64,000 nt of DNA from Hyphomicrobiales bacterium. GTDB taxonomy: Bacteria > Pseudomonadota > Alphaproteobacteria > Rhizobiales > Beijerinckiaceae. Where the stretch lies: positions 62,001 to 126,000 of the forward strand of contig JAQGKD010000113.1 in assembly GCA_028290285.1 (NCBI GenBank). Reading direction: 5' to 3'. Numbering within the stretch: the stretch's first letter is position 1; each line of letters opens with the position of its first letter. This document shows, piece after piece, positions 1 to 64,000 of this stretch. The notes below the pieces were generated by a model, which did not search any database, was not told where the DNA came from, and saw only the letters and a program-made list of their open reading frames with translations. Both the position numbers and the translations under genes were made by a program.

Positions 1-381
1 CAGGTCAGGGCGGGCTTGCAGGATCCGCCGGAGGCCATGCGGCTGGGATCGACGATCACCGGCACCATCGAGGCGTCCTCGGCCGAGATCGTGGCCATCC
101 CCGCCAGCGCCTTGACGCAGTCCGGCGTGTCTCCGGCCGTTTGGATCGTGGACCCCGCCAGTTCGACGGTCGCGCTGCGCAGCATCGATATCCTGCGGTT
201 CGATCCGGGACTCGTCATCGTCTCGCAAGGACTGGGGCCGGGCGACGTCATCGTCACGGCCGGCATCCAGGCACTGCATCCCGGCCAGCGCGTGGCGCCG
301 CTCGCCGCAGAGCCGAGGAAGGCTCGCGAGGGAAATAAAAGCGTTTGGAATCAACTCACACAAAAAGGATCAGACACATGA
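1..381 (+). CDS. RND efflux membrane fusion protein, C-terminal fragment
   Basis: This is the last 126 codons of a periplasmic adaptor (HlyD/AcrA family) that links an RND inner-membrane pump to an outer-membrane channel. The frame is open to the first base, so the 5' part lies outside the window. Visible family features are the beta-barrel segment with PPEAMRLGSTITG, the conserved IPASAL strand, and the final GPGDVIVTAGIQALHPGQRV block of the membrane-proximal domain. Its stop overlaps the next start as ATGA, which suggests co-transcription. The substrate cannot be inferred from this part. Confidence 0.85.
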   Translation, partial: QVRAGLQDPPEAMRLGSTITGTIEASSAEIVAIPASALTQSGVSPAVWIVDPASSTVALRSIDILRFDPGLVIVSQGLGPGDVIVTAGIQALHPGQRVAPLAAEPRKAREGNKSVWNQLTQKGSDT

Positions 382-899
382 GCGATCTCGTCTTCATCGC
401 CTTCCCGACGGAAGAAAAGGCCGAGGAAGTTCGCCAGAAGGTCCTCTCGCTGCAGCGCGAGTACCTGATCGAGCTGGCGGATGCCGTCGTCGTGGTCAAG
501 AACGAAGTGGGCCAGGTCAAGCTCAACCAGCTGATCAATCTGACGGCCGCAGGAGCAGCCACGGGCGCCATGTGGGGCACGCTTGTGGGCTTCATCTTTC
601 TTGCGCCGCTGCTTGGAACCGCACTCGGCGCTGCGTCGGGAGCGCTGAGCGGAAAGCTGAGCGACATCGGCATCAACGATCAGTTCATGAAGGACGCCGC
701 CGGCGCCTTGCAGCCCAACACCGCCGGCCTCTTCCTGCTGATCCGCAAGATGACGACCGACAAGGTGCTCGCCGATCTACGCGGCATCGGTGGCGTGCTG
801 ATGCGCACTTCGTTCGACGAAACGAAGGAAGCCGCCCTGCGCGAAGCTCTGGCGGCTTCCGCGACGGCCGGCGCGGCGGCGGCTCCGCCTGCGGCCTGA
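378..899 (+). CDS. DUF1269 family membrane protein
   Basis: A 173-residue protein of the DUF1269 family (unknown function). I start it at ATG 378 (MSDLVFIAFP), which overlaps the upstream stop; a frame extension to 345 exists but would lie inside the previous gene. The N-terminal alpha/beta part reads FPTEEKAEEVRQKV. A glycine/alanine-rich hydrophobic stretch (about residues 55-95) probably forms one or two membrane or lipid-associated helices. An Ala/Pro-rich tail follows. Family members are often found near stress and acid-response genes, but nothing here shows a specific role. Confidence 0.8.
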   Translation: MSDLVFIAFPTEEKAEEVRQKVLSLQREYLIELADAVVVVKNEVGQVKLNQLINLTAAGAATGAMWGTLVGFIFLAPLLGTALGAASGALSGKLSDIGINDQFMKDAAGALQPNTAGLFLLIRKMTTDKVLADLRGIGGVLMRTSFDETKEAALREALAASATAGAAAAPPAA

Positions 900-948
900 C
901 ATTCCTGATGATCGGGCCGGCATATCGAGACAGCGGAGAAACAGCCAC

Positions 949-2019
949 GTGACCAAAGCAGCCGTATCGAAAGAAGTCGCCTCGGTCTCCAGGCAGGCCG
1001 GAAGCCGGAAGCCGCTGATCATCGATCTGGCCCTTCAGGGTGGAGGCGCGCACGGCGCCTTCACCTGGGGCGTTCTGGACCGGATCCTTGAAGAGGACTG
1101 GCTGGTCATCGACGCAATCTCCGGCACGTCAGCCGGTGCGATGAACGCTGCCGTGATGGCCTCGGGCTATGCGAGGGACGGTCGTGGCGGCGCGCGACAG
1201 GCGCTCGAACGGTTCTGGCGCAAGGTATCGGAGGCGGCTCGTTTCAGCCCGTTCCAGCGCAGCCCGCTCGATGTCCTGCTCGGGCGCTGGACACTCGACA
1301 ACTCACCGTTGTTCGTAGCGATGGACATGATGTCACGAGTCGTCTCGCCCTACAGCCTGAATGTGGGCGGCGCGAACCCGCTGGAAGACATCCTGTCGGA
1401 GGTCATCGATTTCGAGGCGATCGCGACGGGACCGATCAAGCTCTTCGTCACGGCGACCAATGTGCGCACCGGCAGGGGCCGCGTCTTCCGCAAAGACGAG
1501 ATCACACCGAAGGTGCTGCTGGCCTCGGCCTGCCTGCCAACCCTGTTTCAGGCCATCGAGATCGACGGGGACTGCTACTGGGACGGCGGCTATTCCGGAA
1601 ACCCCACGATGACGCCGCTGATCCGCGAGAGCGACGCGCTCGATACCATCCTGGTGCAGATCAATCCGGTCGAGCGCCCCGGCAAGCCGAGCACGGCGCG
1701 CGACATCCTCAACCGTCTCAATGAAATCTCGTTCAACGCGGTGCTCCTGAAGGAACTCCGCATGATGGCCATGCTGCGGCAAAGGGCAGATCCTGGCAGC
1801 GGCGACGGTGCGCGCTGGGCCGGCATGCGCATTCACAGGGTCACCAGCGATAAGATGGCGGAGCTCGGTTATTCCTCCAAGCTCAATGCCGAATGGGATT
1901 TCCTGACAATGCTTCATTCTGAAGGCCGGAGTTCGGCTGAAGACTTCCACCGCGCCCACAAAGACCAGATCGGCAAGACGTCGACGCTGGATCTCGACGA
2001 ATTGACGCAAGGGATCTGA
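949..2019 (+). CDS. Patatin-like phospholipase
   Basis: A 356-residue patatin-family serine acyl hydrolase, starting at GTG 949. The oxyanion-hole loop is GGGAHGAF (residues 31-38), the nucleophile elbow is GTSAG (59-63), and the dyad Asp is in DGG near residue 211. These three motifs define the Ser-Asp catalytic dyad of bacterial patatins, which hydrolyse phospholipids or other fatty-acyl esters. There is no signal peptide, so it is probably cytoplasmic or membrane-associated. The next gene starts 9 bp downstream, so the two are probably one transcript. Confidence 0.88.
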   Translation: MTKAAVSKEVASVSRQAGSRKPLIIDLALQGGGAHGAFTWGVLDRILEEDWLVIDAISGTSAGAMNAAVMASGYARDGRGGARQALERFWRKVSEAARFSPFQRSPLDVLLGRWTLDNSPLFVAMDMMSRVVSPYSLNVGGANPLEDILSEVIDFEAIATGPIKLFVTATNVRTGRGRVFRKDEITPKVLLASACLPTLFQAIEIDGDCYWDGGYSGNPTMTPLIRESDALDTILVQINPVERPGKPSTARDILNRLNEISFNAVLLKELRMMAMLRQRADPGSGDGARWAGMRIHRVTSDKMAELGYSSKLNAEWDFLTMLHSEGRSSAEDFHRAHKDQIGKTSTLDLDELTQGI

Positions 2020-2028
2020 GGGGCGCCG

Positions 2029-3084
2029 ATGACCAGCGGCAAGATCCACGACGGGGCGCTGGTTCTGATCGCCACCATCATTGCGGTTGCCGCCTTGTCG
2101 GTGGCGAGATCCGTCTTCGCCCCCGTCGCCTTTGCGCTGTTCATCATCGCCATCGTATGGCCCTTGCAGAGAAGCCTGCAGAGCTTCCTGCCTCGCTTGC
2201 TGGCGCTGGCCATCAGCGTCGTCGTGATGGTCGGCGCATTTCTGGCCTTCGGCTCACTCATCGGCTGGGCATTCGGCCGTGTCGGCCGCTGGGTCGTCAG
2301 CGACGCCGAGCGGTTTCAGCAGTTCTACGATCAGGCGACGCAATGGCTGGAAGGCCACGGCATCGTGGCTGCCGGAATGTGGTCTGAGACCTTCAACGTC
2401 GGCTGGGTGCTGCGCACTGCGCAGACCCTGACCGGACGCCTCAACAGCACGATGAGCTTCTGGCTGGTCGTCCTCGTGTACGTGGTTCTGGGCCTTCTCG
2501 AGGTCGACGATTTTGGCCGGAAGGTGCGCGCCATGCGCAGCCGCGAAACCGGTGCGCTCCTGCTGCGAGGCAGCGCATCCACCGCCGCGAAGCTGCGTCG
2601 CTACATGCTGGTCAGGTCGGCGATGAGCGTCGTCACCGGCCTGCTCGTCTGGGCTTTCGCCAGCGTCGTCGGCCTGCCGCTCGCGCAGGAATGGGGCTTC
2701 ATCGCCTTTTCGCTGAATTACATCCCCTTCCTCGGCCCGCTTGTCGCCACGGTGTTTCCGACGCTCTTCGCGGTGACGCAATTTGGATCATGGCAGGCAG
2801 TGATCGCTGTCTTCGCTTGCCTCAACCTCATCCAGTTTATCGTCGGCAGCTATATCGAGCCCCGGGTGTCCGGGAGCGCGCTGTCGATCTCGCCTGCGAT
2901 GGTGCTGTTTTCGGTGTTTTTCTGGAGCTATCTGTGGGGCGTGTTCGGCGCCTTCATCGGCGTGCCGATCACCATCGCGCTCCTGACATTCTGCGCGCAG
3001 CATCCGTCCAGCCTCTGGCTCGCTGAGCTCTTCGGCTCGCCCGAACAGAAATCCCCTTCCGCCGCCCGACCACTCAGACTGTAG
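2029..3084 (+). CDS. AI-2E family transporter (PerM-like permease)
   Basis: A 351-residue polytopic inner-membrane protein of the AI-2E exporter family (PF01594). It shows the family layout: two N-terminal hydrophobic helices, a hydrophilic periplasmic-type segment (about 90-140), and a C-terminal bundle with the conserved SLNYIPFLGPLVA and YIEPRVSGSALSISP stretches. Some members export autoinducer-2 and others behave as ion antiporters; the substrate here is unknown. It ends convergently with the minus-strand phosphoesterase, overlapping it by 11 bp. Confidence 0.87.
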   Translation: MTSGKIHDGALVLIATIIAVAALSVARSVFAPVAFALFIIAIVWPLQRSLQSFLPRLLALAISVVVMVGAFLAFGSLIGWAFGRVGRWVVSDAERFQQFYDQATQWLEGHGIVAAGMWSETFNVGWVLRTAQTLTGRLNSTMSFWLVVLVYVVLGLLEVDDFGRKVRAMRSRETGALLLRGSASTAAKLRRYMLVRSAMSVVTGLLVWAFASVVGLPLAQEWGFIAFSLNYIPFLGPLVATVFPTLFAVTQFGSWQAVIAVFACLNLIQFIVGSYIEPRVSGSALSISPAMVLFSVFFWSYLWGVFGAFIGVPITIALLTFCAQHPSSLWLAELFGSPEQKSPSAARPLRL

Positions 3085-4825
3085 CGGCTCGCGTCGCGCG
3101 CGGCAGGATCTCGATCCACTGCGGTTTCAGCAGCGCGAGTCCACCATCGGGTGCCGCCGCCAGCGTGTGGATGTAGAAGCCGGTCGCCTCGTCGTCCAAG
3201 GCTTCCATGACAGGCGACGGGGCCGAGATGATCTTCAATCCGCCGCAACGCCCGATCCAGTCGATATGGCGATGTCCGTGCATCGCGACGACCCGATGGG
3301 ACTCAGCCTCCAGCTGGCGCACGAACCGGCTGCCATTGATGAGCGCTGTACCGACGCGTTCCGAGAAAGCCCTGGCGGGCCGCGGGTATTCGACGAGGTG
3401 ATGATGCAGCGCGACGATCCAGCGCGCGCCGGGATACCGGCCCAGGATGGCGAGCAGCGCGCGGATGTCTTCCTCCGGCACGAGTCCGAGCGCGTTGGTG
3501 AAGGAAAAGTTCGTCTCCGCATTGGAGTTCAGCAGCACGATGCCGAGCCCGTCCTCCTCCGAAGGCGGGACCACCATCGGGAAAATATCGGCCCAGATAT
3601 TCGCCAGTCGCATCCCCTGGCGCAGGCCGCCGGTATCGGCAAAAGCCGTGATCGCCTTGCGGTGAGGTTCGAGCGCGTTTGCCAGCGTTTTTCCGAGTTT
3701 CGACCGCGTTTTTTCGAAAACGCTCACACGGTCGCCCTGAACGGCAGCCATGGCGGACAGCGTCCGCATCTGACGCAGTCGCTTTCCCGGGCTCGTTGGC
3801 AGTTCCAGCCGCGCCGGATTAGCCCGGTCGACGATGTTCACATCATGATTGCCCGGCAGAACGAAGGTTCTCCCCATGAGCGCCGGGTGGCAGGACAGTG
3901 CATCGAGAAACTCCGCCCATTCGGAAGAGCGCCCGGCATCGGTCATGTCGCCGGTGATCAATACGACATCCAGCGGATCGTCGGCATGGATCCGCGCAAG
4001 CGTCTCGAGAACCTCGACGAGCCGCTCATTGCCACGCGGACCGGCGCGACCGCTTTCGATGCGGAAGCCGTAACGCTCCCCGACGACATGGATGTCGGAA
4101 AGATGCACCACCCGCCACCGGCGCGCGGACGGGGAGGCCTCGTCGAACGCCTTGATGTCCCGGGGCTGGTCCATCGAGGCGTCAGCCACACCCCAGGCGA
4201 GCGAAGCCAGCGCGAGATAGCCGCACATGAGCGTGACGGCATTCGCGAAAGCGGGAACGACCAGATGCATGGGGCGTGCGAGATCGCCGATTTGGCCGAA
4301 CCAGCGCGTCGCGGGCCACGCCGCAGCCGCGATGCAGGCAGCGATGATGCAGGCGGCAAGTCCGGCTCCCAGCGAGGTCGCGGCCCGCAAGCGCGCGCGC
4401 GCGTCCTCGCTGGCGCCGTGCGGGAGGAAACGCTCTGCGAAATGGCGCAACCCTTCACGGCAGAGCGCGTAGAAAGGCTGCACCGCGAGGGAGTTCAGGG
4501 ACCAGAAGCTGCGCTCCACAGCGCGGAACAGCGGCCGGACGCCGAACCAGCCGACAGCGCCGACAAGCCCGAAGATCAGCACGGAACCGAGTCCTGCCAG
4601 CTCCGAAAACCGGCCAGACACCTTCGATAACCAGGCGGTGACCACCAGCGGGGCGAGACCGAGCAGTACAGCGGGGAGGAGCCCCAGGATGATCCAGGCC
4701 ACCACGAGTTTCGCGAGGCTGATCTCGCCGAGGAGACTGCCGGCGATGGCGACGAGCGAGCGCTTCTTCGTGCTGCTTGCGTCGTCCTCGGCGTCGCCGG
4801 CCCTGGGTTCGATGAGTCTGTTCAT
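3074..4825 (-). CDS. Membrane-anchored metallophosphoesterase
   Basis: A 583-residue protein started at ATG 4825 (MNRLIEPRAG); the frame is open further upstream but that part has no domain character. Residues 35-230 hold several hydrophobic helices. The C-terminal calcineurin-like phosphoesterase domain has all the metal-binding motifs: LSDIH (about 242), ITGDMTD (about 290), LPGNHD (about 325), ALHHH (about 475) and MHGHRH (about 518). A dinuclear metal phosphatase or nuclease tethered to the inner membrane is expected. The substrate is unknown. It is divergent from the alkylsulfatase gene, with a 231-bp AT-rich region between them. Confidence 0.85.
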   Translation of the reverse strand: MNRLIEPRAGDAEDDASSTKKRSLVAIAGSLLGEISLAKLVVAWIILGLLPAVLLGLAPLVVTAWLSKVSGRFSELAGLGSVLIFGLVGAVGWFGVRPLFRAVERSFWSLNSLAVQPFYALCREGLRHFAERFLPHGASEDARARLRAATSLGAGLAACIIAACIAAAAWPATRWFGQIGDLARPMHLVVPAFANAVTLMCGYLALASLAWGVADASMDQPRDIKAFDEASPSARRWRVVHLSDIHVVGERYGFRIESGRAGPRGNERLVEVLETLARIHADDPLDVVLITGDMTDAGRSSEWAEFLDALSCHPALMGRTFVLPGNHDVNIVDRANPARLELPTSPGKRLRQMRTLSAMAAVQGDRVSVFEKTRSKLGKTLANALEPHRKAITAFADTGGLRQGMRLANIWADIFPMVVPPSEEDGLGIVLLNSNAETNFSFTNALGLVPEEDIRALLAILGRYPGARWIVALHHHLVEYPRPARAFSERVGTALINGSRFVRQLEAESHRVVAMHGHRHIDWIGRCGGLKIISAPSPVMEALDDEATGFYIHTLAAAPDGGLALLKPQWIEILPRATRAATV

Positions 4826-5056
4826 GGTGTCGCGCGGAGAATGGGACGGTTGGCACAGAAGTGAGACACGATGCTCATGACCACCATATGTACAGATGTT
4901 AGCATATAAATAAGATAAGCCGAAAGGTATAGGAAGCCAGACTAACTGCATCGCAAGTATTCTTTTGTATTGAATTCCGCCGTTCCGACGAGAGTTACAG
5001 CCGAGTGCATTCGCGGGGTTGAGGAGGCCCCGCTCCTTTCTGGGGAGGAGCAGCCG

Positions 5057-7159
5057 ATGGTCACCAAGCGCGAGTTCATTCAGGCACTTCCCACGGCGGG
5101 TGCTGCCTTCACCATCGCGGGTAGCCTCGTTTTGGATGAGAGCCCGGCGCGAGCGCAGACCGCCCCTCCCCTCCAGGGCCACTTCCATCCGCAGGGAAAG
5201 GCCCCATCCGGCCATACGATCGCGATACTGCGCAAGGCCAAGGAGACCCTGCCTTTCAGCGATACGCGAGATCTCGACGAGAACCGTCGCGGGTTAATCG
5301 CCCGGATGCCTGATATGAAGATCATGGCCGACGCCGGGAATGTTGCGTGGGACATGGAGCGCTTCCAGTTCCTCGACCAGCAGGACGAGTTCGACTCCAT
5401 CCATCCCTCGCTGCACCGCATCTCGCGGCTCAACAACAATTACGGCCTCTATGAAGTCATCCCGGGCATCTATCAGGTCCGTGGATTCGACCTGTCGCAG
5501 ATTTCATTCGTGCGCGGCCGCACGGGATGGATCGTGTTCGACGTCGCCGTCACCGGCGAAGTTGCGCGCGCGGCATGGAAGCTGTTCCAGCAGCACCGGG
5601 GCGAGGGCCTACCGGTCACGGCCGTGATCTATTCGCACAACCATGGCGACCACTGGGGCGGCATTCGCGGCATCGTCGACGAAGCGGATGTGCGAGCAGG
5701 CAAGGTTCCAATCCTCGCGCCGCGCGACTTCCTGCGTCACACCGTCGAGGAGAATGTCTACGCCGGCAACGTGATGAACCGGCGGCTGTTCTACCAATAC
5801 GGGCTGCTGCTGCCCGCAGCGCCGCACGGCTATGTCGGCCAGGGGCTCGGCCAGGCGGTATCCGCCGGAGCCTCTGGCTTGATCGCACCAACGCGGATCG
5901 TGGAGCAGGACTACGAGGAGATCGAGGTCGACGGCGTGCCGATGGTGTTCCAGAACACGCCGAACACCGAAGCGCCGTCCGAGATGAACACCTGGATCCC
6001 GGGGATGAAGGCGCTCTGGATGGCCGAGAATGTGAACGCCACGCTGCACAACATCTACACGCTGCGCGGCGCGCCGGTGCGCGACCCTCTGCGCTGGTCG
6101 AAATACATCAACGAGGCGCTGTATCGCTACGGCGTGCAGGCCGACGTGATGTTCGCCTCGCATCACTGGCCGCGCTGGGGCAATGCGCGGGTGCAGGAAG
6201 TGTTGCGCGGCCAGCGAGACATCTACGCGAACATGAACAATCAGGTTCTGCACTTCGCCAACCAGGGCGTGACGATCAATGAGATCCACAACGTCTATAC
6301 GGTTCCCAAAAGCCTGCAGGACAAGTGGTACTGTCGCGGCTACCACGGCTCGCCCGAGCACAACAGCCGGGGCGTGGTCCAGCGGTTCCTCGGTTTCTGG
6401 GATTGCAATCCAACGAGCCTGATCCCTCTCTCCCCGGCTGAATCCGCGCCGCTTTATGTGGAGATGATGGGCGGGGCAGCGCCCATCATGGCGCGTGGCC
6501 GGCAGCTGCATAACGAAGGCAAGTACAAGCACGCCTCTGAAATCGTGAACAAGCTGGTGCTGGCCGAACCGCAAAACGAGGCGGCCAAGGACCTTCTGGC
6601 CGACATCTTCGAACAGCTCGGCTACCAGCAGGAGAATCCGGGACTGCGCAACAGCTTCCTCGCGGCGGCTTACGAACTGCGCACCGGCATTCCGCAGGGG
6701 GACGCGGCGAGCTCGAGCGGCCCTGATGTGATACGGGCGATGACGACCGAATTGTTCCTCAACTTCCTTGGCATTCGCATGGACGCCCGCCGCGCCGAGG
6801 GTCTGCAGTTCACGATGAATCTCGTCACGCCCGACAACGGCGAGAAATTCATCGTGGAGTTGGCCAACGCGACGCTGACGAACATCCAGGGCTTTCAGGC
6901 GGACACGGCGGACCTCACCCTTACGATCAATCGCTCCGACCTCGAACAGGTGATGGCCGGTGCCAAGACGCTGGAGGCGCAGATCGCCGACGGTACGGCG
7001 AGGGTGCAGGGCGACGTCGGCATCCTGCAGAAACTCGCCGCAACCATGGTCGATTTCGATCCCCGTTTCGAGATCATGCCGGGAACGAGGGCGCGCACGA
7101 CGTCGGTCGCGCACGCAGACGCCTACCAGGCGGTGCCACGCAAGACGATCGCCGAATAG
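5057..7159 (+). CDS. Alkyl sulfatase, SdsA1/YjcS type, Tat-exported
   Basis: A 700-residue class III (metallo-beta-lactamase fold) alkylsulfatase. It cleaves linear alkyl sulfate esters such as dodecyl sulfate to alcohol and sulfate. I chose ATG 5057 because GGAGGAG lies 7-13 bases upstream; the open frame extends to 4970. An N-terminal signal (MVTKREFIQALPTAG) is followed by an AQT cleavage region. The zinc motif is SHNHGDHWGG near residue 194. Next come the family blocks around NVNATLHNIYTLRGAP and SHHWPRWGN, a dimerisation helical domain, and a C-terminal SCP2-like domain (about 570-690). It sits just upstream of the sulfur-oxidation cluster and may feed it sulfated organics, though sulfate itself is not a Sox substrate. 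Confidence 0.93.
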   Translation: MVTKREFIQALPTAGAAFTIAGSLVLDESPARAQTAPPLQGHFHPQGKAPSGHTIAILRKAKETLPFSDTRDLDENRRGLIARMPDMKIMADAGNVAWDMERFQFLDQQDEFDSIHPSLHRISRLNNNYGLYEVIPGIYQVRGFDLSQISFVRGRTGWIVFDVAVTGEVARAAWKLFQQHRGEGLPVTAVIYSHNHGDHWGGIRGIVDEADVRAGKVPILAPRDFLRHTVEENVYAGNVMNRRLFYQYGLLLPAAPHGYVGQGLGQAVSAGASGLIAPTRIVEQDYEEIEVDGVPMVFQNTPNTEAPSEMNTWIPGMKALWMAENVNATLHNIYTLRGAPVRDPLRWSKYINEALYRYGVQADVMFASHHWPRWGNARVQEVLRGQRDIYANMNNQVLHFANQGVTINEIHNVYTVPKSLQDKWYCRGYHGSPEHNSRGVVQRFLGFWDCNPTSLIPLSPAESAPLYVEMMGGAAPIMARGRQLHNEGKYKHASEIVNKLVLAEPQNEAAKDLLADIFEQLGYQQENPGLRNSFLAAAYELRTGIPQGDAASSSGPDVIRAMTTELFLNFLGIRMDARRAEGLQFTMNLVTPDNGEKFIVELANATLTNIQGFQADTADLTLTINRSDLEQVMAGAKTLEAQIADGTARVQGDVGILQKLAATMVDFDPRFEIMPGTRARTTSVAHADAYQAVPRKTIAE

Positions 7160-7171
7160 TGGACGACCCGA

Positions 7172-7561
7172 TCAGCCTGCATCCTTCTTCGGCGTCCTCC
7201 CCAGGAGGAGTTCCCGGAGCGCAACAGCATCATTGTGCACTTCGTCATGGGCGGAATAGACGAGCGTGATCGGTCCTTCGGATGTCAGCTCCCGAAGATG
7301 ATGGAACTCGTCAGGATGCTCGCGAACCTCCGCAGCGTAGCGGGTTCGAAACTCGTCCCACCGCGCAGGGTCGTGGCCGAACCATTTGCGCAGCTCTGTG
7401 CTGGGCGCAATTTCTTTCATCCAGAGATCGATGGCCGCCTTCGCCTTGCTGAGCCCGCGCGGCCAGAGCCTGTCGACGAGGATGCGTGTGCCATCCGACG
7501 GCGCTGCGGGCTCGTAGGCGCGCTTCAGGTGAACGCTGGCTGCCTTGATCTTTTGGGACAT
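7172..7561 (-). CDS. DUF488 family protein (YeaO-like)
   Basis: A 129-residue cytoplasmic protein of the DUF488/YeaO family. The start is ATG 7561 (MSQKIKAASV); the longer frame reaching 7780 would overlap the divergent MBL gene and adds no conserved sequence. Family signatures are GTRILVDRLWPRGLSK near the N-terminus, the IAPSTELRKWFGHDPARWDEF block, and the ITLVYSAHDEVHNDAVALRELL C-terminus. The function of the family is not established. It points away from the sulfur cluster and is probably not part of it. Confidence 0.88.
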   Translation of the reverse strand: MSQKIKAASVHLKRAYEPAAPSDGTRILVDRLWPRGLSKAKAAIDLWMKEIAPSTELRKWFGHDPARWDEFRTRYAAEVREHPDEFHHLRELTSEGPITLVYSAHDEVHNDAVALRELLLGRTPKKDAG

Positions 7562-7676
7562 GGCGTGGCTCCATGATGCTGGTCCTCGATGAACACGGTT
7601 GCTCCTGCTCGTCAAACGGCCTTCGCCCCTCGGTATCCGAGACGCGACAGCAACGGGCGCTTGCCGGCGTCTGTAA

Positions 7677-7686
7677 ATGATATCAT
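7677..7686. promoter_or_regulatory. ATGATATCAT palindrome upstream of the MBL gene
   Basis: A perfect 10-bp palindrome in an AT-rich island that ends about 30 bp before the start codon at 7717. It shares the ATATCAT heptamer with the inverted repeat ahead of soxY (13508-13525). It is a candidate operator; no regulator can be assigned from sequence alone. Confidence 0.35.
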
Positions 7687-7716
7687 ATTCATCCCAAACT
7701 ATATGTTGGAGGGAAC

Positions 7717-8607
7717 ATGGACAGGCGACATTTTCTCGCGACCGCCGCTGGCGCTCTGGCCGCCTGGAGCGCCGCTCCATGTTTCGCGGCGGCGCGGGAT
7801 GTGCTGACGCTTTCCGATGGCGATTTCGCCATGCCGATCAATGTGCTCGGCAGCAATATGGACGCAGCTCGAATCAAGGAGGTTCTTGATGCCGAGGGGG
7901 CTCCGAGCTCGAACCTGCGCAATCCGATCAACGTCACCGTCGTTCGCCGTGGTGACGATTTCGTTCTCTTCGATTGCGGTGCCGGTCAGAACTTCGCGGA
8001 AGGCACCGGCAAGTTGCCCGGCAATCTGGCCGCTGCCGGCATAGAGCCAGAGCGCGTGAAGCACGTCGTTTTCACGCATGCGCATCCCGACCACCTGTGG
8101 GGCGCGCTCGACGATTTCGGATCGCCTGCTTTTCCGAATGCGTCGTTCCACATCGCCGCCTCGGAACGGGACTTCTGGATGTCGCCCGATGTGTTTCAAC
8201 ACTTGCCGGAAGACCGCCAGAGTTTCGCCGCGGGGGCGCAGAGGCTTCTCAAGGAACTGGCTCCGGTGCTGCAAACGTTTCGGCCTGGCGAGGAGGTCGT
8301 CCCCGGAGTCGCAGCTTTCGAAACCGGGGGGCATACGCCCGGGCACGTTTCGTTCGAGGTGCGACATGGGACCGAGGTCGTCATGGTGCTCGGCGATGCG
8401 CTGACACATGCGATCGTGTCGTTTCAATATCCCGAATGGCGAGCGGGCTTCGACCAGGACCCGGACCGCGCGGTTGCAACACGCAAGCGCCTGCTCGATC
8501 GTCTCGCTGCCGAGCGGCTGCGCGTCATCGGCTATCATCTGCCCAAGGGCGGGATCGGACGCGTCGAACGCAGCGGTACGGCCTTTCGATTTATTGCGGA
8601 AGCCTAG
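7717..8607 (+). CDS. MBL-fold metallo-hydrolase with Tat signal (SoxH-like)
   Basis: A 296-residue periplasmic metallo-beta-lactamase-fold hydrolase. MDRRHFLATAAGALAAW is a twin-arginine-type leader, cut after CFAAA. The zinc motif THAHPDHLWG lies near residue 125, with further ligands in GGHTPGH and the GDALTH loop. Related genes accompany many sox clusters under the name soxH, and are dispensable for thiosulfate oxidation where tested. GGAGGG lies just before ATG 7717. It converges with soxT, leaving 2 bp between the genes. Reaction unknown; the symbol is withheld because SoxH naming is loose. Confidence 0.82.
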   Translation: MDRRHFLATAAGALAAWSAAPCFAAARDVLTLSDGDFAMPINVLGSNMDAARIKEVLDAEGAPSSNLRNPINVTVVRRGDDFVLFDCGAGQNFAEGTGKLPGNLAAAGIEPERVKHVVFTHAHPDHLWGALDDFGSPAFPNASFHIAASERDFWMSPDVFQHLPEDRQSFAAGAQRLLKELAPVLQTFRPGEEVVPGVAAFETGGHTPGHVSFEVRHGTEVVMVLGDALTHAIVSFQYPEWRAGFDQDPDRAVATRKRLLDRLAAERLRVIGYHLPKGGIGRVERSGTAFRFIAEA

Positions 8608-8609
8608 AC

Positions 8610-9722
8610 TTATTCCGCAGCGCTGCCCTGCTTGAATCCACACCAGCGCTGCAGACGCGTGCCGACAATGTCGCCAATCGACCCCTCGACGAGGATCAGC
8701 AATCCCAGTCGGGCGCCGACGATCATGCCCAAGACAGCAATCGGCCAAGCCACGGACATAAGCGACCCCGCCGTGAGGCCCTGCCCGACCGTGCAGCCGC
8801 CAGCGAGGACTCCGCCGAACCCCATCAGCGCGGCGCCGAGGAGGTGCCGACGCATTTCGTGGTGATCGTCGAAAGCCTCCCAGCGAAAATTCCTGCCGAC
8901 TTGAGCCGAGAGGAAAGCGCCGAGCACGACGCCCGGCACCATCAGCACACCGAAGTCGAGCCACTCACCATTCCCGAGGAGGGTCGAGGACAAACCACGC
9001 GCGACCGGGGCGACAAAGGTCAGGCTTTGGGGGCGCGGCTGGCTGAAGTCATCGATCAGGACGCCGGTCGTGATCCAACCGGCGACAATGGCCACGCCAA
9101 GCACGAGTCCCGCCGACAGCAGGCGCGGAGATCGTCGCAGGCGCTTGTCGAAAGCAACGGCCAGGATGAGCCCGGCAGCGAGTGCGAGCACGAGAGGTGC
9201 GCGCACATCGCTTCCCAACCATCTGTTGGCGAGCCGCACCAGGGATCCAGGCTCAGGTCCCGGCATCTCCCAGGTGATCAACTCGAGCCACGCCAGCCTG
9301 ACATTGGAGAGCGCCCCTCTCAAAGTAGCGAGCGCGACGGCGCTGAAAACAACCATCGTAATCAGGCTGCGCAAGTCGCCGCCACCCATTCGAACGAGGC
9401 ATCCGAATGCACACGTGCCGACAAGCGCCATCCCCAGACCGAAGCAGAGCGAGCCGATGATCGTCGAAAGCCAGGCGATGCGCGGCGGCAGATAGGTCGT
9501 GGTCGCTTCGTCGAGCAAACCTGTGAGGATCAGGGCCTGGGTCCCGAGCAGCGCTACGGCGAGTGCGAGGCCGAACACCTTCATGCGCCGCCAGTCACCC
9601 CCGACGAGTGCCGACTCAATGGCGCCCAGCGAGCAGAGCTGGGCACGACTGACGGCAAAGCCGACACAGGCTCCTGCGCTCAAGCCGATAAGACCGGCCC
9701 ACGCGGCGGACAATGCCACCAT
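8610..9722 (-). CDS. soxT: YeeE/YedE family transporter SoxT
   Basis: A 370-residue polytopic membrane protein of the YeeE/YedE (sulf_transp) family with about nine to ten hydrophobic helices. The family's internally repeated cysteine motifs are seen as FAVSRAQLCSLGA near the N-terminus, GTCAFGCLVRMGGG near 105, and GGCTVGQGLTAGS near 315. These cysteines are thought to pass thiosulfate or sulfide through the pore by transient S-H-S bonding. GGAGGAA precedes ATG 9722. It is the third gene of a soxS-soxR-soxT unit and probably imports a sulfur species that feeds or signals to the pathway. Confidence 0.87.
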   Translation of the reverse strand: MVALSAAWAGLIGLSAGACVGFAVSRAQLCSLGAIESALVGGDWRRMKVFGLALAVALLGTQALILTGLLDEATTTYLPPRIAWLSTIIGSLCFGLGMALVGTCAFGCLVRMGGGDLRSLITMVVFSAVALATLRGALSNVRLAWLELITWEMPGPEPGSLVRLANRWLGSDVRAPLVLALAAGLILAVAFDKRLRRSPRLLSAGLVLGVAIVAGWITTGVLIDDFSQPRPQSLTFVAPVARGLSSTLLGNGEWLDFGVLMVPGVVLGAFLSAQVGRNFRWEAFDDHHEMRRHLLGAALMGFGGVLAGGCTVGQGLTAGSLMSVAWPIAVLGMIVGARLGLLILVEGSIGDIVGTRLQRWCGFKQGSAAE

Positions 9723-9751
9723 ACGTTCCTCCCGGACACCATGTCCGACGT

Positions 9752-10126
9752 TCAGGCGCGCGGCTTGCTGCCGCTTTCGCAGAAGATATCGTAGATCACG
9801 GAGATCACGCGACGCACGCTCTCATTCGCAATCGAATAATAAATCGTCTTGCCGTCGCGCCGCGTCGTCACGAGATTGTCGTAGCGCAGTCGCGCAAGTT
9901 GCTGGGAAACCGCTGCCTGTCGCAGGGCCAGGATGCCTTCGAGCTCACCGACCGAACGCTCCTTTTCGGCCAGCAGGCACAAGAGAAGCAGACGGTTCTC
10001 GTGGGACAGCGCCTTCAGAAAATCGCTGGCAGATCGCGCATTGGTCATAAGCTGTTCGAGACGCGGAGAGACTTCGGCCCCGGATCGCAACTCGTCTTCG
10101 ATGTCCTTGGAAACGATGGCTCCCAT
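9752..10126 (-). CDS. soxR: ArsR-family repressor SoxR
   Basis: A 124-residue winged-helix repressor (ArsR/SmtB family). The start MGAIVSKDIE at 10126 follows a purine-rich ribosome site; the open frame to 10333 overlaps soxS and is not conserved-looking. The recognition helix lies in LRQAAVSQQLARLRYDNLV, followed by the wing TTRRDGKTIYYSI. Two cysteines (in LLLLCLLAEKE and YDIFCESG) fit the thiol pair by which SoxR/BigR/SqrR proteins sense persulfides. It probably represses the divergent soxV promoter and its own operon through the palindrome at 10558-10567. Confidence 0.9.
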   Translation of the reverse strand: MGAIVSKDIEDELRSGAEVSPRLEQLMTNARSASDFLKALSHENRLLLLCLLAEKERSVGELEGILALRQAAVSQQLARLRYDNLVTTRRDGKTIYYSIANESVRRVISVIYDIFCESGSKPRA

Positions 10127-10136
10127 AGGGGAACTC

Positions 10137-10541
10137 CTATTGTACGGCTTTGCTGCCCTGGCCTGCTGTCGCCCCCTGGCCCAGCCGCTCCAAAAGCGTC
10201 CCGAGCATTCCCCAGAACATGGAATCATCCATATAGCCAGTGATCCGTCCAACCTCCCGTCCCTCATCCATGACGAGGAAGGTTGGTGTGAAGCGGACGG
10301 GCCGCTGCGCCCCTGATGGCTGCCCGTCGGCAAGATCCACTCGACGGACAGGCAGGCGCCGACCCTCGGGGGTCAGCGGATAGATCTGGGCTACATCTCT
10401 GACCCATTTCGCGCAATAGGGACAACCGACGCGCTCGACCATGAGCAATTCCGCCGCCATTGCCGGGACCAGCGTGCCACTGAATGCCAGCAGTCCGACC
10501 AACAGAAGCGCTTGCCGTAAAATTCCTGTTCGCAGGCTCAT
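10137..10541 (-). CDS. soxS: Periplasmic thioredoxin SoxS
   Basis: A 134-residue exported thioredoxin-fold protein. A signal peptide (about residues 1-29, ending VPAMAA) precedes the active site GCPYCAKW with Cys40 and Cys43. The cis-proline region is RFTPTFLV. In Paracoccus, SoxS keeps the SoxY carrier cysteine active by reducing inhibitory disulfides, drawing electrons from SoxV. It is the first gene of the minus-strand unit, starts 55 bp from the divergent soxV, and is followed 10 bp later by soxR. Confidence 0.88.
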   Translation of the reverse strand: MSLRTGILRQALLLVGLLAFSGTLVPAMAAELLMVERVGCPYCAKWVRDVAQIYPLTPEGRRLPVRRVDLADGQPSGAQRPVRFTPTFLVMDEGREVGRITGYMDDSMFWGMLGTLLERLGQGATAGQGSKAVQ

Positions 10542-10553
10542 GGGTTTAATATA

Positions 10554-10572
10554 GACATATTCGAATACAATA
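10554..10572. promoter_or_regulatory. Candidate SoxR operator between soxS and soxV
   Basis: The 55-bp gap between the divergent soxS and soxV genes contains the perfect palindrome TATTCGAATA (10558-10567) inside GACATATTCGAATACAATA. ArsR-type SoxR and its relatives are known to bind ATTC/GAAT inverted repeats, and a SoxR site between soxR and soxV has been described in another alphaproteobacterium. An 18/19 identical copy lies at 20305-20323. Confidence 0.65.
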
Positions 10573-10596
10573 GCCAGACGGGACGGGAGACGCGGG

Positions 10597-11334
10597 ATGG
10601 GTCTGGACCAGACGATGTTCGGAGCATTGGCGGCAGGGGTCTTGTCGTTCTTGTCACCGTGCATCCTGCCGCTGGTTCCCCCCTACCTCTGCTTCCTGAC
10701 GGGGAGCGATCTCGGTCGGCTTTCGGCTTCCGACGGCGAGGCGCCGCTTTCGAAACTCGCACTTTCACGTTCGGTCTTCTTCGTGGCCGGCTTTGCGACC
10801 GTCTTCGTCATCCTCGGCGCAACCGCTTCGAGCCTGGGTCAGTGGATGGCACAATGGTTCGATCTGCTCGCGGTCGTCGCGGGAGTTCTCATCCTGGGCA
10901 TGGGGCTGCACTTCCTCGGGGTTTTTCGTATCGGCCTGCTTTTCCGAGAAGCCCGTTTCCAGGCCCTCCAGCGGCCGGCCGGACCGCTTGGCGCTTACCT
11001 CGTCGGCCTTGCGTTCGCCTTCGGATGGACACCCTGCGTTGGCCCCGTCCTCGCGGCCATCCTGCTGATTGCGGGAACGCAGGACGCGGCGGCACATGGC
11101 GTCGCGCTGCTGACAGCCTACTCGGTCGGGATTGGATTACCCTTCATTGCCGCAGCCGCCTTTGTCGGACCCTTCCTGCGCTTTCTCCGCCAATTCAGGG
11201 CATACGTCCCGATCGTCGAGAGGGTCATGGGCGTGGCGCTGGTGGCCACGGGCCTCGTGTTCATCACGGGAACGATGCCGCTGATCGGTAACTGGCTGCT
11301 CGAGACATTTCCCGCCTTCGGATCCATCGGCTGA
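10597..11334 (+). CDS. soxV: CcdA/DsbD-type thiol-disulfide membrane protein SoxV
   Basis: A 245-residue six-helix inner-membrane protein of the CcdA family. The two redox cysteines are in SPCILPLVPPYL (Cys22) and FGWTPCVGPVLAAIL (Cys147), the pseudo-symmetric pair that moves electrons from cytoplasmic thioredoxin to the periplasm. In sox clusters the protein supplies reductant to SoxS and SoxW. It is divergent from soxS and followed 17 bp later by soxW. Confidence 0.92.
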   Translation: MGLDQTMFGALAAGVLSFLSPCILPLVPPYLCFLTGSDLGRLSASDGEAPLSKLALSRSVFFVAGFATVFVILGATASSLGQWMAQWFDLLAVVAGVLILGMGLHFLGVFRIGLLFREARFQALQRPAGPLGAYLVGLAFAFGWTPCVGPVLAAILLIAGTQDAAAHGVALLTAYSVGIGLPFIAAAAFVGPFLRFLRQFRAYVPIVERVMGVALVATGLVFITGTMPLIGNWLLETFPAFGSIG

Positions 11335-11351
11335 AACACGAGGGACGCACC

Positions 11352-11912
11352 ATGATCTCCAGACGCAGCCTCCTCATGGCATTTGCGACGTCTGCGACGC
11401 CCGGCATTGCTCAGGCGGCCATGCGCCTCGCGGATGACGGAATGTACGAATTCGACTGGTTTCTCGAGAGCTTTCTCGACCTGACCGAAGATGTAGGCAC
11501 GGCGACGAACAGCGGCAAGCGCGTCGCGATCATGTTCGGCCAGAGGGCCTGCCCCTATTGCAAGCGCATGGCGGAAGAACATCTCGCGACGCCCGCGATC
11601 GTAGATTATATCAAGGCGAACTTCGAGGTCCTGCACCTAAATCTGTTCGGTGCGCGCGAAGTAACGGATTTTGATGGCAGCAAGCTCTCAGAGCGGGACC
11701 TTGCGCGGCGCTACAACGTCCGGCTGACACCGACGATCTTATTCGTGCCGGAGAGCGCCGAGGGGCTTGCAGCACGGCCTGCCCCGCAGCGCGAGGTCGC
11801 GCGCATGCCGGGGCTTCTCGAACCCCAACCCTTCCTCGCGATGTTTCGCTACGTGAAGGAAAAGCGCTACGAGCAGTCGAGCTTCCAGGATTGGCTCAAG
11901 ACTCAGACTTGA
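11352..11912 (+). CDS. soxW: Periplasmic thioredoxin SoxW
   Basis: A 186-residue exported thioredoxin-like protein. The leader MISRRSLLMAFATSATPG is twin-arginine-like. The active site is FGQRACPYCKRMAEEH (Cys67, Cys70) and the cis-proline region is RLTPTILFVP. It accepts electrons from SoxV, encoded directly upstream, and is one of two periplasmic thioredoxins in this cluster. A strong hairpin follows the stop and separates it from the convergent soxX. Confidence 0.88.
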   Translation: MISRRSLLMAFATSATPGIAQAAMRLADDGMYEFDWFLESFLDLTEDVGTATNSGKRVAIMFGQRACPYCKRMAEEHLATPAIVDYIKANFEVLHLNLFGAREVTDFDGSKLSERDLARRYNVRLTPTILFVPESAEGLAARPAPQREVARMPGLLEPQPFLAMFRYVKEKRYEQSSFQDWLKTQT

Positions 11913-11920
11913 AAAATTTC

Positions 11921-11953
11921 GCGCCGGGCAGCCGTACGAGGCTGGCCCGGCGC
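11921..11953 (-). terminator. Hairpin terminator between soxW and soxX
   Basis: GCGCCGGGC pairs perfectly with GCCCGGCGC across an inner AGCC/GGCT stem and a 6-nt loop. On the minus strand the hairpin is followed by GAAATTTTTC, as expected for an intrinsic terminator of the soxA-soxX transcript. The plus-strand side has no T-run, but the same stem may still slow soxVW transcription. Confidence 0.72.
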
Positions 11954-11969
11954 AGGTTCCGCGGGCGGC

Positions 11970-12590
11970 CTATTTGTTGACGGGAGATTCCGGATCGAAC
12001 AGATAGGCCATCACATCCTTGAGCTGTTGATCGCTGAGCACCTTCGACGCCCCGAAGCGAGGCATGTTGGAGCACGCTACGACGGCCTGTGAATCGTAGA
12101 TCTTCGTCCAGGCATCCTTGATGGCAGCCGGTTCGTATTTGCGCTCCTTGCCATAGGCGGCGAGACTCGGACCCAAGGTCCCATAGCTCACCTCCTTCGG
12201 GTCCATCTGGTGACAGGCGTAGCAATTACCTCCATTCACGGTGGTAGGGCCGTCGGAGAACTGCCCGCCCTGCCCGCTGTTTGCGACCGCAAACCCCTTC
12301 TTCCAGTCGCCGAGATACTTGCCATCGGCAGGCAGGACAACGCGCGCGGTTTCCCGCTTCTGGATGGCGTCGGCATCGGCGGCACTCACCTGATTGCGGT
12401 GGAGTGTGCAGAGCCGCTGCGTGTCATCGAGCACGATCCGAGCCTGCCAATCCTGGGGCGCCTTGGAGAAGGTCGACTTCACGACCGCCTCGACTTTCGC
12501 GGGATCGATCGAGACGCTTGCTTTGTCCTGCGCGAGGGCTGCTCCCGAGGAAAGGGCGACGGCGGCTGCGATGAGAATGGAACGATACAT
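11970..12590 (-). CDS. soxX: Sulfur oxidation cytochrome c SoxX
   Basis: A 206-residue exported monohaem cytochrome c. The signal peptide ends at ALAQ (about residue 21), the haem motif is CYACH (Cys123-His127), and the likely axial Met is in SNMPRFG (Met176). SoxX pairs with SoxA to form the SoxAX haem enzyme that couples thiosulfate oxidatively to the SoxY cysteine. It lies 11 bp downstream of soxA on the same strand and ends just before the hairpin terminator. Confidence 0.94.
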   Translation of the reverse strand: MYRSILIAAAVALSSGAALAQDKASVSIDPAKVEAVVKSTFSKAPQDWQARIVLDDTQRLCTLHRNQVSAADADAIQKRETARVVLPADGKYLGDWKKGFAVANSGQGGQFSDGPTTVNGGNCYACHQMDPKEVSYGTLGPSLAAYGKERKYEPAAIKDAWTKIYDSQAVVACSNMPRFGASKVLSDQQLKDVMAYLFDPESPVNK

Positions 12591-12601
12591 GGCAGCTCTC
12601 C

Positions 12602-13432
12602 TCAGCGCTTGATCGAGGGCACGTTGATCTCACCCCCCGCAGCTTGCTTGTTCAGGAACATGGTGAGAGCGGTCAAGCCTTCGGACGCGTAGTCCGGCAC
12701 GGGCCAGCGCTGCTGACGGAAGCAGTCCCACAGCCGGTGCTGCATGGTGCGAAGCGAACTCTGCGAGACGCGATAGGTCGGCCAGGAGGCCATCGTCTCC
12801 TGCGCAGCCTTGCCCGGCTGCGAAAAGTCGGGGAGAGCCTGTAGACGGATGCGTTTTCCCGGTTCGCCGTGACAGGACGAGCAGGAAAAATCCATCACCC
12901 CGGCCCGGCGATAGAACATGGCCTCTCCGATCGCTGTCAGCTCCTTTTCCTTCGGATGCGACATCTGCGGCTCGATCTTCATGCCGTTCGACTTGTTCGC
13001 AATGAAAGCGACGAGATCCTCCATATCGGAGGGCTTTCCCGGCCCGGAGAAGCGCCGCGCGACAACGCCGGCCGTGTCGAAATCCTGCACCTTCTGCATG
13101 CACCAGAGCAGACGCTGCTCGACATCCTGCACCTGATCGGCATCCTGGAAGTACCGTGGCAACTTCGCGTAAGCGCCCTCCAGCTTTCCAGATCCTTGCC
13201 CGAGGTCGCACGATTCGAGCGAGACATTCTTACGCCCACGCTTTTCGGACCACAGCAACTCGCCTCTATCCACGGCGAGGTATCCGGGGTTCGCCATGGG
13301 ATCGTTGATCATCGCGCGATAGCGCTCGATCTCCTTCTCGCTTTCGTCCTGGGACGATTGCGCCATGACGCCAACACTGGCTGCGGAAAGGGACAGGGCC
13401 ACAATGGCCGCGGACATCCATGGGCGTCGCAT
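12602..13432 (-). CDS. soxA: L-cysteine S-thiosulfotransferase subunit SoxA
   Basis: A 276-residue exported cytochrome c. After a signal peptide (to about residue 24) there is one CxxCH haem site, CSSCH at 184-188. The catalytic cysteine ligand is in RLWDCFRQQ (Cys237). The N-terminal haem site of dihaem SoxA is degenerate here: only isolated cysteines remain (Cys75 in SLESCDLG and Cys111 in LLWCMQ), which probably form a disulfide. That makes it the monohaem class. GGAGGAACG precedes ATG 13432. It forms the enzyme with SoxX, encoded just downstream. Confidence 0.94.
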
Positions 13433-13507
13433 CGTTCCTCCTCGTTCCTCCCCGGATGCTCCGGGATCTCTAGGCCTCTGTGACTCGGGCCTTTACATTC
13501 ACAAAAA

Positions 13508-13525
13508 CAAATATCATGATGTTTG
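13508..13525. promoter_or_regulatory. Inverted repeat between soxA and soxY
   Basis: CAAATATCATGATGTTTG is an 18-bp repeat with 8 of 9 positions symmetric. It lies in the roughly 170-bp control region between the divergent soxAX and soxYZBCD units, about 80 bp before the soxY start. It differs from the TATTCGAATA site in its core, so it may bind SoxR with lower affinity or bind another factor. Confidence 0.45.
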
Positions 13526-13603
13526 AAAGCGTGCGACGGAAAAGTCGCACCGTCAAGAGGAATGAGCTTCGCCCGATCCGGCGAAACCCCAAGGAGATGT
13601 GCA

Positions 13604-14068
13604 ATGCCGACAATGATCAGCGGTGGATCGCGCCGCGAAGTCCTCACAGCCGCGAGCCTCAGCGCGCTCGTCGCGGTCCTGCTGCCGCGAATGGCCTTTG
13701 CCGACGAGAAGTCCGTCCAGGCCGAAATGAAAAAGCTTTTCGGAGACAAGACTTTCGAGAGCGGCCGCGTAAAACTCGACGTTCCGCAGATCGCCGAGAA
13801 CGGACTTGTCGTTCCGATCAACATCGAGGTCGAAAGCCCGATGACGGCCGATGATTACGTCAAGGCGGTTCATGTATTCGCGGATGGAAACCCGCAGCCG
13901 GTCGTTATCAGCTACCATTTCACGCCGGAATGCGGAAAAGCATCTGCCGCCACGCGCATGCGCCTCGCGCAAACGCAGAACGTTATTTGCGTCGCGGAAA
14001 TGTCGAACGGCAAGCTCTTTTCGACGAAGTCAGAAATCAAAGTCACCATTGGCGGATGTGGCGGCTAG
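13604..14068 (+). CDS. soxY: Thiosulfate oxidation carrier protein SoxY
   Basis: A 154-residue Tat-exported carrier. The start is ATG 13604, with AAGGAG 8-13 bases upstream; the frame is open to 13523 but lacks the leader. SRREVLTAASLS is the twin-arginine region. The protein ends in GGCGG, the flexible arm whose cysteine (Cys152) carries the sulfur intermediates as they pass between SoxAX, SoxB and SoxCD. It is followed 24 bp later by soxZ. Confidence 0.96.
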   Translation: MPTMISGGSRREVLTAASLSALVAVLLPRMAFADEKSVQAEMKKLFGDKTFESGRVKLDVPQIAENGLVVPINIEVESPMTADDYVKAVHVFADGNPQPVVISYHFTPECGKASAATRMRLAQTQNVICVAEMSNGKLFSTKSEIKVTIGGCGG

Positions 14069-14092
14069 CCCACAGTTTCAGGAGATCACGAC

Positions 14093-14422
14093 ATGGCAGG
14101 CAACCCCACTCCCCGCGTCCGCGTTCCCAGCCAGGCCAAGAAGGGCGAATTGATCGAGGTGAAAACCCTGATTTCGCACGAGATGGAAAGTGGCCAGCGC
14201 AAGGATGCGTCAGGCAATACCATCCCTCGCCAGATCATCAACAAGTTCACCGCGGCCTTCAACGGCAAGCAGGTCTTCCAAGCTGATTGGTACACGGCCA
14301 TTTCCGCCAATCCGTATCAGGCCTTCTTTTACAAGGCCCAGGAGTCCGGCGAGTTCAAGTTCGTCTGGAACGACGACAATGGCTCCGAATACACGTCCAC
14401 GGCAAAACTGAACGTGGCCTAG
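14093..14422 (+). CDS. soxZ: Thiosulfate oxidation carrier protein SoxZ
   Basis: A 109-residue immunoglobulin-fold partner of SoxY without its own signal peptide; it is expected to leave the cell folded with SoxY by way of SoxY's Tat signal. Family segments include PRVRVPSQAKKGELIEVKTL, a HEMESGQRKD turn, and the C-terminal FVWNDDNGSEYTSTAKLNV. The stop is followed at once by a strong stem-loop before soxB. Confidence 0.95.
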   Translation: MAGNPTPRVRVPSQAKKGELIEVKTLISHEMESGQRKDASGNTIPRQIINKFTAAFNGKQVFQADWYTAISANPYQAFFYKAQESGEFKFVWNDDNGSEYTSTAKLNVA

Positions 14423-14427
14423 GACAA

Positions 14428-14459
14428 AAAGCACCCGGTGAACTCAACACCGGGGCTTT
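14428..14459 (+). terminator. Stem-loop between soxZ and soxB
   Basis: CCCGGTG (14434-14440) pairs with CACCGGG (14448-14454), extended by GC/GC and AAA/TTT pairs around one bulged base. Because soxB continues in the same direction 26 bp later, it is more likely an attenuator or an RNA-stabilising 3' end for soxYZ mRNA than a full stop. Confidence 0.55.
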
Positions 14460-14484
14460 CTCGGGAAACGACAAGGATCAAGAC

Positions 14485-16182
14485 ATGATTTCGCGCAGGC
14501 AATTCCTGCAGGCGACGGCGGCTGCGTCGCTGATCGTCCCTGCGACGGGCGCCGGACACCTGGGCCGGGCCGCGGCCCAACAGCGGCTGTCCCAGAGCGA
14601 CATCACGCGCTTCGACTCGCTCGGCAAGCTGACCATCATCCATGTCACGGACATTCACGCGCAACTCGTCCCGCTGTATTTTCGCGAACCTTCGGTCAAT
14701 CTTGGTGTCGGCGACGTGCGCGGCCAGCCGCCCCACCTTACCGACAAGGAATTCCGCGCCTGGTTCAAGATCGCAGCGGGCTCCGCCGATGCCTATGCCC
14801 TGACGAGCGACGACTTCGTGGCGCTCGCTCGCAACTACGGGCGGATGGGCGGCATGGACCGGATCGCCACGCTCATCAAGTCCATTCGTGCGGAGCGGGG
14901 CGACGACAACGTGCTGCTGCTCGACGGCGGCGACACATGGCAAGGCAGCTGGACGTCGCTGAAGACCGACGGGCAGGACATGGTGGATGTCCAGACCGCT
15001 CTCAAGGTGGATGCCATGGCGTCGCATTGGGAGTTCACGCTCGGCGAGAAGCGGCTCAAGGAAATCATCGAGAAAGCCCCGTTCGCATTCCTCGCACAGA
15101 ACGTTCGCTCGCTTGAATGGCAGGAGCCCGTCTTCGATGCCCGCAAGCTCTACGAGCGCGGAGGCGCGCGCGTGGCCGTCATAGGACAAGCCCTTCCGCG
15201 CACGGCGGTTGCCAATCCGCGCTGGATGTTTCCGGATTGGGAGTTCGGGATCCGCGAAGACGACCTTCAGAAGCAGGTCGAGGAAGCGCGCACCGGCGGC
15301 GCAGATGTGGTTGTCCTGCTGTCCCACAACGGCTTCGACGTGGACCGCAAACTTGCCGGGCGCGTAAAGGGCATCGACGTCATTCTCACCGCGCACACAC
15401 ATGACGCCATGCCCGGAGCTCTCAAGGTCGGCGACACGCTCCTGATCGCATCGGGCTCCCACGGTAAATTCGTGTCCCGCCTGGACCTCGACATACGGGA
15501 CAAAAAGGTCGCCGGCTATCGCTACAAGCTGATGCCTGTCTTCTCGGACGCCATCGCGCCCGACCCCGACATGGCGGCTCTCGTGAAGAAGATACGCGAT
15601 CCCTTCGCCGCGGATCTGTCGCGCGAACTGGGCCGCACCGAATCCCTCCTGTACCGGCGCGGCAATTTCAACGGTACCTTCGATGACCTGATCTGCGCAT
15701 CCATGCTCTCGGAACGCGATGCGGAAATCTCGCTGTCTCCGGGTTTCCGCTGGGGCGGGACCCTTGTGCCGGGCGACGCCATCACCTTCGAGGCTGTCGC
15801 GAATGCCACCGCCATGACCTATCCGGCCTGCTATCGAACCGAGATGACGGGCGGCCAGATCAAAGCCGTGCTCGAAGACGTCGCCGACAACATCTTCCAT
15901 CCGGATCCTTATTTCCAGGGTGGCGGCGACATGGTTCGCGTCGGCGGCATGGGCTACTCGATCGACGTCTCCAAGCCCGTGAACCAGCGGATCTCGTCGA
16001 TGACGGAGCTCAAGACGGGCAAGCAGATCGATGCAGATCGGAAATACGTCGTTGCCGGTTGGGCAAGCGTCAACCAGGGCACGGAAGGCCCCCCGATCTG
16101 GGAGGTCGTCGAGAAATATCTCGCTCGCGTCAAGACCGTGAAGCTCGAACCCAACACATCTGTCGCTGTCAGCGGAACCTGA
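14485..16182 (+). CDS. soxB: Thiosulfohydrolase SoxB
   Basis: A 565-residue dimanganese hydrolase that releases sulfate from SoxY-bound S-sulfonate. The start is ATG 14485 (MISRRQFLQATAA), a Tat leader. Metal and active-site motifs of the 5'-nucleotidase fold are VTDIHAQL (about 55), LLDGGDTWQGSW (about 150), LSHNGFDVD (about 278) and LTAHTHDAMP (about 303). The C-terminal domain shows the GGGDMVRVGG substrate region. Length matches the family. The next gene follows after 53 bp. Confidence 0.96.
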   Translation: MISRRQFLQATAAASLIVPATGAGHLGRAAAQQRLSQSDITRFDSLGKLTIIHVTDIHAQLVPLYFREPSVNLGVGDVRGQPPHLTDKEFRAWFKIAAGSADAYALTSDDFVALARNYGRMGGMDRIATLIKSIRAERGDDNVLLLDGGDTWQGSWTSLKTDGQDMVDVQTALKVDAMASHWEFTLGEKRLKEIIEKAPFAFLAQNVRSLEWQEPVFDARKLYERGGARVAVIGQALPRTAVANPRWMFPDWEFGIREDDLQKQVEEARTGGADVVVLLSHNGFDVDRKLAGRVKGIDVILTAHTHDAMPGALKVGDTLLIASGSHGKFVSRLDLDIRDKKVAGYRYKLMPVFSDAIAPDPDMAALVKKIRDPFAADLSRELGRTESLLYRRGNFNGTFDDLICASMLSERDAEISLSPGFRWGGTLVPGDAITFEAVANATAMTYPACYRTEMTGGQIKAVLEDVADNIFHPDPYFQGGGDMVRVGGMGYSIDVSKPVNQRISSMTELKTGKQIDADRKYVVAGWASVNQGTEGPPIWEVVEKYLARVKTVKLEPNTSVAVSGT

Positions 16183-16235
16183 TGGCTGGATCCTCGCACA
16201 ACATTGCACTGTGACGTAGAAGAGAGGCATTCGTG

Positions 16236-17513
16236 ATGAGCGAAAACACCCCGGCAGGGCCGCTCGATAGACGCAACTTCCTGAAGTCCGTTGGCCTCGC
16301 AGGTGCCGGCGCTGCCGCAGTCGCGACGGGCGCGCGCGCTGCGGAGACTGCCGACAAGAATATTACAGAAGTCCAGGACTGGAACCGGTTTCTGGGCGAC
16401 GGAGTGCAGGCGCATCCCTACGGCAGCCCGTCCAGATACGAAAAGGAGGTCGTTCGCCGCGACGTCGAATGGCTGACCGTCAGCCGCGAGTCCTCGGTGA
16501 ACTTCACGCCCATCCATGCGCTGGACGGGATCATCACACCGTCCGGCCTCGCCTTCGAGCGCCATCACGGCGGACTGGCGCAAGTCGATCCGGCGAAGCA
16601 CCGGCTCATGATTCACGGCCTCGTGGACAAGCCGCTCGTCTTCACGATGGACGATCTCAAGCGCATGCCCGGTCGGATCAGCCGAGCCTATTTCCTGGAA
16701 TGCGCCGCCAATTCCGGCATGGAATGGAAGGGCGCGCAGCTCAACGGCTGTCAGTTTACGCACGGCATGATCCATAACCTCTGGTACACCGGCATTCCGC
16801 TCAGAACGCTGCTCGACGAGGCCGGCGTCAAGACGACCGGCAAATGGATACTCGCGGAAGGCGCGGATTCGTCCGGCATGACGCGATCCATCCCCATCGA
16901 GAAAGCCATGAAGGACTGCCTCGTCGCCTTCGGCATGAACGGCGAAGCCCTGCGCCCCGAACAGGGCTATCCGGTGCGCCTCGTCGTCCCAGGCTGGGAG
17001 GGCAACATGTGGGTGAAATGGTTGCGTCGATTGGAAGTTGGCGACGCGCCCTGGCAGGCTCGCGAAGAGACATCGAAATATACCGATCTTCTCGCCGACG
17101 GACGTTCTCGCCGCTTCACCTTCGTCATGGACGCCAAATCCATCGTCACCAATCCCTCGCCGCAGATGCCGCTCAAGATGAAGGGCCCCAACGTCCTCAC
17201 CGGCATCGCCTGGTCGGGTCGCGGGACGATCGACCGCGTGGACGTATCGCTCGATGGCGGCCGTAACTGGAAAGCGGCCCGCATGGACGGCCCCGCTATG
17301 CCGCTGTCGATGGCCCGCTTCTACGTCGACTTCGACTGGGATGGCCGAGAACTCATGATCCAGTCGCGGGCTCGCGACGACTCGGGATATGTGCAGCCGA
17401 CGAAACAGGAGCTGCGCCAGGTGCGGGGTGTCAATTCAATCTATCACAACAACGGAATCCAGACGTGGCTGGTGCGTGAGAACGGAGAGGTCGAAAATGT
17501 CGAGATTGCGTAG
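16236..17513 (+). CDS. soxC: Sulfane dehydrogenase molybdenum subunit SoxC
   Basis: A 425-residue molybdopterin enzyme of the sulfite oxidase family. With SoxD it oxidises the sulfane sulfur bound to SoxY. LDRRNFLKSVGLAGAGA is the Tat leader. The molybdenum-ligand cysteine is in YFLECAANSGMEWKG. The central cofactor region contains RLVVPGWEGNMWVKWL, followed by the C-terminal Ig-like dimerisation domain. The ATG at 16236 and a GTG at 16233 are both possible starts. The 3' end overlaps soxD by 17 bp. Confidence 0.95.
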   Translation: MSENTPAGPLDRRNFLKSVGLAGAGAAAVATGARAAETADKNITEVQDWNRFLGDGVQAHPYGSPSRYEKEVVRRDVEWLTVSRESSVNFTPIHALDGIITPSGLAFERHHGGLAQVDPAKHRLMIHGLVDKPLVFTMDDLKRMPGRISRAYFLECAANSGMEWKGAQLNGCQFTHGMIHNLWYTGIPLRTLLDEAGVKTTGKWILAEGADSSGMTRSIPIEKAMKDCLVAFGMNGEALRPEQGYPVRLVVPGWEGNMWVKWLRRLEVGDAPWQAREETSKYTDLLADGRSRRFTFVMDAKSIVTNPSPQMPLKMKGPNVLTGIAWSGRGTIDRVDVSLDGGRNWKAARMDGPAMPLSMARFYVDFDWDGRELMIQSRARDDSGYVQPTKQELRQVRGVNSIYHNNGIQTWLVRENGEVENVEIA

Positions 17514-18159
17514 ATCGATCGCCGTTGCAGGCATGTTCGCGCTTGCCGTGCCTGCATTCGCAGGATCCTCGAACGGAACGGGACTCGGCCGTGCTGCGCT
17601 GCCCGAAGAAATCGCGGCCTGGAATACGGACGTGCGCCCGGACGGGCTCGGCTTGCCTCCCGGCAAGGGAAGTGTGAAGCACGGCGAAGAAATCTTCCTT
17701 GAAAAGTGCGCATCATGCCACGGCGAGTTCGGCGAAGGCGCGGGCCGTTATCCGGTCCTCGTCGGTGGCGTGGGGACGCTGGGCAAGGACAATCCGGACA
17801 AGACGATCGGGTCCTTCTGGCCTTATGCATCGACGGTCTTCGACTACGTCCGGCGCGCGATGCCCTTCGGCAACGCGCAGTCGCTTACGCCCGACGAAAC
17901 CTATGCCCTCACGGCCTACCTGCTGAATCTCAATGATGTCGTGAAGGATGACTTCGTCCTCTCGAAGGAGAATTTCGGCTCGGTTCAGATGCCCAACCTC
18001 GAAAACTTTTACGATGACGATCGTGAGACGAGCGAAAAGGCCTTCTGGAAGAAGAACCCCTGCATGACCGATTGCAAACCGGAGACACCGAGGATCCTGG
18101 GACGGGCGCGGGCACTCGACGTGACGCCTGACAGCAAGACGGGACCCAAGGTCGAATGA
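17497..18159 (+). CDS. soxD: Cytochrome c SoxD, short monohaem form
   Basis: A 220-residue exported cytochrome c, the electron-accepting partner of SoxC. A signal peptide (to about 22) is followed by the region typical of SoxD (LGRAALPEEIAAWNTDVRPD) and one haem site, CASCH at 71-75. The well-studied Paracoccus SoxD is a dihaem protein of about 380 residues; the second haem domain is absent here. The start overlaps the soxC end, and the stop overlaps the next cytochrome gene as ATGA. Confidence 0.88.
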   Translation: MSRLRRSIAVAGMFALAVPAFAGSSNGTGLGRAALPEEIAAWNTDVRPDGLGLPPGKGSVKHGEEIFLEKCASCHGEFGEGAGRYPVLVGGVGTLGKDNPDKTIGSFWPYASTVFDYVRRAMPFGNAQSLTPDETYALTAYLLNLNDVVKDDFVLSKENFGSVQMPNLENFYDDDRETSEKAFWKKNPCMTDCKPETPRILGRARALDVTPDSKTGPKVE

Positions 18160-18488
18160 TCGCGCGCAATGCATGGCGCATCCGGGCACTGCTGCCTGTC
18201 ACGGCACTTCTGTGGCCATCGATGTGCCTTGCTTCGGACCCCGCATATGCTGCCTATCTCGCGACGGAATGCGTCACCTGTCATAAGATGAACGGCAAGC
18301 CAACCAATGCCATCCCCTCGATCGCCGCTCTATCCGAAGGCGAGTTCGTGGGAGCGATGCGCGCTTACCAGACCGGACAGCGCCCCAACGAAGTCATGCG
18401 GACAGTGGCAGCGCGTCTGACACCAGAAAATCTCGCCCAGCTCGCGACCTATTTCGCGAATATGCAAGGCAAGGCGATACCGCGCTAA
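18156..18488 (+). CDS. Small monohaem cytochrome c (FccA/SoxE-like)
   Basis: A 110-residue exported class I cytochrome c. The signal peptide ends near residue 25 (MCLAS) and the haem site is CVTCH, with a candidate Met ligand near the C-terminus (YFANMQGK). The SLSxxEF-type loop resembles the cytochrome subunit of flavocytochrome c sulfide dehydrogenase, whose flavoprotein is encoded two genes downstream. It overlaps soxD by 4 bp. Alternatively it stands in for the missing second haem domain of SoxD; sequence alone does not decide. Confidence 0.78.
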   Translation: MIARNAWRIRALLPVTALLWPSMCLASDPAYAAYLATECVTCHKMNGKPTNAIPSIAALSEGEFVGAMRAYQTGQRPNEVMRTVAARLTPENLAQLATYFANMQGKAIPR

Positions 18489-18511
18489 GCTCGCACCCGG
18501 ACAGGGAGAAG

Positions 18512-19021
18512 ATGATGCACAAGATGGATCGCAGGACGCTTCTCGCCACTCTCGCCGTCGCAGGAGCAACGACGAACGCTGCCGCACAGCCGGCGATGCA
18601 AAGCCTTGCTGAGCTCAAGAAGGAGGCCGACGTCGCGTGCCTCTATCATTGCGACTTCGGAGATCCCGAGCGCTTTGTCCAGATGCTCACGAACATCGGC
18701 AACCACTATTCCGCCCACGGCGCAAATCCATTCGACCTGCAAATCGTCATCGTCGTACATGGGCCCGGTGTGAAGTTCTTTCTTGAAAACCTGGACGGGA
18801 CGAGCTGGCAAAACGAGAAACTGCCTGCCGACATCCATGACCGCATCTCTGCCCAGGCCAAGAACGGAATGCGCGTCCATCTCTGCAGCATCACGTTCGA
18901 GCGCCTCAAGCTCGACCGCGCCAAGGCACGCAAGGACGAGTTCACGTCCTTCGTTCCATCAGGCGTGGCAACCGTTGCCGCATTGCAAACGAAGGGCTTC
19001 GCTTACATCAAGATCGGATGA
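18512..19021 (+). CDS. Exported DsrE-like sulfur-relay family protein
   Basis: A 169-residue protein with a twin-arginine-type leader (MDRRTLLATLAVAGAT). The mature part fits the DsrE/F-like fold: VACLYHCDFGDPERF, a central LQIVIVVHGPGVKFF strand-loop, and VHLCSITFERLKL, with cysteines that could carry sulfur. Such proteins often accompany sox and flavocytochrome genes. It lies between the small cytochrome and the flavoprotein, overlapping the latter as ATGA, so it probably shares their complex or substrate. Confidence 0.72.
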   Translation: MMHKMDRRTLLATLAVAGATTNAAAQPAMQSLAELKKEADVACLYHCDFGDPERFVQMLTNIGNHYSAHGANPFDLQIVIVVHGPGVKFFLENLDGTSWQNEKLPADIHDRISAQAKNGMRVHLCSITFERLKLDRAKARKDEFTSFVPSGVATVAALQTKGFAYIKIG

Positions 19022-20319
19022 CGGCCGCCCGCGAGGTAACAGGGATGAGCTTACACCGTCGTCGGTTGTTGCAAGCGCTGCCCGCCGGTCTGGGACTGAT
19101 CATGGGCGCCCCTGCCCTCATGGGCCAGGCGCGACCGCAGGTCGTGGTGATCGGAGGCGGACCGGGCGGTGCAACAGCCGCAAAATACATCGCGCGCGAT
19201 AGCCACGGAGTGCTCGACGTCCTGCTGATCGAGCCCGCGTCTTCTTACGTCACCTGCTTTCATTCCAACCTTTATGTGGGCGGACTGAAATCGCTGGATG
19301 CGATTACGCACAGCTATGAGCGACTGAGTTCCAGCTATGGCATCCGTCACATTCGACAGAGGGCCGCACACATCGATCGCGATGCGAAGGTCGTTCGTCT
19401 CGAAGACGGCTCCCGGCTGCGGTACGACAGGCTCGTCCTCTCGCCCGGTGTCGATCTCCTCTACGATTCCGTGCCGGGCTGGGGGCGCAGCCACGAAGCC
19501 GCCATGCCACATGCCTGGAAGGCCGGGCCGCAGACGCAGATCATGAAGGCACGCCTCGACTCCGTCCCCGATGGCGGACTCATCGTCATGATCGCACCAC
19601 CCAACCCCTATCGCTGCCCGCCCGGGCCTTACGAGCGCGCGTCGATGATGGCCCACGTTCTCAAGAACACGGGCCGCGCACGGGCGCGGATCATGATTAT
19701 CGATGCGAAGGAAAGTTTCTCCAAGCAGGGCCTCTTCCAGCAAGGCTGGGAAGAATATTATCCGGGGATGATCGAGTGGCTCGGACCCAAAATCCATGAA
19801 GGCGTCAAATCCGTGGATCCTGCAACCAACACGGTCGAGACGGGATTCGAGATCTACAAAGATGCCGACCTCGTCAACGTCATCCCAGCCCAGGTCGCCG
19901 GCGCAATTGCGACGAGTTCCGGTCTTGCGGGGCCGTCGGGGTTTTGCGAGGTCGACTCCGAAACCATGCGGTCGCGGATTGATCCAAACATCTACATTCT
20001 CGGCGATGCCATAATGAGTGGCGATATGCCCAAGTCGGCCTTTGCAGCTAATAGCCAGGCAAAGGTGGCCGCCCTCAACGTGCGCGCGGAGCTTACCGGT
20101 TCGCCCAGCTTTCCCGCCAGATATGCGAACACCTGCTGGTCGCTGATCACGCCGGACAATGCCGTGAAGGTCGGCGGGAGTTACTCCGCCAAGGATGGGA
20201 AAATCACCTCGGACCACAGTTTTGTTTCACAGCTCGACGAGTCCGCAGTCATGCGGAAACTTCAAGCCGAAGAGAATATCGGATGGTACGACGCGATATG
20301 TGCGGACATATTCGAATAG
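19018..20319 (+). CDS. soxF: Flavocytochrome c sulfide dehydrogenase flavoprotein (SoxF/FccB)
   Basis: A 433-residue FAD enzyme that oxidises sulfide and passes electrons to a c-type cytochrome. A second possible start (ATG 19045) puts HRRRLLQALPAG nearer the N-terminus as a Tat signal. VVVIGGGPGGATAAKYI is the FAD-binding site. The redox cysteines lie in YVTCFHSNLYVGGL and NPYRCPPGPYERASMM, and the C-terminal FAD contact is YILGDAIMSGDMPKSAFAAN. The end of the gene runs into a second TATTCGAATA palindrome. Confidence 0.92.
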   Translation: MTAAREVTGMSLHRRRLLQALPAGLGLIMGAPALMGQARPQVVVIGGGPGGATAAKYIARDSHGVLDVLLIEPASSYVTCFHSNLYVGGLKSLDAITHSYERLSSSYGIRHIRQRAAHIDRDAKVVRLEDGSRLRYDRLVLSPGVDLLYDSVPGWGRSHEAAMPHAWKAGPQTQIMKARLDSVPDGGLIVMIAPPNPYRCPPGPYERASMMAHVLKNTGRARARIMIIDAKESFSKQGLFQQGWEEYYPGMIEWLGPKIHEGVKSVDPATNTVETGFEIYKDADLVNVIPAQVAGAIATSSGLAGPSGFCEVDSETMRSRIDPNIYILGDAIMSGDMPKSAFAANSQAKVAALNVRAELTGSPSFPARYANTCWSLITPDNAVKVGGSYSAKDGKITSDHSFVSQLDESAVMRKLQAEENIGWYDAICADIFE

Positions 20320-20323
20320 AATA
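20305..20323. promoter_or_regulatory. Second TATTCGAATA site, overlapping the soxF stop
   Basis: GACATATTCGAATAGAATA repeats the soxS-soxV intergenic site with one mismatch in 19. The palindrome covers the last codons and the soxF stop and lies 73 bp before the next start codon. It is a candidate SoxR operator for the sulfide/persulfide gene block downstream. Confidence 0.6.
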
Positions 20324-20395
20324 TGCCGCGGCAAAGACCTGGTGCAATCTTTGGGCGGAACCAGGGCCCATGCGCCGGGAACAGAGGAGTATTTG

Positions 20396-21308
20396 ATGGC
20401 AGCCAAATTACCGATCACGATCGCGATGGATCGCTATGACCGTCACTTCCCGTTTTTCGATGGAACCGTTCCGGTGCCCGAAGGTGTCGAACTGAAGGTT
20501 CTGCAAGTCGGCCAAAGTGTGAAACTCCGCGACGGGTCCGATCGCCACGAGCGAATGATGATGGGCGAGTTCGACGTGTCTGAATTCTCCATGTCGACCT
20601 TCCTCATGGCCCGCGCGCGGGGCCTGCCAATTACGGGTATCCCCATCTTTCCGAGGCGTCTGTTCAGTCAGAGCCAGATGTGGGTCCATCCCGACTCCGG
20701 CCTTTGGCATCCACGCGATCTGATCGGGAAACGGGTCGCACTGAGTTCCTTCCAGACGACACTTTCACTCCTCGCAGAAGGTGAAGTTCGAACCGAAGGA
20801 AGGCGTTCGGATCGATTTTCTCGGAAAGCGGGGCGACCTCGGCCACATGCTCGAGGAGGGCAAGATTGACGCATTCTTCCTGCCTCATCCTCCGCGTTCC
20901 GTCATGTCCGGCACAACAAAAGCCCGTCGCCTCTTCGCCGACTGCAAAAAGGAAGAGACCGACTATTTCCGGCAGGTCGGCGACTTCCCGATCATGCACG
21001 TGGTCGCAATCCGTCAGGAGATTGTCGACAAGGCGCCCTGGCTTGCCAAATCGCTGATGCAGACCTTCGATCAGGCAAAGCAGATTGCAGAAGGCTATTA
21101 CGAGGATCCAAACTGGTCCCGGCTGGCCTGGGGCCGACATGCCTATGAAAACGAGCGCGCTTGCTTTGATCGCGACCTATGGCAGAACGGCTTCGAGCGA
21201 AACAAGGCGAACATCGAGCGTTTCATTCGCTACTCTCACGATCAGATGCTCATCCCGGAGGCCTATCCGGCAGAGTCTCTGTTCGTCGACACGACGCTCG
21301 ATACATAA
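20396..21308 (+). pseudogene. Substrate-binding protein / 4,5-dihydroxyphthalate decarboxylase-like, frame disrupted
   Basis: Two adjoining frames together give one protein of the 4,5-dihydroxyphthalate decarboxylase/periplasmic-binding superfamily. The first frame (from ATG 20396) carries AMDRYDRHFPFFDG, EFDVSEFSMSTFLMA, GIPIFPRRLF and DLIGKRVALSSFQTT. The second (in frame from about 20781 to the stop at 21308) carries GVRIDFLGKRGDLGHMLEEG and DAFFLPHPP. The switch lies near 20775-20785. About 20-30 residues that relatives have at this point also appear to be missing, so a short out-of-frame deletion is more likely than a single-base slip. An assembly error is possible. Confidence 0.7.
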
Positions 21309-21346
21309 GGACCGGTAGAAAAGACGTTTCACACAGTTCGGACGAT

Positions 21347-22246
21347 ATGAAAATGACCGAGTTTTCCAATTCCGTGAACCTTTCGGTACGACCGGACGTC
21401 GAAGCCTTCTTCGATGCCCCGACGAATACGATCAGCTATGTCGTACGCGACCCCATGTCCAACTCCTGCGCGATTATCGACAGCGTGATGGACATCGACT
21501 ATGCGGCCGGGCGCATTGGCTACGCCTCTGCCGACCGGCTCATTGCCTTCGTAAAGCAAAATGCGCTGAAGCTGGAATGGCTGATCGAGACGCACGTACA
21601 CGCCGATCATCTGTCCGGGGCGCCCTACATACAAAAGGAACTCGGCGGCAAAATCGGCATCGGCGAAAACATCAGGCTCGTTCAGGAGATCTTCGGAAAG
21701 ATCTTCAACGAAGGCACTGACTTCCAGCGCGACGGCAGCCAGTTCGACCGGCTGTTCATAGACGGCGATACCTATTCGATCGGCACAATGACGGCGCTCG
21801 TTCTGCATACGCCAGGCCATACACCCGCATGCATGACGCACGTCATCGGCAACACTGCTTTCGTCGGCGACACGCTGTTCATGCCGGACGGCGGCTCCGC
21901 GCGCGCGGACTTTCCGGGCGGCGATGCACGCACGCTTTACAGGTCGATTCGCCGCGTGCTCTCGCTGCCCGATGACATGCGGCTCTTCATGTGCCACGAT
22001 TACGGCCCAAACGGTCGTGACATTCGATGGGAAACAAGCGTCGCTGACGAAAAAGCGCACAACATTCACGTTCGCGACGGCCTCACAGAGGACGACTTCG
22101 TGACCATGAGGGAAGCGCGCGACAAGACGCTCGACGTGCCCAAGCTCATCATACCGTCACTGCAGGTAAATATGCGCGGCGGAGAACTGCCGCCCGCGGA
22201 GGCAAACGGACAGAGATTCCTCAAGGTGCCGATCAACGGCATCTGA
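21347..22246 (+). CDS. MBL-fold persulfide dioxygenase-like hydrolase
   Basis: A 299-residue cytoplasmic metallo-beta-lactamase-fold protein resembling the ETHE1 persulfide dioxygenases and the Blh enzymes of bigR operons. Metal motifs are ETHVHADHLSGAPYI (about 82-96), HTPGHTPACMTH, VGDTLFMPDGGSARADFPGG and MCHDYGPNGRD. The DFPGGDA stretch is typical of the dioxygenase branch rather than glyoxalase II. It probably oxidises glutathione persulfide to sulfite. It lies directly upstream of the SQR fusion. Confidence 0.82.
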   Translation: MKMTEFSNSVNLSVRPDVEAFFDAPTNTISYVVRDPMSNSCAIIDSVMDIDYAAGRIGYASADRLIAFVKQNALKLEWLIETHVHADHLSGAPYIQKELGGKIGIGENIRLVQEIFGKIFNEGTDFQRDGSQFDRLFIDGDTYSIGTMTALVLHTPGHTPACMTHVIGNTAFVGDTLFMPDGGSARADFPGGDARTLYRSIRRVLSLPDDMRLFMCHDYGPNGRDIRWETSVADEKAHNIHVRDGLTEDDFVTMREARDKTLDVPKLIIPSLQVNMRGGELPPAEANGQRFLKVPINGI

Positions 22247-22285
22247 GGCTTAACTACCAAAAAGAAGATCTTGGGGGAGAGCATC

Positions 22286-23959
22286 ATGCAGGCGAAGTCC
22301 ATCAACAAAGCCTTGTCGGTATCCGAGCAGATCAGGGCGACGGATCTGGGCGAGATCGCAGGCGCAGGGTTCAAGTCGATCATCTGCAACCGGCCAGACG
22401 GCGAAGGTGCAGACCAGCCCGGCTTCTCCGAAATCGACGCAGCCGCCAAGGCTGCGGGCCTGCAGACCGCCTATCTACCCGTAGTGTCCGGCATGGTGAC
22501 AGATGCCGATGTGGTCGCCTTCGGGGCCGCGCTGGACGCTCTTCCCAAACCCATTTTCGCCTATTGCCGCACGGGCACGCGCTCCGCGACCTTGTGGTCC
22601 TTGTCCGAAGGTTCGCGTGGACGTCCAGTTCCAGAGATCCTCGCCGCGACCAAGGCTGCCGGCTACGACATGACCGGCGTCGCACGCCGCATTGCCAATG
22701 GGGGCCGCACACCGACCGACATTGCCGATGCGACGCATGACATCGTGATCGTAGGTGGCGGCGCCGCTGGCATCGCGGTGGCCTCCAGCCTGCTGTCGCG
22801 GAAGCACGATCTCGACATTGCGATCATCGACCCGGCCGACATTCATTACTACCAGCCGGGCTGGACGATGGTTGGCGCAGGCGTCTTCGACGCCGCATCG
22901 ACGGCGCGCACGATGGGCTCGCTGATTCCCGCCGGCGTACATTGGATCAAGGCTGCCGTCGCCGCCTTCGAGCCCGAGAAGAAGGCGGTCATCCTGGATG
23001 GCTGCCGGGTCGTGAGATACGGCAAGCTCATTGTGGCTTGCGGCCTCAAACTGAACTGGGCCGCTGTCGAAGGATTGACAGATACACTCGGTCGTAACGG
23101 CGTCACCTCGAACTATCGTTACGATCTCGCCCCTTACACATGGCAACTCGTGCAGGACATGCGCAAGGGCCGCGCCGTGTTCACGCAGCCGCCGATGCCT
23201 ATCAAATGCGCGGGGGCGCCGCAGAAAGTCCTTTATCTTTCCGCCGACCACTGGAAGCGCTCGGGCCGCCTCGCCGACATTGATATCGATTTTTTCAACG
23301 CCGGCGCAGTTCTCTTCGGGGTGAAGGAATACGTTCCCGCCTTGATGAAATACATCGAGGCCTTCAACGCCAATCTCAAGTTCCAGCACAACCTGACGAA
23401 GATCGACGGGCCCGCTCGGAAGGCGTGGTTCGCGCGGACGGACGCTGACGGAACGAAGACGGAAGTGGAGACGACCTTCGACATGATCCATGTCGTGCCG
23501 CCGCAAGGCGCGCCCGACTTCATACGCGTCTCGCCTCTCGCCGATAGCGCAGGCTGGGTCGATGTGGACCAGGCGACGCTACGCCACAAGACGCTCACAG
23601 ACGTCTATGCACTGGGCGATGTCTGCAATGCGCCCAACGCCAAGACGGCTGCGGCTGCCCGTAAACAGGCGCCGGTCGTCGCCCACAACGTCCTGAAAGA
23701 TCTCGGTGCCATCAGGGAAGGCGATGCGATCTACGACGGATATGGCTCCTGCCCGCTGACGGTCGAGCGCGGCAAGATCGTGCTCGCGGAATTTGGCTAT
23801 GGCGGCAAGCTCCTGCCGAGCTTCCCATCGTGGCTGATCGATGGCACGCAGCCCAGCCGTCTCGCCTGGCTCCTGAAGGAACGCGTACTGCCACCGATCT
23901 ATTGGCAGGCCATGCTGCGCGGAAAGGAATGGCTGGCCAAGCCGGAACTGGTGGCGTGA
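22286..23959 (+). CDS. DUF442-sulfide:quinone oxidoreductase fusion
   Basis: A 557-residue two-domain protein started at ATG 22286, behind GGGGGAGA. Residues 1-115 form a DUF442/TIGR01244 phosphatase-rhodanese-like domain, with the active loop YCRTGTRSA (Cys94). Residues 150-557 form an SQR-type FAD/NAD(P)H-like oxidoreductase: VIVGGGAAGIAVASSLL (FAD), cysteines in VACGLKLNW, IKCAGAPQK and ALGDVCNAPNAKT, and an amphipathic C-terminus for membrane binding. It should oxidise sulfide to persulfide and reduce quinone, while the N-terminal domain may accept or transfer sulfane sulfur. The stop overlaps the GTG of the exporter gene. Confidence 0.87.
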   Translation: MQAKSINKALSVSEQIRATDLGEIAGAGFKSIICNRPDGEGADQPGFSEIDAAAKAAGLQTAYLPVVSGMVTDADVVAFGAALDALPKPIFAYCRTGTRSATLWSLSEGSRGRPVPEILAATKAAGYDMTGVARRIANGGRTPTDIADATHDIVIVGGGAAGIAVASSLLSRKHDLDIAIIDPADIHYYQPGWTMVGAGVFDAASTARTMGSLIPAGVHWIKAAVAAFEPEKKAVILDGCRVVRYGKLIVACGLKLNWAAVEGLTDTLGRNGVTSNYRYDLAPYTWQLVQDMRKGRAVFTQPPMPIKCAGAPQKVLYLSADHWKRSGRLADIDIDFFNAGAVLFGVKEYVPALMKYIEAFNANLKFQHNLTKIDGPARKAWFARTDADGTKTEVETTFDMIHVVPPQGAPDFIRVSPLADSAGWVDVDQATLRHKTLTDVYALGDVCNAPNAKTAAAARKQAPVVAHNVLKDLGAIREGDAIYDGYGSCPLTVERGKIVLAEFGYGGKLLPSFPSWLIDGTQPSRLAWLLKERVLPPIYWQAMLRGKEWLAKPELVA

Positions 23960-24750
23960 TCGTCGGTCACGACACCGCAGCTGCCCTTTCGGGCTCCCTC
24001 GTCGGTTTCGTGCTTGGGCTTGTGGGCGGGGGAGGATCCATTCTCGCAGTTCCGCTGCTCGTGTATGTCGTCGGCGTCGCCTCGCCCCATGTCGCAATCG
24101 GGACGAGTGCAATCGCAGTCGCGTTCAGCGCCCTGGCCAATCTCGTAAGTCACGCGCGAGCGGGGCATGTGCGATGGGCCTGTGCGAGCGTCTTTTCCCT
24201 GGCCGGCATGATGGGCGCGTTTCTGGGGTCGGCACTCGGCAAGAATTTCGACGGACAGAAACTCCTGCTGCTTTTCGGGATATTGATGATCGTCATTGCA
24301 ATCGTCATGCTGAGGCGCAAGCCGACGAGCGACTCGGATTTCAAGCCTTTGTGCCGGGAGACTGCGCGCGACCTCCTGCCTCGGCTCGGCGGCATGGGTG
24401 TTGCGGTGGGCGCGCTGTCAGGCTTCTTCGGCATCGGGGGCGGTTTTCTGATCGTCCCTGGCCTGATCGCGTCGGCCCGAATGCCCATGGTCATGGCAGT
24501 GGGTTCGTCGCTCGTCTCCGTCGCGGCCTTCGGCCTCACGACGGCGGCATCCTATGCTTGGTCGGGCCTGATCGACTGGCGTGTGGCAGGTATCTTCATC
24601 GGTGGCGGCCTGCTCGGGGGCGTGGCCGGCACCGCCGCATGCGGCCGATTGGCGGCAAGTAAAGCGGCGTTGACGCGCATTTTCGCCAGCCTGGTCATCT
24701 GCGTCGGGCTGTATGTGGTCGTTCGGGGTTTTTTGCCGCTAATTCCGTAG
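23956..24750 (+). CDS. TauE/SafE family sulfite exporter
   Basis: A 264-residue polytopic membrane protein with about eight hydrophobic helices in two similar halves. Family signatures are GLVGGGGSILAVPLLVY in the first half and GFFGIGGGFLIVPGL in the second. It starts at GTG 23956, overlapping the SQR stop (GTGA), so translation is probably coupled. After SQR and persulfide dioxygenase the expected product is sulfite, which this protein probably exports. It is the last chromosomal gene before the prophage junction. Confidence 0.86.
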   Translation: MIVGHDTAAALSGSLVGFVLGLVGGGGSILAVPLLVYVVGVASPHVAIGTSAIAVAFSALANLVSHARAGHVRWACASVFSLAGMMGAFLGSALGKNFDGQKLLLLFGILMIVIAIVMLRRKPTSDSDFKPLCRETARDLLPRLGGMGVAVGALSGFFGIGGGFLIVPGLIASARMPMVMAVGSSLVSVAAFGLTTAASYAWSGLIDWRVAGIFIGGGLLGGVAGTAACGRLAASKAALTRIFASLVICVGLYVVVRGFLPLIP

Positions 24751-24962
24751 AACCGAGTTGTTGATCGGTCGCGAAATGTCGAACTGTGCCCACCCGACAA
24801 AAAGGGAACGGTCGATAGCCAACGGCGAACACTGATGCGCAAATCCGCGACGTGCTCCGCTGGTTCGACCCGTTGATGCAAATATCGCATCCCCAGCGTC
24901 TAACTCTTTAGAAACAGCTGTCCACTCGCCGCACGCGGCATCAACGAAATGGCTGATTGGAA
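24751..24962. other. Chromosomal spacer up to the prophage junction
   Basis: No gene or strong structured element is visible. It separates the exporter gene from the tRNA-Phe fragment and holds only a weak CCGA/TCGG hairpin after the exporter stop. Confidence 0.5.
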
Positions 24963-25012
24963 TGGTGCCCAGGGCTGGAATCGAACCAGCGACACTGCGA
25001 TTTTCAGTCGCA
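24963..25012 (-). repeat. Attachment-site copy: 3' part of tRNA-Phe (prophage junction)
   Basis: Read on the minus strand, these 50 bases are the 3' part of a tRNA-Phe: anticodon stem TGCGA/TCGCA around loop CTGAAAA (anticodon GAA), variable loop GTGTC, T arm GCTGG-TTCGATT-CCAGC, acceptor strand CCTGGGC, discriminator A and CCA. No D arm or 5' acceptor strand follows at higher coordinates, so this is not a working tRNA gene. A 3' fragment next to the chromosomal flank is what tyrosine integrases leave after inserting into a tRNA gene. The intact tRNA-Phe should lie at the far end of the element, beyond the window. Confidence 0.85.
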
Positions 25013-25117
25013 TTCCTGCGCCCGTGAAATCCGTCAGTTACCTCCTCGAAAAACGTCTACAGCCCACTTCGGTCCCGAGGGGGCTCACGCGTTGTGGCTA
25101 CATGGAAAGGGATCAGA

Positions 25118-25346
25118 AATGAGCAGCAAAGCGGAGCGCGCACCTGTGCATCGATGGTTTCTCGGGACAAAGCCTGACGCCCGAACCATGGTTCAGTTTA
25201 TGTCTCGCGGAACCGCGACGTGCGGGCTAATTTTCTGGCGCTGGCGATTCCGCCTGGCGGCGCTTGCCGACTGCCCCAACCGGTTTGATCCATGTGGCAC
25301 TGAGCCCAGCTGCCGATGCCCTGAAAACGAAGGACCTGTGACATGA
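25118..25346 (+). CDS. Small hypothetical protein upstream of the methyltransferase
   Basis: A possible 75-residue reading frame from ATG 25118, with a purine-rich stretch upstream. It ends in ATGA overlap with the methyltransferase start, which favours translation. The product (MSSKAERAPVHRWFLGTK...) is basic with no recognised domain or HTH pattern. The frame extends upstream through the tRNA fragment, which weighs against the whole frame being a gene. Low confidence. Confidence 0.3.
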
Positions 25347-26668
25347 GCGATCTTGAGCACGCAAACCATCGGCAAAATCATGTTTCGGCGAGCAATGACG
25401 CGTCGGCCCAGACGATCCAAAATACTGCGGGGTGGCGACCAGAAGCAGAGGTTGCAAGAATCGAGCGCAACGGGCATTTTGCTAAGATGAGTGCGGATGA
25501 GCGATCTTTCCTCGAGTTCTTCGCCGGCGGCGGCATGGCCCGCGCCGGTCTGGGGCCGGCATGGCGGTGCGCGTTCGCCAACGACTTCGACGAGATGAAG
25601 GTCGAGACATACAAGGCGAACTGGGGCAACGGCGATATCAGGCACGGCGACGTGGGGAAGCTGATGCTCGACGACCTGCCGGCGGGCACCCCGGACCTTG
25701 CCTGGGCATCCTTCCCGTGCCAGGATCTCTCCCTTGCCGGCGACTGTCGCGGCCTGGGGCGCGAGCGCGACGACGCGCTGACGCGCTCCGGCACGTTTTG
25801 GCCGTTCTGGAAGCTGATGCGCGGGCTCGCCCAAGAGGGCCGGGCGCCCCGGACCATCGTGCTCGAAAACGTCTATGGGGCGCTAACCTCCCACGGCGGG
25901 AAAGACTTCGCGGCGATAGGCTCCGCCCTCTCGGGCTCCGGCTACCGCTTCGGGGCCGTCGTCATCAACGCCTCGGAATTTGTCCCGCAGTCGCGCCCGC
26001 GCGTGTTCTTCATCGCGATCCGCAAGGGGGAACATCTCCCGGCCGAACTGACGTGCCAGGGCCCGGACCCACGCTGGACCCCGGCAGCCCTGGTGATGGC
26101 GCATGCCGGGCTGTCGGCTGAGGCCAAGAAAAAATGGGTCTGGTGGAACATCCCGGCGCCCGCCGCCCGGAACATTATCTTCGCCGACATCGTCGAGGAG
26201 CGGCCGACCGGCGTCGAGTGGCACACGGCCGCCGAGACCAAGTACCTGCTCAGCATGATGTCCGACGTGAACCGCGCCAAGGTCGCCGCCGCGAAGAAGG
26301 CTGGCCGTTGCGTGGTTGGCGGCGTCTATCGCCGCACGCGCCCCGACGCGAACGGCGACAAGGTACAGCGGGCCGAAGTCCGCTTCGACGACATCGCCGG
26401 CTGCCTGCGTACTCCCGCCGGCGGGTCCTCCCGGCAATCCATTCTCGTGGTCGACGGGCCAAAGGTCCGCTCGCGTCTGCTGTCCCCTCGCGAGGCAGCC
26501 CGGCTCATGGGCCTCGATGACGAGTACATCCTGCCGTCCCGGTACAACGATGCTTATCATGTCTGCGGCGACGGTGTCTGCGTGCCTGTCGTCCGACACA
26601 TTGCGCAGCATGTCCTTGAACCGATCCTGGCGGCCACAACACCCGAGGTTCTCATAGCAGCGGAATGA
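25343..26668 (+). CDS. DNA (cytosine-5) methyltransferase
   Basis: A 441-residue C5-cytosine methyltransferase. Motif I is FLEFFAGGGMARAGLG (about 58), motif IV is the catalytic SFPCQDLSLAG (about 130), motif VI is LENVYG, motif VIII is QSRPRVFFI, and the C-terminal motif IX/X region contains RLLSPREAARLMGLDD. The variable target-recognition region lies between about 230 and 360. It is followed at once by a GIY-YIG nuclease and a Vsr-like nuclease, so it is probably the modification half of a type II system. The recognition sequence cannot be read from the protein. Confidence 0.93.
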   Translation: MSDLEHANHRQNHVSASNDASAQTIQNTAGWRPEAEVARIERNGHFAKMSADERSFLEFFAGGGMARAGLGPAWRCAFANDFDEMKVETYKANWGNGDIRHGDVGKLMLDDLPAGTPDLAWASFPCQDLSLAGDCRGLGRERDDALTRSGTFWPFWKLMRGLAQEGRAPRTIVLENVYGALTSHGGKDFAAIGSALSGSGYRFGAVVINASEFVPQSRPRVFFIAIRKGEHLPAELTCQGPDPRWTPAALVMAHAGLSAEAKKKWVWWNIPAPAARNIIFADIVEERPTGVEWHTAAETKYLLSMMSDVNRAKVAAAKKAGRCVVGGVYRRTRPDANGDKVQRAEVRFDDIAGCLRTPAGGSSRQSILVVDGPKVRSRLLSPREAARLMGLDDEYILPSRYNDAYHVCGDGVCVPVVRHIAQHVLEPILAATTPEVLIAAE

Positions 26669-26669
26669 A

Positions 26670-27476
26670 ATGGCCAAGAAAGCGACGTCTACGGAAACAA
26701 ATAAGCAAAAGAAATTGCGGGCGCCGCCATTCGAAACCGCCTCGCTCCGGGAGCAAATCAGCAAGTTCTACGAGACCCCCTATACGGACGCCTCAGGCAC
26801 GCAGAAGGCGGTCGGAAGCTACACTTGGGGCGTCTACCTTTTTTATGACTACGACGGAGAACCTATCTACGTCGGCCAGAGCTACGAAAAAATCGGCGGC
26901 CGCATCGGACGGCATATGACGAACCAGCGCACCGACGCGGTGGCGATGTCGGTACTGGACCCCTTTGAGGTCTGCGAGATCGCGATTTACCCACTTCCTG
27001 AGTTCGAGGGGATCAACAAGGACCATCCCCGATTTAAAGAGGCCCGCAAGCACCTGAACGCTCTTGAATACGCAGTGCACCAGGAGGCAATTGGGAAGAG
27101 CGCCTTCAAGGCGATTTTGAACGAGCAGATACCGAAAACGCCTCTGGACGCAGTACCGATCCCGACACCGATCCGCGGAAGGATCGTGTCAGACGATGTC
27201 TTGCGCCTTCGTGCACACCCGGACGTTCGCATCGCTCGCCGGGCACAGACCATTGCGAAGCTTGCTCAGGTCATTTCGGAGCGGGAACTCCGCGGCGATG
27301 GCTTGAGACGTGTCATCGTGGTGCAATCCGACCGGCTCGCTGCCCTTGCGAACAAGAGGTTCGTGGACCTCTATGGGAAAACAATCGCGCAGGACGCCAA
27401 AGAGGGCGGGTTGGACGGTGAGGATGGCGACGAGGACGACGCCGAGGTCAATGACGAGGTCAATGGCGAGACCTGA
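26670..27476 (+). CDS. GIY-YIG nuclease, probable type II restriction endonuclease
   Basis: A 268-residue protein with a GIY-YIG nuclease core: GVYLF (Gly54-Tyr56), IYVGQS (Tyr67), Arg78 and His82 in GGRIGRHM, and candidate Glu133 or Glu139 and Asn151 in the ALEYAVHQ-to-AILNEQ region. The Arg-x3-His spacing, and the Glu139-to-Asn151 spacing, fit Eco29kI-type restriction enzymes. A long C-terminal part ends in a very acidic tail (about 248-268). The gene starts 1 bp after the methyltransferase stop and overlaps the Vsr gene by 14 bp. Target site unknown; the assignment as REase rests on motif and position. Confidence 0.78.
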   Translation: MAKKATSTETNKQKKLRAPPFETASLREQISKFYETPYTDASGTQKAVGSYTWGVYLFYDYDGEPIYVGQSYEKIGGRIGRHMTNQRTDAVAMSVLDPFEVCEIAIYPLPEFEGINKDHPRFKEARKHLNALEYAVHQEAIGKSAFKAILNEQIPKTPLDAVPIPTPIRGRIVSDDVLRLRAHPDVRIARRAQTIAKLAQVISERELRGDGLRRVIVVQSDRLAALANKRFVDLYGKTIAQDAKEGGLDGEDGDEDDAEVNDEVNGET

Positions 27477-27888
27477 TCGGCTGAACCATGTGACCCACCC
27501 TGCACGTAGCGCCACCATGCGGGCCATCCGGTCGAAGGGCACTAAGCCGGAGATGGTCGTCCGCCGCCTGGCGCACGCCCTGGGCTTCCGCTACCGCCTC
27601 CACCGTGCCGACCTGCCGGGCAAGCCGGACCTCGTCTTCCTCGGCAGGCGCAAGGTTGTGTTCGTCCATGGCTGCTGGTGGCACGGGCACGAATGCGCCA
27701 GGGGTGCCCGCGAACCGGCAACGCGACGGGAATACTGGCTGCCAAAGATCCGACGGAATAAGGAGCGAGACGCCGCTGTAGAGGGTGCGTTAGCGGCAGC
27801 CGGTTGGAAGGTCCTCATCATCTGGGAGTGTGAACTTCGTGACCGCGATCATTTGGCAAAGCGATTAACGACCTTTCTTTCCACTTGA
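27463..27888 (+). CDS. Very short patch repair endonuclease (Vsr-like)
   Basis: A 141-residue Vsr-family nuclease. The start is ATG 27463 (MARPDRLNHV). Family sequence: MRAIRSKGTKPEMVVRRL, FRYRLHRADLPGKPDLVF with the catalytic Asp, VVFVHGCWWHGHEC with zinc-site residues, and WLPKIRRNKERD. Vsr nicks next to T:G mismatches that arise when 5-methylcytosine is deaminated, which explains its place behind a C5 methyltransferase. It overlaps the GIY-YIG gene and closes the plus-strand unit. Confidence 0.92.
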   Translation: MARPDRLNHVTHPARSATMRAIRSKGTKPEMVVRRLAHALGFRYRLHRADLPGKPDLVFLGRRKVVFVHGCWWHGHECARGAREPATRREYWLPKIRRNKERDAAVEGALAAAGWKVLIIWECELRDRDHLAKRLTTFLST

Positions 27889-27923
27889 TCCCGCATTCCT
27901 CGGTGCTTGCAACGCAAAGTCCC

Positions 27924-29654
27924 TCATGTTTTCTTGGCAGGCGGCTTTTTAATCGGAAGCTTCTTTGTAGCGACTGGCTTGGCGGCTAGGCTGGAGGCAG
28001 ACACCTTCGAATTCTTCTTTAGAACCGCTGTAAAATCGGAATCCTTCGCAATCTTGTCCGTAGCACCGGATTTCTTGAAGTACTTAATCAAATGCGCCAG
28101 TTCGTCGGCAATGTCAGATGGCTTTAGTGACGTCACGTTCAGCTTGCCTAGGGCCGCTCTGTGGACCGGCCGTGACTTATTCAGTCGCCATGCAAGTGAC
28201 ATCATAAGATGGTAACGGAGGTTGTTACGGTACAGTGCTTCAATTGAATTGCGCTCTTGCTTAAAGTGAGCGTCGACGGCGAAATACAGACGTGCACAAG
28301 TCTTGTAAATATCGAGGTCGGTCTGAGCGTCGAACATCTCATCATAAGATCCAGTCATTAATGTAGTCGGCCTGCCCCGCGCGTCGTGCGGGCGCTCCAG
28401 AAGTACCGCAATAACCGACTGGGCAAGCCGTTCCATGCCGAGAATCGAATCTGCGGATTTCCCTTTATTGCGCCAGTAATCTCTCCGGCGGTCATAATAA
28501 ATACCGAGTTGCTCCAGAAAGTCTTCAATCTTCCGCTGGAATGGCTCCGTCGCGTGCAACGACGCTGGCCTGATACCGGTCTGAGAATTTGTCGCCTTAA
28601 TCACTCGATCGCGCAGCGTGTTTTCGACGATTTCCAGAACACGGACCTGCACAGCCCGCTTGTCGTCCGAACCGCCGCGTGCAAAGAACTGATAAATCTC
28701 GTGTGAGGTCTGTAGGCCGTTGACAACCAGCGGATTTTTAATCGTCAGCGCATTGTCCTGTGCCCCGGCGTCCTCGGCCAAAATGGTGATCCCATTGTTC
28801 AACCACCAGAAGTCCGCTGCGTCGGTCGTGTCCGAAAGAGTCGCGCCCATTTCCTTGTTCACAGAGGCATTTCGGTTGTAATCTCGAACGTTAAACTCGA
28901 AGAGTGAGTCGATAATCTCACCATCGTCCGAAATAAACTCATAATAGTCCCTAAGCTTAGCAAGAATAACGTAGCCCTTGCCGTGGGACACAGGTGATTT
29001 TTCGTACCGCAGCTTCCTGATATTGAGGTTTTGTTTCTGCGCCTCTTGATAAAGTCTTTTGGCGTCCCACAGCTCGGCTTTACAGGTGGCATTCGGATGA
29101 GCCTTCTGCACAGCCTTGACCAGCGTCGGGACAAGCGCGGTGACCTTGTCGTTTCCGGCCTTGGCCAGCGTTGCGTATATGACGTGAACGGTGATCGTTG
29201 GGAACTGGGCAGCAAGCTCAACGACCTTTTCTCGATATGTCCCAAATTTCTCACAAACTGCATCGTTGTAGATGGCGGATAAAACTGCAGCGTCTGCGTC
29301 CAAGGCCATCAACTGGGGAAGCGCGGTCACCAATTTTGTAATCGCCGACTCCTTGAACCCCATATCAAGCTTGGATTGAATAACGAACAAGTCGACGTCG
29401 ACCGGCTTCTTGAAGAAATCCATTTCGGTGTCAGTCGCAATAAGCGCTCGGTTTACAAACATGTACAAACTGTCGATACCGCCATCGTCTTGACCATCGA
29501 CGATGCCATCTTGGATCTGATCGAAGGTTAATCCATAGCGCTTAAGTATTGTCTCAGCCGTGAATCGTTCGAATGCATCCCCCTCAGTCATTCCTGCGCC
29601 GTATCCCGGCATGTTTTTGCTGAGGTTATTCTTGATCAGGGCGGCTTCGGGCAT
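27924..29654 (-). CDS. AIPR family abortive-infection protein
   Basis: A 576-residue protein of the AIPR family (abortive infection phage resistance, PF10592). The N-terminal part reads GDAFERFTAETILKRYGL and GQDDGGIDSLYMF, reminiscent of nuclease-type cores. The family block FWWLNNGITILAED and NPLVVNGLQTSHEIYQFF lies near 275-325. The extreme C-terminus is Lys/Ala/Pro-rich. Base composition is clearly lower in GC than the flanking genes, a sign of separate transfer. It converges with the Vsr gene and probably adds an abortive layer to the adjacent restriction unit; that link is inference. Confidence 0.85.
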   Translation of the reverse strand: MPEAALIKNNLSKNMPGYGAGMTEGDAFERFTAETILKRYGLTFDQIQDGIVDGQDDGGIDSLYMFVNRALIATDTEMDFFKKPVDVDLFVIQSKLDMGFKESAITKLVTALPQLMALDADAAVLSAIYNDAVCEKFGTYREKVVELAAQFPTITVHVIYATLAKAGNDKVTALVPTLVKAVQKAHPNATCKAELWDAKRLYQEAQKQNLNIRKLRYEKSPVSHGKGYVILAKLRDYYEFISDDGEIIDSLFEFNVRDYNRNASVNKEMGATLSDTTDAADFWWLNNGITILAEDAGAQDNALTIKNPLVVNGLQTSHEIYQFFARGGSDDKRAVQVRVLEIVENTLRDRVIKATNSQTGIRPASLHATEPFQRKIEDFLEQLGIYYDRRRDYWRNKGKSADSILGMERLAQSVIAVLLERPHDARGRPTTLMTGSYDEMFDAQTDLDIYKTCARLYFAVDAHFKQERNSIEALYRNNLRYHLMMSLAWRLNKSRPVHRAALGKLNVTSLKPSDIADELAHLIKYFKKSGATDKIAKDSDFTAVLKKNSKVSASSLAAKPVATKKLPIKKPPAKKT

Positions 29655-30017
29655 GAAACACTCGTAAACAGCGGCCCTGCCGAAATGGCCTGAGCGAGAA
29701 TCATCTTACGTGACCAGACTAAGGGAGCAAGAGCGAGTTGTCGCTTCGGCGGGTTTTCTCACGTTCCTCACCGATGCAGGGAAGCTTTACACAAATGTCG
29801 AGTCGCCCTTCAACCGAGTGGGGCAGGCCCGAAGATCGCACCCGTCCACTTCCAACTATACGCCCTTATATCGTTCCGCTTCTCGCAGGGCTTTCCCTGC
29901 CTTTACGAACACGGACATCCTTCGCCGAAGCCTCTTTCGGCAAAGCCTCATCCGTCACCAAGTCCGCAATGAACTTGGTGAGCTAGTTGGGATCGCGTGG
30001 ACACTTTCGAGATTGGC
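29655..30017. other. Non-coding stretch upstream of the AIPR gene
   Basis: No credible gene is visible; a plus-strand frame here continues antisense through the zinc-ribbon gene. It probably holds the AIPR promoter. Two stem-loops are seen: GCCGAA/TTCGGC near 29920-29940, and a perfect 8-bp stem CACCAAGT/ACTTGGTG at 29956-29980. The second lies just past the zinc-ribbon stop and lacks a T-run. Confidence 0.5.
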
Positions 30018-30245
30018 TCATTCGGAGCCTAGCTCCGGCTTTAGCTTTTTTATCAGCTTGAAGCTGGGAATGCTCGAACCGTTCCATGACGCCATTTGCT
30101 TGCCACAGACATCGCAGTCCGCAGTGTCCCGATCCCGAAACGAAACCTTAGTGTGCGTGACCTCGTATACCGCATCGCAGTGCGGGCAATTGTGCGTTTC
30201 CATTGTGATCGTTGCCCACACTTTAGATATTTTGGTGATCGCCAC
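30018..30245 (-). CDS. Small zinc-ribbon protein
   Basis: A 75-residue protein with two CxxC knuckles, CPHC and CDVC, about 24 residues apart and therefore a likely structural zinc site. The stretch FRDRDTADCDVCGKQMASWNGS is typical of a small conserved family found in phages and islands. A start at the internal METHNCPHC (15 codons in) is also possible. No function is established. Confidence 0.7.
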   Translation of the reverse strand: MAITKISKVWATITMETHNCPHCDAVYEVTHTKVSFRDRDTADCDVCGKQMASWNGSSIPSFKLIKKLKPELGSE

Positions 30246-30445
30246 TGCCTATCAAACCCATATCGGGGCTTGATCCCTCAGACCTTCAGTATTTAGGGCG
30301 TAACCGCTTGGGAGCGGTACAGAGGCCTTAATGGGCTATAGGGTCCGATGGTGTCACCCAGTAGCGACCGGGAGAGACCATATCGTCAATCCCACTGAAT
30401 TTCAAACTGACCCACTACCGAAATGCGCCCCCGCAACTCAACAGT

Positions 30446-30799
30446 TCATCGATCGCGATCGCGCTGAGCATCGACCAGCTGCTTCACGATCACGTCCTGG
30501 AGACTTGCGACCTTTGCCTCCATCGCCTTGAAGCCTTGGTCCATGCGATTCTCAAGGTGCATGACGGCGGCATTTGAGACAAAGTTACTGACCACGCTCA
30601 CCTCGAAATTCTTCAGCTTCTCGGAGAGGTGCTCGGCACGCAATTCACTGGCCGCCATTTTAATGCTGACCGGCTGCACCGCATTCTCGATCTTCTGATT
30701 GAGCCAGTCGATTGTTCGGATGATGCCGAGGATCGCGCCTGCGATCAGGAGCAGCGCACCGACGGTGATCGTCGTGTTCGAAAAGTCCGAGCCTGTCAC
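30446..30799 (-). CDS. Phage membrane protein with coiled coil
   Basis: A 117-residue protein with one N-terminal hydrophobic helix (TITVGALLLIAGAILGIIRTI) and a long charged helix (about 45-117) likely to form a coiled coil. It is the last gene of the lysis block and overlaps the upstream spanin-like gene as ATGA. Position suggests a role in lysis or membrane control, but no family is recognised with confidence. Confidence 0.65.
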   Translation of the reverse strand: MTGSDFSNTTITVGALLLIAGAILGIIRTIDWLNQKIENAVQPVSIKMAASELRAEHLSEKLKNFEVSVVSNFVSNAAVMHLENRMDQGFKAMEAKVASLQDVIVKQLVDAQRDRDR

Positions 30800-31098
30800 T
30801 TCGACACCGCCTCAGTAGCTGCTGCCCCACCCAAACGCTTTTGCAGATCGAGATACCAGCCAGAGAACGCATCGATGCGGGCATTCGCCAACTGCCGCCC
30901 GGCCCGCTCGCGCGCGGCAATGACGAGCAGATATTCGCCGACGCGCGGCTCCTGCACCTCGACCGATTTTGCGAAGGCCGGCGGCGGCGGTAACTGCCGG
31001 TCGAGCTGGGCCCTACCGGGAGGGCGCGCGCAACCAGCGCACGTCAGCATCAGAAGCGCGATCGAGAGTGCTGCGCGACGGGACTGGGCACTTGCCAT
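30796..31098 (-). CDS. Probable o-spanin (Rz1-like lipoprotein)
   Basis: A 100-residue exported protein started at ATG 31098 (MASAQSRRAAL). The hydrophobic leader ends in MLTCAGCARPP, a lipobox-like cysteine region, followed by a proline-rich segment (QLPPPPAF). Its 5' end lies inside the i-spanin gene in another frame, the classic Rz/Rz1 overlap. It is expected to anchor in the outer membrane and fuse it with the inner membrane at lysis. The lipobox is imperfect. Confidence 0.6.
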   Translation of the reverse strand: MASAQSRRAALSIALLMLTCAGCARPPGRAQLDRQLPPPPAFAKSVEVQEPRVGEYLLVIAARERAGRQLANARIDAFSGWYLDLQKRLGGAAATEAVSK

Positions 31099-31492
31099 TG
31101 ACAAGCGCTGGGGCGACCTCTGGCGGGCGCCCAGCGGCGCGCTCGGACAACTGACGTTCCAGGTCATTCACTCTCTCCGTGCTTTTCTTCGATTGGTCAT
31201 CCAGCGCGATCGTGCGCGCGGCCGCGTCGGCCGCAGCCCGGCGCGATTCCTGCAGGTCGGCGTTTGCCGCATCGAGCCGCGTCTGAATCTCGGCAGCGGC
31301 GCACTCAGCGCGCGCACCATCGGTGCCGTGCTTGTGGGCGAAGATCGCGACGCCGGCGGCGATCAGCACCAGGCCGACGTAGGGGCCAAGTCGCGGGAGG
31401 CGGAACCAAGCCAGCGCGCCGGAGATGAGAAGCAGGACGGCGCCGATGACGAAGACCCAGTCGACAAAGGCCGCGAGCACCAGGAGCAGCAT
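31013..31492 (-). CDS. Probable i-spanin (Rz-like)
   Basis: A 159-residue protein with two hydrophobic N-terminal helices (about 1-28 and 34-52), then a long Ala/Glu/Arg-rich periplasmic coiled coil (55-125). The last 86 bp overlap the o-spanin gene. Placement directly after the lysozyme supports an inner-membrane spanin role. Two helices rather than one is unusual; a second-holin function is the alternative. Confidence 0.6.
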   Translation of the reverse strand: MLLLVLAAFVDWVFVIGAVLLLISGALAWFRLPRLGPYVGLVLIAAGVAIFAHKHGTDGARAECAAAEIQTRLDAANADLQESRRAAADAAARTIALDDQSKKSTERVNDLERQLSERAAGRPPEVAPALVNGKCPVPSRSTLDRASDADVRWLRAPSR

Positions 31493-31495
31493 CTG

Positions 31496-31945
31496 TCATC
31501 CTTCCATGCAAAGTTGGCGTTCTTGCTTGCGACGGCGCACTAGGCCCGGGAGCGTGATGCCGCCGGCCGTCGTCCATTTCAGCAGCTCGTCGCAGGCCGC
31601 GGCGTCACGCTCGTTCAGCCGACGGGCAAAAGTGGACTTGCAGAAGGCGCCGACGCCTACGTTGTAGGAGAAGCTGACCACGGCGGCGCGGCGTGTATCT
31701 GAGAGCGGGACACGCAGGCAGGCGTTCACACCCTCGTTGAACTCCTCGAGGCGGACGCCGAGCATGGCCTGGCATTCGCCCGTCGTATGTCGATCGCCCA
31801 TCCGAACGTTCCTCGTCTCGCCGAAGCAGACGGTTGGGATACCGACGGGATCGCGATATGCGACGGTTCGAAGCCCCTCGAACCCTCCCACGCACGCAAT
31901 GCACAGCGCCGCCCATCCGGCAGCTTTTTTCTTGGTGGTCATCAC
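31496..31945 (-). CDS. Phage endolysin, T4-type lysozyme (GH24)
   Basis: A 149-residue muramidase that cuts the MurNAc-GlcNAc bond of peptidoglycan. The family triad E-x8-D-x5-T is complete: Glu23, Asp32 and Thr38 in GFEGLRTVAYRDPVGIPT. The N-terminus (AAGWAALCIACVGG) is weakly hydrophobic and resembles a signal-arrest-release anchor, so export without holin passage is possible. The start overlaps the holin stop as ATGA. Confidence 0.9.
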   Translation of the reverse strand: MMTTKKKAAGWAALCIACVGGFEGLRTVAYRDPVGIPTVCFGETRNVRMGDRHTTGECQAMLGVRLEEFNEGVNACLRVPLSDTRRAAVVSFSYNVGVGAFCKSTFARRLNERDAAACDELLKWTTAGGITLPGLVRRRKQERQLCMEG

Positions 31946-32160
31946 TCGTCAGTCCCAGGTTGCTTCAGAATGCGAGCGCCGACGATGGCCATCGACATGA
32001 CGACAGAGAGCGCGGCGAAGATCGGTGCTGGCAGGACGTCCTGAAAGGCTGGCCAGGCAGCGTAGAGCCCGCACACTGCGCCCCAGAACAGAGCGACCCG
32101 GATGCTCCAAAGGCGCCAGAACATCCCCCGGAATTCGGGGATGAGTTTAAAACCGAACAT
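31942..32160 (-). CDS. Putative holin
   Basis: A 72-residue protein started at ATG 32160 (MFGFKLIPEF). Two hydrophobic helices (VALFWGAVCGLYAAW and PIFAALSVVMSMAIVG) are joined by a short proline turn. Small size, position directly before the lysozyme with translational overlap, and the N-terminal KLIPEFRGMFWRLWS pattern fit a phage holin family. Annotation is by position and topology. Confidence 0.7.
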   Translation of the reverse strand: MFGFKLIPEFRGMFWRLWSIRVALFWGAVCGLYAAWPAFQDVLPAPIFAALSVVMSMAIVGARILKQPGTDE

Positions 32161-32180
32161 TGCGGACACCCTTCGGGCAT

Positions 32181-32207
32181 AAAAAAAGGCCCGCGGTGAA
32201 GCGGGCC
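32181..32207 (-). terminator. Intrinsic terminator between tail and lysis modules
   Basis: On the minus strand GGCCCGC, a 6-nt loop and GCGGGCC are followed by seven T residues. It follows the last tail gene and lies just upstream of the holin. Lysis genes therefore need read-through, antitermination or their own promoter. Confidence 0.8.
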
Positions 32208-32230
32208 GACTGCAGCTCATGCGGATCAGA

Positions 32231-32599
32231 TCAGGCGAACGCCTCGTCGACCTGCGCATGCGTGAAAATTGTTGGAGGGCTTGCCGAGATCGCGGCGCAA
32301 ACCTCGCGCTCTTTGGCGAAGCAGGCCTGGACGTGTCCGGCCACGGCGAGCGCGATAGGCAGCAGCTCGTCTCTCGTGAGCGAGACGAAACCGGCGGGGC
32401 CCTTAAACTGAATTGCGGTGCCCTCCGGCGAGTTCGAGAGGAAGGTCACCGCGCCCGTGATCAGCGCCTGGCTCTCTCGATCCGTGCTGAGCGCCATGCC
32501 ATTGGCGAGAACGCCGCCGACCTCCTTGCGCCAGCGCACGTCTGCGGCATAGGCCAGCAGGACTTCTGGCGAGACACGTTTGCTAAGCTTTAACAGCAA
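32231..32599 (-). CDS. DUF4376 domain phage protein
   Basis: A 122-residue protein. The second half matches DUF4376 (LITGAVTFLSNSPEGTAIQFK, VSLTRDELLPIALAVAGHVQACF), a domain found at the ends of phage tail-fibre assembly proteins. It overlaps the preceding gene by 17 bp and is the last gene of the tail block before the terminator. A tail-fibre chaperone role is likely but unproven. Confidence 0.75.
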   Translation of the reverse strand: MLLKLSKRVSPEVLLAYAADVRWRKEVGGVLANGMALSTDRESQALITGAVTFLSNSPEGTAIQFKGPAGFVSLTRDELLPIALAVAGHVQACFAKEREVCAAISASPPTIFTHAQVDEAFA

Positions 32600-32987
32600 G
32601 ACTGACCTCCTGTCGCAGATAGGCAGGATGGGAAAAGGCGATGACGTAGTTCCCTGGCGTTTCGAAGGAGATATCGAGTTCGCTGGTCGTATCCATCACG
32701 ACTGTCCCGGCGTCGCCGCTGACGATTGTACCTTCTGGAATGCCGGTGAATGTTACCGCCTGCCCCACAGTGGCTGTGCTGGGTCCAGTCAGGGGGATCG
32801 ATTGGCGAAGGATAACCGTCGGCCGGTCATCGAAGAGAACGACGCCAATACGATCAGGGGTGAACGTCTCTTCGATCCGTATCCAGCCCATGCCGCTTGC
32901 ATCGAGGAAGTCGGTATAGTCCTCGGCTGCGATGGTGACGCATTGCTCAATTTGGAGGGTATTTTTATCGAAAATGACGATCATCAT
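32583..32987 (-). CDS. Hypothetical tail-associated protein
   Basis: A 134-residue protein of mainly beta character (SIPLTGPSTATVGQAVTFTG, ELDISFETPGNYVIAFSHP) resembling an Ig-like phage domain in its C-terminal half. It lies between the receptor-type proteins and the DUF4376 gene. No family is identified; a fibre-assembly or decoration role is inferred from position. Confidence 0.65.
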   Translation of the reverse strand: MMIVIFDKNTLQIEQCVTIAAEDYTDFLDASGMGWIRIEETFTPDRIGVVLFDDRPTVILRQSIPLTGPSTATVGQAVTFTGIPEGTIVSGDAGTVVMDTTSELDISFETPGNYVIAFSHPAYLRQEVSLAVKA

Positions 32988-32993
32988 TCGATC

Positions 32994-33464
32994 CTAGTTA
33001 TGGAAGATGACGTACGCAACGCTCGAAGGATACGGATAAAGTGTCCCGCTAAAGTACACCCTGCTCAGCAGGATACGGAACTTGTCATTGAATATTTCTC
33101 CGCCGCAGCCAACTTGGCACCCCGTCCCGCTGCCTAGTGACGTTGGCTGGTACATAGGCCCGTACCAATCACTTCCGAGAAGCGGGTCATTGATCGAGAG
33201 GAGGAATTTCGGCACGGTTGCGAAAGTCTTTCCAAACGTGACTTCAAAGACCATCGGGGTTGAATAACCATAGAAGTTGCTCGCGCTCGAAGCCGCAAAG
33301 GATGCGAACGGGACAATCCCAGATTGGAAGATCCCGCCATAACCTCCTGTATTGATATCGAAAAGCAGATTGATATCAGCAGCGGAATCGACGTCGAACC
33401 CCGGCTTGGAAAGCTTCATGCGCGGGGCGCCTGAGTTCCGGTCCAACAAGAGCCGGTTTGTCAT
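32994..33464 (-). CDS. Receptor-type tail protein, paralogue C
   Basis: A 156-residue protein, third of three related genes. The shared head is NRLLLDRNS....MKLSKPGFDVDSAADINLLFD; then VPFASF and a TFATVPKFLL segment align with the VGSF and LGYVP blocks of the two upstream paralogues. The C-terminus ends VAYVIFHN, matching YYVIYRKQAF in the long paralogue. Probably a tail-tip or fibre-end receptor-binding module. Its GC content is lower than that of the virion genes upstream. Confidence 0.7.
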   Translation of the reverse strand: MTNRLLLDRNSGAPRMKLSKPGFDVDSAADINLLFDINTGGYGGIFQSGIVPFASFAASSASNFYGYSTPMVFEVTFGKTFATVPKFLLSINDPLLGSDWYGPMYQPTSLGSGTGCQVGCGGEIFNDKFRILLSRVYFSGTLYPYPSSVAYVIFHN

Positions 33465-33472
33465 CTTCGATC

Positions 33473-33985
33473 CTAAAAGAGCGGGTTACGAAAGACAGAA
33501 ATGTTGGATGGGTTAGCCTTCGTGAGGAACATGCGATCAGTGGCAACATCATAATACCATGACCCATTATTCTGATAAGAGTTAAACGTCCCGTTGGCGT
33601 TATAATAGTGCGAGTATTCACCATCATTCGGCTTGCCTGTCGCGAGGCGCGACCGGAGGGCTGCGGTATCCGCGTACACAAACCGCAGGAGGCTATCCAC
33701 TTGGCAGGTATATTGCGGAACGAAACCGAGGCTATGATTGAAGATAAAGTCCCACTGGTAGAGATCCCAATAACTTCCATCGGATGCAGTTTGCCGGAAA
33801 AGGAACGCACCGCGGGTAAAGCTGCCGACTGTGAGCCTGGCAAACGGGCGAGAGTTGTATTTGGACGGATCAAAAAGAAAGTGGTCCGTGTTTGAATCTA
33901 TCCGCGCGTCATATCCGGGCTTGCTGATCCACATGCCGGGCGTTGCGGTGTCCGGGTGTTTCCCGATGATGATACGGTCGGCCAT
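33473..33985 (-). CDS. Receptor-type tail protein, paralogue B
   Basis: A 170-residue protein, second of three. The head RIIIGKHPDTATPGMWISKP followed by GYDARIDSNTDHFLFD aligns with the C-terminal domain of the preceding glycine-rich protein, as do LTVGSF and HSLGFVPQY. The aromatic C-terminal half (SYQNNGSWYYDVATDRMF) is the most divergent part. It is separated from paralogue C by 8 bp and from paralogue A by 1 bp. Confidence 0.7.
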   Translation of the reverse strand: MADRIIIGKHPDTATPGMWISKPGYDARIDSNTDHFLFDPSKYNSRPFARLTVGSFTRGAFLFRQTASDGSYWDLYQWDFIFNHSLGFVPQYTCQVDSLLRFVYADTAALRSRLATGKPNDGEYSHYYNANGTFNSYQNNGSWYYDVATDRMFLTKANPSNISVFRNPLF

Positions 33986-33986
33986 C

Positions 33987-35414
33987 TTAGAACGCCTGTT
34001 TCCGGTAGATCACATAGTAGATCGTCCACGTCCGTGGTGCGCCCTGTGAGTTATTCCCAGACAGGTTGCGGACCCAGCTTTGCGCGCGGACCTGCGTCGA
34101 TGAGATGTTAAGGCGCAGGAAGGCCGTACTATCCCCGGAGAAGTAAGGCCCCCAATAGAGAAGCGCCTGACCGCCCGATTGCATTGTCTTTCGGTCATAG
34201 TATCCACCGGCAGGCCAGATATCGCTTCCGGCCGGTAGAGCGTCCCCATTGCCCTGCGCGTAGAACTCGACGAATGGCACGTATCCGAGCGTCGGATAAG
34301 ACACGAGTTGGTTGACCTCAGTCCCTTGCTGCGCGGTCGTGCGGTGGACGAAAGACCCGACCTGATGAATGGGCATGATCTCACCCCAGTCCGAATTGAA
34401 CAGGAGCTTTTCCTGATCAACGGGGTTCGACGCCGCATTGTAGCCGGTCTGTGAAATGCGGATGCCATAGTTTGCACCCGGTATCTTGCCGATGAGGATT
34501 CGACAGGGACCGGGGAGCGGAGGTGGCGCTTTCCCGCTGACTGTCGCGTGTCCAGATCCGGTGCCAACGCCTGCTGTCGCTGTCGGGCTATCGGCGCTCG
34601 CATGGCCTGCTGATGCGCCAGCACCTGACGCGATAGGGCGCGCTGTCGCAGTCGCCGTTGCTATCCCCGCTGCGTAACCATTGCCGGAACCGGGCGGGAG
34701 CGCAATGGCCTGGCCCATAGCTGATGCCGTGGCGGCGCCCGCGGAAACCCCTACGGCGAATTTAAGGGACTGCCCAGAGGCTACCGCAGCGCCGCTGCCG
34801 GATGATGCGCCAGTACCCGTTGTGTATGTGACCGGCGTGTAGGTGATGATGATAAGGCCGGATGAGCCGGAGCGCAGACAGCCCGCGCCGCCGCCATAGG
34901 AGCCGCCCGCTCCACCATTACCACCGCCACCGCCGCACCCGTACGCACCCCATTGCGTCCCAGACCCGCCTGGGCTGCCTTCCGCCGCGCCCGTACCGCC
35001 GAAGCCCGCATCGCCCGCACCGCCCGAGGTACTGACCCCGCTGAAGCCATTGCCGTGCGGGCCGGCTGCGCCACCGCCCCCCTTGGCCGCGTTGCCGCCG
35101 GAGTATATGAGCGAGCCGATACCAGACGCCGCCGCGCCGCCTGTGCTGGTGGCGGTTCCTTTCGCGCCGCAGAGGGAGGCGGCGAAAGTCGAGGCTCCGA
35201 ACCATGTATCGGAACCGCCTGTTCCGACCAAATAGGAGAGCGTGGAGCCTGGGGTGACAGCCAGGTTAACTTCTTGCGAGTAGGCACCGCCACCGGTGCC
35301 TGTTGCATTGCTGGAGGATGCGGCAGTTGAGCCAATCGCCTCAACCTTGTCGATCTTGGAGCAGTCCGAAGGAACCGTCCAGGAGGCGCCGCTGGTTAGT
35401 ACAATCTGCGTCAT
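33987..35414 (-). CDS. Glycine-rich tail fibre/adhesin with C-terminal receptor-type domain (paralogue A)
   Basis: A 475-residue protein. Residues 1-40 form an attachment domain (IVLTSGASWTVPSDCSKIDK), then a glycine-rich region to about 190 with GGGGGNGGAGG-type runs. Next is an Ala/Gly/Ser/Thr region (200-300) of loosely repeated short units. The C-terminal domain (from about 302, CRILIGKIPGANYGIRISQT) is the one shared with paralogues B and C. Glycine-rich stretches resemble those of T-even receptor-binding adhesins. It directly follows the J-type tail-tip gene. Confidence 0.78.
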   Translation of the reverse strand: MTQIVLTSGASWTVPSDCSKIDKVEAIGSTAASSSNATGTGGGAYSQEVNLAVTPGSTLSYLVGTGGSDTWFGASTFAASLCGAKGTATSTGGAAASGIGSLIYSGGNAAKGGGGAAGPHGNGFSGVSTSGGAGDAGFGGTGAAEGSPGGSGTQWGAYGCGGGGGNGGAGGSYGGGAGCLRSGSSGLIIITYTPVTYTTGTGASSGSGAAVASGQSLKFAVGVSAGAATASAMGQAIALPPGSGNGYAAGIATATATARPIASGAGASAGHASADSPTATAGVGTGSGHATVSGKAPPPLPGPCRILIGKIPGANYGIRISQTGYNAASNPVDQEKLLFNSDWGEIMPIHQVGSFVHRTTAQQGTEVNQLVSYPTLGYVPFVEFYAQGNGDALPAGSDIWPAGGYYDRKTMQSGGQALLYWGPYFSGDSTAFLRLNISSTQVRAQSWVRNLSGNNSQGAPRTWTIYYVIYRKQAF

Positions 35415-38400
35415 TTAGTCAGCAACGCGCAGGTAGCCGCCATCAAGGCTGATCTCGAATTTTCCATCCGAGCTTTTGACCGTGCCCGCCGTGATCGTCC
35501 CGACATTGGATGAGATGGCAGAAAGGACTGTCACGTCTATGGCCGCGGCCTTGATAGCCCCTGCCTGGATCATGCCTGCAGTGATCGAATTGGCTGCAAT
35601 CTCAGCGACTGCTGCTGGCGTCCATGCGCCACTGACGTATTTATAGAGCTGATTGTCGGCGGTGTTGTAGACGAGAATAACGCCTGTGTACCCAGTGGGA
35701 TTTGGGAGCCCGGCGACGATGCCGACTGCGGTTAGCGACGAGGCAAAACTAAGCGCGTCGATTGTACCCGGTGAAACGCCGATCCCGAGCGCATCCGTGG
35801 TCAGGATAAGCCCCGGCGTCGTCACCAGAACCTGAGTCCACGGGCCATTGTTGCCCGCGGCAGTCACCCCGCGGATTTGCAGCAGCAGGTCACGATCTCC
35901 AAAACCCGCGACCTGAAACGCAGAATCATAGCCTGCGGGATAAATCGTGGACCACGTTTCCCCATTATCCAGCGAGACTTGCGCCGTATAGGTCTGGGCC
36001 GAAGGGTCAGGTTGCCATGCCGCCGAAAGGGTTAGGGTCAAACCGGATTGCGTCAGGCTGGCAAAGAGGCCGACGATCATGCCAGGCACAGCCGGCAGGG
36101 TCAGGGTGGGCGCATCGGGCAGCGGTGGGACCGAAGAATCATCGATCTCGTAGACTTCTGGCGCATCGTTGACGAGATCAAGCGAGAACCGCCCCTCGCC
36201 GCCATTTGATAGGCGCGTGACCAGACCGAGGAATTCTCGCGGCTGACCGATGGAGAAGGCCGCGCTAGGCATCTCCGACACGTCCGAGCGGCCCAGCACG
36301 TCGGAGAGCAGCATGCCCTGCTGCGCCTCGACGGTCGCGAGATCGGTGGCGGACAGAATGGCGATGTCGGCGGTGGCGCCCTGCGTGACAAGCACAGGGC
36401 CAAACGATGCGCCATTGGCCGCCTTCAACCGCACGTAATGATTGCCGGTCCCCCAGGTCGCCGGCGCGTGGAAGGTGAGGCTCCTCGCGGTGAGGTTGTA
36501 GGCGTCGACCCGGAACGACTGGCCCCATGTGCCCGGCATCTCGGTTTGCACCGCCACCAGGTCGCCCCGGCGCAGCAGCTTGCCCTCGGCTTCGATATCG
36601 AGCGAAAGGACGACGCGCCGGTAACGGTTCACCGCGGCGAGGTACCGAGCGATGAGGGTCGCCTGTCTTCGATTCGTCACGCCCTCGATCTGCACGCGAG
36701 CGGGATGAATCAGATCCGCGAGGCTCGCGGCCGAGGCCACGTCGGCCCGGCTCCATAGCTCCTCCTCGAGGTACTCGACAATGGTCCCGTCGCTCGTCTG
36801 ATCGTCCTGCAGCGTGTAGACGATGCTCGGTGAACCACGGATGATCTCGAAATCTGTCAGAAGAATGCGCGGCAGCAAACGCGGCTCGTCGCGGATCATC
36901 GAGAAGCGATCCCAGACATAGACCGGCTGGGCGAGCATGGAGCGCAGGATCGTCGTCAGGGCGTCCAGGACGGTCGCTTCGGCGACGAAGCGATGATTGA
37001 ACGTATCGCCGCGCGCGTCGGCGTCAGCGGCCTTGGCGGCCATCGTGGGAAGGTCGATGTTGTCGCGAGACTGGTTGCCGCCGTAGTCGGGGTGGTGCCA
37101 CATGTCGACGGCGGCCCAGACGGGGTTCTGCGTCGCCTGCAGATCCCACGCGGTGCCGGTCCAGACCGGGATCTTCCGGGTGGCGATGACGTAGATCTGC
37201 TGCGAGTTGTATTGCGAGAGCTGCTTGTCAGCAACGATCTCGATGGCGAGCTGCGTCACCTTCGGACGTGAGTTGCCTCCCTGCAGGTAGAGACGCGCGC
37301 CGCCCCAAACCACCGAGTTCGTGCCGTTCGAGGTGATAACGGCATCGGTCCGGCCGACCCGGATCTGTACGCGCCCGGCGTTCGGCAGAGAGAACTTCTC
37401 GGTCTTGCGAACGGCGACCTTCGTTTCCATGGTGTAGGTCTGAGAAAAGGCCGTGATCCAGAGCGCGCCGGTGCCGCCGATCGGCACGCCGGTGTCGGAG
37501 ATCATGCGGTACTGCGCGATGACGGTCGTGGAGGCCGGGCGCGTGTTTGTCCCCTCCATCGTGAAGCTGCCACCGGGCCAGAGCAGATCGATCGCGACCT
37601 CTTGGCCGACCGACGCCGGCGGATTGACGATGAACGGGCCGACGTACTGCGTTCCTCCGCTGGGCGTTGGCAGCTCCTGCCCCGTCACGTCGGGGGAGAC
37701 GGCGACGTTCGTCGGGAACAACGTGACCGGCTCGCCCGGGCCCGCGACCTGGTACTTGAACGTCGGAAAGTCCGGGAGCGTGCCGTCGGCCGCCGTCCAG
37801 ACGGGCGTCCCGCTAATCCCTATTTCCTCGATCGAGAACTCGCCAGCGCCGAGGCAATAGAGACCGTGGAAGGTCTGATCCTGCCCGGAGTAGTCAGCCC
37901 AAGGCGGCGAGGCGAAGTCGGGATTGAACTTCAGCCGTCCATAATGAACCGGGATTGGCTGCTGCGGGCGGGCCTTGTTGCCACTCAGCGAAATGGAAAG
38001 CGGATCGTCGCCATCCTTGCTCTTGGCGCCCGACTTCGGCGCCAGGAAGTGACTGATGAGGAACGAGCCGCCCGCGATGATGAGGGCGGATGTAACGGCC
38101 AAAGCAGTCGCGCCGAACCCGGCAGAGGCAAGGAAGCCGCCTGGCCCCGCCACGAGAGTGGCAAGCGTGATGACTGCAATGGTCGCGAGAAGCGCGCCGA
38201 CTGACCTTGAGCCCCCACCGCCGCCATCCAGTGGCTGCGACAGAAAGACGATCTGATCGCTAGGCTTGATGCGCAGCGACCAATCCTTACGGAGGACCGG
38301 GCGCATGTCGCCGGCCACGATCCGTGCACACACGATCGGCAGGCCACGCGCTTGCCAACCGGAGCGCTTCACGAAATTCGAGATGGTTTCGCCCCGCCGA

Positions 38401-38492
38401 GCCCGCATGCGCTCCGCCGGCTCAAGGCGCGGGAGGACCGTCAAGGTGATCTCGGCGGGGCTTCTCCGCTTGGCGTTCGTGGCACGTGTCAT
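35415..38492 (-). CDS. Phage tail tip/host specificity protein J (TipJ)
   Basis: A 1025-residue central tail-tip protein of the lambda gpJ family. The N-terminal ubiquitin-like part (about 1-90) is followed by a glycine/alanine hydrophobic region (95-150). The TipJ core contains IPVHYGRLKFNP, the LGAGEFSIEEIGISGTPV region, and AVDMWHHPDYGG with NIDLPTMAAKAADAD further on. Fibronectin-like and C-terminal domains follow. It forms the tip that contacts the receptor and gates DNA exit. The gene overlaps the NlpC/P60 gene by 4 bp. Confidence 0.9.
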   Translation of the reverse strand: MTRATNAKRRSPAEITLTVLPRLEPAERMRARRGETISNFVKRSGWQARGLPIVCARIVAGDMRPVLRKDWSLRIKPSDQIVFLSQPLDGGGGGSRSVGALLATIAVITLATLVAGPGGFLASAGFGATALAVTSALIIAGGSFLISHFLAPKSGAKSKDGDDPLSISLSGNKARPQQPIPVHYGRLKFNPDFASPPWADYSGQDQTFHGLYCLGAGEFSIEEIGISGTPVWTAADGTLPDFPTFKYQVAGPGEPVTLFPTNVAVSPDVTGQELPTPSGGTQYVGPFIVNPPASVGQEVAIDLLWPGGSFTMEGTNTRPASTTVIAQYRMISDTGVPIGGTGALWITAFSQTYTMETKVAVRKTEKFSLPNAGRVQIRVGRTDAVITSNGTNSVVWGGARLYLQGGNSRPKVTQLAIEIVADKQLSQYNSQQIYVIATRKIPVWTGTAWDLQATQNPVWAAVDMWHHPDYGGNQSRDNIDLPTMAAKAADADARGDTFNHRFVAEATVLDALTTILRSMLAQPVYVWDRFSMIRDEPRLLPRILLTDFEIIRGSPSIVYTLQDDQTSDGTIVEYLEEELWSRADVASAASLADLIHPARVQIEGVTNRRQATLIARYLAAVNRYRRVVLSLDIEAEGKLLRRGDLVAVQTEMPGTWGQSFRVDAYNLTARSLTFHAPATWGTGNHYVRLKAANGASFGPVLVTQGATADIAILSATDLATVEAQQGMLLSDVLGRSDVSEMPSAAFSIGQPREFLGLVTRLSNGGEGRFSLDLVNDAPEVYEIDDSSVPPLPDAPTLTLPAVPGMIVGLFASLTQSGLTLTLSAAWQPDPSAQTYTAQVSLDNGETWSTIYPAGYDSAFQVAGFGDRDLLLQIRGVTAAGNNGPWTQVLVTTPGLILTTDALGIGVSPGTIDALSFASSLTAVGIVAGLPNPTGYTGVILVYNTADNQLYKYVSGAWTPAAVAEIAANSITAGMIQAGAIKAAAIDVTVLSAISSNVGTITAGTVKSSDGKFEISLDGGYLRVAD

Positions 38493-38845
38493 GTCGAGAG
38501 ATACATCCTGATCCGGCCGAGGCCGCGAAAGCGGAGCGAATGAAGATCATCGAAGACGACGCCGGTCGCGGACATGGCGTGCAGCACGCCGCCAGCGATC
38601 CAGACGCCTATGTGTTTGTCACCGACGCCCATCAAAACCACAGCGCCGTCGCACGGCATGACGGCCTTCCGCCAGGCACCGCGCGCGACGGGCGCGCTGC
38701 GGCTCTCGGGAAGCGAGACGTTGAACAAAGAGCGGAGTACGTGGCGGCCGAGGCCGTAGCAGTCGAACGCGTCCGGACCTTCCGCACCAGCGAGATAGGG
38801 CTTGCCGATGAGGCTGCGAAGGAAGGCGCGCCGATCAACCGGCAA
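38489..38845 (-). CDS. NlpC/P60 tail-tip peptidase
   Basis: A 118-residue cysteine peptidase of the NlpC/P60 family, a counterpart of lambda gpK. The catalytic Cys is in GPDAFDCYGLGRHVL and the His in GVGDKHIGVWIAGG. No ATG or GTG is available: the only start that avoids translating deep inside the upstream gene is TTG 38845, which overlaps the upstream stop by 11 bp. It probably trims peptidoglycan or processes tail-tip proteins. Confidence 0.8.
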   Translation of the reverse strand: MPVDRRAFLRSLIGKPYLAGAEGPDAFDCYGLGRHVLRSLFNVSLPESRSAPVARGAWRKAVMPCDGAVVLMGVGDKHIGVWIAGGVLHAMSATGVVFDDLHSLRFRGLGRIRMYLST

Positions 38846-39386
38846 TGTCGAGGCCCGGATAGTTCTGCAGGTCGTAGACCAGCCGCATCGCGCGCAGGTT
38901 CGCCAGATCGGCCGGAGACGCCGACCCCTCGACGTAGGACTCGGTGACGGTGACCGAACGCAGCGGGAAGCTGATCGGGGTGATGCCCGCGATCTTGGTG
39001 CCGGCAACGGTGTCGAACAGGTACACCCGGAAGATGATCGTCAGCGGCGCCTGGATCTGCACCGCCGATTCCAGATAAGGCACGATCTCGCGCCCGATAT
39101 TGTCGATGCGGATGATCAGTTCGGGCACCTGGCCTTCCTGAATTTCCGGCCACGGGATTTCAAAGGAGATTGCCGTAAAGGTGACAGCATCGCCGGGATT
39201 TAGCGGCGCGTTACCCTCCAGCGTCAGGACGTGATCCTGCGTATCGCGAACGGCGCGGATCGAGATCGGATTACCGAGTTCGTCGATGATCGCGGGATGC
39301 AGCAGTTCAAGCGTGTAGAGTTCGACGATGTTTGCCGGTACGGAAGCCTGTGCTTCGGCCCACGCCTCAGTCCATTCGTTCGCCAT
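38835..39386 (-). CDS. DUF1833 phage minor tail protein
   Basis: A 183-residue protein of the DUF1833 family, usually found between the tape measure and tail-tip genes of siphophages. Visible family features: EWTEAWAEAQASVPAN, a beta-rich middle (AVTFTAISFEIPWPEIQEG), and ESYVEGSASPADLAN. Probably a distal tail or baseplate-hub component. Its start abuts the preceding gene. Confidence 0.82.
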   Translation of the reverse strand: MANEWTEAWAEAQASVPANIVELYTLELLHPAIIDELGNPISIRAVRDTQDHVLTLEGNAPLNPGDAVTFTAISFEIPWPEIQEGQVPELIIRIDNIGREIVPYLESAVQIQAPLTIIFRVYLFDTVAGTKIAGITPISFPLRSVTVTESYVEGSASPADLANLRAMRLVYDLQNYPGLDIAG

Positions 39387-39754
39387 TACAAGGCCTCGAC
39401 AAGCAGGGAAACGCCGACCTTGTTCAGCCCGCCGCCGAGGACCTCGTAGGATGGCGGATCGGTGAACTGCACGGTACGCGTTACCGATGCCCCGGCAAAC
39501 AGAACCGGCATCGTGAAGCGAGCGGCACCATCGCCCAGCGTCGTCTCGTGAAACGCCTTGAAGGTCGCGACCTGAGCGTTACTCATGCGCAAGGCGAAGG
39601 ACATGTGCGCGATCCGGAGCGAATACTTCCGGCGCGCGCGCGTCGTGCCCGAGTTCATCTCCGAGCGGACCGGAGCATCGGCCGTCTGCGGAACCTGCAC
39701 GGAGCCGAGCATCGGACATGACGGCAAGCCGGTAGGCCAAACGGGGATGGTCAT
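39386..39754 (-). CDS. Phage minor tail protein
   Basis: A 122-residue protein starting MTIPVWPTGLPSCPML. This layout, with a short IPVWP start, a central RRKYSLRIAHMSFALRMSNAQV stretch and a FTDPPSYEVLGGG end, is typical of small minor tail proteins encoded between the tape measure and DUF1833 genes. It shares its last base with the DUF1833 start (TAATG-type junction). Confidence 0.75.
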   Translation of the reverse strand: MTIPVWPTGLPSCPMLGSVQVPQTADAPVRSEMNSGTTRARRKYSLRIAHMSFALRMSNAQVATFKAFHETTLGDGAARFTMPVLFAGASVTRTVQFTDPPSYEVLGGGLNKVGVSLLVEAL

Positions 39755-39816
39755 TGATGGCGCCCCAAGCTACGCTGGTGAGGTGCGCCCATCCCCTCCA
39801 AACCGGACAACTTGCA

Positions 39817-40281
39817 ATGCCGTTCAGCTCTATTGATGCAAACGAACTTATGCCCGGTCAGACCTTCCTGTGCGGAGGACCTCAAAAGTCGCAGCTCTGC
39901 ATCCTGGCCATCTTCCCCGATGGGGGCGCTATCAAAGCCATTTCTATGGAGGGTAAGGTCATTCGGGATATCGTAGGCCGCGTTTTGCTGGTTCATAAGC
40001 CTATGTTCCTGCCGGATATGATGTCGTTTGGGTCCAGCCCGAATGCGCCCTTGCCCGGAAGCTTGATGCTTATTGATGAAAGCATGTTCATTATTGTCAC
40101 CGTGCCTGATCCACATGCGATCACCGGCATAGGAACCGGTTTGCTTGATATTGCTACAGGTGAGATTAAGCATGCGCGAAACATTGACTATTACGGCACA
40201 TTCTCGTCCTGGAGTGTCGTGTCTGTGGACGGCTATGAGCACGGGGACGAACTCTACAGATACACCTCGAAAGCAGCCTGA
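39817..40281 (+). CDS. Plus-strand cargo gene within the tail module
   Basis: A 154-residue protein encoded against the surrounding late genes, started at ATG 39817 (MPFSSIDANELMPGQTFLCG). It has no signal peptide and no recognised family. The overall alternation of hydrophobic and charged residues looks like a folded cytoplasmic protein. The antisense frame is less protein-like. It lies between the tape measure and a minor tail gene, the typical place for a moron expressed in the lysogen. Confidence 0.62.
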   Translation: MPFSSIDANELMPGQTFLCGGPQKSQLCILAIFPDGGAIKAISMEGKVIRDIVGRVLLVHKPMFLPDMMSFGSSPNAPLPGSLMLIDESMFIIVTVPDPHAITGIGTGLLDIATGEIKHARNIDYYGTFSSWSVVSVDGYEHGDELYRYTSKAA

Positions 40282-40292
40282 TATGCCGGTCG

Positions 40293-42224
40293 TTAGCCCT
40301 TTCCGCCCATCCGATTGATGCGATAACGGCCCTGAAGCATTTGTGCCATCGGGCCGTTCTTCGAGATATCCGTTCCGAACTCCTCACGGATCAACATGCG
40401 GATCATCAGACGCCCGTCCGGACCTTTGCCGACATCTCGTGTCTCGACCTGTGCGCTGCTCTGGTTGATGATCTGGATATTCGGGGCCCCCCCTCCACCG
40501 CCCCCGGCGATGACAGAGTTCGGCATGACAGTTCCATTCTGGCCGAACCGCACCATCTCAGGGCCATTCTCGCCCACAAGGTATGTCTTGCCGGATTGCA
40601 CGGGCCCGCCCGAGGCGCGCGCACCGGCTGAATTGAAGAAGCTTCCGATGATGCCGCCGAGGCTACTTGTGCCTCCTGCAGTCGAAGCCGATCCTAACAG
40701 CCCCGCTAACGGGCCTTGGCCGAGGATAGCTGCCTGCAAGGCCGCCTTGAGAAGCGCCGACGTGATCGAGTCCAGCACCTGAGTGACAGATCCGCCCTTG
40801 GTTAGGATCGAATCGAAGGCGTCTACCAATTGATTGCCGACGAAGCCGCCGAGTTCGTTCACCTGCTGCTGCTTCTGCTGGAAATCTGCGAGCACCTGGT
40901 TTAGCTGCGCCTTCTTGGCAGCAAGCTCAGTCGTCTTTTGAATGTCCTCTGCGCTCAGTTGAACACCGGCTTGCCGAGCAGCGGCTTCCGCCTTCGCGAG
41001 TTCTACCGAGAGCGTCTTCTCAGCACGCGTCTTTCCAAGGCTCGCCGCCTCTGCGTCGAGGATCTCGACGGATTTCTGGAGCTGCAGCAGATAGCGATCT
41101 ACGGCGTCGGTGTCGTCACTTGAGCTGCCGGAAGCGCCCTTCCCTGCCTTAGCCAAAGCCGAAACGTCTGTTTTCTTCGGACGGATCAGGTTCCCGAACG
41201 CTGGGTCCGAGGATGAGCCAGTCACGCCAGCCTGAGAAGCCATGGCAAGCGCCAGAGCCTTTTTGGCTACTTCCTTGGCCGGGGCAAGTTGCGCGTCAAT
41301 CTTGGCATCGATGTCATTGAGGCCGGTCTGGGCAAGAGACCCTTTCAGGCTGTCCGCGCCGTATTTATCGACCGTAGACTGATACTGCAGCTTCTGCTGT
41401 TGAAGTGCGGTCGGATCGTTCGCCAAGTTTGCGACGGCGAGGAACTTGCGAAATTCAGATGTGGCATTGATCGCTGCCGTTTTTGCCCATGTTTCAAAGT
41501 TCGAGAAAGACTGGCTCCAGTAGGTATCAAAATCCTTCGCCCTTTGGATAATTTCCTTATCGATTACATTCCCGGTCGCGACCGCAGCCGCTTGCCCGAG
41601 TTGGAACGCCTCCGGGCCTCGTTCGAGAACAGCAATCCACTCTTGGCTGAGGCCAAGAAGCTTTGCTATGTCGATCTTCTCCTGCTGATTAGCAGCGCCT
41701 TGAAACAGGCTGGCAGATTCAGTCAGGAGGGAGTTTAGGTCTCTCTGCTTGCCAGAAGCATCATTGATCTTGATGCCGTTGTCCGCGAGGAGCTTCCCGA
41801 GCTTGGACCCCTCCTCGTTCGCCCCGGCCAATGCAGAGGCGAACCCCTGCATGGACTTCTCCGTGTCGGCGGCAGAAATCCCATTCTGAGCTCCAACGTA
41901 CTGTATCTTTTGCAGAGCGTCCGTGCTCGTGCCTATCCGGTGCGCAGTGTCGCCCAGCCTCGCCAGCTCTTGGTTCGCCTCAATAATCTTCGTGGGCAGC
42001 TCAGACAGCTTCGATACCATGGCGCTGACAACGGCCATCGCAGCCCCGCCAGCAAAACCTGCAATCAGGCTCGGCCCAATGCTAAGTTTTGGGTTAGCTT
42101 TTGCGAACTTGTCTTCGATGTCAGCGACGGACTTCTCGGCCAAAAGCCCGGCCTGTGCGAGATCCGCTGCAAGCCGCTTAAAGTCGGCCGTCAGCAGGAC
42201 GTTGAGCGCGGTAGAGTCAGCCAT
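40293..42224 (-). CDS. Phage tail tape measure protein
   Basis: A 643-residue largely helical protein. A hydrophobic segment (SLIAGFAGGAAMAVVSAMVS, about 52-71), long charged helices, and a C-terminal glycine-rich block with SGGPVQSGKTYLVGENGPEM are features of tape measure proteins of non-contractile-tailed phages. Its length sets tail length, here a medium-short siphovirus tail. It probably also forms the DNA channel at ejection. Confidence 0.9.
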   Translation of the reverse strand: MADSTALNVLLTADFKRLAADLAQAGLLAEKSVADIEDKFAKANPKLSIGPSLIAGFAGGAAMAVVSAMVSKLSELPTKIIEANQELARLGDTAHRIGTSTDALQKIQYVGAQNGISAADTEKSMQGFASALAGANEEGSKLGKLLADNGIKINDASGKQRDLNSLLTESASLFQGAANQQEKIDIAKLLGLSQEWIAVLERGPEAFQLGQAAAVATGNVIDKEIIQRAKDFDTYWSQSFSNFETWAKTAAINATSEFRKFLAVANLANDPTALQQQKLQYQSTVDKYGADSLKGSLAQTGLNDIDAKIDAQLAPAKEVAKKALALAMASQAGVTGSSSDPAFGNLIRPKKTDVSALAKAGKGASGSSSDDTDAVDRYLLQLQKSVEILDAEAASLGKTRAEKTLSVELAKAEAAARQAGVQLSAEDIQKTTELAAKKAQLNQVLADFQQKQQQVNELGGFVGNQLVDAFDSILTKGGSVTQVLDSITSALLKAALQAAILGQGPLAGLLGSASTAGGTSSLGGIIGSFFNSAGARASGGPVQSGKTYLVGENGPEMVRFGQNGTVMPNSVIAGGGGGGAPNIQIINQSSAQVETRDVGKGPDGRLMIRMLIREEFGTDISKNGPMAQMLQGRYRINRMGGKG

Positions 42225-42238
42225 TATCGAGGGACCTC

Positions 42239-42745
42239 ATGCGGAAGAATATCTTGTTTGCTGCCATGCTTGTTATTTCTGGGCATGCCCATGCCGGGTG
42301 GGAAGCCTCAGAAACCGAGGACAAGCTCACAGGCCAGAAGAGCCCGTTCATCATGCTCAAAGCCGAGGACACGTCAGTGAACCCGGTTGGCTTCCCTGTA
42401 ATCCATGGGAAGGAAGGGCTGCTTATGGTCTCTTGTAACGCTGACAAAGTAGTCGTGATGTATCTGGTCGCTGGCCGCCCCATGTCCCGGCAAGGCACGG
42501 TTCTAAACTTTCGGATCGATAAGGAAGCCCCAAGTCTAAAGCAGCCTTGGTCCCCATCCAGTACTGGTGAGGGACTCGGGATTTTTCTGAAGAACCCAGC
42601 CGCCGAGTTCGTTAACAAAATCTCGAAGGCGAGCACTCTATTTGTCAGGTCTGAAGACAAAATTTTCGGCATGACGGAAGCGACATTCAACCTGGATGGA
42701 GTTGCTACGGCTCTTGCCCCACTCCGTAGCGAGTGCAATTTCTGA
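42239..42745 (+). CDS. Exported plus-strand cargo protein (VasI-like fold possible)
   Basis: A 168-residue protein with a clear signal peptide (MRKNILFAAMLVISGHAHA) and a mature part of beta character (AGWEASETEDKL, LMVSCNADKVVVMYLVAG, TVLNFRIDKEAP). This pattern resembles small periplasmic proteins distantly related to VasI. GAGGGA precedes ATG 42239. It starts only 14 bp from the divergent tape measure gene and reads against the late operon, so it is probably a lysogenic-conversion gene. Confidence 0.68.
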   Translation: MRKNILFAAMLVISGHAHAGWEASETEDKLTGQKSPFIMLKAEDTSVNPVGFPVIHGKEGLLMVSCNADKVVVMYLVAGRPMSRQGTVLNFRIDKEAPSLKQPWSPSSTGEGLGIFLKNPAAEFVNKISKASTLFVRSEDKIFGMTEATFNLDGVATALAPLRSECNF

Positions 42746-42755
42746 GTGCCCTGAG

Positions 42756-43342
42756 TCACTGCCTCGTCGCGGTCCCAGCAGACACAATCCAATCCTGATT
42801 GCGTGAAATCAGGTTCTCGAACTCATCCGAACTCATCGCCTCGATCGGTTCTTCCCCGCCCTGGGCGCGGTTGTAGCCGTCGATGGCTGCGCTCAGTTCC
42901 CAGAGGCTGAGTTCGTCGACCTGTCTTGCTGTCCATCCAAGGGCGGCTCCTGCACCGTAGAGGGCGGAGAAGTGGAGTCGCCCGTCGTCTGGCTCTCCCC
43001 CGCCTGTCCTTTTCCCACCGGGTCATCCTTCACCCCGACAAGTGCGGCGAGGACGATGTTCTGTGCCGCCTTGGCGTTCTCGATAAGGTTGTGGCCCTGC
43101 TCGTCCACATAGCGGCGGGTCAGGAGCAAGGCGTCCATTGGCTTCATGCCGCCGCCAATGAGCCCGAGCCGGAGCGTCTCGCGGACGTCATCGACGCGCC
43201 AGGTTGAGTCCATCAGCCGCTGATAGATCTGCATGGGCCCGGCGTCGCACTTGTCCTGCAGCTCGCGAAGCTGGCCGATGGCGAGGCGGAAGGTATGCTC
43301 ACCATCCGCCCAATCGAAGGTAATGGAGCCTCTTGCACTCAT
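42756..43342 (-). CDS. Tail assembly chaperone GT-type fusion by -1 frameshift
   Basis: The short chaperone frame (43342 to 43010) continues after a -1 slip at GGGAAAA into a second open frame that runs to the stop at 42756-42758. The fusion would be about 195 residues: 111 from the upstream frame and 84 from the downstream one. The extension reads KRTGGGEPDDGRLHFSALYG, then GWTARQVDELSLWELSAAIDGYN. It has protein-like composition and no start of its own. This matches the G/GT arrangement found between tail tube and tape measure genes. Confidence 0.78.
42893..43342 (-). CDS. Gene transfer agent family tail assembly chaperone (G-type product)
   Basis: The unshifted product, 149 residues, matches the GTA/Phage_TAC_11 family: GSITFDWADGEHTFRLAIGQ, LRELQDKCDAGPMQIYQRL, and RLGLIGGGMKPMDALLLTRRYV. 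Residues past 111 are read only when no frameshift occurs and look disordered (Ser/Thr/Gln/Pro-rich). Chaperones of this position bind the tape measure protein during tail assembly. It overlaps the tail tube gene by 4 bp. Confidence 0.85.
   Translation of the reverse strand: MSARGSITFDWADGEHTFRLAIGQLRELQDKCDAGPMQIYQRLMDSTWRVDDVRETLRLGLIGGGMKPMDALLLTRRYVDEQGHNLIENAKAAQNIVLAALVGVKDDPVGKGQAGESQTTGDSTSPPSTVQEPPLDGQQDRSTNSASGN
43010..43016 (-). other. Slippery heptamer G_GGA_AAA for -1 frameshifting
   Basis: On the minus strand GGGAAAA lies in the zero frame as G GGA AAA, the canonical X XXY YYZ pattern. Lambda uses the near-identical GGGAAAG between genes G and T. The -1 frame entered here is open for 84 codons. 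Confidence 0.78.
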
Positions 43343-43788
43343 GTCAGGGCGTCCACCCAGACCACTTCTCCATCATTTTGAAGCTCGATATCGACCTGGA
43401 TCTTGTTGCCGATGTCGCCCGTCACGTTGAACGTCGTGCAGTGGAACTTGCCTTCGAAATAGCCGCCGTTGTTTGCCAACGTCGTGTCGAGCTTGATCCG
43501 AACGTTCTTCGTCGCAGTGCTGAAGAAGAACTCCCGCCACGTCTCGAATGCCTCCATCGCGAGGATGCCTTTGCCAGAGATCGTGCCGCTCAGAGACTGA
43601 GCGACACGCTCGGTCCATGCCGGGGCGTCAGGGTCGTCGCAATCCGGGACAGTGACATCGTTCGTCGACTTGGAAAAATTGATGCCACGCGAGGTCAGGC
43701 CGCAAGGTGCGGCGAAGACTTCCGTCCCGGCGCCGTTGCCGACAAGAAGCAGCAGTTTTGCAGCTGAAAGAGTTGTAGGCCGAGCCAT
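43339..43788 (-). CDS. Phage major tail tube protein
   Basis: A 149-residue beta-rich protein: KLLLLVGNGAGTEVFAAPCG, TNDVTVPDCDDPDAPAW, AQSLSGTISGKGILA, YFEGKFHCTTFNVTGD and DIELQNDGEVVWV. These are the conserved strands of tail tube proteins of the TTP family, which polymerise around the tape measure. It precedes the chaperone gene as expected. Confidence 0.88.
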   Translation of the reverse strand: MARPTTLSAAKLLLLVGNGAGTEVFAAPCGLTSRGINFSKSTNDVTVPDCDDPDAPAWTERVAQSLSGTISGKGILAMEAFETWREFFFSTATKNVRIKLDTTLANNGGYFEGKFHCTTFNVTGDIGNKIQVDIELQNDGEVVWVDALT

Positions 43789-43807
43789 TTGTATCTCCTG
43801 TTTTGGT

Positions 43808-44212
43808 TTAGTCAGTCGGCTCGGTCAGAGCGCGAAAGGTCAGAACTGCATGGCTCGTGATCCCGTCTGGATCGCGCATGTAGCGCTCATCCTCGACAGC
43901 AATGTCCACAAGCCGGTAATCGTCCAAGGTTAGGTCCGCGCCCTGCAGGGCTGCGCGCACCGCACTACCGATCCGCTTGACCTGCGGGAAACCGATCTCA
44001 CGTGACCATGCGTGGATCGTGAGAATGACCTCATCGCCTTCGTAGCAATCAGCGCGCTCGGTGAGCACCTGATCCTCGCCCAAGGTGATGCGAGGGAACA
44101 CATCTGCGTTCGGAGTGTCGAAGACGCTTGTGCCGACCAAAGCGGAAACCGCTATGTCAGCTTTGAGCTTTCCGACGACAGCCTTCTGCAGGCTGAGTGA
44201 TGCGCTAGGCAT
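43808..44212 (-). CDS. DUF3168 tail completion protein
   Basis: A 134-residue protein of the DUF3168 family: SLQKAVVGKLKADIAVSALV, VFDTPNADVFPRITLGEDQV, EVILTIHAWSREIGFPQVKR, and a C-terminal AVLTFRALTEP. The family covers tail terminator or completion proteins (gpU-like) that cap the tail tube. It overlaps the gp10-like gene by 8 bp. Confidence 0.85.
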   Translation of the reverse strand: MPSASLSLQKAVVGKLKADIAVSALVGTSVFDTPNADVFPRITLGEDQVLTERADCYEGDEVILTIHAWSREIGFPQVKRIGSAVRAALQGADLTLDDYRLVDIAVEDERYMRDPDGITSHAVLTFRALTEPTD

Positions 44213-44678
44213 TGTCGAAGCCCTTCTTGAGAGCGGCCGCGCATTGCTCAGCGAGATAGCGCTTCATGGGCTTCCTGAGCTTGCGATAGACCGGAAAAAA
44301 GAAAGGCTCCGGAGGACGCCCAGCGGCGCCGAACTCGACCGCTCTGGCATAGTCGTAAAGTCCCTGACCCGTGAGGCCAGCAGCCAGCCCGCGAGGGCTC
44401 TTGGCGAGCGCATCCCTGAACTCGCCGCCGAATGTTCCACGTCCCGGCGTTGTGGCGCGGCCACCGGCCACGACATAGAAGCTGAGAGGTCGCTTGCCCT
44501 TCACGACCTTGACGGAGCCGCGCAGCGCGCCAGTCCCGACAGGCGCCGCCGCGCGGATTGCAGCAGCAAGCGACTCGGCTTGTGCCGCGATGACCGCCAA
44601 GGCGCGCGCCTCGACCTCTTTCGGAAGGGACGCCATAACCCGTTGGAAGCGTTTGACGCTCGCATTCTGGCGGGCCAT
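44205..44678 (-). CDS. HK97 gp10-like head-tail joining protein
   Basis: A 157-residue protein started at ATG 44678 (MARQNASVKRFQ), overlapping the upstream stop as ATGA. It matches the HK97-gp10 family: APVGTGALRGSVKVVKGKRP, an RAVEFGAAGRPPEPFFFPVYR segment, and a basic C-terminal helix. The family forms the interface between head connector and tail. Confidence 0.85.
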   Translation of the reverse strand: MARQNASVKRFQRVMASLPKEVEARALAVIAAQAESLAAAIRAAAPVGTGALRGSVKVVKGKRPLSFYVVAGGRATTPGRGTFGGEFRDALAKSPRGLAAGLTGQGLYDYARAVEFGAAGRPPEPFFFPVYRKLRKPMKRYLAEQCAAALKKGFDNA

Positions 44679-45022
44679 CAGGCAGCGATCCCAGCAATAG
44701 CCATCAGCTCGATCCATTCATGACGCCGATCCATATCGACGGCTGTCCTAATCGCGTAGACGGTGCCATCCCGAACATCGATAGCGCGCCATTCTGGAGT
44801 GATGCGCGCCGTCTGCGAGTCGTAGCGCGTCCGGATCAGGATCGGTTGTGTCCCCTGAATGCGCGCGGCGAGAATGTCCTCGCCACCGCGCATGGGCTTG
44901 ATTTCGACGGATCGAGAGAACTGAGCCTCGAAGTCGCCAGCGCCGGGGTTGCCGTAATCATCGCCGACGACCGCACGAGCCTCAAAGCGGACCCTGTCCC
45001 GAAGGTTTCCGGCTGGAGGCAT
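44678..45022 (-). CDS. Phage head-tail adaptor (SPP1 gp16-like)
   Basis: A 114-residue small beta-barrel stopper protein: GNLRDRVRFEARAVVGDDYG, a FEAQFSRSVEIKPMRGGED segment, then TPEWRAIDVRDGTVYAIRTA and DRRHEWIELMA. These are the strands of the head-closure family that seals the connector after packaging. It lies between the small hypothetical and gp10-like genes. Confidence 0.85.
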   Translation of the reverse strand: MPPAGNLRDRVRFEARAVVGDDYGNPGAGDFEAQFSRSVEIKPMRGGEDILAARIQGTQPILIRTRYDSQTARITPEWRAIDVRDGTVYAIRTAVDMDRRHEWIELMAIAGIAA

Positions 45023-45191
45023 CGGGCTCTACCTTCTCGTTTGTCTGCACATAGTCGCCTGCGCCAGCCTGGATGGCAGCGTTGGCGTGGTCTCTCGGGA
45101 TGATGAGTTCGTGGCCGGCCTTGTAGGCGATGACCAGTCCGGGCCGGATGGCGTGATCGAAGCTTTGTGCGAAGCGGAAGGGCAGCCGCAT
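44982..45191 (-). CDS. Small phage hypothetical protein
   Basis: A 69-residue protein whose start codon abuts the stop of the connector gene. It overlaps the adaptor gene by 41 bp. FDHAIRPGLVIAYKAGHELIIPRDHANAAIQAGAG looks like a small beta-rich connector-associated protein, and such ORFs are common at this place. Expression is inferred from tight spacing. Confidence 0.5.
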   Translation of the reverse strand: MRLPFRFAQSFDHAIRPGLVIAYKAGHELIIPRDHANAAIQAGAGDYVQTNEKVEPDASSRKPSGQGPL

Positions 45192-45758
45192 TCAGAACCA
45201 GAGGCGATACGGCGAGATGAGCGCAATCACGCCGAATGGTAGTTCCGAGCCCCTGCCCGATGCATCGACGGCCTCGCGGCTTGCATACCAATGTCCGACG
45301 AGCAGCTTCATCGCCTGTTTGATCGAGACCGGGACAGAGGCCGCTGCTCCGTAACCTGCGACAAACTGAACCCGGACCGCATTCACGGCATCGGCTGTTG
45401 AAGGCCAGCCGTTGGTTGCGCCCGCGATAAGCCACGCCGGCTCCCGCAGGTTATCGAGCACGTATCGATCCGAAGGCAGCGTTTGCTCCGTTCCGGTTAC
45501 ATCGTCAAACTTGATGCTCACGACCGATTGCACTGGCACCCGGGCGAGCTCCATGCCGTGGCATGAGAACGCGTTGCAAACCGCCTCCCATGTCTGGGTC
45601 ACGAACGCGCGTCCTGTCATCATCTCGAGATGGTGGCGCGCGGCGGCCACATAGGAGCCGATCAGATCATCGTCCTCATCATGTTCCACACGTAGATGGG
45701 ACTTTGCCTCCGAAATGCTGATTGGCTCTTCGGCGGGGGGCGTGATGAGGCGAAGCAT
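45192..45758 (-). CDS. Head-tail connector protein (gp6-like)
   Basis: A 188-residue helical connector protein started at ATG 45758 (MLRLITPPAEEPISISEAK); the open frame extends to 45977 without conservation. The block SEAKSHLRVEHDEDDDLIGSYVAAARHHLE is the hallmark of phage gp6/HK97-type connectors. AVRVQFVAGYG and IKQAMKLLVGHWYASREAV complete the family pattern. It binds below the portal ring. Confidence 0.88.
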   Translation of the reverse strand: MLRLITPPAEEPISISEAKSHLRVEHDEDDDLIGSYVAAARHHLEMMTGRAFVTQTWEAVCNAFSCHGMELARVPVQSVVSIKFDDVTGTEQTLPSDRYVLDNLREPAWLIAGATNGWPSTADAVNAVRVQFVAGYGAAASVPVSIKQAMKLLVGHWYASREAVDASGRGSELPFGVIALISPYRLWF

Positions 45759-45760
45759 GG

Positions 45761-46192
45761 TCAGTCTTCCGTGACTGTCGTCGCAGTTGTCAGACGTGGC
45801 GAGACACCTGTCGTAACTGCGAGGCTGGGGCTGATCGTGCCGCTGTAAAGGATCTTGGTCGCGCCGGAGGCCGCTGCGCCGATAGCAAAATGCGTGGCTG
45901 TTCCACCCGTGCCAGCCGTCATCGCAGCGAAGTCGATATTTGCAGCCGGCGAGACTGAATTGCCGGTGACCGTCCATCCGCCTGTCGTGCGAGCGACCGC
46001 CACACGGGAGTAACCCGTGTAGCTGATCTCACTTGTCGCTTCAGTGCCGGTGTCCCCTGGATCCGCCGTGTGCAACGATACGTAGAGGTTTGTCAGCGGC
46101 GAACTTGCCGAATTGTCTGCGACGTTTGCGATCGCGATGCCATTAAAGATCAGCTTCAGCAGGTCGTTTTCGAAGGCGTCACTCTTGCTCAT
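45761..46192 (-). CDS. Phage structural protein (decoration/fibre-like)
   Basis: A 143-residue protein started at ATG 46192 (MSKSDAFENDLLKLIFNGIA). The sequence LYVSLHTADPGDTGTEATSE and GYSRVAVARTTGGWTVTGNS belongs to a common phage structural family often labelled tail fibre or decoration protein. It lies in a block of accessory virion genes between capsid and connector genes. Confidence 0.72.
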   Translation of the reverse strand: MSKSDAFENDLLKLIFNGIAIANVADNSASSPLTNLYVSLHTADPGDTGTEATSEISYTGYSRVAVARTTGGWTVTGNSVSPAANIDFAAMTAGTGGTATHFAIGAAASGATKILYSGTISPSLAVTTGVSPRLTTATTVTED

Positions 46193-46229
46193 TGTGCATT
46201 CCTGATTGGTCGGCGGGCTCGGCACTAAA

Positions 46230-46607
46230 TTAAGCAATCATCCCATATGGCGGCTGCGTGTAGCTCTTATCGACCGTCACGCCATCCGCGAGATACCTGA
46301 CAGGCTCGAACAGCTCGAAGCCAACAGGCACCCCCGGTATAAGCCGTCCGTTGTTCACGCGGATGCGAACCCAGTAGCCGGGGATGGGAGCCGTCTCGGG
46401 GTAGGAACCCATCGGGCCGGTGAGTGTCTTGCCAGTGGGTTCACTGACAGTCCCCACGACGTTGATAAAGTAGTTCCCGCCGTCCTGCGTGATGCCCTGC
46501 GTGATGAGCGTCGGATTCGTACCCTTGGCATCCCGCTGGACGTACCCGAGGGATTCGGCTGCGAGGAGGAAGGAGGGGCCGTCTGGTGAGCGAAGTACGT
46601 AGTCCAT
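46230..46607 (-). CDS. Hypothetical virion-associated protein
   Basis: A 125-residue protein, MDYVLRSPDGPSFLLAAESL..., with a beta-rich middle (YFINVVGTVSEPTGKTLTG) and a proline-containing YWVRIRVNNGRLIPG segment. No family is recognised. Same orientation and tight spacing place it with the spike/decoration block. Confidence 0.6.
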   Translation of the reverse strand: MDYVLRSPDGPSFLLAAESLGYVQRDAKGTNPTLITQGITQDGGNYFINVVGTVSEPTGKTLTGPMGSYPETAPIPGYWVRIRVNNGRLIPGVPVGFELFEPVRYLADGVTVDKSYTQPPYGMIA

Positions 46608-46617
46608 GCGGTCCTCC

Positions 46618-48330
46618 TTATGTGGTCAGGGTGACGAGCTGCGCGTTCGGGAAGCGCGTGCGGTAATAGGAGAAGGATTTTACATGCCCGTTACTCTCGG
46701 TCCCTGTTCCTCCCCCGCCAATTCTCATTTGCGTAACCGGAGGGACTGCTCCACTGGGCGTGCCTACAACAGCAGCAGCGCCGTTAAGTGAACCGGCATA
46801 GTCGTTCACCTTATATGTAAACGCGGCTTTGAAGTTCGGGTGGGCCGCAAGGTTGTATGCACCAAGAGTATTATTCACAATTAGCGGACCGCCTGAATTC
46901 GCAACCATGTCGAGGCCGGTGCCTGTATGATACACGAGCATGCGGTTGTTGGCCGTGTTGTCATCCACTGAGAACGAGTAGGCCCCACCCTTAACGATTT
47001 CGCCCTCGATGACTATCGTCCCTTCCAGCGGGTTCCAGATCGAGCTAAACGCCGGCCCCGTGATGCTCGCGCTGTCTGCCGCGCGTGTGACTGACGCGTT
47101 TTGCGTGAAGATCAGACTCGTGGCGAACGAGCCGGTCTCATACTGCGAACCCCAGCGATAGATGCCGCTGGTGCCGTCACCTGAATAGCTGGCAACGCCA
47201 TCGGCACTCGCCATGTACACGGAACAAAAACCAGAAGCCGTCCCTACGCTTGTTTTAGTTGCACTTATCCGCCACCAACCGTTACCATCGTTTTCGACAG
47301 TGAACCCATCGGGGGCGTTTCCGGCAACCCCACCAATAGCTCCAGTAGTCAGGTTGACGTACTTGCCGTAGCTGGTGCCATTTATCTCAATGGCGAATAG
47401 CGCCCATGTACGTTCACCTGCCTTCAAGTAGGTTGAAGCGGTGTAGGCAGTAGCTGCGGTGTTTGGGAACCCTGATGCATTGAATACAGCGTGCTGGCCC
47501 GTTGTCGCAGCTTCGATCATCTTAGACGCCGTTAACGTCCCATCAGGCGCTATTGCTGCGTTCGCCGTGACCGGACTGTTGAATTTCGTCCACGAGGCGG
47601 TGCTATGATCGGCGGAGTTAAGAACGACGTTCGTCCGGCTTTCTTCGATCAGCAATCCTTTTGCCGCGAGGGTGACGGGATCGAAGTCGAACCTCGGGCC
47701 GTAATAGGCGGCGCTCGTGGTCGCAACGTAGGGGCGCGGGGTCGTCTGGTAGGTGACGGCTTCGAGTTGAGCTTCGTACAGGTCTACCTGATCGCCAGAG
47801 TTCGCTAGGAACACAATGAGAAAAGGTGACGCGACGTTTGCCGAAAGCGTTGAAAGCCGCTGCCACGAAGATGTAGGCTCAAGGGGAACGGACGTATTCG
47901 CAGGTGTACGAAGTTCGATCAGCCCTGTTTTGGTGCGTACCCGTGCCCAAACTGACGCGATATGGTTTCCGCTCGTGCTGGGCCGCTGATAGATAAACGC
48001 ACCGCCCGCCGTGGCTGTAACAGTGAATGCGTTTGTTCCACCGTCCGGGTCAGCAATGCCGGCGGCAACCGTGACTGTACTTTTAGTCCACGCCGCATTC
48101 GTAAAGTCATTGCTCCACAACAACAGATTATTCGGAGCCCACGTCAGCTTGCCGGTGCTGTCATACTGTGTCGCGAGGCCGGGACGCGAGAACGTGACGC
48201 CCTTGGCAAGAAGATCCGCGCCAGTGGACATGGTGGAGAACGGCAGGGAGAGGGCGGGTCCAGCAGCGAGCGCTGACCCCGCAGCAGCCCATGGAAGGAA
48301 TGGCAGCGTAAGCCCGAGCCCCAGCCTCAT
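46618..48330 (-). CDS. Large spike/fibre protein with carbohydrate-binding-like domains
   Basis: A 570-residue protein starting with a hydrophobic, signal-like stretch (MRLGLGLTLPFLPWAAAGSA). Two jelly-roll modules repeat the same pattern: a NNLLLWSNDFTNAAWTKSTV or NVVLNSADHSTASWTKFNS opening, then a central GWWRIS or SWQRLS strand. Each closes with an aromatic Y-AQLE or GSQYETG strand. The C-terminal third (from about 430) looks like a LamG/concanavalin-type beta sandwich. Location between capsid and connector genes suggests a capsid spike that binds host glycans. Confidence 0.7.
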   Translation of the reverse strand: MRLGLGLTLPFLPWAAAGSALAAGPALSLPFSTMSTGADLLAKGVTFSRPGLATQYDSTGKLTWAPNNLLLWSNDFTNAAWTKSTVTVAAGIADPDGGTNAFTVTATAGGAFIYQRPSTSGNHIASVWARVRTKTGLIELRTPANTSVPLEPTSSWQRLSTLSANVASPFLIVFLANSGDQVDLYEAQLEAVTYQTTPRPYVATTSAAYYGPRFDFDPVTLAAKGLLIEESRTNVVLNSADHSTASWTKFNSPVTANAAIAPDGTLTASKMIEAATTGQHAVFNASGFPNTAATAYTASTYLKAGERTWALFAIEINGTSYGKYVNLTTGAIGGVAGNAPDGFTVENDGNGWWRISATKTSVGTASGFCSVYMASADGVASYSGDGTSGIYRWGSQYETGSFATSLIFTQNASVTRAADSASITGPAFSSIWNPLEGTIVIEGEIVKGGAYSFSVDDNTANNRMLVYHTGTGLDMVANSGGPLIVNNTLGAYNLAAHPNFKAAFTYKVNDYAGSLNGAAAVVGTPSGAVPPVTQMRIGGGGTGTESNGHVKSFSYYRTRFPNAQLVTLTT

Positions 48331-48569
48331 TAGACAGCACCCTCAAGGCCGGCTGCGGTCGCGGCGGTGACATACGTCGCGTAGATGAGCCGCGTCTCGC
48401 CAGCTAGGAAGTTCATCACGCGACTCGCGTCTGCGCCCGTCGTGACGGTTACCGTTCCAGCCCCGTTCGCACGAATCGCGCGCACAGGCCTCGCCAAAGG
48501 CGACGCGGAAGGCGTGATTGGAACCCAATCAACCGGAACGTCTCCTGAAATAGGTCCAAAGACAGCCAT
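48330..48569 (-). CDS. Small virion protein, probable spike base
   Basis: A 79-residue protein with SPLARPVRAIRANGAGTVTV and DASRVMNFLAGETR, a pattern common to small proteins encoded beside phage spike genes. The spike gene begins at its last base. Likely a base or decoration subunit; inferred from position and composition. Confidence 0.65.
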   Translation of the reverse strand: MAVFGPISGDVPVDWVPITPSASPLARPVRAIRANGAGTVTVTTGADASRVMNFLAGETRLIYATYVTAATAAGLEGAV

Positions 48570-48592
48570 GGAATCGCCTCTACTCTGGTCGT

Positions 48593-48844
48593 TCAGCCTT
48601 TGGACGACTTGGGTTCGTTAAAAGTCTTGTTCATCGGCGCAAGCTCCATCTTGTTAGATGCAGCAGGCCCTTCGGATTTTGGAGCGGGGGCGAGCGTCTT
48701 AGCCTCATCCTCGACCGTGTCGACCGGCTCGAGCACGCCGAGCTTGACGAGGTGCGCCGCGTCAGCCTTGCTCATTTCGCGCGTGTCGCCGGCGTCATAG
48801 AGTTTGTCGCCTTCCATGCGGCGCAGGACTTTGAAAGTTGCCAT
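48593..48844 (-). CDS. Small head-associated hypothetical protein
   Basis: An 83-residue charged protein started at ATG 48844 (MATFKVLRRMEGDKLYDAGD). The N-terminal 45 residues (AHLVKLGVLEPVD) resemble small conserved proteins that follow HK97-type capsid genes; the C-terminus is Lys/Pro/Ala-rich and probably disordered. Confidence 0.65.
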   Translation of the reverse strand: MATFKVLRRMEGDKLYDAGDTREMSKADAAHLVKLGVLEPVDTVEDEAKTLAPAPKSEGPAASNKMELAPMNKTFNEPKSSKG

Positions 48845-48865
48845 GTTCGTCTCCAGAATTGAAGA

Positions 48866-48888
48866 AGGGCGGCGGGAGACGCCGCCCT
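48866..48888 (-). terminator. Hairpin after the capsid gene
   Basis: AGGGCGGCG pairs perfectly with CGCCGCCCT around 5 nt. On the minus strand it follows the capsid stop and is trailed by TCTTC rather than a full T-run. It may attenuate expression or protect the abundant capsid mRNA. Confidence 0.5.
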
Positions 48889-48906
48889 CGATCCACCAGT
48901 TCAGGA

Positions 48907-50196
48907 TCAGGCAACGCGCCCAAAGTCGCCGAAGATGAAGGCTTCCGGACGATAGACCGCCAAGGCAAGACGCTCCTCGCAGAGCATCGTGACGAGGTTC
49001 TTGATGAAGTCGTCTTCGTTTTCCGTGGCAATTTCCACGCGCGCCGCCCAGCGATCGAACAGCTGAGCGCCAAGGCGGAAGGCGCCGGTCAGGAACTTGT
49101 CGACCGCGATCGACTGCGTAGCCACCACCGGAAGGCCCCAGAGAGTCGGACTGATCTGCCCCTGTGGGTTGCCAATGATGTAGCGGCCCGTCGAGTCCTT
49201 GAGGGTCTCGACCCAAGCCCAGTCGATCGGATTCATCACGTGCGCCGTGGCCGGATACTCCGCCAGAGCAGCCTGCAGCATCGCCAGGCGCATCATGTCG
49301 ATGCTCGTGGGCGAAGTCAGGGTGATCGGAGCGGTGTACGCGGTCGCCTGCGGGATGATGCCTAGCAGGTTCTGGCCGGTGCCATCGCCGTTGAGCAGCT
49401 GGCTTTCCTCTTTGAAGGCGAGCCCGTAGCGCAGGCGCCCGTCGATGTAGGACGAGAGCTGCGCCACATCGTCGAGGATCTGGCGTGAAGCCTTCGTGTA
49501 GTGCGCGATCACCTTGGCAGTCGTCGCGACAAGATCGAACTTCAGGTCTGACTGCGGCTTCGCGGCCAGTTCGGCCACCGGCGCCGCGCTGTTTGTGAAG
49601 CCGGTTTCGCGAACGTACTCGATCGTGTTTCCGTCCATTCGCCCGGGGGTGATGAGATCACGGACGGTCAGACGGCGCTCGGGAGGCATCTGAATGCCAG
49701 GGAGGAAGGTCGGGATCACTGCCGAGCCCGCATTCCCGGCGGACGTACCGACCGTTGAACTGATGATGGCCTTCGTCGAAAAGTCCACCTTGCCGCGCCG
49801 GCCGTCGGTCGCCAGGAAGGATTTGACGCGCTCGCTCTCAACGAACTGCTCCCCCAGGCTTTTCACAGCCTGGCGATCGTCGCTGCCACCGTTGCGAGCC
49901 ATCTTCTGCTCAAGAGCGGAAAGCTGCTCGTTCAAGCCGTTCATCTTCATCAGAGCTTCATCGGTCGTCTGCTTGACGCCGGCCGTCATGTCCATGCCCT
50001 TGGCGGCCTCGGCCAGCGCCTTCTCCGCGATCTGCTTGACGGCGTCGACTGAGTTCTGGAACGCAGCCTTGATTTCGACGGCCATCTCCGCCGCCGTGCG
50101 TCCTTCGTTGGGCGTCTCGAAGCAAATGCGCGGGCCAAACGGGAATGCGGCCAGAGCGGCGATGCTGCCGGCCAGGTGAATATGCTTCTTGACCAT
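48907..50196 (-). CDS. HK97-family major capsid protein
   Basis: A 429-residue HK97-fold capsid protein. Residues about 35-110 are a coiled-coil delta (scaffold) region. The mature part begins near 120 and shows VDFSTKAIISSTVGTSAGNA, IPTFLPGIQMPPERRLTVRD, the E-loop/spine region with RQILDDVAQLSSYIDGRL, LLNGDGTGQNLLGI and MNPIDWAWVETLKDSTGRYI. The delta region is expected to be removed by the protease encoded just upstream. Confidence 0.93.
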   Translation of the reverse strand: MVKKHIHLAGSIAALAAFPFGPRICFETPNEGRTAAEMAVEIKAAFQNSVDAVKQIAEKALAEAAKGMDMTAGVKQTTDEALMKMNGLNEQLSALEQKMARNGGSDDRQAVKSLGEQFVESERVKSFLATDGRRGKVDFSTKAIISSTVGTSAGNAGSAVIPTFLPGIQMPPERRLTVRDLITPGRMDGNTIEYVRETGFTNSAAPVAELAAKPQSDLKFDLVATTAKVIAHYTKASRQILDDVAQLSSYIDGRLRYGLAFKEESQLLNGDGTGQNLLGIIPQATAYTAPITLTSPTSIDMMRLAMLQAALAEYPATAHVMNPIDWAWVETLKDSTGRYIIGNPQGQISPTLWGLPVVATQSIAVDKFLTGAFRLGAQLFDRWAARVEIATENEDDFIKNLVTMLCEERLALAVYRPEAFIFGDFGRVA

Positions 50197-50227
50197 GAGA
50201 AATGCCCTTTCGAGGCAGAGAGGAAGA

Positions 50228-50926
50228 TCAGCCGGCCGTGGGCAGGAGCGCCTTCAGGAACTCGGCTACATCATTCGCCTTCGCCTCGGGCTCCCCCCGA
50301 AGATGCGGCGCTGCCTTGCCGGCGATTGCCGCGGCAAGGGACTTAGAGAAGCCGCCTGCATCCCGCAGGAACTCCTCGAACTGTCGGACCGTGGGGGCTT
50401 CCCCGCGGGCCAAAAGTGATTTCACCGTTTCGACACGCGCGCGCTCATTGGCGGCGAATGTCACGATGCTGATCTCGCGCAGGTCCAGCTCCAGCAGCTT
50501 CAGGACGCCTTGCTTGTCCGGATGCGGTTCGGTCTTGATCTCGCGATAGCCGATCGACAGACCGTCGAGAGCACCAGCCTTCAGGAGCCCATGGGCCTCA
50601 CGCGCGCGCGGCGAGACATCGGTAAGCAGGCGTCCGCGACCCCAGAGCCCTTTGTCGTCCTCCGCCAGGTCTTCCCAGACGCCAATCGGCTGAGACGGAT
50701 CGTGCTGCCAGAGCAGCTTCACGCCACCAGCCTTGCGCTTGTTCAGCGAAAGCGCAAAGGCTCCGGGCATGACGGCCTCACGGTAGCTGTCGACCACGTT
50801 GAAGACCGAGCCATAGCCTTCGAAAGTGCCATCGTCCTGGACAGCTTTGATCTCCAGCGTGACGGAGCTGTTCTTGAGCGCGAGCCCGTTGGAGCCGCTC
50901 TTTGTGCGGAGGTCGAAACGCGTCAT
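50228..50926 (-). CDS. HK97-family prohead protease
   Basis: A 232-residue serine protease of herpesvirus-assemblin type. FEGYGSVFNVVDSYREAVMP is the family opening, the catalytic His is in LLWQHDPSQPIG, and the catalytic Ser is in GALDGLSIGYRE. It matures the capsid by removing the delta domain. The start overlaps the portal stop (ATGA). Confidence 0.92.
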   Translation of the reverse strand: MTRFDLRTKSGSNGLALKNSSVTLEIKAVQDDGTFEGYGSVFNVVDSYREAVMPGAFALSLNKRKAGGVKLLWQHDPSQPIGVWEDLAEDDKGLWGRGRLLTDVSPRAREAHGLLKAGALDGLSIGYREIKTEPHPDKQGVLKLLELDLREISIVTFAANERARVETVKSLLARGEAPTVRQFEEFLRDAGGFSKSLAAAIAGKAAPHLRGEPEAKANDVAEFLKALLPTAG

Positions 50927-52155
50927 GGCTGAGCCCCTTGTGCCGGGAGAGTGGGCGTCTGGCCCGCCTGAGTGATCGGCACGTTCTGCATTTGCATGCG
51001 CGGAATGTCGCCGCCCTCGACCGGGGGCATGTTCTCAAGCGCGCGCACTTCGTTGATGGTGATCCAGCCGTTCTGCAGGCCGGCGTTGTAAAAGGCCGAA
51101 CGCCCGGCGCTGTCGCCGCGCAGAAGCCCCTCGAGGCTGAACTCGATGGTGATTCCGTCGGCCCGATCCTGCGGCGTCAAAAGCTGCTTTTCGAGCGCCT
51201 GCTCAATTCTTTTGAGCCGGCGACGCAGGGTGAATTTCTGAAACCCGAGGACCTGCTGTTCCAGTCCGCTGCCCCAGCTGGTGGTCTTCTCGGTATGGCC
51301 AACCATGAAAGGCGGCACACCAAAGAACCTGCATACCTCCTCGACGGAGAGCCCGCGGGACTGCAGCATCTGCGCGTCTTCCGGATTGATCGTGAGCTGC
51401 TCCCATTTCGTTCCGCCCTCCAGGACCATCGGCCGCCCAGCATTCATCGATCCGACGAACTTGGAGACGAGCTTGTCCTCAGCGGTGGTGCGCTGCTCGG
51501 GTGTCAGCCACTTCTCGAAAGTAAGTGTCCCGGAGGGACGCAACCCATTGGCGAAGGTGGTTCCGGCCGCGCGCTCGATCGCGGATGCAAGGCCGAAAGT
51601 GTTGCGCCCATAGCCGATCGTGGAAAGGCCGCCGAGCGGGTTTCCACCGAAGCCGCGGATGTGCAGCACATCGTTCTGAGTAAAGACAAAAGACACGCCT
51701 TCGTGTGTCCAGCGGTACTCGATATCTCCGTTCTTCAGCCGCCGAACGGTGATGATGTCGGGACGTATGGGCTCGAGCGACGTGATCTTCGCGCCGTTCC
51801 TGTAAATCCGGGCGTAGGCATTGCCCCACAACTCAAGACTGGATGCGACAAAATCCCAGAAGTCGACCGCCGTCTGGTCGAAGTTTGGGCTGTCGTGCAG
51901 CAGTCGATACAACGGATGCTTCCGCGCCACCGTGCGCGCGCGATTCCGATCCGCCGTATAAACCATGAGCGGAAGCGACGAGATGGTGCCCGACAACAAG
52001 TTCACGCAGGCCCAGGCGGCTGAAAGCCCCAGTACGCTGTGCGCGTTCACGCTCTCGCCGGAGTGACTCGGCTCGTGCGTGCCGCGCCACACTTCCGGAT
52101 GCGTCAGCGAGAGAGGACGTCGGAACAAGCCGGCCGCTTTTCGCCAAAGGTTCAC
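50923..52155 (-). CDS. Phage portal protein
   Basis: A 410-residue portal of the HK97 gp3 family. Conserved parts: SVLGLSAAWACVNLLSGTIS, LYRLLHDSPNFDQTAVDFWD, LELWGNAYARIYRNGAKITS, HIRGFGGNPLGGLSTIGYG, and FFGVPPFMVGHTEKTTSWG. It forms the dodecameric DNA gate at the capsid vertex. It overlaps the terminase gene by 4 bp. Confidence 0.93.
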   Translation of the reverse strand: MNLWRKAAGLFRRPLSLTHPEVWRGTHEPSHSGESVNAHSVLGLSAAWACVNLLSGTISSLPLMVYTADRNRARTVARKHPLYRLLHDSPNFDQTAVDFWDFVASSLELWGNAYARIYRNGAKITSLEPIRPDIITVRRLKNGDIEYRWTHEGVSFVFTQNDVLHIRGFGGNPLGGLSTIGYGRNTFGLASAIERAAGTTFANGLRPSGTLTFEKWLTPEQRTTAEDKLVSKFVGSMNAGRPMVLEGGTKWEQLTINPEDAQMLQSRGLSVEEVCRFFGVPPFMVGHTEKTTSWGSGLEQQVLGFQKFTLRRRLKRIEQALEKQLLTPQDRADGITIEFSLEGLLRGDSAGRSAFYNAGLQNGWITINEVRALENMPPVEGGDIPRMQMQNVPITQAGQTPTLPAQGAQP

Positions 52156-53849
52156 TCAGATTCACCCAAGCTCGCAAGGAAGTCGTCCAAATTCCCGCCC
52201 TCCTCTTCTGTTCGGTCACGCGACTTGAGGCCTACCGCCATGGACAGGGCCACCGCCCCGTCGATGCGGAAGCGGGCCTTTTCCTTATCCAGCTTTCGAT
52301 TGCCGGCAGGATCCATCGTGGCCACGGCGTTCGCCACGTTCCAATTGAGCACCGGGTTCGAAGCGTGAACGAGTTGCCGCTCGATAACGGCGAGTTCCAG
52401 GGCGTCAATCGCCGGAGCCATGTCCCTAAATCCTTGGCCCCATGGAATGAGCCTTAATCCATCGCCCTTCTCGCCTTCCTGGAAGGCCTGCAGGCCGAGG
52501 CGGTCGAATTCGCGCAGCAGGTCTTTCATCCGCCAGCGGTCGTACGCAAGACCCAGTACGTTGAAGCTCTGCACCAGTTCCGCAATCTTGCGACCCACCG
52601 TCTCAGGCTGGATCGAGCGGCCTGGCGACGTGAGCAGATGACCGGCCTCGGACCACTCGACGTAACGATGATTCCCAGTCCCGAAGTCGCGATCACTGTG
52701 ATCGCGGAGCAGATCGGAAGGCTTCCAGAAAAACGGCCGGATGCGCGTTCCATTCTCGGCACTTACCATCACGAGCGCGGTTAAGTCGGTCGTCGACGAG
52801 AGATCAAGCGCGAGGTAGACCGGCTCGCCTGCCGTGAACTCAGCAGGCCCGACGCATTCGAACCATTCCTTTCGGGAGATCAGCGAGGCCGTCGGCGCGA
52901 CACGTTGGTTCAGATACAGATTGCGGAACTTTGGTTCCTCGGCCGGCATGCGCTGCGCCTTGTTCGCAGTCGCCTTCAGATCGTCAAGGCTGCGAAAATC
53001 TCCGAGCGCCGGGTTGGCCAGTTTCCACACTTTGGGGTTGAAGATGTCCTCGCAGTTCTCGGGCACGGCAAAGAGGTGACAGACGATCGTGGCGTCCACG
53101 CCACTCAAGCCATCGTCAATGAGCTTCGAGAGGATGTGCTCCGGGTCGTTGCTTTGCGTCGAGATCACGATGAACAGCGGTTCGGCGCGCGCGCCCATGG
53201 ACGTGTCGAGCACGTCATAGAGTTCCCGGTTTTTCGCTTGCGCCAGCTCGTCGAAAATGACGAAAGAGGGGTTCAAGCCGTGTTTCGTGCCCGCCTCCGC
53301 CGAGATCGCCCTGTAGAACGAACCGTTCGCAAAGCAGGCGATATGCTTTGTCGAGTCCACGATCTTGAGGAGCCGCGACAGCTCGGGATCGGCGCGCACA
53401 ATCTGCGCCGCGACCTTAAAGACTTGGGCGGCCTGCTCGCGATCGTTTGCCGCCGAGAAGATCTCGCCGTTCTCGATCGCCTCCGGCCCGATCAGATGCG
53501 CGAGCACTAGGGCGGCGATGAGCGCCGTCTTGCCGTTCTTTCGTCCGATGGACAGGATCGCGCGGCGCACCATGCGCCGACCGCCGAGATTGTGTGGCTC
53601 GTAGATCGCTTTGATGAACCGCTTCTGCCACGGCCGAAGGATGAAAGGCCCACCGGCGCCCTCGCCGCTCGGCACCGTCAGTGCTTCGATGAAGCGGACG
53701 ACTCTTTCTGCCCGATCAGGCCGGCGAACTTGCTTAGCGGCCGTTCCTGGTCGGCGCCGCGCAGCGCTGCGCGATCGGCCGGTGTCAGGTACAGCTTTTG
53801 CGCGTACGCCAGCATGACCCGGGCCTGATCGCTGAGGATCTTGAACCAT
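52152..53849 (-). CDS. Terminase large subunit
   Basis: A packaging ATPase-nuclease of about 565 residues. The ATPase has a Walker-A-like SIGRKNGKTALIAALVLA and a Walker B FVIFDELAQAK; the nuclease domain starts VYLALDLSSTTDLTALVMV. No good start lies between the recognisable domain and ATG 53849, which is inside the small-subunit gene, so about 170 bp are read in two frames. Alternatives are the start at 53936 or a non-standard start. It overlaps the portal gene. Confidence 0.9.
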   Translation of the reverse strand: MVQDPQRSGPGHAGVRAKAVPDTGRSRSAARRRPGTAAKQVRRPDRAERVVRFIEALTVPSGEGAGGPFILRPWQKRFIKAIYEPHNLGGRRMVRRAILSIGRKNGKTALIAALVLAHLIGPEAIENGEIFSAANDREQAAQVFKVAAQIVRADPELSRLLKIVDSTKHIACFANGSFYRAISAEAGTKHGLNPSFVIFDELAQAKNRELYDVLDTSMGARAEPLFIVISTQSNDPEHILSKLIDDGLSGVDATIVCHLFAVPENCEDIFNPKVWKLANPALGDFRSLDDLKATANKAQRMPAEEPKFRNLYLNQRVAPTASLISRKEWFECVGPAEFTAGEPVYLALDLSSTTDLTALVMVSAENGTRIRPFFWKPSDLLRDHSDRDFGTGNHRYVEWSEAGHLLTSPGRSIQPETVGRKIAELVQSFNVLGLAYDRWRMKDLLREFDRLGLQAFQEGEKGDGLRLIPWGQGFRDMAPAIDALELAVIERQLVHASNPVLNWNVANAVATMDPAGNRKLDKEKARFRIDGAVALSMAVGLKSRDRTEEEGGNLDDFLASLGESE

Positions 53850-54166
53850 GGATTGGGGACCATCCCACCCTTTGAGCCAGGAACGATCGGCTTGAATTCC
53901 GGGTCGCACATCGCGTGCGTGGCAGCTTTGTGCCAAGACCAGGCCGTCGTGAAGACCGCGAGAGCGTAGCTGTCGACGGACGTGAGCCTCTTCGTTTTGA
54001 ACGAGGCAATGATCAGTTCGGCGCAGGCCTGCGCGTCATCGGACAGATGATCCGGGACGAACGGCGCACCATCGGGAGCGAAGATCTCGATCGGGATCGG
54101 TCGCCGCGAGGGATTGCCCTCGAGGCGATGCTCTTCAGGAGCCTTCCTCGGCCTTCCTCTCGCCAT
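53678..54166 (-). CDS. Terminase small subunit, P27 family
   Basis: A 162-residue DNA-recognition subunit. The AT-hook-like MARGRPRKAPEEHRLEGNPS start and the RPIPIEIFAPDGAP region are typical of P27-type small terminases. The helical core has DDAQACAELIIASFKTKRLT and a YAQKLYLTPADRAAL C-terminal motif. It binds the packaging site and hands DNA to the large subunit. Confidence 0.9.
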   Translation of the reverse strand: MARGRPRKAPEEHRLEGNPSRRPIPIEIFAPDGAPFVPDHLSDDAQACAELIIASFKTKRLTSVDSYALAVFTTAWSWHKAATHAMCDPEFKPIVPGSKGGMVPNPWFKILSDQARVMLAYAQKLYLTPADRAALRGADQERPLSKFAGLIGQKESSASSKH

Positions 54167-54347
54167 TGGGAACCCAACTCCGATTTATGCGCAATTTCAC
54201 GTTGAAGTAAGCATGCCGGTGTCCGGTCGAAAGCCGCCAGACTCTCGACCACCCCCTGCCCAGCCCGATTTGGGGTGGCATTCCGGTGACTGGTTACACG
54301 CCGGGGAATGGTCAATCGGAAAGCGACGAAGGTCTCTCTGGTAACTG

Positions 54348-54425
54348 TCACCGAAGCAGGTTCAGGATAGCCACTGCCATGGAGCATATGCCCGCGATCA
54401 GGAGGAAGCGATTGATCTGGCTCAC
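54348..54425 (-). CDS. Single-helix microprotein (25 residues)
   Basis: On the minus strand a GTG at 54425 overlaps the HNH stop as GTGA and opens a 25-codon frame ending at TGA 54350-54348. The product, MSQINRFLLIAGICSMAVAI plus NLLR, is almost entirely one transmembrane helix. Coupled overlap and coherent hydrophobic character argue for expression, but the length is too small for certainty. Confidence 0.4.
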   Translation of the reverse strand: MSQINRFLLIAGICSMAVAILNLLR

Positions 54426-54733
54426 GTTGGCCACCCATCATCGCCAACGGTCTGCTTGGACTTGAACCCGAACTGTTCTGCTGTCCGCTTGCGGTGGCAG
54501 TCGTGACAGAGCGAGCGGCAGTTGCTGTCGATGTCGTCTCCTCCCTTTGCGAGAGGCACGATGTGGTCGACGACTTCAGCTGCCTTGACGCTGCCCGCTG
54601 CCTTGCAGTCCACGCACAGCGGTTCGCTCGTCAGGCGACGCAGACGGGCGGCCTGACCCTTCCGCCCTCGTATGCGCTTGACCTCTGTCTCGGGTGTTCG
54701 GTGTGCCCACGGCTTGCGGATAGGTATGCCCAT
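54422..54733 (-). CDS. HNH endonuclease
   Basis: A 103-residue HNH nuclease, typically next to terminase and needed for DNA packaging in HK97-like phages. Zinc knuckles CVDC and CHDC surround the motif VVDHIVPLAKGGDDIDSNCR and HDCHRKRT. The basic N-terminus (RIRGRKGQAARLRRL) fits DNA binding. It lies upstream of the small terminase gene. Confidence 0.9.
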   Translation of the reverse strand: MGIPIRKPWAHRTPETEVKRIRGRKGQAARLRRLTSEPLCVDCKAAGSVKAAEVVDHIVPLAKGGDDIDSNCRSLCHDCHRKRTAEQFGFKSKQTVGDDGWPT

Positions 54734-54744
54734 GAGCGCGCTGC

Positions 54745-55143
54745 TCAGTGTGGCGCGTCTTCAGATTGCGCAGCAACTGCTTGCGGACTCACGGGAGCAG
54801 CCTCCGGCAACATCGCCTTGATGCCAGCGTCTAGCTCCTGCACATGCACGAGGAGCCCGTCGAGGCGCGTTGCGTCAGCCTTCGCCTGATCCTTCTGCGA
54901 CTGGAGCTCTTGAACGTGTCCGCCAAGCGTGTCGAGATTGGTCTTGGCTGACGAGAGTGCCTGTTCGACATCATCGAGGCGGGACATGATCGTTTCCTGT
55001 TGGGTGTTGAGGTAGGGAATCCAATCTGAGACCTTGGCCTGCTCTGCTTCGAGATGAGCAACCCGGGCTTCAGACGTTCTAAGTTCGATCCGCAGAGCGT
55101 TTAGCTCCATGCGGATTGGTATCTCGTGGAGGGAATCGTTCAT
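54745..55143 (-). CDS. Coiled-coil phage protein
   Basis: A 132-residue protein started at ATG 55143 (MNDSLHEIPIRM). Residues 10-100 are a continuous heptad-like helix (LRTSEARVAHLEAEQAKV, MSRLDDVEQALSSAKTNLD), followed by an acidic Ala/Pro-rich tail. No family is recognised. Confidence 0.65.
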   Translation of the reverse strand: MNDSLHEIPIRMELNALRIELRTSEARVAHLEAEQAKVSDWIPYLNTQQETIMSRLDDVEQALSSAKTNLDTLGGHVQELQSQKDQAKADATRLDGLLVHVQELDAGIKAMLPEAAPVSPQAVAAQSEDAPH

Positions 55144-55236
55144 GCGCCCCCCGGGGTCGTTGAAGCTTGCTTGTCGGGCAGGTTGCAGGCGCTTACGAGG
55201 ATAAACGCAACTGTACATAGGAGCGTACGGGCTGTT

Positions 55237-55689
55237 TCACAGCCAGTCGCCCGTAACTGCCATACTGGACAGAAGCGACATTGAGAGCATGAAGTAGGAA
55301 TTGATCAGGAAGTAGATGGACGCAAACAGGCGTGCACCCTTTAAATAAACGATCGTGGCGAGGCCGATTGGTAAGAAGGCCATGATGCCGTAGGCTACGA
55401 CGAACTTGACCCACGGCGGGGAAGGCTGCGCAGGAATGTGCTGCCAGTTGCCCCAGTAATAGCCGCCTAGCAAGCCTATTATGATCCACATGGCCGGAAG
55501 ACTGATTAGAACACAGAGCCGCTTTCTTGCGACGTCCGATTTTGTCCAAGCGTCAAAGAGAACTCCGGCGGACAACAGAAAAGGAACCCAGAAGAAGAGC
55601 GGCCCAAGACCGCCCAAGGTGGAACTCTGCCATAAGAACCACACGAAGGTGCGAACCGCGGAAGTCATATGAGCCATGGGATCGGCCAT
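55237..55689 (-). CDS. Polytopic membrane protein of unknown function
   Basis: A 150-residue protein with four hydrophobic helices (about 24-44, 58-78, 90-112, 118-142). Start MADPMAHMTSA; internal Met codons at 5 and 8 are alternatives. It lies 3 bp from a secreted-protein gene, in the stretch between the NusG-like gene and terminase where cargo genes are common. Superinfection exclusion is one possibility, not shown by sequence. Confidence 0.62.
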   Translation of the reverse strand: MADPMAHMTSAVRTFVWFLWQSSTLGGLGPLFFWVPFLLSAGVLFDAWTKSDVARKRLCVLISLPAMWIIIGLLGGYYWGNWQHIPAQPSPPWVKFVVAYGIMAFLPIGLATIVYLKGARLFASIYFLINSYFMLSMSLLSSMAVTGDWL

Positions 55690-55692
55690 GTG

Positions 55693-56109
55693 TCATCGAA
55701 CGACGATGTTAAACGTGAATGTTCGATGGGCGCCTGCTGAGTTGATAACTTCGACCACAATTTGGTCTTGGCCCTTGTAGCCCTCATTCGGCGTGTATGT
55801 CAGAGACTTGGCGTCCACAAGCTTACCAGTGCACTGCCTGGATAGCGTCTGCGGCTCCGCCGGGGCAACTGGGACCTTGCGGTCAACGACCGCGGCGCGA
55901 CCGTTCCTTGGCTCTTCATCAATGCTCACGTTGACCCAGTCGATGGGCGTGCAGTCAGCGCGAAGCGTGTAAAAGTCACGAAACGAGGAAACACGGCCAG
56001 CGACCGCGTACTTTTCTGCAATCTCATTCGCTGGTGGGGGCTGAACCTGAGCCACCGCGGGTTGCAGAAAACAAAGTGATGCCAGAGTTGCGGGGCCTAA
56101 TCTATTCAT
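55693..56109 (-). CDS. Exported protein with Ig-like C-terminal domain
   Basis: A 138-residue protein started at ATG 56109 (MNRLGPATLASLCFLQPAVA), a signal peptide cut near AQV. The mature part has two cysteines (RADCTPIDW, SRQCTGKL), and a C-terminal half, LTYTPNEGYKGQDQIVVEV, resembling a cadherin/Ig-like fold. It is probably periplasmic and made with the membrane protein downstream. Confidence 0.62.
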   Translation of the reverse strand: MNRLGPATLASLCFLQPAVAQVQPPPANEIAEKYAVAGRVSSFRDFYTLRADCTPIDWVNVSIDEEPRNGRAAVVDRKVPVAPAEPQTLSRQCTGKLVDAKSLTYTPNEGYKGQDQIVVEVINSAGAHRTFTFNIVVR

Positions 56110-56230
56110 GTGAGTTCCTCCCAATTTAACCCTTAGGGAAGACCCAGGCACACCTCAACGAGTAGCTCTGGAGTTGGTTGACGAGTCGCCAACAGCCTGA
56201 CGTCAATCCTGACTGCACACGTAATGCAAA

Positions 56231-56263
56231 CGAAAACGCGCCCGGCTTTTCAGCAACGGGCGC
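56231..56263 (-). terminator. Terminator directly after the NusG-like gene
   Basis: On the minus strand GCGCCCG and CGGGCGC (7-bp stem, 12-nt loop) are followed by GTTTTCGTTTG. It stands between the early/regulatory genes and the late operon, a likely target of antitermination. Confidence 0.65.
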
Positions 56264-56328
56264 TTACGACGCTAAACGCAGCGCTACACGAAATCTCGTG
56301 CACGCTGCAAATCAGTTCGGCTATGAAT

Positions 56329-56928
56329 CTAACTGACAACCTTGAGGTCGGCAAGCCCCATCCGGAACGGCATGTCATGACCCATCATGCGGATCAGAAC
56401 CTCCGCCCGCCATCCGGGCAGCAGCTTCCTTATGGTCGCTTTGACCCCCTGGAATGGCCCGCTCACCACTTCCGTGCTCTGGCCAATCGTCAGCCCAACC
56501 TCTTTCAGATCACGCGGCTCGCGCGTGGAATCGAACTCTCCCTTGTCCTCGCGCGCCATAATCTCCTCGATCAGCTCGCCTGGGATCGGAATCGGCAGCC
56601 CGTCGCTCCGCACAATCGACTCCACGCCGTTGGTAGAGCGCAGATGGTAGAACGGCATCTCGCGCCTCAATGAACTCACGAAGAGATATCGCGTGAACAG
56701 CGGACGCTCGACAGACACCTTAGCTTTCCGTCGGCCGAGGACGACGGTCTTCTTCAGCAGCGGCAGGTAGGTAACAAACCCTTTCTGGCGCAGCCCGAGT
56801 TCTGCACGCTTCTCGCAGTTCACGTTGCAGATGACGACGTACCAAACCTTCGGCATCACGTCGGGCCGCCGAGCATAGTGGCTCGGGACGCGATTCGTGA
56901 GCGACGAGGGCTTATGCGGGCGACCCAT
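56329..56928 (-). CDS. NusG/RfaH-like transcription antitermination factor
   Basis: A 199-residue NusG paralogue. I start at ATG 56928 because GGAAAG lies just upstream; ATG 56958 is an alternative. The NGN domain reads KVWYVVICNVNCEKRAELGL, FVTYLPLLKKTVV and RPLFTRYLFVSS. The C-terminal KOW-type domain holds VGLTIGQSTEVVSGPFQGVK. Such proteins bind RNA polymerase and suppress pausing or termination. Its gene ends the early leftward block and is followed by a terminator and then the late genes, so it may act as the late-gene switch. Confidence 0.87.
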   Translation of the reverse strand: MGRPHKPSSLTNRVPSHYARRPDVMPKVWYVVICNVNCEKRAELGLRQKGFVTYLPLLKKTVVLGRRKAKVSVERPLFTRYLFVSSLRREMPFYHLRSTNGVESIVRSDGLPIPIPGELIEEIMAREDKGEFDSTREPRDLKEVGLTIGQSTEVVSGPFQGVKATIRKLLPGWRAEVLIRMMGHDMPFRMGLADLKVVS

Positions 56929-56958
56929 AGGGTTCTTTCCTTTCGAGCAGCGGGGCAT

Positions 56959-57807
56959 TCAGGAGCCACTCACGTAATGCGGAACGCAGGGCTTGCCATC
57001 GTGAGGCCGCAGCATCGAGCGCATGAGCGCCTCGCTCTTGCCGGCCGCTACGATCTCGCGCCAGCGGTCGGAGCCTTCTGGCACCCACTCGATGTCCGTG
57101 GCACCAGCTGAGGTCTTGCGCAGGGCCTTCCACTGGCGGGTCAGAAGGAAGCCAGAGGAATACATCGGCTCACGCCCCGCCCGCTTGGCCTCGGCACAGT
57201 AGGACGCTGCATGGGCCACCGCTTGGGCGCGATCATCGTCGCTGAGTTCCGCCCAGGCTTTCCGAGATTTGATGATGTCGTCGTTTGCAGAACGAGGGCT
57301 GAACACTTCTGCAAAATCTGACCAATCAACACCACCACTGAGCGCGGGCGCAGCCCGTGCGTCTGATGGTGTTATCTGACAAGGTTCTCTAACAGATTCA
57401 TCCTCTATATTGCGGCAGATATTGCCGGTGACTTTGGAAAAATTTGCCGGTGACTTTGGAAAATTCTGCCGCTTACGACCTGCGGCAGATTTTGCCGGAA
57501 GGATCGTGACAGCCCCTAGTTCTAGTGGCTCATCGACAGTAGGCATACAAAGCACGATGAGGTCCGAGCTCTTGCTTCCCGTGCTTCTGCGGCGTTCATG
57601 TCGTTTGATCAGGCCGAGTTCCTCAAGCCGCATCAGGTGCGTCCGCACGGAGCGCTCCGAACATCCGGTGCGCTTAGCAAGCGTGTCTTGGCCCGGAAAG
57701 CAGGAGCCGTCCGCGCCTGAATAGGCCGCGAGGATGATCAGCAGGAGCTTGGATCCTGGATCTCCGGTGTCCTGTTCGAGAGCCCAGTTCTGGGCGGCAA
57801 AACTCAT
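56959..57807 (-). CDS. Phage helix-turn-helix replication protein
   Basis: A 282-residue protein. The N-terminal winged helix-turn-helix reads SKLLLIILAAYSGADGSCFP, QDTLAKRTGCSERSVRTHLM and LEELGLIKRHERR, a layout seen in phage replication initiators. A Ser/Lys-rich linker (100-165) and a C-terminal helical part follow. Overlap with the DnaA-like gene upstream (ATGA) supports a joint replication role. Confidence 0.78.
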   Translation of the reverse strand: MSFAAQNWALEQDTGDPGSKLLLIILAAYSGADGSCFPGQDTLAKRTGCSERSVRTHLMRLEELGLIKRHERRRSTGSKSSDLIVLCMPTVDEPLELGAVTILPAKSAAGRKRQNFPKSPANFSKVTGNICRNIEDESVREPCQITPSDARAAPALSGGVDWSDFAEVFSPRSANDDIIKSRKAWAELSDDDRAQAVAHAASYCAEAKRAGREPMYSSGFLLTRQWKALRKTSAGATDIEWVPEGSDRWREIVAAGKSEALMRSMLRPHDGKPCVPHYVSGS

Positions 57808-58220
57808 ATGTGCACCCTCCCCTCAGCCAAGAGTTTCGCGTATTGCCGAGCAGCGTGCAGCGCTGTCGAGTGATCACGGTTGCCAACCAGGCGTCCGATC
57901 TGCGGATAGCTCAGCGTGGTCTCGTGCCGGAGCCGGAAGAACAGCTCCTTCCGCGCGAGCTGCAGATAGGCCTGCCGACGCGGGCTCAGAATCTCGTTCG
58001 CGCTGACCTGATGCTTCGCGGCCACCTGCTGGAGCATGGTCTTGAAGCCGGGACCGCTGGGGCGTGATGCGACCTCGAGGATGTCGCAACGGAACACAGG
58101 GCCTATTGGCGCGCCGTAGATCGTGCGTGCCAGGGCTCGCGCCGGCGCCGGCGGGCGCTCGCCCGCAGGAGCCCGGAACCGGGCCAGCGGCGCGCCTGAG
58201 CGGAGATTTGTCCGGTTCAT
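57804..58220 (-). CDS. Stand-alone DnaA domain IV-like DNA-binding protein
   Basis: A 138-residue protein whose C-terminal 80 residues match the DnaA-box-binding domain: VAAKHQVSANEILSPRRQAY, LQLARKELFFRLRHETTLSY and the signature VGNRDHSTALHAARQY. The AAA+ ATPase of DnaA is absent; the N-terminal 50 residues are Ala/Pro/Arg-rich. It may bind DnaA boxes in the phage or host origin. Confidence 0.87.
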   Translation of the reverse strand: MNRTNLRSGAPLARFRAPAGERPPAPARALARTIYGAPIGPVFRCDILEVASRPSGPGFKTMLQQVAAKHQVSANEILSPRRQAYLQLARKELFFRLRHETTLSYPQIGRLVGNRDHSTALHAARQYAKLLAEGRVHI

Positions 58221-58435
58221 GGCGTTGACCCCTTTTCCTTCAAGGCCAGGTCGCGCAACGTGTCCCGCGCGGCACGGAGTGCCTCGAGCCTACGGTTGCG
58301 ACGCTGATACTCTTCGATGGGAAGCTTGCCCGCCTTCATCATCTGGCCGGCGCGCTCAAGGAAGTCGCTGCTGGCCAGGTATGTGAGATCCAGCTCGATT
58401 GATTGTTCGGCCGTCGTGTAGACGCGTTCGCTCAT
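58217..58435 (-). CDS. Small hypothetical phage protein
   Basis: A 72-residue, mostly helical and charged protein (SIELDLTYLASSDFLERAGQ, RRNRRLEALRAARDTLRDLA). It overlaps both neighbours by 4 bp, which supports expression. No family recognised. Confidence 0.65.
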   Translation of the reverse strand: MSERVYTTAEQSIELDLTYLASSDFLERAGQMMKAGKLPIEEYQRRNRRLEALRAARDTLRDLALKEKGSTP

Positions 58436-59010
58436 GCGGCCACCTCGTCGAACTTCGTCGCTTGGTTGCCCCAGGTCGACCAGTTGTCCCGCGACTGCCG
58501 ACTGAAGAGATCCAGCTTGCGCGCATGGGGAGCAAAACGGTCGATGAGCGCGTAGAACTCATCAGGCTTGCGGGAGTGCTGACGCGCGATCCCGTCGAAA
58601 ATCGAGGGCAGCGCGCGAGAATATGCCGGGCGGCCGATGGCGCCGATCAGCACGATCTCGTGCATGGTCCGCGCAACGTACCCTGGGCCCACGCGGACCT
58701 TGCCGTTGACCGTCGTCTTCCGCCAAGCGATCGTCGTGCGATAATCGAAGCCCCAGGCGGTCATGGTCTCTAGACAGCGCGGGAGCAGTGGCGCCGTCGC
58801 CCAGAGAAACAGCCACGAATTCATGCCGACGAGGTGCCCGACCGGGAGCGCCTTAATCGCCTCCATGGGCATACAGCCGTAGTGCTTTTGGGGGCTCTTC
58901 TCCTCGCCATTGCTGGAGCGCAGGTCGAACTGCCACGGCGGATCCGCAACGACGAGGTCGAACGAGAACGGGCGCATGTCGCCAAAGGGCCATTCTGCGG
59001 AGGACGTCAT
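58432..59010 (-). CDS. MT-A70 family adenine-N6 DNA methyltransferase
   Basis: A 192-residue methyltransferase. The catalytic motif is VVADPPWQF (Asp23-Trp26), followed by the SAM-related SWLFLWATAPLLPRCLE region and YRTTIAWRKT; the C-terminal RKPDEFYALIDRFAPHARKL, ELFSR-like segment is typical of phage MT-A70 enzymes. No cognate nuclease is adjacent, so it is an orphan methylase that probably modifies phage or host DNA against restriction. Confidence 0.9.
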   Translation of the reverse strand: MTSSAEWPFGDMRPFSFDLVVADPPWQFDLRSSNGEEKSPQKHYGCMPMEAIKALPVGHLVGMNSWLFLWATAPLLPRCLETMTAWGFDYRTTIAWRKTTVNGKVRVGPGYVARTMHEIVLIGAIGRPAYSRALPSIFDGIARQHSRKPDEFYALIDRFAPHARKLDLFSRQSRDNWSTWGNQATKFDEVAA

Positions 59011-59312
59011 GTGGCCTCTCCGAGGATGTCGAGAAGGCGGCCCACGAGGCCCGCCGGCTGGCCGTCTTGCAGCCGCGTTATCGCGTCACGCAACGACGCA
59101 ATGGCAACACCGTGCTGCAGCGCCAGGCTCAGAACGACGGCAGCGTCACGCGCGAGCGCCGCCGCATCACTGGTGTTCTTCAGGCAGTCGATGAAGATCT
59201 CCGCAACTCGCCCATCGCTGAAGTGGCCGACGCCAGCAGTGTAGGAGATGCCGCCATGTTCGAAGCGGAACAGCTCGTGCGTACGACGTGATGGGAGAGT
59301 TTCGCGTTTCAT
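59007..59312 (-). CDS. Stand-alone TSCPD domain protein
   Basis: A 101-residue protein started at ATG 59312 (MKRETLPSRRTHELF). The full length matches the TSCPD domain: FEHGGISYTAGVGHFSDGRV, IFIDCLKNTSDAAALARDAA and ALQHGVAIASLRDAITR. The domain is best known from the ends of vitamin-B12-dependent ribonucleotide reductases. It overlaps neighbours on both sides by 4 bp. Role in the phage unknown. Confidence 0.83.
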   Translation of the reverse strand: MKRETLPSRRTHELFRFEHGGISYTAGVGHFSDGRVAEIFIDCLKNTSDAAALARDAAVVLSLALQHGVAIASLRDAITRLQDGQPAGLVGRLLDILGEAT

Positions 59313-59662
59313 GCAGTCTCCCGCGTCGGGATACGCCAAGAAGCGAGCGCCGCCTTCACGTCATCGATGCTCCGAACTACCGCGTACTGCACGCTCATGT
59401 TCATGAAGAGGTTGAGGATGGCTTTCTGATCCTTGTTCAGAACGCCCTTCTCGGTTTTTACCTCCAGGAAGCGGGCCACGCCGCACGGCCCGATCAGACA
59501 TAAGTCCGGGACCCCGGCGAGCTGCCCTGTCGCGCGCAGGATGCCTGCCTGGGCTTTTGTCCTGAGCCCGCCGTTTGGGACCGCGAACACGATATGCGAC
59601 GGCACGCAGACGCGGAGGTACGCCACGATCGAGGCTTGAAGGTTATCCTCGACGCCTTTCAT
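59309..59662 (-). CDS. VRR-NUC domain nuclease
   Basis: A 117-residue PD-(D/E)xK-type nuclease of the VRR-NUC family. Family features: N-terminal EDNLQASIVAYLR, NGGLRTKAQAGILRATGQLA, the catalytic GVPDLCLIGP and FLEVKTEKG, and the conserved Q in NKDQKAI. Phage members are thought to work in recombination or Holliday-junction processing. Confidence 0.9.
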   Translation of the reverse strand: MKGVEDNLQASIVAYLRVCVPSHIVFAVPNGGLRTKAQAGILRATGQLAGVPDLCLIGPCGVARFLEVKTEKGVLNKDQKAILNLFMNMSVQYAVVRSIDDVKAALASWRIPTRETA

Positions 59663-59862
59663 TGAGTCACCTCGAGGGCGCGCGGCAGGACGTTGGCCAC
59701 TGCAAACTCATCGAGGCCGAGGATGAGGCCAATCTCGTATGTGTTCACGCCGGCGCGGAACAGGCGCACAATCTCAGGCCAGTGGACGGCCTCGGCGCGC
59801 GGCAGCCAATGGCGGGAACCGCCGTGCCCGTGCGTGCACGTGCGTTGCGACAATCGTGCCAT
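59659..59862 (-). CDS. Small HTH-like phage protein
   Basis: A 67-residue protein started at ATG 59862 (MARLSQRTCTHGHGG). The C-terminal half (WPEIVRLFRAGVNTYEIGLI, LGLDEFAVANVLPRA) looks like a short helix-turn-helix. It overlaps the VRR-NUC gene by 4 bp. Confidence 0.6.
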   Translation of the reverse strand: MARLSQRTCTHGHGGSRHWLPRAEAVHWPEIVRLFRAGVNTYEIGLILGLDEFAVANVLPRALEVTQ

Positions 59863-59863
59863 G

Positions 59864-60118
59864 TCAGATCTCCCCAAGCGCAGCGAGGTACAATTCGAGG
59901 ATTTCTTCTTCCTCGCGGCGCTTGTCGCGATCCATGCGGCGGATGGAGAGGATCTTGCGCATGACCTTGACGTCGTAGCCGGAGCCTTTGGCCTCGGCGT
60001 AGATCTCTTTCTTGCCGTCGTTCAGGTCGCGGATCTCTTCCTCGACGTGCTCAAGGCGTTCGACAAATGCGCGCAGGTGTCCAGCGTCGACAGAATTTGT
60101 GCTCACGAGATCACCCAT
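59864..60118 (-). CDS. GapR-like nucleoid-associated protein (DUF2312)
   Basis: An 84-residue protein started at ATG 60118 (MGDLVSTNSVDAGHLRAF). It matches GapR/DUF2312 over its whole length: FVERLEHVEEEIRDLNDGKK, EIYAEAKGSGYDVKVMRKIL and RRMDRDKRREEEEILELYLA. GapR of Caulobacter clamps overtwisted DNA ahead of replication and transcription. A phage copy suggests control of supercoiling or competition with the host protein. Confidence 0.9.
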   Translation of the reverse strand: MGDLVSTNSVDAGHLRAFVERLEHVEEEIRDLNDGKKEIYAEAKGSGYDVKVMRKILSIRRMDRDKRREEEEILELYLAALGEI

Positions 60119-60225
60119 TTCAGGCCGAGGCCGATGAGCAGCCAGAGGGCAGCGCCGAGCGGAGCGCCGATCACCAGGCCAAGCATGGTGGGCTTCGGAT
60201 TGGCGTCGAGTGGTGGTGCATTCAT
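60103..60225 (-). CDS. Small single-helix membrane protein
   Basis: A 40-residue protein from ATG 60225 (MNAPPLDANPKPTM). One hydrophobic helix, LGLVIGAPLGAALWLLIGLG, spans most of the length and the stop overlaps the GapR start region by 16 bp. Plausible small phage membrane protein; too short for family assignment. Confidence 0.5.
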   Translation of the reverse strand: MNAPPLDANPKPTMLGLVIGAPLGAALWLLIGLGLKWVIS

Positions 60226-60374
60226 CCAAAGCCTCCAATGTTCTTGTGTTGTTCTCATGTACAGGCGCAAAAATGCGGGCCTACCCATTTGCGGGAGGTC
60301 GCCAAGATACGCAGGCGGTAGAGGGACTTTTACGCAGATGCTATGCGCCGGGGGCGCGGAAGTACGGGGTCGTT

Positions 60375-60851
60375 TCAGGCCCGACGAGTTGCCCGGGCGG
60401 TTAGCGCCTCGTCGAGCGTGTGGACCGTGGCCGAAAGGCCTCGGACCCTCGGCAGCAAATCGGCGGCTTCCTCGGCTGTACACGCGCCGTCTGCCAGCGC
60501 GTGACCGAGTTCGATTTGCACGTGCCCATTCTTGATCATCAGCTCTGCGCTCGCGTGATCGATGATCCCTTGGGGTTTGGTGGTCGCCTCCTTGGGCACC
60601 AGGACGAAGCCGGCGAGATCCGCCAGCATCGCGGAGACGATCGGCTGTCCGCATTCCGCCTCGAGGTCCGCGATGACGTCCAGCGCGGCGAAGTCGGGCT
60701 TCTGCGCGGAGCCGCAACTTGAAATCCGCGGAGCGTTTACGCGCGTCACGCGAGCCGCGCGGTTCACACCGCCGGATGCCTCTACTAGATCTCGGAAGGC
60801 CGCCTTCAGGCGGGCATAGTCTGCGGAAGGAAGCTGGCGTGCGTCGTCCAT
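60375..60851 (-). CDS. Phage transcriptional regulator in the CII position
   Basis: A 158-residue protein with an N-terminal DNA-binding-like region: FRDLVEASGGVNRAARVTRV and NAPRISSCGSAQKPDFAALD, resembling the HTH of phage CII-type regulators. A helical C-terminus follows (GHALADGACTAEEAADLLPR). It is the second gene of the leftward early transcript, after a hairpin that follows the cro-like gene, the place of cII in lambdoid phages. Function is inferred from position. Confidence 0.6.
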   Translation of the reverse strand: MDDARQLPSADYARLKAAFRDLVEASGGVNRAARVTRVNAPRISSCGSAQKPDFAALDVIADLEAECGQPIVSAMLADLAGFVLVPKEATTKPQGIIDHASAELMIKNGHVQIELGHALADGACTAEEAADLLPRVRGLSATVHTLDEALTARATRRA

Positions 60852-60975
60852 GGTGTGGCCTCAAGTTGAAGAAGACGTGCCGACGGGTCCGCGCAGAGAC
60901 GGCTGAACGTTTGTCGGATTTGTTTCGGTGACGTTGCTGCTACGCTAGCCCATTGTGCTGCCATCGACCTGAAAG

Positions 60976-61001
60976 GGCCGGACGCACGGAAGCGTCCGGC
61001 C
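60976..61001 (-). terminator. Hairpin between cro-like and CII-position genes
   Basis: GGCCGGACGC pairs with GCGTCCGGCC (perfect 10-bp stem, 6-nt loop). On the minus strand it is followed by CTTTC. Its place resembles lambda tR1, a partial terminator between cro and cII. Confidence 0.6.
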
Positions 61002-61107
61002 AAGTCAAGGGAGGAAACGCCCACAGGGACGTGCAGCGCTCGCGCGGTGCTCAGGGTGCGCGTGGCTGCGCGAAGGGGGAAAATGAAAGAGTCGTTGCTG
61101 GAACAGC

Positions 61108-61365
61108 TCATGCTGCTGCTCCCCTCTCAGAGCGGGCCGGGCGCGGGACATCGCTGGGCCATTCAGCGTTGGGCGGCCAATTGGCGTCGAACCATTCAAC
61201 CAGTCGGTCGAACGTCCGGACATTAAAGCCAGCTCCATCACCGAGGCGCGAAAGAAACTTGTTGTCGTTCAGCGCTAACCGGCAAGAGGTCGCAGGTTTA
61301 GTGCCGGTCGCCCGCTCGTAGGCGCCCATTAGCGCTAGGAGATTGTGTCGAAGCGTCTCTTCCAT
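61108..61365 (-). CDS. Cro-like phage regulator
   Basis: An 85-residue protein started at ATG 61365 (MEETLRHNLLALMGAYERAT). It has a compact helical layout with a probable HTH around TKPATSCRLALNDNKFLSRL and GFNVRTFDRLVEWFDANWP. It is divergent from the S24 repressor across an 84-bp control region with operators, the classic cro position. No close family is named. Confidence 0.68.
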   Translation of the reverse strand: MEETLRHNLLALMGAYERATGTKPATSCRLALNDNKFLSRLGDGAGFNVRTFDRLVEWFDANWPPNAEWPSDVPRPARSERGAAA

Positions 61366-61371
61366 GGGCTT

Positions 61372-61399
61372 AGGATATGGAAAAATCCATATGATGCAA
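61372..61399 (-). promoter_or_regulatory. Leftward early promoter with embedded operator
   Basis: On the minus strand TTGCAT (61399-61394) and TATCCT (61377-61372) are 16 bp apart and would transcribe the cro-like gene. The 18-bp operator ATATGGAAAAATCCATAT (61375-61392; arms ATATGGA/TCCATAT) fills the spacer, so bound repressor must exclude polymerase. Confidence 0.7.
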
Positions 61400-61413
61400 G
61401 CGGAAAAATACGC
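61400..61413. promoter_or_regulatory. Second, weaker operator-like site
   Basis: GCGGAAAAATACGC shares the GGAAAAAT core of the main operator, 23 bp away, and has GCG/CGC arms. It may be a lower-affinity repressor or Cro site. Confidence 0.45.
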
Positions 61414-61434
61414 ATATCGCCGCGATGAGTCCCA

Positions 61435-61448
61435 GCGGATAATTCCGC
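61435..61448 (+). promoter_or_regulatory. Palindrome and -10-like element at the repressor start
   Basis: GCGGATAATTCCGC is a perfect palindrome that ends one base before ATG 61450. It contains GATAAT (61438-61443), which as a -10 would place the transcript start at or next to the ATG. There is no Shine-Dalgarno sequence, so the repressor mRNA is probably leaderless. Confidence 0.5.
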
Positions 61449-61449
61449 A

Positions 61450-62214
61450 ATGAAGATGGATGAAACGAACTACGTCCGTAAAGCGCTCCAGGAAGCCCTC
61501 TCGGCCAGCACAACTCACACCGCGTCAAGCCTCGCCACGGAGCTTGGCCGGAGCGTTGGCTATGTCACCGACTTCTTACGGCATCGGAAGCATTCACTGG
61601 GCGCGCTAGAGCTCCGGAGCATCGAACAGATACTTGGCCTTTCCGAAAACCAGTTGATGCCGCCGACAAGTAGGGCGCAGAGCCTTGTTCGCTCCTATGA
61701 TCCCGATGAAAGCGATGACGCTCAGATCCATGAGGAAGATCCATCTGCAACTCGATTCCCGCCGGACGCGGTAAAAGAACTTGCGGCCTCAGCAGGATTG
61801 GGAGCCGGACAGTTAATCACCACGACATACCGGCGCGAGGGTGAAGATCACGTCGCAGAGGACGCCATCCGGGATGATTACTGGCGCATCCCACCTTATT
61901 TTGTTCACGAAGTTCTTCACGCGCGCACGCCGGATCTATTGGTTATCCAAGGCACCGGCGACAGCATGGAGCCGACCATTCACTCCGGGGATCGGCTCGT
62001 GGCGAATACCGCCCACGTAACGCCGTCGCCAGACGGGCTATACGCCATCCGCGATGCCTTCGGTTCAATAGTGGTAAAGCGCCTAGAGAGTTATGGCCTG
62101 AATCCCCCCCGCATCAGGATTATAAGCGATAACCCGCGGCATGGATCTCAGGATGTAGGCATTGATGAAATAGCCATCGTAGGTAAAATTGTCTTCGTAA
62201 TGAAACTAGTCTAG
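61450..62214 (+). CDS. S24-family phage repressor (CI-like)
   Basis: A 254-residue lysogeny repressor. The N-terminal DNA-binding part has an HTH in TASSLATELGRSVGYVTDFL. A linker (80-130) with an AG pair near LAASAGLGAG may be the self-cleavage region. The C-terminal LexA-type domain has the catalytic Ser172 in GTGDSMEPTIHSGD and Lys210 in SIVVKRLE. It should hold the operators at 61.4 and 62.6 kb and be inactivated by RecA-stimulated cleavage. ATG 61450 has no ribosome site; ATG 61456 is a near alternative. Confidence 0.88.
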   Translation: MKMDETNYVRKALQEALSASTTHTASSLATELGRSVGYVTDFLRHRKHSLGALELRSIEQILGLSENQLMPPTSRAQSLVRSYDPDESDDAQIHEEDPSATRFPPDAVKELAASAGLGAGQLITTTYRREGEDHVAEDAIRDDYWRIPPYFVHEVLHARTPDLLVIQGTGDSMEPTIHSGDRLVANTAHVTPSPDGLYAIRDAFGSIVVKRLESYGLNPPRIRIISDNPRHGSQDVGIDEIAIVGKIVFVMKLV

Positions 62215-62263
62215 CAGTTGGGTGGGCCCGGACCGCACCCGGGCATTTTTGTAGTCGCGCAGG

Positions 62264-62521
62264 CTATCCAAACAGCCGCCGACGTGGAAGTTCGTCTAGC
62301 TGAACGCGCTTGCGACCCGATGCTTTCTGCGGCTCTGGCAGCTCAACTATTTCAAGAGCTGCGCATGCCTCTTCGGCGTTCTTGCCCAGAGACTGGATTA
62401 TCTCCTCGACTGATGAGCCTGCTGCCATCGCAAGCTCCTCAAGCACCTTCTCGGGATCGGACACGCTCACCTCCCCGATAATAATTTTACGCTTCTTATT
62501 CCGCACCTGAAACATGGCCAT
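62264..62521 (-). CDS. Small hypothetical phage protein
   Basis: An 85-residue charged protein (MAMFQVRNKKRKIIIGEVSV) with a helical middle (EKVLEELAMAAGSSVEEIIQ) and a basic C-terminus. It converges with the repressor gene. No family recognised; the antisense frame is less protein-like. Confidence 0.55.
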   Translation of the reverse strand: MAMFQVRNKKRKIIIGEVSVSDPEKVLEELAMAAGSSVEEIIQSLGKNAEEACAALEIVELPEPQKASGRKRVQLDELPRRRLFG

Positions 62522-62616
62522 TTCCTAACCCCCAATTGCAGAACAAATAGAGAACACAGGCGTCAAAGAGTCGAGTCCTGATTCGCAAGGTGGGCTTTTG
62601 GACCTCACCCAGGCGT

Positions 62617-62634
62617 CTATGGATTTTTCCATAT
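62617..62634. promoter_or_regulatory. Repressor operator copy upstream of the rightward promoter
   Basis: CTATGGATTTTTCCATAT matches the reverse complement of the operator at 61375-61392 in 17 of 18 positions. It ends 5 bp before the -35 box of the rightward promoter. Confidence 0.7.
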
Positions 62635-62639
62635 TCAAG

Positions 62640-62668
62640 TTGACATACGGATTTTTCCATATGAATAT
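62640..62668 (+). promoter_or_regulatory. Rightward early promoter with embedded operator
   Basis: TTGACA (62640-62645), a 17-bp spacer and GAATAT (62663-62668) form a good sigma-70-type promoter for the operon starting at 62694. The operator ATACGGATTTTTCCATAT (62645-62662, one mismatch to consensus) lies almost exactly in the spacer, 28 bp from the other copy. Confidence 0.7.
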
Positions 62669-62693
62669 CGCTCACGAACAGAGGAGCGAGCGA

Positions 62694-62933
62694 ATGACTT
62701 CCACAACCCAACAGCCCGTTCCAATCCGCGCCGACCGTCGAGAGAAGCTCCTGAGGATCTTCGGGCGCGATGACGTCGACCGCGTGCTGAAGTCACTCAT
62801 CAGCTGCCGTGGCCTCAGCGTCCTGACCGACAAGGCCGTAGATGAGCTGATCCGCCTCACCATCGCGGACTTCAAACACGCCCGGAAGCTCAACGCCCTG
62901 CACCGCCAGATCCATCGGGAGTGTCCGTCATGA
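62694..62933 (+). CDS. First gene of the rightward phage operon
   Basis: A 79-residue protein started at ATG 62694, with GAGGAG 8-13 bases upstream; the frame upstream runs through the operators and is not coding. The sequence is basic and helical (REKLLRIFGRDDVDRVLKSL, TDKAVDELIRLTIADFKHAR). No family is recognised. It is directly under repressor control and overlaps the next gene as ATGA. Confidence 0.65.
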   Translation: MTSTTQQPVPIRADRREKLLRIFGRDDVDRVLKSLISCRGLSVLTDKAVDELIRLTIADFKHARKLNALHRQIHRECPS

Positions 62934-63394
62934 GCACCATCACGCTCCCCTCCCCTCTGCCTCTCCCTTCTTCGTGTCACCGTGACCACCACCAGGTCGC
63001 TGAAATGACGCGTGCACGGATCGACATCATGTCATTTAGCGGCCGTCAGCATACCGCCTGCGCCCCACCGCAGTCGCCCACAGCAAACCTCCGCAGCGAG
63101 CTCCTAGACCTCGCCGGCGAACTCCTCGGCAGCGTCGGGTTCTTCCTCATCATCGCAATGATCGTGCTGGTGTGCTGCCTGGCTGATGTGCCACCGGCGA
63201 TGGCCGCTGAGGCCGCTGAGTCCATCGAGGCGACTAGCTGGGTGCCGCTGATCGTTGCAGCGGTTTTTCTTCTCGTCGGACTGGGCGTCATCGCCCTTGG
63301 GCTTTTCGTCTGCCGAACCCCCCTGCCCGAATACGACGGACGCACCCGCTTGCGGCGCGACCCGCCGCGCGCACGCATCGACCTTTCCCTCTGA
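62930..63394 (+). CDS. Membrane protein of the rightward operon
   Basis: A 154-residue protein from ATG 62930 (GTG 62921 is an alternative). Two transmembrane helices are clear: SVGFFLIIAMIVLVCCLADV and WVPLIVAAVFLLVGLGVIAL. The cytoplasmic tail is Arg/Asp-rich. No known family. Confidence 0.6.
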   Translation: MSTITLPSPLPLPSSCHRDHHQVAEMTRARIDIMSFSGRQHTACAPPQSPTANLRSELLDLAGELLGSVGFFLIIAMIVLVCCLADVPPAMAAEAAESIEATSWVPLIVAAVFLLVGLGVIALGLFVCRTPLPEYDGRTRLRRDPPRARIDLSL

Positions 63395-63442
63395 ACATCT
63401 CCACCCGCGCCGCAGCGCGCGAACGAGCCATGGAGCGTCCCC

Positions 63443-63814
63443 GTGACCTTTGTCCTGTCCCTTGCCGGAAAAGCCGTCCTGTCCGGTACCGCGGAGGCGT
63501 GCCATGCCTGCGCCGAGCACCTCGAGCTCACGCGTTTCATCCTGACGCAGGATGGAACACGTATCACGCGGCTCCAGGAAGGAGTCACCATCGAGCACTG
63601 GGATGGTGAGGGTGACCTCCCGCCGTGCGTGGCGCGAGAAGGCACGATGCTGATGGACGGCTCGGAGATCCCGCCCCTTTGTGATCTCGACGGCACGGAG
63701 GAGAGCAACGTCATCGCGTTCGACGTCGAGCCGATGGAGGTCGTGACTCAACGCAGGCGCGGGCGGAAGTTCCCAAAGGCCGAGGTTCCGCGGCTCAAGC
63801 AGGTGTTCGCATGA
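63443..63814 (+). CDS. Hypothetical phage protein
   Basis: A 123-residue protein (MTFVLSLAGKAVLSGTAEAC) with two cysteines in ACHACAEH and an acidic middle. The basic C-terminus is TQRRRGRKFPKAEVPRLK. It overlaps the HD phosphohydrolase start (ATGA). No family recognised. Confidence 0.6.
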   Translation: MTFVLSLAGKAVLSGTAEACHACAEHLELTRFILTQDGTRITRLQEGVTIEHWDGEGDLPPCVAREGTMLMDGSEIPPLCDLDGTEESNVIAFDVEPMEVVTQRRRGRKFPKAEVPRLKQVFA

Positions 63815-64000
63815 CGGCGCGCGCTGCATTCTTCCCAGGCGATATCATCGATCTTCTTTGCCCTACCCCGCAAGACATTCGGTTCAGCGAGATCGCGACC
63901 AGGCTGTCCCGCGTTCACCGATTTGCCGGCGGAACCCGCGAGCAATACACGCAAGCACAGCACAGCGTCCGGCTTATGGAACTGTGCTCGAAGAGTGCCG
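63811..64000 (+). CDS. HD-domain phosphohydrolase, 5' part
   Basis: The first 63 codons of a gene running off the window. MTARAAFFPGDIIDLLCPTP is followed by FSEIATRLSRVHRFAGGTRE and AQHSVRLMELC, the N-terminal layout of YfbR-like HD phosphohydrolases (His of the AQHS motif is the first metal ligand). Phage members may act on nucleotides. The rest of the HD motif is not visible. Confidence 0.75.
   Translation, partial: MTARAAFFPGDIIDLLCPTPQDIRFSEIATRLSRVHRFAGGTREQYTQAQHSVRLMELCSKSA

Follow-up and report, generated by a model that had tools for sequence, protein, structure and literature searches.

Three tandem paralogous domains behind a J-type tail gene as a candidate composite receptor-binding tip in phages of Hyphomicrobiales

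In a prophage of a Hyphomicrobiales bacterium, the gene for a lambda J-like tail-tip protein is followed by three genes whose products carry one paralogous domain each. What can be read in the sequences is the homology of the three domains, their place after J, their number of three per array, their classes by position, their fusion in some phages, the tight spacing of their genes and a constant base next to a variable head. From these features, and by analogy with other tail tips, we propose that the three domains may together form a composite receptor-binding tip that caps the J fibre, probably in a 1:1:1 ratio, a proposal to which we give an even chance.

Results

Tail-tip locus

The window, by which we mean the whole 64,000-nucleotide stretch of DNA that was analyzed, contains the tail-tip end of the prophage as its region of interest, with the genes described here on the minus strand. 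Terminase, portal, protease, capsid, connector, major tail and tape-measure genes were assigned with PHROG and Pfam, as were the DUF1833, NlpC/P60 and J-like genes that come after the tape-measure gene (5' to 3', minus strand). On the 3' side of J, the order is genes for proteins of 475, 170, 156 and 134 residues, followed by the DUF4376, holin-like and lysozyme genes.

35415..38492, minus strand: J-like tail-tip or central fibre protein, 1025 aa (PHROG 469, E 1e-72)
33987..35414, minus strand: P1 gene, 475 aa, with N-terminal part, glycine-rich block, linker and C-terminal domain 1
34845..35174, minus strand: glycine-rich block of P1, residues 81-190, 40% Gly
33990..34505, minus strand: domain 1 (position-1 type), P1 residues 304-475 (held-out position-1 HMM, 69.3 bits)
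33473..33985, minus strand: P2 gene, 170 aa, domain 2 (held-out HMMs: position 2, 35.5 bits; position 1, 33.6 bits)
32994..33464, minus strand: P3 gene, 156 aa, domain 3 (held-out HMMs: position 3, 55.7 bits; position 1, 60.9 bits)
32583..32987, minus strand: small gene after the trio, 134 aa (weak PHROG tail matches, E 0.06 and 0.14)
32231..32599, minus strand: DUF4376 protein, 122 aa (Pfam DUF4376, E 4e-19; PHROG 10508, a tail-fibre family, E 9e-29)
31942..32259, minus strand: holin-like protein (PHROG 1356 "holin", E 1e-9)
31496..31945, minus strand: endolysin (Pfam Phage_lysozyme, E 4e-40)

The trio thus lies directly downstream of the lambda J-like gene, and the tail-tip location given in a preliminary description of this DNA is correct. 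The J-like protein also matches PHROG 31 "central tail fiber J" (E 2e-68), its residues 57-894 aligning with profile positions 138-963 of 1565, and residues 962-1014 match PHROG 1101 "tail protein" (E 1.5e-6). Since the match to PHROG 31 ends at position 963 with 131 residues of J remaining, the window J seems to be without the usual long C-terminal receptor part of the lambda type. It ends in ...SSDGKFEISLDGGYLRVAD, and many upstream open reading frames (ORFs) of the family end similarly by eye. Among the matches listed for J (25 of 164 phage records), the alignment reaches window residue 784-911, and the J relatives of phages JWX and HTN2 have C-terminal ends that differ from that of the window J.

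None of the trio proteins matched a Pfam family at E ≤ 0.1, the H-type lectin domain included. Against PHROGs there was a single chance-level match (P2, E 0.24), against NCBIfam only P2 to choline-binding proteins, again at chance level (E 0.046-0.11), and a sequence search of the PDB gave nothing below E 0.09. The genes at the place of the trio are annotated as hypothetical in the records examined. For the 134-residue protein we found no Pfam family at E ≤ 0.1, no NCBIfam family and no similarity to the gene at the same place in Rhizobium phage RHph_N1_10, and the match to its counterpart in RHph_Y2_11 is weak (E 0.012). The DUF4376 protein matches the C-terminal half of L043:8615-9340 (E 2e-9) and does not match the gene at the same place in RHph_N1_10.

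Homology of the three domains

Domain 1, P2 and P3 are paralogous domains, and their similarity is well past chance. With BLASTP inside the window, domain 1 matches P2 (E 1e-5) and P2 matches P3 (E 9e-5), while domain 1 against P3 gave no match. Comparison of position profiles built from 31 arrays gave E 2.8e-23 (1 against 2), 1e-20 (1 against 3) and 4e-22 (2 against 3), compared with E 0.055-0.87 for 18 column-shuffled profile controls; six of 37 arrays were omitted from the profiles, four with fused genes and two with exchanged order. It is because these profiles match that we accept the relation between domains 1 and 3. Within the window alone the evidence for homology is modest, and it becomes clear once relatives are added.

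The preliminary description had called the C-terminal domain of the fibre protein and the two stand-alone genes downstream paralogous, which the profiles (E 1e-20 to 3e-23) bear out, and had ascribed one motif layout to all three, of which a part stands. By eye, R, S-(K/Q)-x-G-(Y/F)-(D/N), LF and VP are common to the three domains; the remaining motifs are incomplete, with GK present in two of the three (P3 has DR there), LLF reading FLF in P2, and VGSF and LGYVP weak in P3, where they appear as SGIV and FATVP.

Number of domains and gene layout

Loci were picked by sequence motif without regard to copy number, and an iterated HMM was run over 62 of them, with domains counted at i-E < 0.05. 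Dropping eleven same-locus repeats, seven of them identical and four (L085, L087, L088 and L091) judged repeats by equal coordinates and scores, gave 51 non-redundant loci. Three domains per array were found in 48 of the 51, 37 of them by HMM alone and 11 with weaker support for one of the domains, and none has a four-domain array; the loci are akin, the 37 arrays forming 22 groups, and the 48 do not represent independent events. The weakest third domain among the 37 HMM-only arrays has an i-E of 0.0063. Two HMM domains and a third gene are found in L043, L047, L059 and L060; when these divergent third genes are grouped with those of L046 and L062, the position-3 profile is the best match, with E 2e-6 and 2e-7 against a position-3 profile made without L046 and L062. 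Two HMM domains and an N-terminal third are found in seven fused loci (L049, L067-L070, L089 and L090). The exceptions to three are a lone copy (L041), a lone 84-residue fragment (L045) and an array cut by the contig end (L064).

The same three domains are distributed over genes in several ways: among the 48 arrays there are 37 with three single-domain genes, two split as 2+1, one split as 1+2 and eight in a single protein, the fused forms having ~450-550 residues. Six more fused loci lie beyond the 51 (L098, L099 and L101-L104). Neighbouring genes are tightly packed, with a median gap of -1 base at all three junctions and gaps within 10 bases in 39/44, 38/40 and 29/32 cases at successive junctions, figures that include one J-less locus, offset by a junction, and three large overlaps that are artefacts of the start codon chosen.

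Assembly factors are often encoded by small genes that follow fibre genes, and the DUF4376 protein encoded two genes further on belongs to a PHROG tail-fibre family, so one or more of the trio might be a tail-fibre chaperone that stays outside the virion. We regard this as very unlikely given that the three proteins are homologous by profile and that their homologues are fused into one polypeptide in several phages.

Positional classes

The copies fall into classes by position. In leave-group-out comparisons, the HMM of the matching position gave the highest score for 91 of 111 copies (37 expected by chance). Of the 107 copies with a BLAST hit in another locus, close relatives not excluded, 97 have their top hit at the position that they themselves occupy. 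Among the possible orders, 1-2-3 fits best in 27 of 37 loci (chance 1/6) and in 14 of 22 groups, and the three copies fall into three different classes in 24 of 37 loci (chance 0.22). Another order is preferred in 10 of the 37, though the margin is under 6 bits in seven of these; positions 1 and 2 are clearly exchanged in L039 and L040, with one of each still present, and L044 prefers 1-3-2 by 12.6 bits. The window itself prefers 1-2-3 by 18.8 bits, yet P3 taken alone scores better as position 1 than as position 3, and P2 favours position 2 over position 1 only marginally.

In the fused proteins, the N-terminal thirds of 13, examined together, are closest to position 1 (E 1e-5 against 0.15 and 0.012 for the other two), also with slightly smaller profiles (E 4.7e-5 against 0.25 and 0.014). 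For their middle domain the best match is position 3, and the last domain matches positions 1 and 2 equally.

These results bear on the preliminary description's view of the stand-alone copies as spare or alternative receptor domains that recombination could swap onto the fibre. The copies are indeed paralogous and in tandem. Spares should, however, vary in number and be interchangeable, and a constant three with distinct classes therefore speaks against such a role; in the fused forms all three domains sit in one chain, so none of them is spare. A screen for long arms saw the glycine-rich arm of P1 nowhere else in the 51 arrays, and P1 is thus not, as a general rule, a fibre awaiting swaps of the other copies. 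Direct repeats of at least 16 nt in the window region amount to four imperfect pairs of 16-21 nt. We have therefore rejected swappable spares, which keep a barely appreciable probability in our estimate. The same description had offered assembly as separate tip proteins as its alternative, and the sequences favour that side of it.

Upstream J proteins, base and head

An ORF of more than 250 residues lies just upstream of the array in 50 of the 51 loci, the fragment locus L045 being the one without. A relation to the window J at E < 1e-5 was found for 11 of these 50 ORFs by phmmer and for 37 after iteration within the set; 13 were unlinked to it by the iterated search, including those of L074 (326 aa), L092 (260 aa) and L041.

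Within the domains, divergence is uneven. Over 11 pairs of related loci, some of which share a locus, the first 45 residues have a median identity of 82, 69 and 71% at positions 1, 2 and 3, compared with 48, 58 and 47% for the remainder; the contrast is absent at position 2 in the pairs L055/L056 and L002/window. In the closest trio of phages (RHph_N1_10, RHEph10 and RHph_Y2_11), J is 87-96%, the bases 73-93% and the heads 55-83% identical, and in more diverged pairs J has diverged as much as the heads.

A base more conserved than the head would also suit structural collar or plug proteins that surround the J tip and have no receptor role, and in mycobacteriophage Mysterious, as far as the available text of the preprint goes, accessory heterotrimers are baseplate parts. 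We consider such a role improbable here, since the window J seems to be without its usual C-terminal receptor part, which makes the trio the next candidate, and since in the three closest phages the heads differ more than J does.

AlphaFold2 modelling of P3, using an alignment with 41 other rows, gave a pLDDT of 78.6 and a pTM of 0.65, with strands at residues 5-8, 15-19 and 33-36, a predicted N-terminal β-hairpin and a β-rich head. The model of a fused 507-residue relative (pLDDT 41.8) was too poor for use. A Foldseek search of the PDB with the P3 model returned nothing at E ≤ 0.001, and the 50 matches listed were mostly antibody chains. Seven fold matches at E ≤ 0.001 were found in BFVD, six nameless and one "uncharacterized", and two phage proteins named H-type lectin matched weakly (E 0.03 and 0.23).

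Single-domain proteins of more than 205 residues other than P1 carry other extensions or insertions (L042 and L074), are start-codon artefacts (L059 and L060) or belong to a cut fused protein (L064). P1 residues 1-295 had no match in the phage collection at E ≤ 0.01, and the N-terminal part of P1 showed no similarity to a glycine-rich ORF of L002.

Relatives and distribution

Direct searches of the phage collection matched P2 to two Rhizobium phages (E 0.02) and P3 to seven (E 0.01-0.3), and found nothing for domain 1. Three tandem homologues after a J-type gene are present in RHph_N1_10, RHEph10, RHph_Y2_11 and RHph_Y5A and in one IMG/VR contig. P2 is 28% identical to the second copy of RHph_Y5A (E 2e-9), and domain 1 is 42% identical over 100 residues to the first copy of L002.

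By HMM, with at most 10 candidates scored per genome in the larger samples, so that weak copies may have escaped, the family occurs in 14 of 397 genomes sampled from the window's order, in one of 385 from its class (the window's own genome) and in three of 398 from its phylum, all three from the window's order; the samples overlap. The HMM search found no member of the family in 36 further genomes of the genus to which the window belongs. Motif scans gave 24 viral loci and 18 genome loci, the latter in 12 named genera: Mesorhizobium, Devosia, Nitratireductor, Chelativorans, Pelagibacterium, Phyllobacterium, Maritalea, Rhizobium, Aurantimonas, Agrobacterium, Allorhizobium and Jiella. Placement in Hyphomicrobiales was confirmed for two of the 18, and we take the remaining ones to belong to the same order.

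In Rhizobium phage 16-3, the plus-strand ORFs of the first 50 kb, the h gene included, contain no domain at i-E < 0.5. For Achromobacter phage JWX, comparison with the family gave profile E values of at least 0.07 and one weak HMM hit (i-E 0.029), which do not establish a link. Its genes after J encode two mutually related domains (E 3e-5) and a third recognizable by eye only.

Discussion

The reading that we prefer is that the trio would be three different subunits of one receptor-facing cap at the end of a trimeric J fibre, with J stopping where the fibre stops. The first ~45 residues of each domain, with a predicted β-hairpin and an SKPG-x-D segment, would form the constant docking base, and the rest of each domain would be the β-rich variable head. 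One domain of each type would be needed, so that a pseudo-threefold heterotrimer would sit on the J trimer, most likely at 1:1:1, and its genes would be translated as a coupled row. In the window prophage, position 1 would add a glycine-rich arm, which, as a guess, may be an extra contact surface. Presence in the virion, contact with J, the 1:1:1 stoichiometry, receptor binding and coupled translation are all parts that we infer.

We favour a composite cap because the number three is constant, class follows position, the genes are tightly spaced, the domains are fully or partly fused in some phages and J is seemingly without a receptor part. Against it count the incomplete link of the upstream ORFs to the window J, the P3 of the window scoring as position 1 and its P2 only marginally as position 2, the 10 of 37 loci out of order, the equal match of the last fused domain to positions 1 and 2, heads that in the more diverged pairs differ no more than J, the missing base-head contrast at position 2 in two pairs, the negative PDB searches by fold and by sequence, the kinship of the loci and the weaker evidence for one domain in 11 of the 48 arrays. 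As a statement about siphophages of Hyphomicrobiales in general, that a trimeric J fibre carries a single-copy pseudo-threefold cap with one each of three paralogues from one to three genes, the proposal is more tentative, and we would put it at about one chance in three.

The strongest competitor is a set of three separate homotrimeric tip proteins, stacked or individually mounted, that bind different receptors or sugars. Many phage adhesins are homotrimers, the heads are divergent at all three positions, and some copies have extensions or insertions of their own (P1 of the window, L042 and L074), which would all fit. Separate adhesins would be expected to come and go singly, however, whereas a constant three, mostly with one per class, is more easily explained by joint assembly, as is the fusion of two or three domains into one chain. 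We therefore think it unlikely, though it keeps roughly a quarter of the probability.

Among known systems, the fused form has a counterpart in PHROG 21060, a family with no assigned function, which the three-domain protein of L099, the one fused form scanned, matches over its whole length (E 2e-113). In the window each domain has a gene of its own and one of the products bears a glycine-rich arm, and none of these proteins matches phrog_21060 at E ≤ 1; of the 42 sequences in alignment A5 of the family, five match phrog_21060 (best E 0.00099). The Sinorhizobium phages StopSmel, Aussie, HMSP1-Susan and phi2LM21 have proteins 35-40% identical to L099 over its length, and the three-domain protein comes directly after a J-type gene in StopSmel; in HMSP1-Susan and phi2LM21 a single small gene separates the two. 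In the accessible part of the phi2LM21 report, ten structural genes have an assigned function, p48 and p51 being tail fibres, and the three-domain gene p50 is absent from those ten (PMC5537653).

RHph_N1_10, RHEph10, RHph_Y2_11 and RHph_Y5A share with the window three tandem homologues directly after a J-type tail gene, and in the first three of these phages small genes and then a lysozyme gene follow the trio as they do in the window. In RHph_Y5A, unlike the window, a lectin/glucanase-like gene precedes the lysozyme gene. Unlike these Rhizobium trios, the window P1 alone bears a glycine-rich arm, and the two genes after the trio have weak or no sequence similarity between these four phages and the window. 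Among the titles and abstract openings listed in literature searches, none describes this three-domain array.

The nearest working parallel is mycobacteriophage Mysterious, in which gp35, gp36 and gp37, encoded by three genes with consecutive numbers, assemble into a heterotrimer, with gp35 consisting of an N-terminal β-hairpin arm and a β-sandwich and gp36 being similar, according to the portion of the preprint available (PMC13252515). Six of these heterotrimers ring the baseplate there, unlike the cap that we propose for J. T5 and lambda also have their receptor-binding part at the tip of a central fibre: in T5 the protein pb5 sits where the trimeric pb4 fibre ends (PMC10038345), and in lambda the part belongs to gpJ (PMC10721106). 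To judge from the excerpts of these papers, T5 uses one receptor-binding protein and lambda a part of gpJ, whereas the window has three paralogues and a shorter J. Similarly, gp38 of T2- and S16-type phages, in the sections of the source at hand, sits at the tip of the trimeric gp37 fibre and has glycine-rich motifs (PMC12892980). Its hypervariable receptor loops protrude from polyglycine, whereas in the window a glycine-rich block precedes one of three domains, and the comparison uses, on the window side, glycine content (40% over 110 residues).

If the composite cap is real, the symmetric J trimer would end in an asymmetric tip whose three faces differ, and a threefold fibre can then be capped by three paralogues instead of three copies of one. 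A likely receptor-binding device would thereby be named for many rhizobial and related phages, and the constant three across separate, half-fused and fused forms makes its stoichiometry directly testable.

Other genes in the window

A 570-amino-acid protein is encoded among the head genes, and several genes adjoin the lysis genes:
46618-48330, minus strand, 570-aa protein with similarity to PHROG 5939 ("tail protein")
within 25343-29654, plus strand, C5 cytosine methylase, for which DruM is the best match in PADLOC
within 25343-29654, plus strand, GIY-YIG protein
within 25343-29654, plus strand, Vsr endonuclease
within 25343-29654, minus strand, AIPR/AbiU-type abortive-infection protein

Despite its similarity to a tail family, the 570-aa protein is encoded between the genes for capsid and head-tail adaptor, and it starts with a hydrophobic, signal-like stretch; it is perhaps a head appendage. 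The region at 25343-29654 is a possible defence island.

Variants and neighbours of the three-domain array

In one related locus (L074 5069-5998), the first gene of the trio codes for 309 aa, and the domain in its product appears to carry a long insertion. Fused three-domain proteins, ∼95% identical, were observed at three sites on a single Rhizobium oryziradicis scaffold (L085, L087, and L088), presumably three related prophages.

In Achromobacter phage JWX (L111 10508-11493), J is followed by two small genes. They contain two domains that are paralogous to each other (E 3e-5), and a third such domain was recognised by eye. Comparison with the trio family did not establish a link; the JWX genes are possibly a parallel case.

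Locus L043 encodes a single 241-aa protein (8615-9340). Its C-terminal half is similar to the DUF4376 protein of the window (E 2e-9), and its N-terminal half resembles only weakly the product of the preceding window gene (E 0.08); the protein is perhaps a fusion of two neighbours in the window. The family phrog_18216 is matched both by the gene following the trio in RHph_N1_10 (L003 7173-7658) and by a gene located after J in Pseudomonas phage HTN2 (L112 10495-10953), and this neighbour may therefore be more widely spread than the trio itself.
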